A stretch of 40,484 nucleotides of DNA. Source: Alphaproteobacteria bacterium. GTDB taxonomy: Bacteria; Pseudomonadota; Alphaproteobacteria; Sphingomonadales; JAKSBY01. Position numbers and translations under genes: made by a program. Shown here piece by piece: positions 1 through 40,484 of the stretch. The notes under the pieces were generated by a model. The model searched no databases. It worked only from the letters and a program-made list of their open reading frames with translations, and was not told where the DNA came from. Each line of letters starts with the position of its first letter. Positions within the stretch are counted from its first letter, which is position 1. Where the stretch lies: the NCBI GenBank assembly GCA_021774625.1, contig JAJFIV010000013.1, positions 1 through 40,484 on the forward strand, read 5' to 3'.

Positions 1-304
1 ATACAATGTGATAGCGGTGATGAAAAACCGTGTGGCAACCCTTGTCATATGGCATGATGTGTAAACTCCGGAAAAGAGAAAGTTCGCCTTCGGCTCTGAC
101 TTTCTCTTTTCCGGAGTTTACACATCATCCTTCTTTCAAGCTTGCTGAAGCTGTCCGTCTGAAGACGGAGGATCTGACCCTATGCGAGGATATTAGAATA
201 TTCTATAATAGAATTAAATAACATAAACCGCCCGGTTTGTATCCTCAATATAAGAACGGGATATCAGAAGAGGAAAGGAAACGGCCCGGGCCTGAGCCGG
301 CGTC
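1..304. other. Non-coding flank downstream of fabF
   Basis: No convincing gene lies in this stretch. Open frames here are short, have no recognisable motif, and one runs through a perfect inverted repeat. It holds the 30-bp inverted repeat at 54-128, a 6-bp perfect hairpin with a TGAA loop at 154-169, and the 12-bp palindrome TAGAATATTCTA at 194-205. In many proteobacteria fabF is followed by mltG or pabC; neither is seen in the visible bases. Confidence 0.6.
54..128. repeat. 30-bp perfect inverted repeat with 15-nt spacer
   Basis: Bases 54-83 are the exact reverse complement of 99-128, separated by 15 nt (84-98) that contain a small GCC-TTC-GGC stem. All 30 pairs match. No T-run follows on either strand, so it does not look like an ordinary intrinsic terminator. 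It could be a miniature palindromic element, two abutting insertion-sequence ends, or a cruciform or RNA-processing site. No transposase lies in the visible flank. Confidence 0.9.
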
Positions 305-1570
305 TCAATCGAAGCGCCGGAAAATCACCGAGGCATTGGTGCCGCCAAAACCGAAGGAATTGGAAAGGGCGGCATTGATCGGCCTTTCCTGCGCCGTCAG
401 CGGAACCAGATTAATGCCGCTACAGCCTTCCGATACATTCTCCAGATTAAGCGTCGGCGGGGCGACATTGTCACGGATCGCAAGAATGCAGAAAATCGAT
501 TCAACCGCACCGGCAGCACCCAGCAGATGACCGATGGAGGATTTGGTTGACGACATGCACATATCGTCTATGGCGCTGCCGAACAGACGTTTGATGGCGC
601 CATGTTCAATTTCATCCCCCAACGGGGTTGAGGTGCCGTGGGCGTTCACATAATCCACCGCACCGGGGTCGATGCCCGCCCGTTTGAACGCCGCCTGCAT
701 GGACCGGAAGCCGCCACTGCCGTCCGGCGCAGGCGCGGTCACGTGATAGCCGTCGCCCGACATGCCGTAACCGATGATTTCCGCATAAATCCTGGCGCCG
801 CGTTTTTTCGCGTGCTCCAGTTCCTCCAGGACAACAATCCCGGCGCCTTCGCCCATGACAAAGCCGTCCCGGTCCTTATCCCATGGCCGGGATGCCCGGT
901 GAGGCTCATCGTTAAAATCGGTGGAAAGCGCCTTGGCCTGTGTAAACCCAGCCACGCCAACCGGACAAATGGCGGCTTCGGTGCCGCCGGCCACCATCAC
1001 ATCCGCGTCATCCAGCATGATCATCCGCGCGGCATCGCCGATGGCGTGGGCGCCGGAAGAACACGCCGTCACGACTGCGTGGTTTGGGCCCTTGAAGCCA
1101 TATTGAATGGAGACATTGCCGGAAACCAGATTGATCAGCCGCCCGGGAATAAAGTATGGGCTGACCTTCCGCGGGCCGCGTTCATGTAGAATGATCGATG
1201 TTTCCTCGATCCCCGGCAGGCCGCCGATGCCGGAACCGATCATCACACCGGTGCGGTAGGCCTCTTCCTCGGACGGGCTCTCCCAGCCGGCATCCTTAAC
1301 CGCCTGAGTTGCCGCCGCCATGCCGTAAATGATAAAGGGATCAAGCCGCCGCTGCTGTTTGGCGTCAACCCAGTCATCGGGATTAAACGTGCCGTTGGAT
1401 CCGTCGCCGAACTTCAGTTCACAGACAACCCGCGCCGCATAATCGGTGGGGTCGAAGCGGGTAATGATTCCCGCGCCCGATTCGCCGTTGATCAGTTTTG
1501 ACCACGAACTTTCAACCCCGATCGATAAGGGAGTGACCAGACCAAGACCCGTAATAACAACGCGGCGCAT
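305..1570 (-). CDS. fabF: Beta-ketoacyl-ACP synthase II
   Basis: FabF is the cytoplasmic condensing enzyme of type II fatty acid synthesis. It extends acyl-ACP with malonyl-ACP, releasing CO2, and governs long-chain and unsaturated acyl elongation. The 421-residue protein has the full thiolase-fold length. It shows the nucleophile Cys170 in TACSSGAHA, His311 in NAHGTSTPLGD and His348 in SSIGHLLGAAG, and the C-terminal glycine-rich NSFGFGGTNAS, which together match the family Cys-His-His triad. The ATG at 1570 begins MRRVVITGLG, the usual family start. It lies 70 bp downstream of acpP in the same direction and is the last gene of the cluster visible here. FabB is the close alternative; length and context with acpP favour FabF. 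Confidence 0.97.
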   Translation of the reverse strand: MRRVVITGLGLVTPLSIGVESSWSKLINGESGAGIITRFDPTDYAARVVCELKFGDGSNGTFNPDDWVDAKQQRRLDPFIIYGMAAATQAVKDAGWESPSEEEAYRTGVMIGSGIGGLPGIEETSIILHERGPRKVSPYFIPGRLINLVSGNVSIQYGFKGPNHAVVTACSSGAHAIGDAARMIMLDDADVMVAGGTEAAICPVGVAGFTQAKALSTDFNDEPHRASRPWDKDRDGFVMGEGAGIVVLEELEHAKKRGARIYAEIIGYGMSGDGYHVTAPAPDGSGGFRSMQAAFKRAGIDPGAVDYVNAHGTSTPLGDEIEHGAIKRLFGSAIDDMCMSSTKSSIGHLLGAAGAVESIFCILAIRDNVAPPTLNLENVSEGCSGINLVPLTAQERPINAALSNSFGFGGTNASVIFRRFD

Positions 1571-1640
1571 ATCCTACCTCGTTCATTTCATCCGCCCCGC
1601 ACCGGAGTTCAGGACAGCGGGGCATTCTATGGGTAAATGC

Positions 1641-1874
1641 TTATGTATTGGCTTCAATATAGGTGATGGCGTCCTTGACCGTTTGAATTTTTTCGGCCGC
1701 ATCATCGGGGATTTCAACGCCGAATTCTTCTTCAAAAGCCATGACAAGCTCGACGGTATCCAGGCTGTCCGCCCCCAGATCGTCAATAAAACTGGCGTTT
1801 TCGGTAACTTTAGCCTCATCGACGCCTAAATGTTCAACAACGATTTTCTTTACGCTTGCAGCGACATCGCTCAT
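1641..1874 (-). CDS. acpP: Acyl carrier protein
   Basis: The acyl carrier protein holds the growing acyl chain on a 4'-phosphopantetheine arm for all fatty acid synthesis enzymes. The 77-residue acidic protein carries the invariant DSL motif (Ser37 is the pantetheine attachment site) within [19 protein letters not shown]. The ATG at 1874 ([10 protein letters not shown]) is preferred over an in-frame TTG three codons upstream. It gives the canonical N-terminus and leaves an AAGGA ribosome binding site about 10 nt away. The gene lies between fabF and, after an unusually long gap of about 870 bp, fabG. A candidate promoter of its own precedes it, as expected for a highly expressed protein no longer adjacent to fabG. 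Confidence 0.97.
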
Positions 1875-1945
1875 CTTGATCAATCCTTATCGGTTTCATT
1901 TTAGTGAAAAGGGTCAGAACCCAGCCAAGCTCTCCAGCCTCCTTA

Positions 1946-1974
1946 ATATGAACCCTTTGTCCGAGTAAAGTCAA
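1946..1974 (-). promoter_or_regulatory. Candidate sigma70-type promoter of acpP
   Basis: On the minus strand TTGACT (1974-1969) is followed after 17 bp by TCATAT (1951-1946), about 70 bp upstream of the acpP start. The -35 box is near consensus and the -10 box is moderate. A GGGT-TCTG-ACCC hairpin lies in the predicted leader near 1905-1921. This is inferred from sequence only. Confidence 0.4.
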
Positions 1975-2129
1975 AAAGGCAATTTAAATCAACGGCTGCA
2001 CTTGAACGGCGGCTAGGTATCATAGTTTATTTGCTTTGGCCAGTTCCATCAGCCTTGGCTCGCCGTCATCGTCTGGCTCAGATCTCGTGGGGCGATCTTT
2101 TATGACGCACAGCCCGGACGGCATGGCGT

Positions 2130-2318
2130 TTACGCATTAACCTGCGGCGTCTTTTTCCACGCAGCCGCAGGCTCCGGGATTCGCGTCAGGGTTCGGATGT
2201 GTTTGGCGTTTTTTGCGGACGTTAAGTCGGCAAGCAACTCGAAGGCGACCCCGACGCCCGTCCCGGGGCCGGTCGGCGTGGTCAGATTTCCTTCTTTGAC
2301 AATCGCATTACCGATCTT
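2130..2318 (-). pseudogene. Possible DJ-1/PfpI-family C-terminal remnant
   Basis: After an in-frame TGA at 2321-2319 the minus strand stays open for 62 codons to a TAA at 2132-2130. The early part reads VKEGNLTTPTGPGTGVGVAFE, which resembles the family signature in which a VxDGNLVTSxGPGTA motif is followed by an ALxLVELL helix. There is no start codon, no nucleophile-elbow Cys and no upstream domain, so at most about the last third of such a protein remains. The resemblance rests on one motif, so this could also be chance. Confidence 0.35.
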
Positions 2319-2454
2319 TCAAAATACCTCGATGATGGTTATCGCATTCTGACATTCTAACGCTCCCCCGTGCAGCGGGACTTAAACGGGGGCGCGCGCC
2401 TCCTCCACCCGCCCGGACGACCTAACTCCAACCAATTAATCCGGTTGCTGATAG

Positions 2455-2730
2455 CGGAATTTCACCGGAATCGAGAATTTCTGGAACCAGGCCGAAAGAC
2501 ACCCGAGAAAATATAATGAAATTCTCAAAAAGAATTTCAAACTGTTCCTCAAGGAATGCGAATGGCGGTCCAATTACGGTCCCCGGATCACCTCTTCCTA
2601 CGCGGAACAACCCGGATACCTTGACCCTTACCAGCAGGGACGAACCTGCGAGAAAGTGGTTGAGAAAAACGATATTCCTATGTGCCGGAATTCTGAAACT
2701 TTTTCATGGGAAAAGTGCAAAGATGATTAG
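2455..2730 (+). pseudogene. Degraded IS1595-family transposase, 3' fragment
   Basis: Following an in-frame TAG at 2452 the plus strand is open for 91 codons. It begins with TGIENFWNQAERHPRKYNE and then FLKECEWRSNYG. This closely parallels the conserved C-terminal block of IS1595/ISXO2-type DDE transposases (family pattern NGIENFWNQAKRHLRKFNG, then LKECEWRFN), including the catalytic-domain Glu of IENFW. The final 45 residues no longer resemble the family. There is no start, and the DDE Asp residues and the zinc-ribbon N-terminus are absent. It is a dead fragment, probably left by an insertion between fabG and acpP. Confidence 0.75.
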
Positions 2731-2742
2731 GCTCAGGGCCCA

Positions 2743-3480
2743 TCAAATCATTGTCATGCCGCCATTCACATGCAACGTATGGCCGGTAATGTAACGCGCC
2801 TCCTCGCTGGCAAGAAACGCGACCGAGGCCGCAATATCATCGGGCGCGCCCATTTCCCCGGCCGGAATATTCGCCAGAATGCGGGCTTTCTGATCATCCG
2901 TCAAGGCGTCGGTCATGGCGCTCAGGATAAAACCCGGCGCCACGCAATTCACCGTGATGCCGCGGCTCGCCACTTCCTGCGCCAGGGATTTCGACATGCC
3001 GATCAGCCCGGCCTTGGCCGCCGCGTAATTGGCCTGGCCCGGATTGCCGGTGACGCCAACCACGCTGGTAATGGCGATAATCCGCCCCCAGCGATTTTTC
3101 ATCATGCCCCGCAAAGTCGCCCGGGACAGGATAAACGCCGCCTCCAGATTGGTTTTAAAAACATCGCCCCATTCCTCGTCTTTCATGCGAAGTGCCAGAT
3201 TATCCCGCGTGATGCCCGCATTGTTGACCAGAATATCAATTCCGCCCATGGCCTCGGCGGCCGCCTTCGGCAGATTTTCAAGACTGGCCCGGTCCATCAG
3301 ATTGGCCGGCGTGACATAGGCGCGATCCCCCAGCTCATCCCGCAGTTCCTTCAAAACGGCTTCTCGGGTTCCTGACAGGGCAACCGCGGCCCCCTGGGCA
3401 TGAAGACGGCGGGCAATGGCGCTGCCAAGGCCACCGGTCGCGCCGGTTACCAATGCTTTTTTTCCAGACAGATCAATCAT
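2743..3480 (-). CDS. fabG: 3-oxoacyl-ACP reductase
   Basis: FabG reduces beta-ketoacyl-ACP to beta-hydroxyacyl-ACP with NADPH, the first reduction in each elongation cycle. The 245-residue SDR protein shows TGATGGLG (residues 12-19) for cofactor binding, NNAG at 86-89, and the catalytic tetrad Asn111, Ser139, Tyr152 and Lys156 (YAAAK). It ends in HTLHVNGGMTMI, a typical FabG C-terminus. The ATG at 3480 is chosen over an upstream in-frame start at 3537 because GGAGG sits 6 nt before it and the protein then starts at MIDLSGKKALVTG. It follows fabD by 31 bp and is almost certainly cotranscribed with it. Confidence 0.96.
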   Translation of the reverse strand: MIDLSGKKALVTGATGGLGSAIARRLHAQGAAVALSGTREAVLKELRDELGDRAYVTPANLMDRASLENLPKAAAEAMGGIDILVNNAGITRDNLALRMKDEEWGDVFKTNLEAAFILSRATLRGMMKNRWGRIIAITSVVGVTGNPGQANYAAAKAGLIGMSKSLAQEVASRGITVNCVAPGFILSAMTDALTDDQKARILANIPAGEMGAPDDIAASVAFLASEEARYITGHTLHVNGGMTMI

Positions 3481-3511
3481 TTGAGCCTCCAAACTACAGT
3501 GATTTATTAAC

Positions 3512-4450
3512 TTATAGCTGCGCCGCGAACGCTTCAATATCTTTCGGTTCCTGCAGGGAAATGCCGGTCATATCCGGATCGATACGACGCACCATGCCGG
3601 TCAGGACCTTGCCCGCGCCGGCTTCAATCAGCGTGCCGACGCCCAGCGTCTTCATTTTCAAGACGCTTTCCCGCCAGCGCACCGCGCCGGTGATCTGCTC
3701 CACCAAAAGCGACCGAATTTCCTCTGGATCCGACGTCGGGCTTGCCGTCACATTGGCAATGACGGGGACAGCCGGCGCACGGATGGTCACTTCCGCTAAG
3801 GCCTCAGCCATTTCCTTCGCCGCCGGTTCCATCAGCGGGCAATGGAAAGGCGCCGAGACCGGCAACAGGATCGCACGGCGAATGCCTTTTTCGCCGGCAA
3901 TATCGATCGCCCTCTCAATCGCCGCCTTGTGACCACTGATCACCACCTGGCCGGGGGCATTGTCATTGGCCGGTGTACAGACCTGTCCCTGGGCGGCTTC
4001 GGTGGCGACGTCCCTGGCGAGATCGAAATCCGCGCCGATCAGCGCCGCCATCGCACCCTCCCCTACCGGCACCGCGCGCTGCATGGCCTCACCGCGCAGA
4101 CGCAACAGCCGGGCGGTATCCGTTATGGATAATGCGCCGGATGCGGCAAGCGCGGAATATTCCCCAAGCGAATGTCCGGCCACATAATTTGCAATCTCAG
4201 CGACGCTTTTGCCGCCGGCCTCCAATACGCGGATCACTGCAAGGCTCGCCGCCATCAGGGCGGGCTGGGCATTGCGGGTCAGCCGCAAATCGTCTTCCGG
4301 CCCTTCGAACATCAACCGGGTCAGGTTATCGCCCAGCGCCTCATCGATTTCCTGCAGCAAATGGCGGGCGGCGGGTTCCGCCCCGGCAAGGGATTTTCCC
4401 ATTCCGACAAACTGGCTTCCCTGACCGGGAAAGGTGAAGGCGCGGCTCAT
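3512..4450 (-). CDS. fabD: Malonyl-CoA:ACP transacylase
   Basis: FabD moves the malonyl group from CoA to ACP, supplying the extender unit for fatty acid synthesis. The 312-residue protein has the family length. The N-terminal FPGQGSQ is followed by the nucleophile elbow GHSLGE with Ser94, Arg119 (which holds the malonyl carboxylate) in LRLRGEAMQ, and His203 in SAPFHCPLM as the partner of the Ser-His dyad. The ATG at 4450 has an AGGGG ribosome binding site 7-8 nt upstream. It is the first gene of the minus-strand cluster and diverges from the rpsF operon across a 230-bp promoter region. Confidence 0.97.
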   Translation of the reverse strand: MSRAFTFPGQGSQFVGMGKSLAGAEPAARHLLQEIDEALGDNLTRLMFEGPEDDLRLTRNAQPALMAASLAVIRVLEAGGKSVAEIANYVAGHSLGEYSALAASGALSITDTARLLRLRGEAMQRAVPVGEGAMAALIGADFDLARDVATEAAQGQVCTPANDNAPGQVVISGHKAAIERAIDIAGEKGIRRAILLPVSAPFHCPLMEPAAKEMAEALAEVTIRAPAVPVIANVTASPTSDPEEIRSLLVEQITGAVRWRESVLKMKTLGVGTLIEAGAGKVLTGMVRRIDPDMTGISLQEPKDIEAFAAQL

Positions 4451-4484
4451 GCTTTTTCCCCTCTAACACTCCATATTTGCGTCT

Positions 4485-4513
4485 GGCATAATGGGATGGC
4501 GGAAAAAGTGCAA
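4485..4513 (-). promoter_or_regulatory. Candidate fabD promoter
   Basis: The minus strand carries TTGCAC (4513-4508), a 17-bp spacer and TATGCC (4490-4485), about 35 bp before the fabD start codon. The -35 hexamer is identical to that of the divergent rpsF promoter. Spacing and position are good; the -10 box is imperfect. Confidence 0.5.
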
Positions 4514-4555
4514 GCGGTCCCGCCCTTCCGCCAGGTTATTTATAGTGTTATTTCC

Positions 4556-4584
4556 TTGCACTGAGAATTGATCCCCTCTATAGA
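4556..4584 (+). promoter_or_regulatory. Candidate rpsF operon promoter
   Basis: TTGCAC at 4556-4561 is followed after exactly 17 bp by TATAGA at 4579-4584, a strong sigma70-like arrangement about 95 bp upstream of rpsF. The long leader would allow autoregulation. Confidence 0.6.
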
Positions 4585-4637
4585 ACGCGGCTTCGGACCG
4601 CCCCGGCGGGGCCGGGCCGATTAAGAAAGCTGGAGGT

Positions 4638-4656
4638 GCCGTCCATCGGGGGCGGC
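4638..4656 (+). promoter_or_regulatory. Leader hairpin before rpsF, possible S6:S18 site
   Basis: The sequence forms a 7-bp stem (one G-U pair) with a 5-nt loop ending about 15 nt before the rpsF ribosome binding site. Many bacteria carry an autoregulatory S6:S18-binding structure in this leader. Whether this stem contains the required CCG-presenting bulge cannot be decided by eye. Confidence 0.3.
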
Positions 4657-4680
4657 AAGCGGTCAGCACAGGAGAGAAAC

Positions 4681-5055
4681 ATGACTTACTATGAGCATGT
4701 TTTCATCGCGCGCCAGGATCTGAGCGCGCAGCAGATGGAAGCATTGATCGACAGTTTTTCACAGATTGTCGAGGACAAGGGCGGCAAGATCGCCAAAAAA
4801 GAATATTGGGGCCTGAGAACGCTGGCCTACAAAATCAAGAAAAACCGCAAGGGTCATTACGCGCTTCTCGATCTGGAAGCCAATGGCGAAGCTGTGGCCG
4901 AACTTGAGCGCCAGCAGCGTCTGCATGAAGACGTGCTGCGGTTCATGACCATCCGTGTTGATGAACTGGAAAAAGGCCCGTCCGTCGTGATGCAGCCAAG
5001 ATCAAGCGACAAGCGCGACCGCGGTGACAGACCCAGACACGGAGACCGGTCATGA
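4681..5055 (+). CDS. rpsF: 30S ribosomal protein S6
   Basis: S6 binds the central domain of 16S rRNA together with S18 in the small-subunit platform. The 124-residue protein starts [15 protein letters not shown], contains the family core [29 protein letters not shown] and FMTIRVDEL, and ends in a basic, Arg/Asp-rich tail ([14 protein letters not shown]). The ATG at 4681 is chosen over the longer frame from 4636 because it gives the conserved N-terminus and has GGAG 8 nt upstream. Its stop overlaps the rpsR start in ATGA, implying translational coupling with its binding partner. Confidence 0.97.
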
Positions 5056-5291
5056 GCGCAGCCCCCGTTAAAAAAACCTTTTTCCGGCGCCGCAAAAACT
5101 GTCCCTTTTCCGGACCCCGCGCGCAGAAAATCGACTATAAGGATGTCAAGCTTCTGCAGCGCTTTATTTCCGAGCGCGGTAAAATCGTACCGAGCCGGAT
5201 CACAGCGGTTTCCACAAAGAAACAGCGGGAACTGGCCCGCGCCATTAAACGGTCACGGCAAATTGCCCTGCTGCCGTTTTTAGTGGATTGA
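5052..5291 (+). CDS. rpsR: 30S ribosomal protein S18
   Basis: S18 forms a heterodimer with S6 on the platform of the 30S subunit. The 79-residue basic protein has the core [34 protein letters not shown] and [21 protein letters not shown], all diagnostic of S18. It overlaps rpsF by 4 bp and is followed 46 bp later by rplI, the usual alphaproteobacterial S6-S18-L9 order. Confidence 0.97.
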
Positions 5292-5337
5292 GGATGCGGC
5301 CGGCTCAAGAGCCCGGCCATTTCACAAGGAGTGAAAA

Positions 5338-5967
5338 ATGGACGTGATTTTACTGGAACGGGTTGAAAAGCTCGGACAGATGGGCGACATCGTCAACGTC
5401 AAGCCAGGCTTTGCGCGGAATTTCCTGTTGCCGAAGAAAAAGGCCATGCGCGCGACCCCTGAAAACCGCAAGCAGTTTGAAGCGCAGAAAAAAGAGATCG
5501 AAACCCGTAATCTGGAAGCCAGGAAGGAAGCCGAGGCGATTGCCGCAAAAATGGACGGTCAGCAATGTATCCTGCTGCGTCAGGCCGGCGAATCCGGACA
5601 GCTTTATGGCTCCGTGACCTCCCGCGATATTGCCGAATCCCTGACTGAAACCGGTTTTGCGGCGGACCGCACCCAGGTTATCCTTGACCGGGCCATCAAA
5701 ACGCTGGGCCTGCATGGCATCACCGTGCGCCTGCATCCCGAAGTGACGGTCACCGTCAAAGTGAATGTCGCCCGCACCAGCGAAGAAGCGGAAAAACAGA
5801 CGGCAACAGGGAAAGCCGTTGTTGCCGAAGATATGTTTGAAACCCCGGAATTCGCCGAAGCCGCCGTTCAGGAACTGAGCGAAGAAGAAGCCGGTGATGA
5901 GAATGCCGCCGCTGAGGTTAAAGCAGACGAAACCGCCGATGAAGCGGACGAATCCGGGAAGCAATAA
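5338..5967 (+). CDS. rplI: 50S ribosomal protein L9 with long acidic tail
   Basis: L9 binds 23S rRNA near the L1 stalk and helps keep reading frame. The N-terminal domain ([36 protein letters not shown]) and the C-terminal rRNA-binding domain ([17 protein letters not shown], ending near residue 148) are standard. The protein is 209 residues against about 150 in E. coli. The extra 60 residues form an Ala/Glu/Asp-rich, probably disordered tail. An AAGGAG site lies 6 nt before the ATG. A terminator 24 bp downstream ends the operon. Extended acidic L9 tails are known in alphaproteobacteria. Confidence 0.96.
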
Positions 5968-5990
5968 TATCGTTTTTCAGAGTTCGAGAC

Positions 5991-6015
5991 AAGGCGGTCT
6001 TCGGGCCGCCTTTTT
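5991..6015 (+). terminator. Intrinsic terminator after rplI
   Basis: A GGCGGUC/GGCCGCC stem closed by a UUCG tetraloop (5993-6010) is followed by TTTTT at 6011-6015, with AA before the stem able to extend it. It lies 24 bp after the rplI stop and closes the rpsF-rpsR-rplI operon. Confidence 0.9.
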
Positions 6016-6088
6016 CATTCCTACCCGTCTTTCGAAAATTCCGTTATAGTCCCAGGACAAACTGTATTTTTGGGGATGTTTACGGGCG

Positions 6089-7306
6089 GTGTTGCTGACC
6101 CATCTTTTTAGGACGATTGTCAAGACCGGCACCTTGGTTATTATCGATGCCAGGGGGCGTCATCATAGCTTTGGCGACGGATCAGAACCATCTGTAACAA
6201 TAAAAATCCATGATAAATCAACGGAATGGAAGATTTTTTTCAACCCGTATCTTTATGTGGGCGAAAGCTATATGAATGGCGCGCTTTCCGTTGAAGGCGG
6301 CGATATCTATGACTTTCTCGCCCTGGCCATGATCAATCTGGGGTGGGACGACGAACACTGGCTTCATTCGGCCATATTGGGTCTCCGGTCCCTGTTCCGG
6401 CGGATCAGCCAGTTCAATCCGGCCAAAATATCCCGCAAGAATGTCGCCCATCATTACGACCTTTCCGGGAAGCTCTATGATTTATTCCTGGATGAAGACC
6501 GGCAATATTCCTGCGCCTATTTCGAACATCCCGACGATACGCTGGAACGGGCGCAGGCGCTCAAAAAGCAGAATATCGCGGCCAAACTTCACGCGGGGCC
6601 GGATATGAAGGTGCTGGATATCGGCTGCGGATGGGGCGGGATGGCGCTTTATCTGGCGAAGGAAACCGGCGCCCGGGTGACAGGCATTACCCTTTCCGAA
6701 GAGCAACTGACGGTCGCCACTGACCGCGCAGGGCAAGCCGGGCTTCAGGATCGGGTGACATTCAGGCTCCAGGATTACCGGGCCGTGGAAGAGAGGTTCG
6801 ACCGGATTGTGTCGGTTGGCATGTTCGAGCATGTGGGGGTCAATCATTACCCTGCCTTTTTTCGCAAAATCCGCTCTTTGCTGACGGATCGGGGGGTTGC
6901 CCTTCTGCATACGATCTGCCGGGCCAGCGGTCCCGGCGCCACCAATGCCTTTATCCGGAAATATATCTTTCCGGGCGGTTATTCCCCTGCCCTTTCGGAA
7001 GTGATTCCCCATGCCGAAAAATCAAAGCTCTATGTGACGGATGTGGAAATTCTCAGACTGCATTATGCGGAAACCATCCGGCACTGGCGCCGCAGATTCG
7101 CTGCCAACCGGGCGCCGATACGCGAGCTATATGACGAGCGGTTCTGCCGCATGTGGGAATTTTATCTGGCCGGCTGTGAGGCGACCTTTCGTTATGATGA
7201 TCATACGGTCGCGCAGATCCAGATGACGCGTGACAAGGCGGTCGTGCCGATCACCCGTGACTATATTGCGGAATGGAAGCAGGCGCACCCTGTGACGATA
7301 AATTAG
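6089..7306 (+). CDS. cfa: Cyclopropane-fatty-acyl-phospholipid synthase
   Basis: This SAM-dependent enzyme adds a methylene bridge across the double bond of unsaturated acyl chains in membrane phospholipids, often on entry to stationary phase or under stress. In the 405-residue protein the lipid-binding N-terminal domain is followed by QYSCAYFE (Cys142), the SAM-binding VLDIGCGWGG (175-184), MFEHVG (Glu247), LLHTI (His274) and LHYAETIRHW (Tyr326). These match the bicarbonate and active-site residues of the family. The start is uncertain: GTG at 6089 gives full length but has only a weak ribosome binding site, and an 11-codon frame from an ATG at 6076 overlaps it. A related mycolic-acid-type methyltransferase is less likely. 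Confidence 0.9.
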   Translation: MLLTHLFRTIVKTGTLVIIDARGRHHSFGDGSEPSVTIKIHDKSTEWKIFFNPYLYVGESYMNGALSVEGGDIYDFLALAMINLGWDDEHWLHSAILGLRSLFRRISQFNPAKISRKNVAHHYDLSGKLYDLFLDEDRQYSCAYFEHPDDTLERAQALKKQNIAAKLHAGPDMKVLDIGCGWGGMALYLAKETGARVTGITLSEEQLTVATDRAGQAGLQDRVTFRLQDYRAVEERFDRIVSVGMFEHVGVNHYPAFFRKIRSLLTDRGVALLHTICRASGPGATNAFIRKYIFPGGYSPALSEVIPHAEKSKLYVTDVEILRLHYAETIRHWRRRFAANRAPIRELYDERFCRMWEFYLAGCEATFRYDDHTVAQIQMTRDKAVVPITRDYIAEWKQAHPVTIN

Positions 7307-7324
7307 TCCACAAAGTTCACAGGC

Positions 7325-7347
7325 TGTGGATAAAACAGTGTTGATAA
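7325..7347. promoter_or_regulatory. Two DnaA-box-like sites before dnaB
   Basis: TGTGGATAA at 7325-7333 is the exact complement of the consensus DnaA box TTATCCACA. TGTTGATAA at 7339-7347 differs from it at one position and has the same orientation. They lie 49-71 bp upstream of the dnaB start codon. Two boxes are too few for an origin, but they could let DnaA control dnaB transcription. Confidence 0.55.
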
Positions 7348-7395
7348 GTGCGCATTTGCGTATCGCAGGATAAGATACTGCTTTAAACAGGAACC

Positions 7396-8889
7396 ATGAA
7401 CACACTGACCAAAACCGCTGAACAGGATATCGGCCTGGAATACCGCCAGCTTCCCCATAATCTGGAAGCGGAACAGGCGCTGCTGGGCGCCATTCTGGTG
7501 AATAACGAAGCCGCGCACCGGGTGATGGGCTTCCTGCGGCCCGAACATTTTTACGAGGATGTCCATGGCCGTATCTTTGATGCCATCCTCAAAATGGTTG
7601 ACCGCAATCAGACCGCGGATCCGGTCAAACTGAAGCCTTATTTCGATAAGGACGAAGCGCTGGAAGAGGTCGGCGGCGCCAAATATCTGGCGCGGCTGGC
7701 CGCTTCGGCGGCGACCATCATCAATGCGGAGGATTACGGCCGCACGATCTATGATCTGGCGCTGCGCCGCGATCTCGTTCAGATTGGCGAAGATATGGTG
7801 GTGACGGCCTATGATTCGCCGGTCGATTATGCGGCGACTGACCAGATCGAAAATGCCGAACAGCGGCTTTTCACCCTGGCTGAACTGGGCCAGCATGAGG
7901 GCGGCTTCAAACCCTTTACGAAAGCCCTGACCGATGCCATTGAAAATATTCAGGCCGCCTACCGCGATCCCGATAAGCTGTCGGGCGTCACCACCGGTCT
8001 GAAATCGCTGAATGATAAAATCGGCGGCCTGCATAAAAGCGATCTGATGATCCTGGCCGGGCGGCCGGCCATGGGAAAAACGGCGCTGGCCACCAACATC
8101 GCTTTCGACGCGGCCAAGCGTTACTGGGAAGATCTGGACGCCGGCCAGGACATGACAAAAACCAAGGGCGCTGTGGTCGGCTTTTTCTCCCTCGAAATGT
8201 CCGCCGACCAGCTTGCCGCCCGCATCCTGTCGGAACGGGCCGGGATTTCATCCGATAATCTCCGGCGCGGTAAATTATCGGAGGCGGAATTCCGCGAGAT
8301 TGCCCGCGCCGCGCAGGACCTGGAAAATATCCCGCTCTTTATCGACGATACGCCGTCGCTATCCATCGCCGCGCTTCGCACCCGCGCCCGCAGATTAAAG
8401 CGCCAACAGGGGCTATCGCTGATCGTGGTCGATTATCTGCAGCTTTTGCGCGGCACCGGACTGGGTCACAGCGGTGAAAGCCGGGTTCAGGAAATTTCCG
8501 AAATCACCCGCGGCCTGAAGGGACTGGCCAAGGAACTGCAGCTGCCGGTCCTGGCCCTCTCGCAGCTTTCCCGCGCCGTCGAACAGCGGGAAAACAAACG
8601 GCCGCTGCTGTCCGATCTCCGCGAATCCGGCACCATCGAGCAGGATGCCGATATAGTCATGTTCGTGTTCCGCGAGGAATATTACAAGGAAAAGGACCAG
8701 CCGACCGAAGGCACTCCGGAGCATGACAAGTGGCTGATGGAAATGGAAAATCTGTACGGCAGGGCGGAAGTGATTGTCGGCAAGCAGCGCCATGGGCCGA
8801 CCGGCATTGTGACATTGCATTTTGCCCGCGAAACCACCCGCTTCTCCGACCTCAGCCGTGACGATTATCTGCCGGAACAAATGGGCTGA
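7396..8889 (+). CDS. dnaB: Replicative DNA helicase DnaB
   Basis: DnaB is the hexameric 5'-3' helicase that unwinds the fork and recruits primase. The 497-residue protein has the N-terminal helical domain (PHNLEAEQALLGAIL, HFYEDVHGRIFDAI) and a RecA-like C-terminal domain. That domain has Walker A GRPAMGKT at 222-229, FFSLEMS, Walker B LIVVDYLQLL, and DLRESGTIEQDADIV with the arginine-finger region. A roughly 20-residue insert after Walker A (around residues 242-260) is common in alphaproteobacterial DnaB. The ATG at 7396 is preceded by AGGA. No intein is present. The stop codon overlaps the alr start by one base (TGATG). Confidence 0.97.
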   Translation: MNTLTKTAEQDIGLEYRQLPHNLEAEQALLGAILVNNEAAHRVMGFLRPEHFYEDVHGRIFDAILKMVDRNQTADPVKLKPYFDKDEALEEVGGAKYLARLAASAATIINAEDYGRTIYDLALRRDLVQIGEDMVVTAYDSPVDYAATDQIENAEQRLFTLAELGQHEGGFKPFTKALTDAIENIQAAYRDPDKLSGVTTGLKSLNDKIGGLHKSDLMILAGRPAMGKTALATNIAFDAAKRYWEDLDAGQDMTKTKGAVVGFFSLEMSADQLAARILSERAGISSDNLRRGKLSEAEFREIARAAQDLENIPLFIDDTPSLSIAALRTRARRLKRQQGLSLIVVDYLQLLRGTGLGHSGESRVQEISEITRGLKGLAKELQLPVLALSQLSRAVEQRENKRPLLSDLRESGTIEQDADIVMFVFREEYYKEKDQPTEGTPEHDKWLMEMENLYGRAEVIVGKQRHGPTGIVTLHFARETTRFSDLSRDDYLPEQMG

Positions 8890-9935
8890 TGCAGCCCCGA
8901 CTGATCATCGACCTCAATGCGGTTGCCGCCAATTACCGCCTGTTGCGCGTTAAGGCCGGGCCGGCGATATGCGCCGGCGTGGTGAAAGGGGATGGTTACG
9001 GCATCGGAGCGGAGCCCATTGCCAAACGGCTTTATCAGGAAGGCTGCCGGATTTTTTTCACGGCTGGTATTGATGAGGCGCTGACGCTGCGCCCGCACCT
9101 TCGGGATGCGATCGTTTATGTTTTGGCCGGGTTGTGCGGGGCCAAGCCTGTGGATTTCAGCGCGCAGTCTATCCGTCCGGTCTTAAATGAAGCGGGTGAA
9201 ATCAGGGAATGGGCAAAGCATGAGGCAGGGAACTGCATATTGCATATCGATACCGGAATGAACCGGTTGGGTCTGCCGCCTGATGCCCTGAAATATGTCG
9301 AAGGCCTGAAGCCGGACTTTATCATGAGCCATCTGGCGAATGGGGAAAGGCCGGATGACGCCAAGAATGCAGAACAAAAAGCCGTATTCGACGCTATATT
9401 GCGTGAATTCCCCGGTATCCCAGCTAGTCTGGCAGCAACCGCGAGCATTTTTATGGGGCAAGGCTATTGCTATGATCTGGCGCGGCCCGGCATCGGTCTT
9501 TATGGCGGCAATCCCTTCACCGGCCGGCCCAATCCGATGCAGGACGTGATCCGCATTGATGCGCCTATCCTGCAGATCCGCACACTGGCCAAAGGCGAAA
9601 CCGTCGGCTACGGCGCCACCTTCACAGCCGGGGGCGGTGAGCGTATCGCAACCCTTGGTGTTGGCTATGCCGATGGTTTCGGCCGGCCCTTCGACAATTG
9701 CGGGATTGGTGAACTTGATGGATACAGGGTCAGACTGGCCGGCCGGGTCTCCATGGATTATCTTACGTTTGATGTCTCGAATTGCCCGGAAAATATGTTA
9801 AGGATAGGAAAATTCATCACCCTGCTGGGCGGTCCCGTTCCTGTAGACGAAGCGCTGAATGCCGCGAAAATCAGTCCCTACCATTTTTTCACCGGATTGG
9901 GGCGCCGATTCAACCGTCAATATATATCTGACTAA
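8889..9935 (+). CDS. alr: Alanine racemase
   Basis: Alr is a PLP enzyme converting L-alanine to D-alanine for peptidoglycan. The 348-residue protein has the PLP lysine Lys33 in VVKGDGYGIGA and HIDTGMNRLG. It also has the catalytic Tyr260 in LGVGYADGF and the GRVSMDYLTFDV block, in which the usual Gln of SMDQ is Tyr. It begins one base inside the dnaB stop, so the two are translationally coupled; dnaB-alr adjacency recurs in alphaproteobacteria. It is slightly shorter than the 360-380 residues of many Alr proteins but all core motifs are present. Confidence 0.94.
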   Translation: MQPRLIIDLNAVAANYRLLRVKAGPAICAGVVKGDGYGIGAEPIAKRLYQEGCRIFFTAGIDEALTLRPHLRDAIVYVLAGLCGAKPVDFSAQSIRPVLNEAGEIREWAKHEAGNCILHIDTGMNRLGLPPDALKYVEGLKPDFIMSHLANGERPDDAKNAEQKAVFDAILREFPGIPASLAATASIFMGQGYCYDLARPGIGLYGGNPFTGRPNPMQDVIRIDAPILQIRTLAKGETVGYGATFTAGGGERIATLGVGYADGFGRPFDNCGIGELDGYRVRLAGRVSMDYLTFDVSNCPENMLRIGKFITLLGGPVPVDEALNAAKISPYHFFTGLGRRFNRQYISD

Positions 9936-9990
9936 AAGGGATTGGAAGTGCTGGCTTCAACGGAATAATGTCGCTAAGGTGCGCCGCAAA

Positions 9991-10020
9991 ATGAATAAAT
10001 ACCGGATAAGTCTTCTGTGA
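9991..10020 (+). other. Nine-codon leader ORF overlapping mlaE start
   Basis: ATG at 9991 opens a frame MNKYRISLL whose TGA (10018-10020) overlaps the GTG start of mlaE. An AAGG element lies about 12 nt before it. It could couple ribosomes to the weak GTG start, but nothing shows that it is translated. Confidence 0.25.
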
Positions 10021-10790
10021 ATTTTCTAGCTGTCATTGGTAGAATAGTTTTGTCCTCGCTGGCGATGATCGGGAATCTCTCGGTCTTTGCCGCACGGTCC
10101 GCGAGCCATGTGGTCCGCCCGCCTCTCTATGCGCGGCATATCGGCCAGCAGATGCTGCGTATCGGCTATTTTTCCTTGCCGGTGGTAGGCCTGACGGCGC
10201 TTTTCACCGGCGCGACCCTGGCCCAGCAGATTTATGTCGGCGGGCTGCGCTTTAATGCGGAAAGCGCCGTGGCCGGTGTGGTGGTGATCGCCATTGTCCG
10301 CGAACTGGGACCGGTGCTGGCCGGTCTGATGGTGGCGGGCCGCGTTTCATCGGCGATGGCGGCGGAACTCGGCACCATGCGGGTCACCGAACAGATTGAC
10401 GCGCTGGTGACGCTTTCCACCAATCCCTTTAAATATCTGGTGGTGCCGCGCTTGATCGCCGGGGTGATCACCCTTCCCCTGCTGGTGATGGTCGCCAATA
10501 TCATCGGCGTTTATGGCGGCTTTCTGATTGGCACCGAACGGCTTGGCTTTAATCAGGCCAGCTATCTGCAACTGACCGTCGATTTTCTGGAACGCTCCGA
10601 CGTGGTATCCAGCCTCGGCAAGGCGGCGGTCTTCGGCTTTATCATCGCGCTCGCCGGATGCTATCACGGCTATAACAGCAAGGGCGGCGCCGAAGGCGTT
10701 GGCCGGGCAACCACCAATGCCGTGGTTTCCGCCTTTATCCTGATATTGCTGTCCAACCTGATTATGACGATCATAATTTTCACTCAATGA
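10017..10790 (+). CDS. mlaE: Phospholipid-transport ABC permease MlaE
   Basis: MlaE is the inner-membrane permease of the Mla system, which moves phospholipids between inner and outer membranes to keep outer-membrane asymmetry. The 257-residue protein has five or six hydrophobic segments and the family block IVRELGPVLAGLMVAGRVSSAMAAELGTM. An internal TNPFKYLVVPRLIAG loop and a C-terminal GCYHGYNSKGGAEGVGRATTNAVV stretch are also typical. It starts at GTG 10017 with GGATAAG upstream. The stop overlaps mlaF by 4 bp. The substrate-binding mlaD and the periplasmic genes are not adjacent, as in some alphaproteobacteria where they sit elsewhere. A role in sterol or hydrocarbon uptake is a less likely alternative. 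Confidence 0.9.
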   Translation: MNFLAVIGRIVLSSLAMIGNLSVFAARSASHVVRPPLYARHIGQQMLRIGYFSLPVVGLTALFTGATLAQQIYVGGLRFNAESAVAGVVVIAIVRELGPVLAGLMVAGRVSSAMAAELGTMRVTEQIDALVTLSTNPFKYLVVPRLIAGVITLPLLVMVANIIGVYGGFLIGTERLGFNQASYLQLTVDFLERSDVVSSLGKAAVFGFIIALAGCYHGYNSKGGAEGVGRATTNAVVSAFILILLSNLIMTIIIFTQ

Positions 10791-11563
10791 GCAGTCCCGC
10801 AAAAATATCCCTTGCGGGTGTGGAAAAACGGTTTGGCCCCAAAGTGGTTCTGGATGGCATTGATCTCAGCGTCGCCAGGGGAGAATCACTGGTGGTGATC
10901 GGCGGTTCGGGTTCCGGGAAATCCGTCCTGATCAAATGCATTCTCGGCATCCTGAAACCCGATGCCGGCGCTATTCATGTGGATGGACTGGACGCGGTGC
11001 GCGGCGGATCCGATGTCCGGGAAGAAATTCTCTGCAAAATCGGCATGCTGTTTCAGGGGGGGGCGCTGTTTGACAGCCTTGCGGTCTGGGAAAATGTCGC
11101 CTTCGGCCTGATTCAGGGACGCAAAATGAACAAGAATGCCGCCAAGCAAATCGCCATTGAAAAACTGAAACGGGTCGGTCTTGGCGCCGATGTCGCCGAT
11201 CTCCGCCCGGCGGAGCTTTCCGGCGGCATGCAAAAACGGGTCGGGCTCGCCCGCGCCATTGCGGCGGAACCGGAGATTATCTTTTTCGACGAGCCGACCA
11301 CCGGGCTCGACCCGATCATGGCCGATGTCATCAATGATCTGATTGTCGAGAGCGTACGGGAGCTTGGCGCCACCACCATCACCATCACCCACGATATGTC
11401 GAGCGTCAGAAAAATCGCCGACCGCGTCGCCATGCTCTATAAGGGAAAGATCGTCTGGAATGGCCCGCGCGGGCAGATCGACCAGTCCGGCAATGATTAT
11501 GTCGATCAGTTCATCCATGGCCGGGCAACCGGACCGATCCAGATGGATGTGCTGAAAAGGTAG
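10787..11563 (+). CDS. mlaF: Phospholipid-transport ATP-binding protein MlaF
   Basis: MlaF is the cytoplasmic ATPase that powers MlaE. The 258-residue protein contains Walker A GGSGSGKSV (39-47), a Q-loop in IGMLFQGGALFDSLAVWENVAF (the GGALFDSL sequence is characteristic of MlaF/Ttg2A), the signature LSGGMQKRV, Walker B IIFFDEPTTGLDP and the switch histidine in ITITHD. It overlaps mlaE in ATGA. The C-terminal tail GRATGPIQMDVLKR is short, so the protein probably dimerises as the usual MlaF pair. No terminator is evident after it; a palindromic repeat follows. Confidence 0.94.
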   Translation: MSSPAKISLAGVEKRFGPKVVLDGIDLSVARGESLVVIGGSGSGKSVLIKCILGILKPDAGAIHVDGLDAVRGGSDVREEILCKIGMLFQGGALFDSLAVWENVAFGLIQGRKMNKNAAKQIAIEKLKRVGLGADVADLRPAELSGGMQKRVGLARAIAAEPEIIFFDEPTTGLDPIMADVINDLIVESVRELGATTITITHDMSSVRKIADRVAMLYKGKIVWNGPRGQIDQSGNDYVDQFIHGRATGPIQMDVLKR

Positions 11564-11575
11564 CTTTCACCCAAC

Positions 11576-11680
11576 CTTCGATACACCCCCCACTTCGCGG
11601 TGGCGCTCAGGATGAACGGGAGCGTCAATGTCAAGCAGCTTGCCGCTTGCACTGAGTAGCCTCGAACAGACGTATCGAAG
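11576..11680. repeat. REP-like palindromic intergenic element
   Basis: CTTCGATAC (11576-11584) and its exact reverse complement GTATCGAAG (11672-11680) bound a 105-bp stretch. It contains a CCAC-TTCGC-GGTGG hairpin and text such as CTCAGGATGAACGG. This resembles the dispersed intergenic palindromes common in sphingomonad and related genomes. It lies between the mlaF stop and the radA promoter. Copy number in this genome cannot be judged from one window. Confidence 0.5.
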
Positions 11681-11724
11681 TGTGGCTGCCTTTCTCACTT
11701 GCAATCAGCCTTTCATAACGCTAT

Positions 11725-11739
11725 GTTCCTCATATGTTC
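11725..11739. promoter_or_regulatory. LexA-type SOS box upstream of radA
   Basis: GTTC-CTCATAT-GTTC matches exactly the alphaproteobacterial LexA operator GTTC-N7-GTTC. It ends 19 bp before the radA ATG. A position overlapping the transcription start and a repair gene directly downstream both fit SOS repression. Chance occurrence of 8 fixed bases is not negligible in 40 kb, but the placement is apt. Confidence 0.65.
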
Positions 11740-11758
11740 TCATTAAGAAGAGGATGTT

Positions 11759-13120
11759 ATGGCGAAAGCGCAATTGAGTTATGCCTGCCAGTCCTGCGGG
11801 TCATCTTACCGGAAATGGTCGGGCCGCTGTGATGCCTGCGGGGAATGGAACAGCATTGCCGAGGAACGGACCGCCCTGTCTTCCGTCCCCAAAGGGCTCG
11901 GCCACAAGCGCGGCAATGTGATTGAACTGGTGACATTGAAAAGTGAAGCCCGCGATGTGCCGCGTTTCGCCTCCGGCATTCAGGAATTTGACCGTGTTTC
12001 CGGCGGCGGGCTGGTGCCAGGATCGGCGGTTCTGATCGGCGGCGATCCCGGGATCGGCAAATCGACGCTTTTGCTGCAGGTGCTGGGCGGCCTTGCGACC
12101 CAAAGCGGCGGATGCCTCTATATTTCCGGCGAGGAAGCGGCGGATCAGGTGCGCATGCGGGCCCGGCGGCTGGGCTATGCCGATGCCGATATGCACCTGG
12201 CGACGGCGACCAATGTGCGGAATATCCTGACCACGCTGGATGCCGGGCCCCCTCCCCGCGTCGTCGTCATCGATTCGATCCAGACGCTTTATGTGGACAG
12301 CCTCGATTCCGCCCCCGGCACCGTGGCCCAGGTCCGCACCTCTGCCCATGAACTGGTCAGCTACGCCAAACGCAAGGGCGTCGCCATGCTGATTGTCGGC
12401 CATGTCACCAAGGACGGCCAGATTGCCGGCCCGCGCGTGCTGGAGCATATGGTCGATACAGTGCTTTATTTCGAAGGCGACCGCGGCCATCAGTTCCGAA
12501 TCCTGCGGGCGGTCAAAAACCGCTATGGCGGCGTCGATGAGATTGGCGTCTTTGAAATGACCGGCAAGGGCCTGATGGAAGTCTCCAATCCGTCCTCGCT
12601 GTTTCTGACCGACCGCCAGACGCCGGTGGCGGGTTCCGCCGTTTTTGCCGGTCTGGAAGGCTCGCGCCCCGTTCTGGTGGAAATTCAGGCGCTGGTGGCG
12701 CCGACCCCTGCCGCCAACCCCCGACGCGCCGTGGTCGGCTGGGATTCCGGCAGGCTTGCCATGGTGCTGGCCGTGCTGGACGCCCGCTGCGGATTGGGGC
12801 TATCGGGGGCAGATGTGTATCTGAATGTGGCAGGCGGTCTTAGAATAGGCGATCCGGCGGCGGATCTGGCGGCCGCCGCGGCGCTCGTCTCCTCCCATCT
12901 GGACCGGCCGTTGCCCGAGGGCACGGTTTTGTTCGGTGAAATCAGTCTGGCCGGGGAAGTCCGGCCTGTCGCCCAAGCCGATGCCCGCCTTAAAGAAGCC
13001 GCAAAGCTGGGTTTTACACGGGCCCTGATACCTGCAGGCAGTAAAAATATCGATTCGCCGATGGAAATCGCGACCTTTGAAAAATTACAGGACCTAGTTG
13101 ACCTGCTGTCCGGTCGCTGA
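11759..13120 (+). CDS. radA: DNA repair protein RadA
   Basis: RadA (Sms) is a RecA-related hexameric ATPase that promotes branch migration during recombinational repair. The 453-residue protein has the N-terminal zinc finger Cys10-x2-Cys13...Cys24-x2-Cys27, Walker A GGDPGIGKST (94-103), Walker B VVVIDSIQTL, the RadA-specific KNRYG motif near residue 257, and a C-terminal Lon-protease-like domain (DVYLNVAGGLRIGDPAADLA). An AGAGGA ribosome binding site precedes the ATG. A LexA-type box overlaps the likely promoter. It is followed after 33 bp by cvpA and purF in the same direction, so all three may share transcripts. Confidence 0.96.
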   Translation: MAKAQLSYACQSCGSSYRKWSGRCDACGEWNSIAEERTALSSVPKGLGHKRGNVIELVTLKSEARDVPRFASGIQEFDRVSGGGLVPGSAVLIGGDPGIGKSTLLLQVLGGLATQSGGCLYISGEEAADQVRMRARRLGYADADMHLATATNVRNILTTLDAGPPPRVVVIDSIQTLYVDSLDSAPGTVAQVRTSAHELVSYAKRKGVAMLIVGHVTKDGQIAGPRVLEHMVDTVLYFEGDRGHQFRILRAVKNRYGGVDEIGVFEMTGKGLMEVSNPSSLFLTDRQTPVAGSAVFAGLEGSRPVLVEIQALVAPTPAANPRRAVVGWDSGRLAMVLAVLDARCGLGLSGADVYLNVAGGLRIGDPAADLAAAAALVSSHLDRPLPEGTVLFGEISLAGEVRPVAQADARLKEAAKLGFTRALIPAGSKNIDSPMEIATFEKLQDLVDLLSGR

Positions 13121-13153
13121 GTAAGTATAAGCGAGGGGGAGAGAGTAGAGAGA

Positions 13154-13846
13154 ATGGATGGCATTGGTCTAACCCCCTTCGACATTATTATTATTATGAT
13201 TCTGGCGGTGTCGGCGCTTTTTGCATTCGGCAAGGGCTTTGTCACGGAAGTGCTGAGCCTTGCGGCCTGGGCCGGGGCGATTCTGGTGACGTTATACGGG
13301 CTCGCCTGGGCGGCTGGTTATGGCCGGGAATACATCTCGCCCGAACCATTGGCGGATATGATCACGGCGGCGGTTCTCTTTTTTGCCAGCCTGGTTTTAT
13401 TCAAGCTGCTGGGCAGCTTTATCGGTGATCGGGTGCGTATGGGACCGATCGGTTTTCTCGACCGCTCGCTCGGCGCACTGTTCGGCCTGATCCGTGGCAT
13501 CCTCATTGTCAGCGCCGGATATCTGTTGCTGAATGTTTTTCTTTCAGAAAAACGTCAGCCCGACTGGGTTCAGGAAGCCAAACTGATTCGCTTTGTTTCC
13601 TACGGCGCGGAAATGCTGTCGGAAATTGTGCCGGAACTGCTTTCCCGGGCAAAGGAAGACGAAGAAGTCGAGGAAATTCTCGAACGGATGCGGGAAAATA
13701 TGCCGAGCGCCCGCGGTTCAACCGAAGATGACGAGACCGCTTATGATGCGCTTCAGCGCAAAGCGCTGGATGCGGCCATCGATATTTACCGGGAATCAGG
13801 CGCAGCGGATGAAAAAGATAAGGGAAAAGAGCCAGGGAGTAATTAA
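13154..13846 (+). CDS. cvpA: CvpA family membrane protein
   Basis: CvpA is an inner-membrane protein first linked to colicin V production and later to envelope stress tolerance; its biochemical role is unsettled. The 230-residue protein has the family opening LTPFDIIIIMILAVSALFAFGKGFVTEVLSLAAWAG. Further transmembrane helices lie near residues 36-52, 72-90 and 110-130, and a long charged cytoplasmic tail is rich in Glu, Asp and Arg. A purine-rich GGGGGAGAGAG stretch precedes the ATG. It lies directly upstream of purF, the same neighbour as in E. coli. Confidence 0.9.
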   Translation: MDGIGLTPFDIIIIMILAVSALFAFGKGFVTEVLSLAAWAGAILVTLYGLAWAAGYGREYISPEPLADMITAAVLFFASLVLFKLLGSFIGDRVRMGPIGFLDRSLGALFGLIRGILIVSAGYLLLNVFLSEKRQPDWVQEAKLIRFVSYGAEMLSEIVPELLSRAKEDEEVEEILERMRENMPSARGSTEDDETAYDALQRKALDAAIDIYRESGAADEKDKGKEPGSN

Positions 13847-13868
13847 AGACTGGCGCGGGGAAATTGAA

Positions 13869-13889
13869 ATGAGTATGACATCGTCATGA
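13869..13889 (+). other. Six-codon leader ORF coupled to purF
   Basis: ATG at 13869 reads MSMTSS and stops at TGA 13887-13889, overlapping the purF ATG as ATGA. It has a GGGG ribosome-binding-like sequence about 8 nt upstream, while purF itself has little. It may hand ribosomes to purF; translation is not proven. Confidence 0.3.
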
Positions 13890-15370
13890 AACGGACGCAT
13901 CATCCAGAAGATTTCACGACCAATCCCTTTGATGATGACAAGCTGCATGAAGAATGCGGCGTTTTCGGTATTTTCGGCTCCGACGATGCCGCCAAACATG
14001 TGGTCCTCGGGCTTCATGCGCTCCAGCACCGCGGGCAGGAAGCCGCCGGGATAACATCCTTCGACGGCCAGCAATTTTATACCGAGCGCGCCATGGGCCA
14101 TGTGGCGGACAGTTTCTCATCGCAGCCGGTCATCGACAAGCTGAAGGGCTTTACCGCCATTGGCCATGTCCGTTATTCGACCACCGGCGAGACGGCGCTG
14201 CGCAATGTTCAGCCGCTGTTTGCCGAGCTGTCTTCAGGCGGGTTCGCCGTGGCCCATAACGGCAATCTGACCAATGCCGCGCATATGCGCAAACAACTGG
14301 TCCGCCAAGGCTCGATTTTCCAGTCCACTTCCGACACCGAAGTCTTTATCCATCTGATTGCCACTTCCACCTTCCGCACCCTGATGGACCGTTTCATCGA
14401 TGCCTTGCGCAAGGTCGAAGGCGCCTATTCCCTGGTGGTTTTGACTCGCGAAGGCATGATCGGCGCACGCGACCCCCTGGGCGTGCGGCCGCTGGTATTG
14501 GGAAAGCTGGATGACGATACGCATATTCTGGCGTCCGAGACCTGCGCGCTTGATATCCTTGGCGCGGATTTTGTCCGCGATATCGAGCCCGGTGAAATTG
14601 TCACCATTTCCAAATCCGGCATCAAGTCCATCAAACCTTTTCCGCCGGCCAAGCCCCGGCCCTGTATTTTTGAACATGTCTATTTTTCCCGGCCCGATTC
14701 CTATCTCGATGGCATGAGTATTTACGAAGTCCGCAAACGCATTGGCGCAGAACTGGCCGGAGAGAGCCCGGTCGAGGCGGACCTGGTGGTGCCGGTTCCT
14801 GATTCCGGTACGCCCGCCGCCATCGGCTATGCGCAGGCGGCGGGCATTCCGTTTGAGCTTGGGATCATCCGCAATCATTATATCGGCCGGACTTTCATCG
14901 AACCCGCCGATCATATTCGCCATCTGGGCGTAAAACTGAAACACAACGCCAACCGCTGGCAACTGGATGGCAAACGGGTGGTTCTGGTCGATGATTCCAT
15001 TGTCCGCGGCACGACGTCCGTCAAGATTGTCGATATGGTCCGCCAGGCCGGCGCCAGGGAAGTCCATATGCGCATCGCCAGCCCGCCGACGGCTCATTCC
15101 TGCTTTTACGGGGTGGATACACCGGAACGGGACAAGCTTCTGGCCTCCCGCATGGATGTGAAAACCATGCAGAAACACATCAATGTCGACAGTCTGGCTT
15201 TCCTCACCATCGACGGATTATACAGGGCCGTCAATGAGGACAAACGCCATGCCGCAGCCCCGCAATATTGCGATGCCTGCTTTACCGGCGAATATCCCAC
15301 CCATCTGACCGATCAGGATGAGCGGGAAAACGCCGATCAGTTCACCCTGATATCGCTGCAGCAAAACTGA
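13886..15370 (+). CDS. purF: Amidophosphoribosyltransferase
   Basis: PurF catalyses the first committed step of purine synthesis, transferring glutamine amide nitrogen to PRPP to form phosphoribosylamine. The 494-residue protein has a 23-residue N-terminal extension that is probably cleaved to expose the nucleophile Cys24 (EECGVFGIFG). The class II glutaminase domain includes HVRYSTTGE and HNGNLTNA. The phosphoribosyltransferase domain has the PRPP loop VVLVDDSIVRGTTS and the ARD/RPL residues of GARDPLGVRPLVLG. The DKLHEECGVFG lead-in is typical of alphaproteobacteria. The ATG at 13886 overlaps a tiny upstream frame. It is followed 4 bp later by an SDR gene. Confidence 0.97.
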   Translation: MKRTHHPEDFTTNPFDDDKLHEECGVFGIFGSDDAAKHVVLGLHALQHRGQEAAGITSFDGQQFYTERAMGHVADSFSSQPVIDKLKGFTAIGHVRYSTTGETALRNVQPLFAELSSGGFAVAHNGNLTNAAHMRKQLVRQGSIFQSTSDTEVFIHLIATSTFRTLMDRFIDALRKVEGAYSLVVLTREGMIGARDPLGVRPLVLGKLDDDTHILASETCALDILGADFVRDIEPGEIVTISKSGIKSIKPFPPAKPRPCIFEHVYFSRPDSYLDGMSIYEVRKRIGAELAGESPVEADLVVPVPDSGTPAAIGYAQAAGIPFELGIIRNHYIGRTFIEPADHIRHLGVKLKHNANRWQLDGKRVVLVDDSIVRGTTSVKIVDMVRQAGAREVHMRIASPPTAHSCFYGVDTPERDKLLASRMDVKTMQKHINVDSLAFLTIDGLYRAVNEDKRHAAAPQYCDACFTGEYPTHLTDQDERENADQFTLISLQQN

Positions 15371-15374
15371 CGGC

Positions 15375-16106
15375 ATGGCGGGCAAACTTCAGGATCGTAT
15401 TGCGCTGATCACCGGAGCCTCCCGCGGCATAGGCTATGCCGTGGCCAGGGGTTTTGCCGCTGAAGGAGCGCATGTGATTGCGCTGGCCCGCACCTCCGGC
15501 GCGCTGGAAGAACTGGACGATGAAATCAAACAGGCGGGCGGCGGCGGAGCAACACTGGTGCCGCTGGATATCCGCGACGGCGAGGGTATCGACCGGCTGG
15601 GCGCCAGTATCTTTGAACGCTGGGGAAGACTGGATGTCTTTATCGGCAATGCCGGGATTTTGGGGCCGTTATCACCGCTGCATCACATATCCCCCAAAGA
15701 CTGGGAGGAACTTGTGGCGGTCAACCTGACGGCAAACTGGCGATTGATCCGCTCCCTTGATCCGCTGCTGCGCGCATCGCCCGCCGGCCGCGCCGTGTTT
15801 GTATCTTCAGGAGCCGCCAGTATAAATACACCCTTCTGGGGCGGCTATGGCACAACCAAGGCGGCGCTGGAATATCTGGCAAAAACCTATGCCGCAGAAG
15901 TCGCTGAAACCTCAAACATCAGGGTCAATATCGTCAATCCCGGCGCCACCCGCACCGCCATGCGGGCCAAAGCCATGCCCGGCGAAGATTCCGATATATT
16001 GCCGCAGCCATCCGAACTCGTGCCACTTTTCCTGGAACTCGCAAGCGGCGGCTGCCTGGATAACGGTCGGGTCTTTGACTTTCGGACCTGGAAGCAAATC
16101 CATTAA
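15375..16106 (+). CDS. SDR family oxidoreductase
   Basis: This 243-residue classical short-chain dehydrogenase/reductase has the Rossmann motif TGASRGIG (residues 14-21), a GNAG element (in place of NNAG) near residue 91, Ser in FVSSGAAS and the catalytic YGTTK, and [11 protein letters not shown] after the active site. It ends in [13 protein letters not shown] rather than the GG-rich FabG ending. The substrate is unknown. It starts 4 bp after the purF stop and is probably cotranscribed; purF followed by an SDR is a recurrent arrangement in alphaproteobacteria. Its TAA overlaps the convergent kinase stop. Confidence 0.85.
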
Positions 16107-18574
16107 ACCTGTTCCGCCAGCATGCGGCGTTCAATGCGGCTGACCGTCGCCGCAACAGTATCCCGCAGCTGATTCATACCGGTTTCTGTCAGAGACTGCG
16201 GGTCCGTCTGAATTTCCCCGGCCAGCGCGGTGAGACGCGCTGCGCCGGCAGTCATGGCGATGCCTTTTAGAGCATGGGCGGTTTTGCCGATTTGCTCATA
16301 AGCACAAACTTCCAGCGCATTCTCTATCACACCCACCATGCGCGAGGCTTCCGACTGGATGGTCAGCAACAGCGCATTAAAACTTTCCTGGCCCATGGCA
16401 TCCTGAGATATCTTGAACTGAACCTCATCAATCAACGGGATATCCTCGGAATGTTTTCCCCTATTGTCGACTGTCATCCGGCGTTCGGGACGGGCCGGCA
16501 TTCTTTCTCTGGTATGTTCCGCCAGCGTCCTGAATAAAGTTGCGGGATTCATTGGTTTGGTGAGATATCCATCCATCCCGGAAGCCAGATATTCTTCGCG
16601 GTGCCCGGTCAGGGCATTTGCTGTCAGCGCGATAATGGGGATCCGGCATTTGGGCGGGGGAAATGCGCGAATCAACTGGGTCGCCGCAACACCGTCCATT
16701 TCCGGCATTTGAATATCCATGAGAATCAGATCATAATCGGCGGAGCGAACCGCTTCCACCGCCTCTCTGCCATTTGCCGCCAGATCGACTGTATGACCGG
16801 CTTTCTGCAGAATTTGCGTTGCAAAAATCTGATTCACGACATGGTCTTCGGCCAAAAGGATGCGCAAAGATTTCGTATCGAAAGCATCCGCAATCAGATC
16901 ATCGCCGGCATTATCCGGCTCGCTTCCCGGCCGGCACTGGAATGTAAACCAGAAGACACTGCCCTTTCCGATTTCGCTGGTCACGCCAATCTCGCCCGAC
17001 ATCAGTTCCGCCAGCTGCTTGCAAATGGCGAGGCCAAGGCCGCTGCCGCCAAACCGGCGGGAAATGGAAGAATCCGCCTGCATAAACCGGTCAAAAAGCT
17101 GTTGCTGAACTTTTTCAGGGATGCCAATTCCGGTATCGGATATTTCGCAACGGATTTGGGCCCTTTCATCCCCCGGGTAAAGAAGACTGGCGGATACGGT
17201 GATCGAACCATTTTCCGTAAATTTCACCGCATTGCCGATCAGATTAAAGAGGATTTGCCGGATGCGGCTGGAATCGGCGACCAGCCAGGGCGGAATATCC
17301 GGGTCGATTTTTACGCTAAGATCGACATTCTTCTGTTTGGCGTCACTTGCGAGAATTGAAGCAACATGATCTATTTCCCGCGACAGACTGAACGTTGTTT
17401 CCTCCAGTTCGATTTTCCCGGATTCAAGTTTCGAAAAATCAAGGATATCATTGATAATGGTCAAAAGCCCGTTCCCCGAGAAACGGATCATCGACACCCA
17501 TTTCCGCTGCTGTACATCAAGATCGGAATCGAGCAGCAGGCTCGCCATTCCCAGAACGCCGTTCATGGGTGTCCGGATTTCATGGCTCATGGTCGCAAGA
17601 AACTCAGACTTGGCCCTTGCCGCATCTTCCGCCTGATCACGGGCGGCTTTCAATTGTTCTGACTGGGCGGCATATTCCATCGCCAGGATTTCAATGCGCG
17701 CCCGCGCCTCCTCATTCTCACCAATGCGCCGGTGGAGTTCCTTTTCATTTATTTTTAGCTGTTTTTCCCGTTCCTCGGATTTCAGATAAGTCAGATAAAT
17801 ATTGGTCATAAGGCCGATAATAACCGCTCCGTAACTAAGATTTTTCAACACATGAGCTGCATAGAAAGCGGTATCGAAAACAATTTCGGAAAATGGCATG
17901 AAAAAAACCTGGGTTGCAAAGCTGAGAAGCAAAAAGATCACCATCCAATGCTCGTGCAGGTCGGTCTTCCAGGTCCCCATTCGCAAATGCCCGATCAGTG
18001 CGATCAGAAAAAATACTGCCGGTAATAAATCCGCTGGCCGATGAAGAAAATAACCCGGAAAACTGGCAGGCGGCAGAGGGATAAATGCAAAAAACAAAAA
18101 ACAGCAGAATGCGCTGACCATCGCCGCAAGATAGATAGGCCTGGCTTTAAAAATAAGACAGCTCCGTGTCTTATATTCATAATACCACCAGGCCCAGCTG
18201 ATGAAAACCGCGATTGACAAAAACAGTCTGGAGGCCAGCCAGCTCCAGGGAATCAGCGACGACAGGTCGGAAGGCAGCAAATGAGAAAAAACCGATGACG
18301 TGACGACCGTATGATATCCGTCAAGGAAAGCCGTGCCCAGGAACCCGCACCCCAAAAGCAAAAACGCCGGGGATTTTCTGCTGTAATAACGGACAAGCGC
18401 CATCATACTGCAGATCGCCGCCAAAAGGGTGGCCGACAGTTCCATAGACGTATGAAATTCGATGGTACTGGTCCATTCGATGAAATAAAAAGCAATCGCC
18501 AGGATCAGCAGACCCGCGCCGATTTCCGCATACTGAACCAGCCTGTTTGACTGAAATTTAACCGGCAAAGACAT
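16103..18574 (-). CDS. MASE3-type hybrid histidine kinase with REC and Hpt domains
   Basis: This is an 823-residue membrane sensor kinase containing a full phosphorelay in one chain. About eight hydrophobic segments between residues 15 and 265 resemble a MASE3 sensor ([15 protein letters not shown] and the following helices). A coiled-coil linker (about 266-320), HisKA with His331 in [13 protein letters not shown], and HATPase_c with N-, G1- and G2-boxes ([24 protein letters not shown]) follow. Then come a receiver with Asp620 in [11 protein letters not shown] and Lys673, and a C-terminal Hpt domain with His767 in TAHALKG. The architecture resembles ArcB/BarA-like kinases. No response regulator is adjacent, so it would signal to a distant partner. 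The signal is unknown. Confidence 0.9.
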
Positions 18575-18718
18575 AGAGGCGTTCTCTGTTTTTCAGGGCA
18601 GATTTATACTCTTTAAAAGAGAGTGAAAAATAAAATAACAACTATATGTTTATAAAGAATTATCGCCGCAGCAACCATTCTTCAAAAAAATGCCGGAAAG
18701 AAATTTTATGGAATATGG

Positions 18719-19270
18719 TTATTCGTCTTCAGCCTTCACATAACGGCCATCGAACCAGAGCGCCCACTCGCCGGTTTGGGTATTTTGCTGGTGGAAGGTC
18801 TGGCGGACCGACCTGTCCTTCTGCAAGGACCATTTTCCACGGAAGGGGGCTTTGATATTCTGAGCGTAATAGTAAATTTCCCCTTCCAGGGCCATGGCGC
18901 CTTCTTCGTCAAGCCCGCCCGCAATATCAATGGAATAGCCGCCGCTGCCATTGGAAATCCAGACCTGCCGCCACTCTTCTTTCACCGGGTTGTAATAATT
19001 CACGGAAACCCCGGTACCGCCGCCACTGCTGATCCAGGATTCAAAAAGCGCGCAGCCTTTTTCAATGCCTTCAATATGATTGCGCCCGGCAATTGCCTCC
19101 TGGCCCCAGGCGGAAACCTCCCATGTGCCTTCCCAGAAATCAAAGGCCCGGTGGCCTTCCGCCGTACAGGGGTCCGGCGGTGTCTGCTGCTGGTTCTGTG
19201 CCCTTGAAAATGTTGATGAAAGGGCAACCGCCGCGGCCCCGGCCATTAAAATCAATCCTATGTGTCGCAT
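18719..19270 (-). CDS. Predicted secreted protein of unknown function
   Basis: This 183-residue protein starts with a clear signal peptide ([25 protein letters not shown], probable cleavage after SRA or AQ). The mature part is rich in aromatic residues and Gly and alternates like a beta barrel ([53 protein letters not shown]). The FDFWxGxW opening is seen in DUF1579-like and other lipocalin-like secreted proteins, but the family cannot be named with confidence. It is divergent from ssb across a 138-bp region and has GGAG 7 nt before the start. No enzymatic motif is visible. Confidence 0.75.
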
Positions 19271-19408
19271 GACTTCTCCTTTATTTTATTATCCACCACT
19301 AAGGCTGGCTGCATTTTCAATCCTGATCAAGTGAGAATTCGTTTAGTCGGCGATTGTATCGGACGAATTGATGGTTTATGGTGCCGGCAAATATATCGGG
19401 AGCAAACA

Positions 19409-19870
19409 ATGGCAGGAAGCGTTAACAAAGTTATTCTCGTTGGGAATTTAGGCCGGGATCCGGAAGTCCGTTCCCTGTCAGACGGCTCGCCGGTGGTGAA
19501 TCTCTCTGTTGCGACATCGGAAAACTGGAAGGACAAGCAGACTGGTGAGCGACGGGAAAAAACCGAATGGCACCGGGTGGTGATTTTCAACGAAAATCTC
19601 GCCAAAGTGGCCCAGAACTATCTGCATAAGGGTTCCAAGGTCTATGTGGAAGGCCAGCTTCAGACCCGCAAATGGACCGATCAGTCGGGGCAGGAAAAAT
19701 ACACCACTGAAGTGGTTTTGCAGCGCTTCCGTGGTGAGCTGACCATGCTCGACAGCCGCGGCGATGGCGGCGGCGGTTTTGGCGACAGCTCATCCGGTTC
19801 CGGCAATGGCGATGGCAATGGCGGTAATTTTGGTGGCTCGGACGATCTGGACGACGAAATTCCGTTCTAA
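19409..19870 (+). CDS. ssb: Single-stranded DNA-binding protein
   Basis: SSB coats single-stranded DNA and recruits replication and repair proteins. The 153-residue protein has the OB fold ([64 protein letters not shown]) and a Gly/Ser/Asp-rich linker. The protein-interaction tip is DDEIPF, the alphaproteobacterial form. The ATG at 19409 is chosen over the longer open frame because [15 protein letters not shown] is the conserved N-terminus and GGGAG lies 7 nt upstream. uvrA, a common neighbour, is absent. Three nt downstream an Asn-synthetase-like gene begins. No SOS box is seen before it. Confidence 0.97.
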
Positions 19871-19873
19871 ACC

Positions 19874-21367
19874 TTGACTTACCGCCTACACCGCAAACAA
19901 TTCATTATTGATCGGGGAAGCCACAGGATCCATGAAGACTGGATCTCTGTTCCCATTGGCTATGGGCTGATCCTTTCCCATTGCCCTGACTTATCGGTAA
20001 AATGCTGGCAGACCGCTGACGGCGAAACCGTTTTCCTGGTCGGCCTTGCCATTGGCGTAAGCAATAACCGGGACAAACAAACCGCAACGAAGCTTGTCGC
20101 CGAATCCTACCGTTGGACCGGCCGCTGGGTGCTGATTGTTGGCGGAAAAGCCTATGGTGACGCCGCCGGATTGCTTGCTATTTACGCCGCATGGCGCGCC
20201 AAAAGCGCGGTACTGATTTCTTCCAGTCTTGCCCTGTTATCCTTGCTGCTCCCGGAAAGGAAACACCATCCGCGGCGGCTTGGCTGGTTCGGCATGGGTT
20301 GGCATGCGCCGCCATCAACCCGGCTGGAAGGTGTCATCAAATTGCTGCCGGATATGGGCTTCGATTTTACCAAGGCCGGCGTTTTCCGTCATGAAAAAGC
20401 CGAGGCCGCACACTATTCGGGGCTGTCAGAAGATCAGGTTTCTGACCGTCTTATCGAAAGAATCGCAGCAATATTGCATGAGTTGCAAAAAGGCTGTGAG
20501 CGGATCGTCATACCGCTGACCGCAGGCTATGACAGCAGGATGATTCTGGCCATTGCACGGGCTCTGGATATAAAGGTGGAGACCATGACCTTCCTTCACC
20601 CTGCAATCCAGAAATCCGATAAAAAAATACCATTTATCATTTCACAATACACTGGTGTACCACATAATTTCATCCCGTTTTCCGCCTTTAAAGACGCAAA
20701 ACTGGCCACCCTCAACGACACCCACACCTTCCGGAACATCGCCGATGCCGACCGCTATTATTTTATCCGGGGGATGTTTCACTGGGCGCAAGCCGGCATG
20801 GCGGTGGTCCGCACAACCGGCATCGGTCTCTGCCGCGCCTATTATCATGCGAAACTGAAAGATATTTCCTGGGATCAGGTAATGGCCCGCCCCGATTTGC
20901 CGGTCCGGCGCTTCCGGGACTGGGGCAGCCGGTCGGTGGAAACTGCGGAATTAAAACGCTGGGTCCGGTGGCGGCAGAGTGCGCCGCTCCCGATGGACTG
21001 GCAGGACTTGATGTATCGTGATCAACGCATGTGCGGTTGGCTTTCCGCCGTTGAACATTCGATTGATCTGACACCGGCGACTTTTCTGCAAATCGCCAAC
21101 AATGCGGAAATATACGATCTTCTTACCGCCCGGCCCGCTGAAGAACGGCTCGCCGGTAATCTGCAGGCGCGGATGATCAGAAAGCTGAGTCCGGGTCTCG
21201 CCGATATTCCCTTCAACCCGCCCATGGATGGCCCGCTGCGCCGCCACTGGCTGGCACTTGACCGGGAACGCCACCGAATCCCGACGGAATTACATAACAT
21301 CTGGCGGTATAAATCCCATGGGTGGCGGGAAAACTGGGGCATTGATCCGCTCAGCGGACTGCCATGA
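19874..21367 (+). CDS. Orphan asparagine-synthetase-like protein without glutaminase cysteine
   Basis: The 497-residue protein has two regions. Residues 1-130 resemble a degenerate class II glutamine amidotransferase fold (WTGRWVLIVGGKAYGDAAGLLAIY) but lack the N-terminal catalytic Cys. Residues 190-300 carry an ATP-pyrophosphatase P-loop, LTAGYDSRMILA (215-226), in the form common to Asn-synthetase-like proteins. It should therefore activate a carboxylate by adenylation, perhaps using ammonia or an amine from elsewhere; the product is unknown. Lasso-peptide cyclases and polysaccharide-associated homologues share this layout, but no precursor peptide or glycosyltransferase is nearby. The start is TTG, 3 nt after the ssb stop, with no clear ribosome binding site. 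The 3' end overlaps dsbD by 17 bp, convergently. Confidence 0.7.
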   Translation: MTYRLHRKQFIIDRGSHRIHEDWISVPIGYGLILSHCPDLSVKCWQTADGETVFLVGLAIGVSNNRDKQTATKLVAESYRWTGRWVLIVGGKAYGDAAGLLAIYAAWRAKSAVLISSSLALLSLLLPERKHHPRRLGWFGMGWHAPPSTRLEGVIKLLPDMGFDFTKAGVFRHEKAEAAHYSGLSEDQVSDRLIERIAAILHELQKGCERIVIPLTAGYDSRMILAIARALDIKVETMTFLHPAIQKSDKKIPFIISQYTGVPHNFIPFSAFKDAKLATLNDTHTFRNIADADRYYFIRGMFHWAQAGMAVVRTTGIGLCRAYYHAKLKDISWDQVMARPDLPVRRFRDWGSRSVETAELKRWVRWRQSAPLPMDWQDLMYRDQRMCGWLSAVEHSIDLTPATFLQIANNAEIYDLLTARPAEERLAGNLQARMIRKLSPGLADIPFNPPMDGPLRRHWLALDRERHRIPTELHNIWRYKSHGWRENWGIDPLSGLP

Positions 21368-23447
21368 AATCCGTTAAATCTTCGATCAGGCCATCCGGCG
21401 TCAATACAGGGGGCAGGATAAGAGGCGCCCCTTCCCCATTGAAAAACAGATAAAGCGGTATCCCGGCCCGGCCATACTGTTCCAGCGTCGCGGCAATCTC
21501 CGGATTCTGATTGGTCCAGTCCGCCTTCATCATGACAATGTCGTTGGCCTGGAAAAACGCCTCAACAGCGGGATCGCTAAGCGTGGTGCGCTCATTGACA
21601 ATACAGGTGATGCACCAGGCGGCCGTGAAATTGACAAAAACTGCCTGCCCTTCAGCCGTCAACCGGCTCAGGGTTGCTGGCGAAAAGGCCACCGCCGCGG
21701 TTTCCGTCTTTAACGCGGCGGAAGGCGTGGCATTGCGCAGCATGCCGACGACCATCATGCTGTAAAATGCCAGCGTGATCGCGGTCAGGATCGCCGGAAA
21801 CGTCCCCGGCATGACTTTCCACAGCCAGAACAGGAAGGCAATCAGCAGCATTCCGGAAAGCGCTATGGCCACTGCCAGCGCACCGGCCTGCAATGCCAGG
21901 ATCCAGAGAAGCCAGATCACCGTGGCAAGAACAGGGAAACTGAGCGCCTGTTTGAAAATTTCCATCCACGGGCCGGGCCGGGGGAAAACCCGGTGAAGAC
22001 GGGGAACAAAACTGATCAGCAGAAACGGAAAGGCCAGGCCAAAGCCGAGGGCGGCGAAAATGGCGAGGGCGGCGGACGGCGCCTGGGTCAGGCCAAAGCC
22101 AATGGCGGACGCCATAAAGGGCGCGGTGCAGGGCGTTGCCACCACCGTCGCCAGAATGCCGGTGAAAAAGGCGCCCGCCGGCCCGGTTTTCCGCGCCAGC
22201 TGATCGCCGATCCCGGCAAAGCGCGCACCGAAGGATATCAGGCCCGCCAGGCTGAGGGCCACCGTAAAGAGCATCAGGGACAGCACCAGCACAAAGCCCG
22301 GTGATTGTAACTGGAAGCCCCAGCCAATGCCTTCGCCGCCGGCCCGAAGCCCGATCATAAGCCCGGCAACGCCGAGGAAACTCAGGACCACGCCCAGGGT
22401 GTAATACAGGCCATCAATCCGCGCTTTTGCTGCATCTTCCTGCAAATTGGCGAAAGACAGGGCCTTCAGCGACAGGACCGGGAACACGCAAGGCATCAGA
22501 TTGAGAATCACTCCGCCCAGGAACGCGAACAGCAGCGCCTTGCCGAGGCCCAGTGACGGCAGGGGGATGGTGATTTCCGGGATCGATACTGCCGGCTCCC
22601 CTGCCCCGCTGCCCGGAAGGCCGCCGGTGGCTTGCAAAATCACCGTCTCGCTGCTGCCGTCCCGCCAGTCAATTTTCAGCAGGGCCGCGGCGCCGTCGAA
22701 GGCGGCAGGCGCATCAGGGCGCGGTATGGTCAGCACCAGACCATCGGCCGCCGCGGTGAAATCCGCATCGGCCTTGTAGTTGATCAGCCCGGCCTTGTAG
22801 GGAAAAACGGTCAGGCGGTTCACCCGCGCCGCTTCGTCCCGGTTAAAATAGACGGTGATTTCCACCTTTTCCCCGTCGCCCGCCAGAGAGGCTGGCCAGG
22901 GCGACGGTTGCGGCATTCCCGCACGGAAGCTGGCAAAAGCCCCCGCCTGCACGGGATCAAGGCTGGCGTCCCCGGCGGCAAGGGTGACGGCAAGATCCGC
23001 CTCCTCGGGAATACACTGAATTTCACACACCAGCCATTCGGCATGAAGCCCGATATCCACGTCCGTTCCGGTATAATCTGCAGGGACGGTGATGGGAACC
23101 AGAGCGTGCGACGGACCGCGGTAGCCATAAGTGACCAGGCCGAAGGTCTCGAACTTTTCGGGGATGGACCATAGAATCTCGCCCGCCGCAAATCCCTCCG
23201 GCAGCCGCCAGTTAAAACGGTTGCGCAGCCCCGCATCGCCGGGATTGCGCCAATAGGTATACCAGCCATCCTGCGGCGTCATTTCGATGGCGAGCCAGAA
23301 GGTGCGCCCCGGCGCAAAACTTGCGGTCTCGGACGTTATAGTCACACGGGTGTGCCCGGTCTCAACCGTTGCAGCGCCCAGGACCGCCGCCGGCCAGAAC
23401 AGCAAAACCCACAAAAAACTCATCAGCAAGCGTTTCAAATCATTCAC
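21351..23447 (-). CDS. dsbD: DsbD/ScsB-type thiol:disulfide interchange protein
   Basis: This protein carries electrons from cytoplasmic thioredoxin across the inner membrane to periplasmic substrates. The 698-residue chain has a signal peptide (1-25) and a large periplasmic DsbC/ScsB-like domain with Cys141 and Cys145. A membrane core of eight helices contains the redox cysteines Cys320 (NLMPCVFPVLSLK) and Cys440 (VATPCTAPFMA). The C-terminal thioredoxin domain has the active site WCITC (Cys612, Cys615). The large N-terminal domain and size are closer to ScsB than to E. coli DsbD. No Scs partner genes are adjacent. Likely roles are cytochrome c maturation or protection of periplasmic thiols. 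Confidence 0.88.
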   Translation of the reverse strand: MNDLKRLLMSFLWVLLFWPAAVLGAATVETGHTRVTITSETASFAPGRTFWLAIEMTPQDGWYTYWRNPGDAGLRNRFNWRLPEGFAAGEILWSIPEKFETFGLVTYGYRGPSHALVPITVPADYTGTDVDIGLHAEWLVCEIQCIPEEADLAVTLAAGDASLDPVQAGAFASFRAGMPQPSPWPASLAGDGEKVEITVYFNRDEAARVNRLTVFPYKAGLINYKADADFTAAADGLVLTIPRPDAPAAFDGAAALLKIDWRDGSSETVILQATGGLPGSGAGEPAVSIPEITIPLPSLGLGKALLFAFLGGVILNLMPCVFPVLSLKALSFANLQEDAAKARIDGLYYTLGVVLSFLGVAGLMIGLRAGGEGIGWGFQLQSPGFVLVLSLMLFTVALSLAGLISFGARFAGIGDQLARKTGPAGAFFTGILATVVATPCTAPFMASAIGFGLTQAPSAALAIFAALGFGLAFPFLLISFVPRLHRVFPRPGPWMEIFKQALSFPVLATVIWLLWILALQAGALAVAIALSGMLLIAFLFWLWKVMPGTFPAILTAITLAFYSMMVVGMLRNATPSAALKTETAAVAFSPATLSRLTAEGQAVFVNFTAAWCITCIVNERTTLSDPAVEAFFQANDIVMMKADWTNQNPEIAATLEQYGRAGIPLYLFFNGEGAPLILPPVLTPDGLIEDLTDFMAVR

Positions 23448-24081
23448 CAGATTACATGCAGCGCATTCCTACAACATGACAGCCAATAGAAAAAGGGTAG
23501 AAAGGAATCGAAGCCCGGCCGCGGTTAAAATCCGTCCAATCGTATATTTTCAACGAAGATCAATCACCGGGCCGGCTCCGCTCCCCTGACCCCGCCAGAC
23601 GATATTCCGGATAGACACTTACAAAAGTCTTGGCAATGGTCTTGGTAATGGGTTTGGATCGGAAACTATTCCGTGGCCCGAAAAAGAAGTCAGAATAAAC
23701 GTAATATTGATTTAATATATTATAAAAGAGAATGTTCTAATATAGAGATAAAATATACAAACATAAAAGGCCTCGCAAGATAAATATAGTCCGGCGCTCG
23801 GGAAACGCCCTTCGACAGACGAGCCCTGCAATGCCAGGCTTTTTTCACAAGCAGCCAAAATGCGCCCTCAGGATATTCCAGTGAAATTTATACGCAGTTT
23901 AGAATATTCTATGCGATTACTATTCATTATTTCAATGGGATGCTCGGGCAGGAATACTGTATTTTGGGCCGAATTGATGCTGTTTTAAGGGTGAAATTCT
24001 CACCATCCCGGTTTTTCATTCCTTATCACGGCGGATGAAAATATCATTGCGGACCACAAGGGGTGATCCCATAGTGGCGCG
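23448..24081. other. AT-rich intergenic region between dsbD and TauE-like gene
   Basis: These 634 bp contain no convincing coding frame. The centre (about 23700-23780) is strongly AT-rich. Notable elements are a hairpin plus T-run at 23823-23845, a possible small RNA ahead of it, and a second copy of the palindrome TAGAATATTCTA at 23900-23911. It should also hold the promoter of the downstream transporter gene. Confidence 0.6.
23823..23845 (+). terminator. Terminator-like hairpin with T-run
   Basis: GCC-C-TG pairs with CA-GGC around CAATGC, giving a short stem with one bulged C, directly followed by six T residues. No annotated gene precedes it on this strand within 500 bp, so if it is real it ends an unannotated transcript. 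Confidence 0.4.
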
Positions 24082-24888
24082 ATGGGCGAAACTGACATGA
24101 TAACCCTGATCGCAATTTTGGCGGCGGCCAGCGCCATTGCCGGGTTTCTGGCCGGGCTTCTGGGCATTGGCGGCGGGATTGTCATGGTGCCGGCGCTTTA
24201 TTTTGCTTTCGGCGCCATCGGAGTCGCGGCGGAGTATCAGATGCATCTTTCCGTCGCGACGGCGCTGGCGGTGATTGTGCCTACCGGGGCCATGTCCGCC
24301 TGGTCGCACCATAAAAGAGGCGGTGTTGATCGCGCCATCATCCGGCAATGGGGCGTCTGGATTGTCAGCGGCGCGATTGCCGGCAGCCTGATCGCGGCCG
24401 AACTGGAAAGCCGGTCATTGGTGATTTTCTTCGGCGCCATGGCAGGGCTTATGGGGCTGAAAATGATCCTCCCGCTGGATGGCCGGGTGATTGGTCAGCG
24501 GCTTCCGCAGGGCCCGGCGGGTGCGCCGCTGCCGTTTCTGATTGGCGGTTTTTCCAGTGTGATGGGCATTGGCGGGGCGACCTTTTCCGTGCCCGTTTTG
24601 ACGCTATTCAGCGTTCCCCTTTTGCGCGCCGTGGGCACCGCCTCCCTGCTCGGATTTCTGATCGCCCTGCCGTCCGCCTTCTCCTACATGATCAGCGGCC
24701 ATGGCGTGGAAAACCTGCCTCCCGGCAGCATCGGTTTTGTCAATCTGATCGCCTTTGCCACCGCCGCGCCGGTCAGCATGGCCATGGCCCCGCTGGGGGC
24801 AAAAGTCGCGCACGCCATACCGCGCCGGGCGCTGAGCATCGTTTTCGGCATTGCGCTGATTGTCACTTCGGTCCGTTTCCTGGCTTGA
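24082..24888 (+). CDS. TauE/SafE family anion permease
   Basis: This 268-residue inner-membrane protein has about eight hydrophobic segments in two homologous halves, each with the family glycine motif: FLAGLLGIGGGIVMVPAL in the first and FSSVMGIGGATFSVPVL in the second. TauE/SafE (DUF81) proteins export sulfite, sulfoacetate or other organosulfur anions; the substrate here cannot be told. Two starts are possible, ATG 24082 and ATG 24097; the latter begins directly with the first membrane helix (MITLIAIL). It lies 32 bp upstream of mutA in the same direction, though no functional link is apparent. Confidence 0.88.
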   Translation: MGETDMITLIAILAAASAIAGFLAGLLGIGGGIVMVPALYFAFGAIGVAAEYQMHLSVATALAVIVPTGAMSAWSHHKRGGVDRAIIRQWGVWIVSGAIAGSLIAAELESRSLVIFFGAMAGLMGLKMILPLDGRVIGQRLPQGPAGAPLPFLIGGFSSVMGIGGATFSVPVLTLFSVPLLRAVGTASLLGFLIALPSAFSYMISGHGVENLPPGSIGFVNLIAFATAAPVSMAMAPLGAKVAHAIPRRALSIVFGIALIVTSVRFLA

Positions 24889-24920
24889 CGGGCCAACCCT
24901 GAAATCCTAACGTCCCCGCC

Positions 24921-26642
24921 ATGAACAAGGATCAAGATATCCCCCTCAATGACTTCCCCGAGGCTAACAAAAGCGAATGGGAAGCCCTGGCGGCAAAGCT
25001 GCTGAACGGCCTGCCGGTAAAGGACGCTCTCAGCTTCACAACATTGGACGGGATGATTGTTGACGGCCTTTCTGTGGATGACGGAGACACACCGGCTCCA
25101 TTGCCGTTGAAGCGCGCTTCGGCAGATGGCTGGGATATCAGGGCGGAATACCGGCTGGATGACCCAAAGGCGGCAAATGAAGCCATTCTGACCGATCTGG
25201 AGCGCGGGGTCACGTCGCTGCATATTCATTTGAACAATGACAATGCGTCGCCGGGTGATCTCGACCGGGCGCTGGACGGAGTCATGCTTGATCTTGCCCC
25301 CGTTTTCATTGAGGGCGATGCGCGCCTGTTGCCTGATTTATGGCGGCGGCGGGGCCTGTCCGCGGATAAAGCGCCTGGCGCCCTCAGCTGCGATCCGCTT
25401 TCCGGCGATATGGAAATATCCAAAGTGACTGCAAGAGATTACCCGTTGGTAACATCGGTTCTGGTTGACAGCCTGCCCTATCATTCAAAAGGGGCCAGCG
25501 ATGTCATCGAACTGGCATGCGCGATCGCTTCGGGATTAGCATTTTTACGCCGGGCGGGCGCGGCAGGACTGTCCCCCGGTCAGGCGGCCCGGCAGATCGT
25601 CTTCCGTTTTGCCGTGGATGCCAATTTCTTTCAGCAGATGGCAAAATTGCGCGCCGCCCGCTTTCTGTGGGCAAAAATCCTGCGGGAATGTGCCGTGGAT
25701 TTTACGGAGGCGTCCATGAATATCTGGGCCGTCACATCGCCGCGCATCATGACCAAACGCGATCCTTACGTGAATATGCTGCGCGGGGCCGGGGCGTGTT
25801 TCGCCGCCCAGGCAGGCGGGGCGGATACGATCACGGTGCTGCCTTTTACCCATGCGTTGGGGGAACCGGACGGCTTTGCCCGCCGCATGGCCCGCAACAT
25901 TCAGGTAATTTTGCAGGAGGAAAGCGGCCTTGGCCATGTCAGTGATCCGGCAGCGGGATCCTTCGCCATTGAGGCACTGACCGGCAAGATGGCCAAAACC
26001 GCCTGGACACTGTTTCAGACCATTGAGGCCGCAGGTGGCATGGCCGGCTGGCTTGCCGCCGGAAAAGCGGATCAGGCCATCGCATCCCTTCGGGAGCAGC
26101 GCAACCGAGACATTGCGCGGCGGAAGCAGCCTATTATCGGTGTCAGCGAATATCCCAATCTGGCGGAGAAACCTGTTGCAACCACAGGCAAACCCCCTGA
26201 CGGCGGATTGGCTGCACCTTTTGAAGCCCTGCGTGATCTCAGCGATGCCTGGCTGGAAAAAACCGGCAAACGCCCATGTATTTTCCTCGCCAATCTCGGC
26301 AAGCCCGCTGCGCACACGCCGCGCGCCATGTTCGCAAAGAATTTCTTTGAAGCCGGCGGGATTGAAGCGCTTCCGTTCGATGGTACGCTGGATGCGGATG
26401 ACATGGCGGCTGCATGGCGGGAGAGCGGCACCGAACTTGCCGTTATTTGCGGCGCGGACGCTCAGTATGAGCAGCATCTGACGGCTATGGCGGCCGCATT
26501 GAAGGCGGCCGGTGTGAAACGGCTCTACAAAGCCGGGAAGCCGGATAATGACCCCGCAGATATCGATGCTCATATTTATATCGGTGTCAATGTAGTTGCG
26601 GAGCTTCAGGCCGCCCTCAAAATGCTGGGAGTGCTGTCATGA
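24921..26642 (+). CDS. mutA: Methylmalonyl-CoA mutase small (beta) subunit
   Basis: MutA is the non-catalytic subunit of the heterodimeric mutase that interconverts methylmalonyl-CoA and succinyl-CoA. The 573-residue protein has the mutase TIM-barrel core ([71 protein letters not shown]). It lacks the cobalamin-binding DxHxxG motif in its degenerate C-terminal domain, as expected for the small subunit. Divergence from MutB is normal. It overlaps mutB by 4 bp in ATGA, so the two are coupled to give equal amounts. Confidence 0.92.
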
Positions 26643-28795
26643 GCCGCATCCCTGATTTCAGTAATATTCCGTTTGAACGCATCGCAGGACGGCAAAACGC
26701 AACGGAGGGCGAGCCCTGGATGACGCCGGAGGAAATTCCGGTCAAACCGGCTTACGGCCCGGACGACGTGGCTGGTGTCGATTTCCTGAACACACTTCCC
26801 GGTATCCCGCCCTATCTGCGCGGTCCCTATCCCACCATGTATATCCAGCGTCCCTGGACGATCCGGCAATATGCCGGTTTTTCGACGGCGGAGGATTCCA
26901 ACGCATTTTACCGGCGCAATCTGGCGGCTGGACAGAAAGGTCTGTCTGTTGCCTTTGATCTGCCCACCCACCGCGGCTATGATTCCGATCATCCGCGGGT
27001 GACGGGCGATGTCGGCATGGCCGGCGTGGCCATCGATTCGATCCTTGACGCCGAAATCCTGTTCGACCGCATCCCGCTGGATCAGATGAGCGTTTCCATG
27101 ACCATGAACGGCGCGGTGCTGCCGATCCTGGCGCTTTATATCGTCGCGGCGGAAGAACAGGGCGTGGCGTTGGAAAAACTCGCCGGCACCATTCAGAATG
27201 ACATTCTGAAGGAATTCATGGTCCGCAACACCTATATCTCTCCGCCCAAGGGCCATATGCGGATTGTTTCCGATATATTCGCCTATACCGCCCGGAATAT
27301 GCCGAAATTCAATTCCATCTCCATTTCCGGCTATCATATGCAGGAAGCGGGGGCGACGGCGGACCTGGAGCTGGCCTATACCCTGGCCGACGGTGTGGAA
27401 TATGTCCGGGCCGGGCTGGAAGCCGGACTTGATATCGATGCCTTTGCGCCGCGTCTCTCCTTCTTTTTCGGCATTGGCATGAATTATTATATGGAAGTGG
27501 CCAAGCTGCGGGCCGCCCGCTTGTTGTGGGCGAAGCTGATCAAGGCGTTCGGGCCGAAAGATAACCGCTCCCTGTCGCTGCGCACCCATTGCCAGACCTC
27601 GGGATGGAGCCTGACGGCGCAGGATGTATACAACAATGTCACCCGCACCTGTATCGAGGCGATGGCGGCCGTGCATGGCCACACCCAGTCGCTGCATACC
27701 AATTCTTTTGATGAAGCGCTTGCCCTGCCGACCGAATTTTCCGCCCGGATCGCCCGCAACACCCAGCTTTTTTTGCAGCACGAGACGGACACCTGCAAGC
27801 TGATCGATCCCTGGGGCGGATCGTATTTTATGGAAAACCTGACCCACGACCTCGCCGTCAAAGTCTGGGGGCATATTCAGGAAGTGGAAGAGGCGGGCGG
27901 CATGGCCAGGGCGATTGAAGACGGCATTCCCAAACTCCGTATCGAAGAAGCCGCCGCCAAAACCCAGGCGCGGATTGATTCCGGCCGCCAGACCGTTGTC
28001 GGGGTCAATAAATACCGGTTGGATGAACCGGAAAATATCGAGGTCCTGAAAGTGGAGAATGCTGCTGTCCGCGCGCAGCAAATTGCCCGGTTAAAACAGC
28101 TCCGGGAAAATCGCGATCCGTCAAAATGCGATCAGACTCTTCAGGCCTTGACCGCGGCAGCGCGCTCGGGCGAAGGTAACCTGCTGGCGCTGGCTGTGGA
28201 TGCGGCGCGGGCGCGGGCCAGTGTCGGCGAAATATCGGATGCGCTGGAGACGGTCTGGGGCCGCCACACGGCGACCATCAAAACCATATCAGGGGTGTAT
28301 GCAGGCCAGATGGGAGAAAACGCGGATCAGATCAACAGGGTCAGGCGGGCCATTGCCGGGTTTGAGCAACGGGAAGGCCGCCATCCGCGCATTTTGATCG
28401 TCAAAATGGGCCAGGATGGCCATGACCGCGGCCAGAAAGTGGTGGCGACCGCCTATGCCGATCTCGGTTTCGATGTGGATATCGGCCCGCTGTTCCAGAC
28501 CCCCGCCGAGGCCGCCCGTCAGGCCGCCGAAAACGACGTGCATGTGGTCGGCGTTTCCTCGCTTGCCGCCGGACACTTGACGTTGGTGCCGGAGTTGAAA
28601 AGTGCGCTCGCCAAAGAGGGCCGTGAGGATATTCTGATTGTGGTCGGTGGCGTGGTGCCGCCACAGGATTATAATGCGCTTTATGAAGCGGGCGCGACGG
28701 CGATCTATCCACCCGGCACTGTCATTGGTGAAGCCGCCCTTGATCTGATCGACAAATTGGATACGGCGCTTGGCCATCCTGCGAAACTGACCTAG
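26639..28795 (+). CDS. mutB: Methylmalonyl-CoA mutase large (alpha) subunit
   Basis: MutB is the adenosylcobalamin-dependent catalytic subunit that rearranges (R)-methylmalonyl-CoA to succinyl-CoA, feeding propionyl-CoA carbon into the TCA cycle. The 718-residue protein shows [20 protein letters not shown] near residues 61-80 with the active-site Tyr, [16 protein letters not shown], and [13 protein letters not shown]. The C-terminal B12 domain has [10 protein letters not shown] with His595 as the lower cobalt ligand. Start and stop give the normal family length. It is followed 2 bp later by meaB. No riboswitch fits in the 32 bp before mutA, so any cobalamin control must come from further upstream. 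Confidence 0.97.
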
Positions 28796-28797
28796 CG

Positions 28798-29796
28798 ATG
28801 GCGAACGGCACGGACACATTTACTGTTGATGATTATGTGAAGGGCGTTCTGGCGGGGAACCGCAGCATGCTGGCGCGCGCCATCACCCTGATTGAAAGCG
28901 CACATCCGGACCACCACGCCCTGGCGCAGCAGGTTCTGATCCAGCTACTGCCCCATAGCGGCAAGGCGGACCGTATCGGCATCACCGGCGTACCCGGCGT
29001 CGGCAAAAGTACTTTTATCGATGCCTTTGGCACTAATCTGACCGCGGCCGGGCACAAGGTCGCCGTGCTGGCGGTTGATCCGTCCTCCACCAGATCCGGT
29101 GGTTCGATCCTGGGCGACAAGACCCGGATGGCGCGGCTGGCGGCTGACCCCAACGCCTATATCCGGCCCTCCCCGACATCGGGCAAGCTGGGCGGCGTCG
29201 CGCGGGCCACGCGGGAAGCCATGATGCTGTGCGAAGCCGCTGGTTTCGATATTATCCTGGTGGAAACCGTCGGCGCCGGCCAATCGGAAACCGAAGTGGC
29301 GGGCATGGTGGATTTTTTTCTCGTCCTCATGCTGCCAACGGCGGGAGATGAACTGCAGGGCATCAAAAAAGGCGTGCTTGAGCTTGCCGACATGGCAGTC
29401 GTGAACAAGGCGGATATAGACGAAAAACAGGCCCGGCGCGCAGTGCGTGATTATAAAGCCGCCATCCATATCATAACTCCGCCGGGGGCTGACTGGATAC
29501 CGCCGGTGCTGCCCTGCTCGGGGCTTAAGAATGACGGACTGGATGTGATCCGGGACAAGATTGCTGATCATAAAACAATGATGGTAAAGAATGGCCGGCG
29601 GGATGAAAAACGCCGCACCCAGCGCATCCGCTGGATGTGGTCGCTGGTAGAGGATCAGATGCTGGCAAGGCTGAAAAGCAATGCCAGCATCAGAAAACAG
29701 CTGCCGGCGCTTGAAAAATCGGTGGCGGATGGGGATTTAACCGCTGGCCTGGCGGCGGAAAAAATTCTGGCCGCCTTTTGGGGCCGCGCGGACTGA
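28798..29796 (+). CDS. meaB: Methylmalonyl-CoA mutase-associated GTPase MeaB
   Basis: MeaB (ArgK family) is a G-protein chaperone that gates adenosylcobalamin loading and protects the mutase from inactivation. The 332-residue protein has the P-loop GVPGVGKST (64-72), VLAVDPSSTRSGGSILGDKTRM, the ETVGAGQSE switch segment and VVNKADID as the NKxD motif. The C-terminal helical arm (IRWMWSLVEDQMLARL) mediates dimerisation. It starts 2 bp after mutB and completes a mutA-mutB-meaB operon. Methylmalonyl-CoA epimerase and propionyl-CoA carboxylase genes are not in this window. Confidence 0.96.
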   Translation: MANGTDTFTVDDYVKGVLAGNRSMLARAITLIESAHPDHHALAQQVLIQLLPHSGKADRIGITGVPGVGKSTFIDAFGTNLTAAGHKVAVLAVDPSSTRSGGSILGDKTRMARLAADPNAYIRPSPTSGKLGGVARATREAMMLCEAAGFDIILVETVGAGQSETEVAGMVDFFLVLMLPTAGDELQGIKKGVLELADMAVVNKADIDEKQARRAVRDYKAAIHIITPPGADWIPPVLPCSGLKNDGLDVIRDKIADHKTMMVKNGRRDEKRRTQRIRWMWSLVEDQMLARLKSNASIRKQLPALEKSVADGDLTAGLAAEKILAAFWGRAD

Positions 29797-29802
29797 GTTT
29801 TA

Positions 29803-30108
29803 TTATTCCTGAGGGCTTTTTCCCATCTCCACCTGCCAGACGTGCCAGCTGAAACGCAGGCATACAAGCAAACAGCCAAACGTCACGGCAGTCATGATGG
29901 CAATGTTCACCTGACGAGAAACATGCAGAAAATAATCTATTGAACCCACTAAACCGTCCATAACAAGGCTGAGAGCGATAAAGGATATTAGAAAGAGAGA
30001 GACAGTGGCCGCGAAGGCGTTCAGCCGGGACGGTTTTAACTGCGGCTTTTCCGCAGTCCGCTCCGTAGAAAGGGCAGTTTCTGAATTCGGGTTTCCTGAT
30101 TGAGACAT
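29803..30108 (-). CDS. Small two-helix membrane protein of unknown function
   Basis: This 101-residue protein has a polar, disordered N-terminus (about residues 1-35, rich in Ser, Asn, Glu and Lys), then two predicted membrane helices near residues 38-60 and 66-90, and a short tail HVWQVEMGKSPQE. The ATG at 30108 is chosen over an upstream in-frame start because a GGAGG site lies 5 nt before it. It is convergent with meaB, only 6 bp apart, and divergent from the DAHP synthase gene. No family was recognised. Confidence 0.7.
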   Translation of the reverse strand: MSQSGNPNSETALSTERTAEKPQLKPSRLNAFAATVSLFLISFIALSLVMDGLVGSIDYFLHVSRQVNIAIMTAVTFGCLLVCLRFSWHVWQVEMGKSPQE

Positions 30109-30220
30109 GACTTCCTCCACATATAAGTGAAGTATCAGATAGGGATAATTGGTGATTCTTGCAAGACACCGGGGAAAATATTCCTGGCCCGGCACAAGCC
30201 GGTCAAAGCCGATAAATTGC

Positions 30221-30250
30221 TTGTCACACGCCGGCCCTACCCCTTATACC
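30221..30250 (+). promoter_or_regulatory. Candidate promoter of DAHP synthase gene
   Basis: TTGTCA (30221-30226) and TATACC (30245-30250) are separated by 18 bp, about 40 bp upstream of the ATG at 30291. No attenuator or amino-acid leader peptide was seen. Confidence 0.4.
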
Positions 30251-30290
30251 TCACGGCTTGTTAATGATTTTGCGGGACACTTATACTGCC

Positions 30291-31673
30291 ATGGCCACGA
30301 AATGGACCCCTGATAGCTGGCGCAGGCTGCCGGCGCGCCAATTGCCGGATTATCCCGATCCGGCGGCCCTGGCGGCTGCCACCGATCAGTTGTGTTCCTT
30401 CCCGCCCCTGGTTTTCGCCGGGGAAGCGCGGCGGCTGAAGGCGCAGCTTGCCAATGTGGCGGACGGCAAGGCCTTTCTGCTGCAGGGCGGGGACTGCGCC
30501 GAAAGTTTCGCCGAATTTCATCCCGATAATATTCGCGACACCTTCCGGGTGTTGCTGCAGATGTCGGTTGTTCTGACCTTCGCCGCTGCCTGTCCCGTGG
30601 TGAAAGTGGGCCGGATGGCGGGTCAGTTCGCCAAACCCCGCTCATCTGCCATGGAAAATCAGAATGGCGTCGAACTGCCGTCCTATCGCGGCGATATTGT
30701 CAATGGCATCGAGTTTACCGAAGAAGCCCGCACCCCCGATCCTGCACGGCTCATGCGCGGTTATACACAGGCCGCCTCGACCCTTAATCTGCTGCGGGCG
30801 TTCGCCCAGGGCGGCTATGCCAATCTGCATCAGGCCCATCAATGGACCCTGGACTTTGTTGATCAGTCGCCGGCCGGGGAACGCTACCGCGAATTGTCCG
30901 ACCGTATTTCAGAAGCCATCAGCTTTATGGAGGCCTGCGGGATCGGCCTTGATTCTGCGCCGGAACTGACCGGCACCGCCTTTTATACCTCGCACGAGGC
31001 CCTGTTATTGCCTTACGAGCAGGCGATGACCCGGGTCGATTCCACGTCCGGCGGCTGGTATGATACTTCCGCCCATTTGCTGTGGATTGGCGATCGCACC
31101 CGTAATCCGAAGGAAGCCCATGTGGAATTTATCCGCGGCATCGGCAATCCCGTCGCCGTGAAGGTCGGCCCCACAACCACGGAAGACGGCCTGTTGCGCC
31201 TGATCGACATTCTCAATCCGCAGAATGAAGCGGGGCGGCTGACCCTGATCTGCCGTTTCGGTTCGGATCAGGTGGAAAAGCTGCTGCCGCCGATTATCCG
31301 CTGGGTCGAACGGGAAGGCCACACCGTTGTCTGGTCCTGCGACCCCATGCACGGCAATACGGTCAAATCATCCAACGGCTTTAAGACCCGGCCTTTTGAG
31401 CGGGTGCTGGCCGAAGTTAAAAGCTTCTTCAAGGTTCATCGGGCCGAAGGCACCTATGCCGGCGGCGTGCATGTGGAAATGACCGGGCAGAATGTCACTG
31501 AATGCACCGGCGGCGCCGTCGCTATCACCGAAGAAAAACTGGCGCACCGCTATCACACCCATTGCGACCCGCGTCTCAATGCCAGCCAGAGCCTGGAACT
31601 GGCGTTTCTGATCGCGGAAGGCATCAAGGAAGAACGCCAGGCCCTTCCAGCTTCAGTGCGGGCAGCGTCTTAA
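30291..31673 (+). CDS. aroG: Class II (plant-type) DAHP synthase
   Basis: This enzyme condenses phosphoenolpyruvate with erythrose 4-phosphate to form DAHP, the entry into the shikimate pathway. The 460-residue protein carries class II hallmarks: [14 protein letters not shown] near the N-terminus, [14 protein letters not shown] (metal-binding Cys), [34 protein letters not shown] and [18 protein letters not shown]. The start at ATG 30291 ([10 protein letters not shown]) is preferred over a longer frame from 30258 because it matches the usual N-terminus. The gene stands alone, with no other aromatic genes nearby. Confidence 0.95.
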
Positions 31674-31776
31674 GCCGCGCTTCGATGCGGATCTGCGGTC
31701 CCGCGCAGAGCGAACGGTTTTGGCATTTAGGAAGCGGTTAGAGCATCTTGCGTTCACCTGGAACCAATTTGATGGT

Positions 31777-32964
31777 CTAGTTCATCAACTCCATCGCAAT
31801 GGCGGTTGCTTCGCCGCCGCCGATGCAGATGCCGGCAACGCCGCGTTTCAGGTCGTATTTTTGCAACGCCGCCAAAAGGGTGACACATATGCGCGCACCC
31901 GATGCGCCGATGGGATGACCGAGGGCGCAGGCGCCGCCATGGACATTGACCTTGTCATGGGGGATATCCAGATCACGCATGGCGGCCATGGTGACAACGG
32001 CAAAAGCTTCATTGATTTCATAAAGATCGACATCGTCCTTCGACCAGCCGGTTTTCTGGAAAAGCTTTTCAATGGCGCCGATGGGCGCCGTGGTGAACCA
32101 TTCCGGCGCCTGAGAATGGCTGGCGTGGCCGGTAATTTTGGCGATGGGGGTCAGCCCCTGTTTTTCTGCCGCCGATTGCCGCATCAGGACGAGCGCCGCA
32201 GCGCCGTCTGAGATGGAGCTGGAATTTGCCGCCGTCACGGTGCCGCCCTCACGGAAAGCCGGACGCAGATTGGGAATTTTTTCCGGCATGGCGTTCAGCG
32301 GCGCTTCGTCATGCTTGACTTCCACTTCGCCTTTGCGGGTTTTGATGGTGATGCCGACAGTCTCCGCCTCGAAAGTCCCGTCTTCATTGGCCAGCTTGGC
32401 GCGGCGCAGGGATTCGATGGCATAGGCATCCTGCGCTTCCCGCGTGAACTGATATTTTTCAGCCGTATCTTCGGCAAAAGTTCCCATGGCCCGGCCGGGG
32501 TCATAGGCGTCTTCCAGCCCGTCAAGCGCCATGTGATCATAAATTTTGGTATGACCGTATTTTACGCCGGTGCGCCCGTTTGGCAGCAGAAACGGCGCAT
32601 TGGACATGCTCTCCATCCCGCCGGCAACCACAATATCATTGCTACCGGCCAGGATTGAATCATATCCTATCATCATCGCTTTCATGCCTGAGCCGCACAT
32701 TTTATTGAGCGTGACCGCGCCGGCGCTGTCTGGAATGCCGGCGGCGCGGCTGGACTGGCGGGCCGGCGCCTGACCGAGGCCGGCGGGAAGAACGCAACCC
32801 ATCAGCACTTCATCCACCGTGTCCGGGGACAGGCCGGGCTGTTCGAGCGCCGCGCGGATTGCGCTCGCCCCCAGTTCCGTTACTTTCACCGGACTGAGTG
32901 CGCCCAAAAGACTGCCCATGGGAGTGCGGGCCATTCCAACAATAACGACGGGATCATCTGACAT
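31777..32964 (-). CDS. Acetyl-CoA C-acetyltransferase (thiolase)
   Basis: This degradative/biosynthetic thiolase either joins two acetyl-CoA to acetoacetyl-CoA or runs in reverse. The 395-residue protein has the nucleophile Cys90 in LNKMCGSGMKA, His350 in ALGHPIGASGARI and Cys380 in GICIGGGEA, all three catalytic residues of the family. The ATG at 32964 (MSDDPVVIVGMARTPMG) is preceded by CAGGAG 7 nt upstream; the open frame extends further but the extension is not family-like. phaB, atoDA or other pathway genes are absent, so whether it serves polyhydroxybutyrate, ketone-body or amino-acid metabolism is open. Confidence 0.94.
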   Translation of the reverse strand: MSDDPVVIVGMARTPMGSLLGALSPVKVTELGASAIRAALEQPGLSPDTVDEVLMGCVLPAGLGQAPARQSSRAAGIPDSAGAVTLNKMCGSGMKAMMIGYDSILAGSNDIVVAGGMESMSNAPFLLPNGRTGVKYGHTKIYDHMALDGLEDAYDPGRAMGTFAEDTAEKYQFTREAQDAYAIESLRRAKLANEDGTFEAETVGITIKTRKGEVEVKHDEAPLNAMPEKIPNLRPAFREGGTVTAANSSSISDGAAALVLMRQSAAEKQGLTPIAKITGHASHSQAPEWFTTAPIGAIEKLFQKTGWSKDDVDLYEINEAFAVVTMAAMRDLDIPHDKVNVHGGACALGHPIGASGARICVTLLAALQKYDLKRGVAGICIGGGEATAIAMELMN

Positions 32965-33120
32965 GAATATTCTCCTGAATGAAAACCGGATTAACCTTGC
33001 CCTAGATGTGGCATACTCAGCAAAAATCGCAAGCGGAAAGATATCAAATCCGGTTTGACGGTGTATCCGGCGAAGGTTATAGCTAGGGCGGGATCCCAAG
33101 AGGCGCAAAGGACGGGGTAG

Positions 33121-33297
33121 ATGACCAGCCGGTTCGGCTTTTTTATTTTTGCGGGCGTCATGCTCGGGGCGATTTTGGGCCAGGTGCTGTATTATGCGCC
33201 GGGATATGGCATTATTTTTGGCGGCATCACCGGGCTGGCGCTGGCCGGGCTGCTGGAAGTCATCGCCTCCCGCAAACAAAAGTCCCGCGAAAATTAA
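33121..33297 (+). CDS. 58-residue membrane protein of unknown function
   Basis: The ATG at 33121 opens a 58-codon frame with an AGGA ribosome binding site about 8 nt before it. The product has two hydrophobic stretches (FGFFIFAGVMLGAILGQVLYY and a Gly/Leu-rich one, GIIFGGITGLALAGLLEVI) and a basic tail (SRKQKSREN), a normal two-helix membrane protein pattern with positive inside ends. It is divergent from the thiolase gene and followed 77 bp later by a 27-codon gene. Coding is supported by the ribosome binding site and composition; no homologue is recognised. Confidence 0.6.
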   Translation: MTSRFGFFIFAGVMLGAILGQVLYYAPGYGIIFGGITGLALAGLLEVIASRKQKSREN

Positions 33298-33304
33298 CGG
33301 TCCC

Positions 33305-33332
33305 GACAGGCTTTTGTGTTAAGAGCCTGTTC
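33305..33332 (+). other. Hairpin between two small membrane ORFs
   Basis: CAGGCTTTT (33307-33315) pairs with AAGAGCCTG (33321-33329) with one G-U pair and a 5-nt loop. No T-run follows. It could protect the upstream mRNA end or limit read-through into the 27-codon ORF. Confidence 0.4.
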
Positions 33333-33374
33333 AGAAAATTACCGGCGGCGCGGCAGGATAAAAAGGGGCGAACA

Positions 33375-33458
33375 ATGGAAGAATTGACCAAAGGCTTTAT
33401 CGGCGCCATCGTCCTGATGGTCCTGTTCTTCATCGCCGCCAATTTCCTGCTTTTCTAA
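33375..33458 (+). CDS. 27-residue single-helix membrane miniprotein
   Basis: The ATG at 33375 has an AGGGG site 8 nt upstream and encodes a polar start (MEELTKG) followed by one hydrophobic helix of about 19 residues ending NFLLF. A strong terminator follows 22 bp after the stop. Ribosome binding site, helix-like composition and terminator together favour a real small gene over a chance frame. Function unknown; single-helix miniproteins often bind larger membrane proteins. Confidence 0.5.
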   Translation: MEELTKGFIGAIVLMVLFFIAANFLLF

Positions 33459-33480
33459 AGTCAGTCCGCGGCAAGGCGCA

Positions 33481-33515
33481 AAAAAGGCCGGAAGCAAAGC
33501 GCTTCCGGCCTTTTT
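33481..33515. terminator. Strong bidirectional intrinsic terminator
   Basis: A perfect 15-bp inverted repeat (33481-33495 with 33501-33515) around a 5-nt loop has a GGCCGGAAGC core flanked by A5 and T5, so it can terminate both strands. It lies 22 bp after the 27-codon plus-strand gene and 23 bp after the minus-strand TonB receptor stop. Confidence 0.92.
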
Positions 33516-33537
33516 ATTATGGCTCTTGGTGTTCAGT

Positions 33538-36500
33538 CTAGAAGTTACCGGTCACACCAAGGAAGAAGGAGCGGCCAACCGGGCTCACCGGGAAAGCAAA
33601 CTCGGTGATAAATGGCTTCTTGTCGGCAAGATTATTGATACCGCCATAAACCCGGATGGTTTCATTCACGTCATATGTGAATGAAATATCATGGATAAAG
33701 GTATTGCCCTGAATACCGGCCGGACCAAAGATGATGTCAGCGGTTTCAATTTCCACAGAGCGTAATGCTTGCTTGCCAAGATACTGGGTCTGCCAGTTTA
33801 CCCGCAGATCTTTGAAGGTAACACTGCCAGTAATATTGCCGGCCCATTCGGGGCGCTGCAATTCACCAAGTTCCGGATCGACCAGAGTGTTATCAATCGG
33901 GTCGAAGAAGGTATCCAGCTTCCTTACCTTTGTCCCGGAAAGGCCCACATTAAAGATAAACTCATCCCAATCCCAGACATAGTCAGCCGTGATATCGATC
34001 CCCGCTGTTTCCAGAGCGCCAATATTCAACTGCTGCTGGCTGATGAAGGTAAAGCCATTGAACTGCGGGGACGTCGGGTCACTGTTTCTGCGAACCAGGT
34101 CACAGAACTGATTATCCAGTGATGAGGAGTCATAGCAGCTATCGACAATATCCTGGGCACTTGGCGCGCTGATGGCATTTGCAATGCGGATATTCCAATA
34201 ATCCGCCGACAATGTCAGGCCCGGAATAAAACTGGGCTGAATAACAACACCAGCCGTATAGGTCTTGGCCGTTTCCTCGCTTAGTTCCGGATTACCGGAT
34301 ACTTCGCCGACAAAGCGGGCTGACAGGGGATCGGTAAAGCCCATGGGAATACCGTCTGCCAGGCAATTGGCCTGCCGGATAGGACCACGCGGGTCTCCAA
34401 CTGCAATCAGGGCATCGATTTCCTGTTGATCGCAGGGATCAACCGGCCGGAAGAACGCGCCCTGTGCCGGTGAGAACAACTCGGTGATATTTGGCGCACG
34501 CACCGCAACCGAGTAGGTGCCACGGAAGCGGATGTCATTCATGGGCGTCCAGGAACCGCCCGCTTTCCAGGTCAGGGTTGAGCCAACGGTGGAATAATCT
34601 GAGTAACGAAATGCCGCATCCAGTGTTAATTCCTCAAAGAAGGGCCGGTCGACAATCAACGGCACTGATATTTCACTGAACAAATCAATGACATCGAATG
34701 ATCCTCTGACATCTTTCACCAAGGCGCCGGGGTCAAATACCAGAGAACTTTGCTGACCATCGACACCCGCGAAGACTTCTGACAGTACCTCGCCTTCGCC
34801 AATATTGGGAGTGGTAACGGGAGCAACACCACGGACCAATGGATCAAAACGTTCATCGCTGCGTTCACCCCTTACTTCTGCACCAATGGCAAACCCTATC
34901 GGCCCGCCTTGCAGCGTAAAATAATCTTCGGTATCACCTGTCAGGATTGCACTGAAAACCGTTTGTTCCAGTTCAGATTTATTGATCACCGTTGTGGTGA
35001 TAAAATCAATCGCTTCCTGACTGATGGCACCCCGGCCGCCCAGAATATTGGCTGGCTTACATTGCCCGTCACCGGGGTTAAAAGTAAAGAAGCCCGGATT
35101 AAAGGTCGGAATACCGAACGGCGTTGTCGGCGGCGGGGTGTTATCCACATCCGAACGGCAGATAGGATTACCGTTGGCATCCGCTACGACATCAATCGCC
35201 GCGAACCAGCGGTCCACGATCACCCGGTTCCGGTCCTGAACCTCCCTTTCGGATTTACCATAGTTAACGCTGATTTCGTATTTCCAGCCATTGTCAAGCT
35301 CGCCTTCAGCACCGACCACCACGCGATAGGTTTCACCGATAGTTTTATCAATATTCGGCCCCAGGTCAGCCGGATCACGGGTGATAAACAGGCCTTGAGA
35401 TCGGCCAAGGTCGGCAAGGGCCGTTGGTAATTGGTCAATAAAGGGGTTATCCGGCGCGACAGTCAGCAAATCCCAGAATGTATTCAACGGGCCGCCCGAC
35501 AAGGTTCTTTGCCGGTCATATTTCATTTCCGTAAAGAATTTAACGCCATCGGTCAGTTCATAATTCGCCATAAAGTTGACACTGACATTGGCTTGATCCG
35601 GTGTCAGGAAATCTTCGTCAAATGTATTGGCGATGCCGTCGCCGCCAAACTGGTTGAATTCACCGGTGATCAGACCATCCCGGGCTGGTCGAACGTTACC
35701 GTTTTCTTCTATGACCCAACAACCGCCGGCAAAACCAAGCGCCGGTGGTGAAAAATCAAAGATGCCGTTCAGACCCGGGAAAGATTGGAAACAGTCATCA
35801 GTACCATTGCTGTCCAGATCAATCCCCTCCGCAAAAATGGAGCCTGGAAGTAAAAATCCACCCGGTGAAGAGATGGAAAACCGGGGATCTTTCGCGATCA
35901 GACGCGTCGGTGCCGTTGCCGCACGGTTAATCAAATCCAGCTCGGCCTGTGTAAAGGCCGGGTCGGGATCACCCGGGAACGCCTGGCGCCAAAGATTAAT
36001 GAAAGCATCTTGCGTCAGAATGGGCAGACCGACATTGAATAATCCGAAACAGAAGTTAACGCCAAACCGGTTACAGGGCGCATCCGTTGAAGCAAAGGAG
36101 GTGCCCGGGCTATAAAAACGGTCGAAATTCGGTGTCGCTGCAGCCGTAATATCTCCTCCCTGAAAACGGCGCGCCGGATTGGGCTGGTCATCCGCGATCC
36201 CGTTATTACGAGAAAATGCACGATCCCCGGCACGAATTTCCGACCGATTGTTATAATCAACCGCAATGGTGAAATTGCCACGGTCATCATCGAAGTTGCG
36301 GCCATAAATGCCACTCAGTGAGAAGGTCTCACCATCCCCCGCTTCCGGTATAGAGCCATTGGCATCAAGCCGGATGCCTTCAAAGTCGTCCTTTAAAATA
36401 AAATTGACCACACCGGTCACGGCATCTGCGCCATAGATGGCAGAGGCACCGCCGGTAAGGACTTCAACCCGCTCGATAAGCGCACTGGGAATGGTGCTGA

Positions 36501-36951
36501 CATCAACCGACTGAGTGCCGGAAACACCGGCTACATGGCGCCGTCCATCAACCAGAACCAGCGTTCGTTCCGAGCCCAATCCGCGCAACTGCAGAACGCT
36601 CTGGCCAACGCCAATGCCGCCAGAAAAAATACCGTTAATTGAGTTTGTCGCCGTGCTGCTGGTCATAAGCGCCGGGATATCATTCAGCGTTTCCGAAATA
36701 TCGAAATCACCTGATAGCCGAATTTCATCACCCCCTACAGACTGAACTGGAACCGGGGCAGTCGCATTAGGATTTCTGGCAATACGTGACCCGGTAATAA
36801 TAATCTGGTCGACAGCATCGTCATCCTGGGCCTGATCCGCGTCCTGGGCCATGGCGATATTGGCGGTTAGGAGCAGCGGCGCGAATGCTGCCGTGCAAAG
36901 TGCGGTCGTTGCATATGCGCGCCACCTGCGCGCCTGACTGGCGTTTCTCAT
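33538..36951 (-). CDS. TonB-dependent outer-membrane receptor
   Basis: This 1137-residue outer-membrane protein should import a bulky nutrient using TonB energy. An N-terminal Arg-rich signal peptide (cleavage likely after NIAMA, near residue 34) is followed by a TonB-box-like segment and a plug domain. The plug includes IIITGSRIARNPNATAPVPV, SETLNDIPAL, LRGLGSERTLVLVDGRRHV and VEVLTGGASAIYGADAVTGVVNF. A long beta barrel ends in SFFLGVTGNF with the terminal Phe of outer-membrane proteins. The plug resembles the large Caulobacter/sphingomonad-type receptors. The ATG at 36951 is preferred over the open frame from 37011 because AAGGGGAAG precedes it and the signal peptide then begins at the N-terminus. 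No sigma/anti-sigma or ligand-processing genes adjoin it, so the substrate is unknown. Confidence 0.93.
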   Translation of the reverse strand: MRNASQARRWRAYATTALCTAAFAPLLLTANIAMAQDADQAQDDDAVDQIIITGSRIARNPNATAPVPVQSVGGDEIRLSGDFDISETLNDIPALMTSSTATNSINGIFSGGIGVGQSVLQLRGLGSERTLVLVDGRRHVAGVSGTQSVDVSTIPSALIERVEVLTGGASAIYGADAVTGVVNFILKDDFEGIRLDANGSIPEAGDGETFSLSGIYGRNFDDDRGNFTIAVDYNNRSEIRAGDRAFSRNNGIADDQPNPARRFQGGDITAAATPNFDRFYSPGTSFASTDAPCNRFGVNFCFGLFNVGLPILTQDAFINLWRQAFPGDPDPAFTQAELDLINRAATAPTRLIAKDPRFSISSPGGFLLPGSIFAEGIDLDSNGTDDCFQSFPGLNGIFDFSPPALGFAGGCWVIEENGNVRPARDGLITGEFNQFGGDGIANTFDEDFLTPDQANVSVNFMANYELTDGVKFFTEMKYDRQRTLSGGPLNTFWDLLTVAPDNPFIDQLPTALADLGRSQGLFITRDPADLGPNIDKTIGETYRVVVGAEGELDNGWKYEISVNYGKSEREVQDRNRVIVDRWFAAIDVVADANGNPICRSDVDNTPPPTTPFGIPTFNPGFFTFNPGDGQCKPANILGGRGAISQEAIDFITTTVINKSELEQTVFSAILTGDTEDYFTLQGGPIGFAIGAEVRGERSDERFDPLVRGVAPVTTPNIGEGEVLSEVFAGVDGQQSSLVFDPGALVKDVRGSFDVIDLFSEISVPLIVDRPFFEELTLDAAFRYSDYSTVGSTLTWKAGGSWTPMNDIRFRGTYSVAVRAPNITELFSPAQGAFFRPVDPCDQQEIDALIAVGDPRGPIRQANCLADGIPMGFTDPLSARFVGEVSGNPELSEETAKTYTAGVVIQPSFIPGLTLSADYWNIRIANAISAPSAQDIVDSCYDSSSLDNQFCDLVRRNSDPTSPQFNGFTFISQQQLNIGALETAGIDITADYVWDWDEFIFNVGLSGTKVRKLDTFFDPIDNTLVDPELGELQRPEWAGNITGSVTFKDLRVNWQTQYLGKQALRSVEIETADIIFGPAGIQGNTFIHDISFTYDVNETIRVYGGINNLADKKPFITEFAFPVSPVGRSFFLGVTGNF

Positions 36952-37267
36952 CTGGTCTTCCCCTTTGTTTTTCCCAAGGTATCTTTTTTGACTTCGCAGT
37001 TTGAAGCGCAATTTTTATAAAGCTTTACCCCAAACAAACGAAATTAACGATACGCTTTATCAAAAAATGTTAATCTTATTTTTAATGAAAAACAACTGAA
37101 CAATAAAAGATCAATTATATTCTTTTAAAAGGCGATAGTATCGAATTTTATTTGGTATTTTTTAGCGCAGACAGAAAATTCATTCCCAATAAACTTTTCA
37201 GCCCACACATTTAAGGCTGACTCAGGACGATTGCCTCAACTGAAGAATCTTTTGTATTTTATGCTGC

Positions 37268-38608
37268 TCAGACCGGCCGGGCCCACAGATCATAATCATC
37301 GGCGCCGGTAATTTTGGCCCGCGCCACAGCGCCCGGTTTTCTGTGTCCACTGGTCTGCAGGTGAACCGCGCCGTCAATTTCCGGCGCGTCGGCATAAGAC
37401 CGCCCGCGCGCGCCGTCCTCCGTTTCTTCGTCGATCAGCACATCCAGGGTCTGGCCGATTCGGGCCTGCAGCTTTTTCGCGCTGATTTTCCGCTGCGCCG
37501 CCATAAACCGGCGCCAGCGCTCTTCCTTTACCTCATCCGGTATAGCGCCGGACAGGGCATTGGCGGCGGCGCCCTGCACCGGTTCGAAGCGGAAACAGCC
37601 AACCCGGTCCAATTGTGCTTCTTCGAGCCATTGCAGCAGGAATTCAAAATCCGCATCCGTCTCACCGGGAAAACCGACAATGAAAGTGGACCGGATGGCG
37701 ATTTCCGGGCAGATACCCCGCCACGCGGCGATCCGCTCGAGCACCTTTTCCTGATTGGCGGGCCGCCGCATGGCCCGCAAAATCCCGGGGCTCGCATGCT
37801 GGAACGGAATATCCAGATAAGGCAGGATTTTCCCTTCGGCCATCAGGGGAATGATCTTGTCCACAGCGGGATAAGGATAGACATAATGCAGCCGCACCCA
37901 GAGGCCGAGTTCGCCGAGCCCATCGCAAAGATCATAGAGCCGGGCGTCATAGTCCCGCCCCCGCCAGGGAGACGCCGCATGTTTCAGATCGACCCCATAG
38001 GCGCTGGTGTCCTGGGAAATCACCAGCAGTTCCTTCACACCCGCCGCGGCCAGCTTCTCCGCTTCCCGCAACACCGCCGCAACGGGTCTGCTTTTCAGCT
38101 TGCCCCGCATCGAGGGAATGATGCAGAAGGAACAGGTGTGATTGCAGCCTTCGGAAATTTTCAGGTAGGCATAATGGCGCGGCGTCAGCTTGATGCCCTG
38201 GGGCGGCACCAGATCCACATAAGGATCATGAACCGGCGGAACGGCATCATGGACGGCCGCCACCACCTGTTCATACTGGTGCGGGCCGGTGACCGCCAGA
38301 ATGCCGGGATGTTCGGCCCGGATGCGATCCTCCTCCACCCCCATACAGCCGGTAACAATCACCCGGCCGTTTTCCGCCATCGCCTCGCCAATGGCGTCCA
38401 GACTTTCCGCCTTGGCGCTGTCGAGAAACCCGCAGGTATTGACGATCACCACATCGGCCCCGTCGTAAGAGGGCGAGATGGCATAGCCTTCGGAGCGCAG
38501 CGATGTCAGAATCCGCTCGGAATCGACCAGCGCCTTGGGGCAGCCGAGACTGACAATACCGACCTGCGGCGGCGCTTTTATGGTGCGCGGTGATGATGAT
38601 TTGCTCAT
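37268..38608 (-). CDS. rimO: Ribosomal protein S12 methylthiotransferase RimO
   Basis: RimO is a radical SAM enzyme that methylthiolates the conserved Asp of ribosomal protein S12. The 446-residue protein has an N-terminal UPF0004 domain with cluster ligands Cys23 ([12 protein letters not shown]), Cys59 and Cys88. The radical SAM motif is CNHTCSFC (Cys155, 159, 162) in [21 protein letters not shown], and the C-terminal TRAM domain spans about residues 380-446. [12 protein letters not shown] and [14 protein letters not shown] distinguish RimO from MiaB. It is a single gene, with AT-rich DNA separating it from the TonB receptor. Confidence 0.96.
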
Positions 38609-38671
38609 GGCGGTCTCTATACTTCGCCAAACGGGCCTTGACCAGTGCCTAACGACAACGGCAGGAAGCTC

Positions 38672-38700
38672 TTGATAAAGCGGTCAATGCCGGTTATCCC
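38672..38700 (+). promoter_or_regulatory. Candidate promoter of MBL-fold lipoprotein gene
   Basis: TTGATA (38672-38677), 17 bp, then TATCCC (38695-38700), 27 bp before the ATG at 38728. The -10 box is weak. Confidence 0.35.
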
Positions 38701-38727
38701 GCCTTAAAGACAAAGGGGTATGCCGAA

Positions 38728-39570
38728 ATGATAAAGCTAATAACCGTTATAACCGCCGCCCTGCTGACGATTGGCGGATGCGCAGAGAAAGCGGAAAACA
38801 ACGGCGGCATAAGGCTTTACGCACTGGATTGCGGCACATTCAACTTCGCCGACTTAAGTTCCTTTTCCCGCGAAGGCGTCTTTGACGGGCAAAGCGGCGT
38901 CTTGGCCAATCCGTGTTTTCTTATCCGGCATCCGAAAGGTGATTTGCTATGGGACACCGGGTTTGAAGACACTCTGGCGGACATGCCTGATGGTGCGGGC
39001 GACAGCAACATCAATATGAAACTGAAGACCCGGCTGGCTGATCAGCTCGCCCGATTGGACTTGAAACCATCAGACATCGACTATCTGTCAATGTCTCATT
39101 CCCATCCCGATAATGTGGGCAATGGCAATCTGTTTGCGGGCGCAATATTTATCATCCAGCAACTGGAGCATATATTTATGTTCTCCGATGAAAGGAAGGC
39201 CGATAAGGCGGGCTTTGCGTTATACTCGGCGCTTGAAAACGCCAACACTCTTCTGTTTGAGAATGAGCATGACGTCTTTGGTGACGGAAGTGTTGTTATG
39301 CTTTTCATGCCTGGGCACACGCCCGGCCATTCCGTGCTGCTGGTTCGGCTGGAAAACTCCGGAACCATACTGTTGACCGGGGATTTGTATATCCTTGCCA
39401 AAGGCCGGGAATTGCAGACCGTTGCAGTATTTAACACTGACGCACAGGCGACACTGGACTCCATGGATAAGTTTGAAGCCCTGGCGGCAAAAGAAGGGGC
39501 CCGGGTTGTGATCCAACACGACAAAGCCCATTTCGATGCGCTGCCCGAATTCCCGGCATTTCTGGATTAA
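38728..39570 (+). CDS. MBL-fold lipoprotein with altered metal motif
   Basis: The 280-residue protein has a lipoprotein signal with lipobox LTIGGC (lipidated Cys18), so it should be membrane-anchored in the periplasm. The mature part is a metallo-beta-lactamase fold similar to N-acyl-homoserine lactonase-like hydrolases. The core includes WDTGFED, HSHPDNVGN (His124, His126, Asp128), MPGHTPGHS (His197/His201) and LTGDLY (Asp219). The family HxHxDH motif ends in Asn129 instead of His, removing one metal ligand. Activity may therefore be mono-metal, altered or lost. An AAAGGGG site lies 9 nt before the ATG. Substrate unknown; lactonase function is only a suggestion. Confidence 0.85.
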   Translation: MIKLITVITAALLTIGGCAEKAENNGGIRLYALDCGTFNFADLSSFSREGVFDGQSGVLANPCFLIRHPKGDLLWDTGFEDTLADMPDGAGDSNINMKLKTRLADQLARLDLKPSDIDYLSMSHSHPDNVGNGNLFAGAIFIIQQLEHIFMFSDERKADKAGFALYSALENANTLLFENEHDVFGDGSVVMLFMPGHTPGHSVLLVRLENSGTILLTGDLYILAKGRELQTVAVFNTDAQATLDSMDKFEALAAKEGARVVIQHDKAHFDALPEFPAFLD

Positions 39571-39593
39571 TTTCCGGAGATGGGGGCCTGACC

Positions 39594-40211
39594 CTAAGAT
39601 TTTTTCATTATATCCATGGGAATGAAACCGGGTTGTTCTTCGATGCGGCCGATCCAGGCCTGAATGGCCGGATAGTCGTCGAGGTCAAACCCCGCTTCGT
39701 CCGCAACATGCGTATAGCCGTAAAGGCTGATATCGGCGATGGAATAGACATTCCCGACCAGAAATTCTTTGCCGGCAAGTTCAGCATCAAGAAGCGAAAG
39801 GGCGGCTCTTCCGATCGCCAATTGCTCTGTGAGTTTTTCCCCCAATTCCTCGGGGCTTTGGCCGCGGCTTTTCAGCCAAAATCGCGGCGTTCCAATGCCG
39901 GGGTCCATATTATGCTGTTCAAAGCAGAGCCATTGGTTGATCTTGGCGCGCTGCCATCTGTCGGCAGGAACAAGTTCCGTGTCATCCGCCAGATACCACA
40001 GAATCGCATGGCTTTCCGACAAACAGCGCCCATCCTCCAATTCAAGAACCGGAATTTTACCATTGGGATTTTTCTGCAGAAATTCCGGCGTGCGGGATGC
40101 GCCTTTGGTAATATCCAGATAAACAGTTTCGTAAGGCAGACCCAATTGTTCCAGTGTTAGCTTGATTTTATAGCTGTTGCCCGAAGGCGGATATTCGTAA
40201 AGCCGGTACAT
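39594..40211 (-). CDS. Glutathione S-transferase family protein
   Basis: The 205-residue protein has the two-domain GST layout. An N-terminal thioredoxin-like domain (MYRLYEYPPSGNSYKIKLTL, NPNGKIPVLELEDG, and glutathione-binding LSESHAILWYLAD) is followed by an all-helical domain with NVYSIADISLYGYTH (N-capping box with Asp). It probably conjugates or reduces electrophiles with glutathione; the exact class is unclear. The ATG at 40211 is chosen over an open frame from 40271 because GGAG lies 8 nt upstream and the canonical N-terminus follows. It is convergent with the MBL lipoprotein gene, 23 bp apart. Confidence 0.9.
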   Translation of the reverse strand: MYRLYEYPPSGNSYKIKLTLEQLGLPYETVYLDITKGASRTPEFLQKNPNGKIPVLELEDGRCLSESHAILWYLADDTELVPADRWQRAKINQWLCFEQHNMDPGIGTPRFWLKSRGQSPEELGEKLTEQLAIGRAALSLLDAELAGKEFLVGNVYSIADISLYGYTHVADEAGFDLDDYPAIQAWIGRIEEQPGFIPMDIMKKS

Positions 40212-40349
40212 GCGCGTCTCCTGTCCCTGTAGGCGCAAGAATAGCGTCAAATGCGCCTGAAAAAAATTCATTTATTGTTGCTCATTTCATTAGTTTTTCT
40301 GATTTTTGAAAGAGGTCAAAGCATTTGCATGCGACCCCGCCGCCCCTTA

Positions 40350-40484
40350 GAGTCTGACTCGAAACTATTTCTATAGATTCAATACCTTGCCAGGCGCCTT
40401 GTTACCAGCCTGATGTGAGCGATGAGGAGCCAGCTTTCGGCTGAGAGGATTGATTTTTCCCAGTCTTTTGCCAGTCTGCGGCAC
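40350..40484. mobile_element. Right end of an IS5-family insertion sequence, cut by window edge
   Basis: A transposase C-terminus on the minus strand stops 29 bp inside a candidate terminal repeat beginning GAGTCTGACTCGAAAC at 40350, preceded by TTA that could be a target duplication. The other end lies outside the window, so the terminal repeat and target site are inferred. Confidence 0.6.
40379..40484 (-). CDS. IS5-family transposase, C-terminal fragment (partial)
   Basis: Only the last 34 codons are visible. They read from CRRLAKDWEKSIL through SAESWLLIAHIRL to LVTRRLARY and the TGA at 40381-40379. This is the standard C-terminus of IS5-family DDE transposases (family pattern RRLAKDxExxxxSAxAWLxIAxIRLLxRRLAR), lying after the catalytic Glu. 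The gene continues beyond the right edge; whether the element is intact cannot be seen. Confidence 0.8.
   Translation of the reverse strand, partial: CRRLAKDWEKSILSAESWLLIAHIRLVTRRLARY

Follow-up and report, generated by a model that had tools for sequence, protein, structure and literature searches.

The window, a stretch of 40,484 nucleotides from an alphaproteobacterium of the order Sphingomonadales, carries on its forward strand a series of genes headed by radA, with a predicted promoter and a predicted operator directly upstream. The features of this locus are as follows:

11699 to 11727, forward strand: predicted sigma-70-type promoter TTGCAA-N17-TATGTT (read from the sequence, spacing computed)
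11725 to 11739, forward strand: predicted LexA operator (SOS box) GTTC-CTCATAT-GTTC, an exact match (the radA box stands at the same place in most genomes of family f6 and in genome G003 of family f3)
11759 to 13120, forward strand: radA/sms, DNA repair protein RadA, 453 amino acids (NCBIfam TIGR00416, 568.7 bits, cut-off 403)
13154 to 13846, forward strand: cvpA-like membrane protein, 33 bp after radA (PF02674 Colicin_V, 101 bits)
13886 to 15370, forward strand: purF, amidophosphoribosyltransferase, 39 bp after cvpA (TIGR01134, 511 bits)
15375 to 16106, forward strand: SDR-family oxidoreductase, 4 bp after purF (PF00106, 167 bits)

The domains matched in the radA product are a zinc ribbon, a KaiC/RecA-type ATPase and a ChlI/Lon-type C-terminal domain, so that the three traits that define RadA/Sms (N-terminal zinc ribbon, RecA-like ATPase, and Lon-like C-terminal domain) are all present. 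The terminator scan detected no terminator-like site in the gaps of the radA-cvpA-purF-SDR series. A common transcript of radA, cvpA and purF, suggested as possible in a preliminary description of this DNA, is plausible from the short gaps, and the SDR gene is possibly its last member.

The box itself, GTTCCTCATATGTTC, is a 15-mer that reads GTTC-CTCATAT-GTTC at positions 11725-11739 (forward strand) and matches GTTC-N7-GTTC exactly; 19 bases (TCATTAAGAAGAGGATGTT) separate its end from the radA ATG at 11759. Both the letters and the distance agree with those first described. The exact match alone is not significant, because 0.85 matches are expected by chance in the window, where one is found (at least one match appeared in 55 of 100 shuffles), and because the whole genome contains 64 matches against 44 for a reversed-pattern control. 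Since the motif statistics are weak, the case has to be made from the regulon and from conservation; it is the leader position together with the conservation, and not the motif alone, that gives the radA box its significance. Five of the seven spacer bases are A or T, which makes this spacer less A/T-rich than those of the dinB and mmcB boxes described below.

The first GTTC half-site overlaps the -10 element (TATGTT) of the predicted promoter. The consensus promoter scan returned nothing at the radA leader, the predicted promoter being below the threshold of that scan. LexA bound at the box would lie over the -10 element and the likely start point of this promoter. Control of radA could be partial if there is a basal promoter or if transcription reads through from mlaF. 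The gap between mlaF and radA also seems to contain a small dispersed repeat: a second 15-mer, GCTCAGGATGAACGG, located at 11605-11619, has five copies in the genome and none in the control.

LexA and its predicted sites elsewhere in the genome

LexA is the repressor that keeps repair genes silent until DNA is damaged. This genome encodes a single LexA (C1:155629), with a DNA-binding HTH domain and an autocleavage S24 domain. Sites in the genome were located by pattern searches and by reading the neighbouring genes, and the core SOS genes examined for a box were lexA, dinB, mmcB, uvrA and recA. The lexA gene has its own AT-rich box, GAACTAAAATAGAAC, shortly upstream of its start. Exact AT-rich boxes are located just ahead of the dinB start (C33:246853), upstream of an mmcB-like gene (C20:234329) and at uvrA (C23:119768), in the last case overlapping the start codon, while the sequence upstream of recA on C33, GAACAAAACATGTAC, differs from the GTTC direct repeat by one mismatch. 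Because these five genes carry exact or near copies, the genome can be said to use the alphaproteobacterial SOS box GTTC-N7-GTTC. Other SOS genes had been expected to carry this motif with this spacing if the operator was real, a different motif being what would count against it, and the expectation held for lexA (exact), uvrA (exact, with the start overlap) and recA (one mismatch).

A spacer rule derived from the radA boxes of sphingomonads (Y at +4, W at +8 and T at +10) retains 10 of the 64 sites of this genome, including those of dinB, mmcB and radA. The variant GTTC-N7-GTAC, relative to which the recA box is the reverse form, was rejected as a general second motif: it has 9 sites, fewer than the 28 of the control, and the few inspected were not accompanied by an SOS gene.

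Some of the remaining sites precede genes of other types. AT-rich exact boxes are found 23 bp before the predicted start of a PA0069-family radical SAM gene (G000:C27:131872), about 35 bp before that of an MT-A70 methyltransferase gene (G000:C20:292520), and 279 bp before that of a Ppx/GppA-type exopolyphosphatase gene (G000:C1:26167); these three genes are candidates for further regulon members. In addition, a box identical to that of dinB lies about 190 bp upstream of mraZ, the first gene of the dcw cell-division cluster (G000:C23:42935-42949; 3436-3450 in extracted locus L115 and 1311-1325 in L254). Among 26 other relatives, 6 likewise have an exact box of this type 200-290 bp upstream of mraZ, and they belong to f5 (L259, L260, and L262), f7 (L266 and L270) and f8 (L261). 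The mraZ box possibly places the dcw cluster, or a small gene in between, under SOS control, and it may hold more interest than the radA box. A search against Rfam gave no match to a known RNA, either within the window or around the mraZ box.

Conservation of the box and promoter geometry

The box followed by a radA-like start pattern was detected in 258 of the 398 genomes of the order, while the control pattern matched in one genome. By family, according to counts tallied by hand, the box precedes radA in about 256 of the 314 genomes of f6, in the genome studied here and in G003 (f3), and in none of the 82 remaining genomes of the order (G001 of f1, and families f2, f4, f5, f7 and f8). The large sister family f6 is inferred to be the Sphingomonadaceae, given that the best match of a stretch of its genome G038 in a plasmid collection was Sphingomonas parapaucimobilis (86.7% over uvrA); f5 corresponds to the Kordiimonadaceae. 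Of 13 f6 genomes drawn without bias from a RadA search, 11 had an exact box (in one of them in the GAAC orientation), and the remaining two carried ATTC-N7-GTTC, with one mismatch, at the same place. The only genome of the same family (f1) that was compared, G001, has a truncated radA, and conservation is thus read from other families. A comparison of the radA upstream region in relatives, as proposed in the preliminary description, does not speak against the operator, with one qualification: the box is kept in most of f6 and in G003, and is absent in f2, f4, f5, f7 and f8.

This distribution does not follow protein similarity, as the RadA proteins of f5 and f7 are about 70% similar to that of the genome studied here and lack the box, whereas those of f6 are about 60% similar and have it. 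An exact lexA box is detectable in most members of f5 and in some of f2 and f7, and for this reason a boxless radA in these families does not equal an absent LexA system; the lexA pattern matched nothing in f4 and f8, a result from which absence should not be concluded. The predicted membership of radA in the SOS regulon is, in this sense, lineage-specific. Outside the order the box before radA is rare, L044, L045, L047, L094, G497 and G632 being among the genuine cases, and a search for the GAAC orientation before radA across the class yielded one genuine radA match only, that of G497. Two other matches in the class, G463 and G680, look like unrelated sequence and were discarded. On the RadA tree there are at least nine changes of box state, and therefore gain or loss of the operator has happened repeatedly.

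The position of the box relative to the promoter was examined in 37 distinct box-bearing radA leaders of f6 and f3, drawn from L197-L226 and L236-L245, plus the leader of the window. The invariance of the half-sites in this set arises by construction, as the search pattern required them; the independent evidence comes from the flanking columns and from the unbiased sample. The flanking columns are near random except for a conserved -35-like TTG that immediately precedes the first half-site and a conserved -10-like TA five bases after the second. The spacer from TTGCGT to this TA is 17 bp, and therefore the box sits between the -35 and -10 elements in most of f6. Across the lineages the operator stays and the promoter moves: the box overlaps the -10 element in the genome studied here, in G003 and in G058, and the -35 element in most f6 sphingomonads.

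Proposed regulation and comparison with known systems

We infer, with a probability of about 0.9, that the radA box is a functional operator of the single LexA of this genome, the binding of LexA, the repression, the induction and the read-through along the operon all being predicted from sequence. The operator assignment made at the outset is well supported by the boxes of lexA, dinB, mmcB and recA in the same genome and by the radA boxes of f6. In an undamaged cell, LexA on the GTTC direct repeat would cover the -10 region of radA and block RNA polymerase. After damage, RecA filaments formed on single-stranded DNA would lead to the self-cleavage of LexA, and radA would be derepressed alongside recA, lexA, dinB, mmcB and others. 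RadA/Sms would then aid RecA in branch migration and fork processing. The cvpA, purF and SDR genes may be co-transcribed, and some rise in their expression would be a passive consequence of an ancient gene order.

The co-transcription of purF has been given a larger meaning, namely that DNA damage might also raise purine synthesis. It is rather unlikely that damage raises both RadA and PurF by read-through from a LexA-controlled promoter and so ties the first step of purine synthesis to the SOS response, and we are still more doubtful that the selected role of the operator includes the supply of purines via purF in the damage response. In favor of such a role, the gaps of 33, 39 and 4 bp are accompanied by no internal promoter better than chance, besides being free of terminator-like sites, and G003, which has the box, retains the radA-cvpA-purF order. 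On the other hand, of 109 loci of relatives, 100 have cvpA directly after radA and 83 have radA-cvpA-purF, mostly without the box. The order predates the operator, because it is common in boxless relatives, and it is general among Alphaproteobacteria, whether they have the box or not. Moreover, purF is not adjacent to radA in the 13 f6 loci (11 of them with an exact box), in which the usual genes downstream of cvpA are an iron-sulphur scaffold-like one and a transporter-like one (both named by eye only); therefore, the box tracks radA and not purF. The SOS-induced genes in the available part of a Sphingopyxis granuli study likewise include radA and not purF (PMC6472365). With the gene order also present in boxless genomes and purF not beside radA in the f6 loci, the purine link is unsupported as a conserved function; read-through into purF may occur in the genome studied here, as a by-product.

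It is very unlikely that the match arose by chance from a motif of low information content, with eight fixed bases. About 44 of the 64 genomic matches, and 0.85 in the window, are indeed expected by chance, and the radA genes of f5 and f7, which are the nearer families, lack the box. However, the chance of a match within one given 60-bp leader is only about 9e-4 (from the control density), and the box recurs before radA in most of f6 and in f3, with scattered cases in other alphaproteobacteria, against the single control match in 398 genomes. Least probable of all is that LexA binds here but acts weakly or as an activator, as implied for the LexA of Rhodobacter sphaeroides at recA by a paper title cited in PMC6813329, with an operator-promoter geometry that varies between lineages (over -10 here and in G003 and G058, over -35 in most of f6), since a box over the -10 element is the classical repressing position and since radA is induced together with lexA in the S. 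granuli data available (PMC6472365).

Reading the radA box as a LexA operator assigns radA firmly to the predicted SOS regulon of the sphingomonads and of the lineage studied here, while five neighbouring families exclude it. This would be a clean case of regulon rewiring in nature: radA keeps its operator, while the geometry of the promoter and the genes downstream change. The prediction that follows is that DNA damage induces radA in sphingomonads and not in Kordiimonas.

Among the known systems, Mycobacterium tuberculosis presents a 12-fold induction of radA (Rv3585) by moxifloxacin, but the gene is grouped there under DNA repair genes and not in the listed SOS regulon (PMC7911356). This bacterium belongs to another phylum and has another LexA motif, and mycobacterial radA forms an operon with disA and not with cvpA-purF (PMC11653572). 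Another is Caulobacter crescentus, whose LexA regulon has the box GTTC-N7-GTTC (da Rocha et al., 2008, cited by PMC9578287; see also PMC4211646). The same eight fixed bases and 7-bp spacing are found in the radA box and at lexA, dinB and mmcB in the genome studied here; however, a DNA-repair survey of Caulobacter, in the sections available, has radA (CC1660) as a recombination gene only, unlinked to an SOS box (PMC1839093). A third is Sphingopyxis granuli TFA, in which, according to the part of the RNA-seq report that is available, anoxic growth with nitrate raised lexA and recA 6-fold and radA 5-fold, radA being tabulated with lexA, recA, dinG and imuAB-dnaE2 as 'SOS DNA repair system' (PMC6472365). 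These data are supportive but not proof, because the condition was anoxia, with neither a DNA-damaging drug nor a lexA mutant in the portion consulted. The likeness thus consists in the co-induction of radA with SOS genes, and the difference in the family, in the nitrate-respiring anoxic condition and in evidence from expression only (PMC6472365). The LexA regulon is a known network, to which radA very probably adds one predicted member in this genome.
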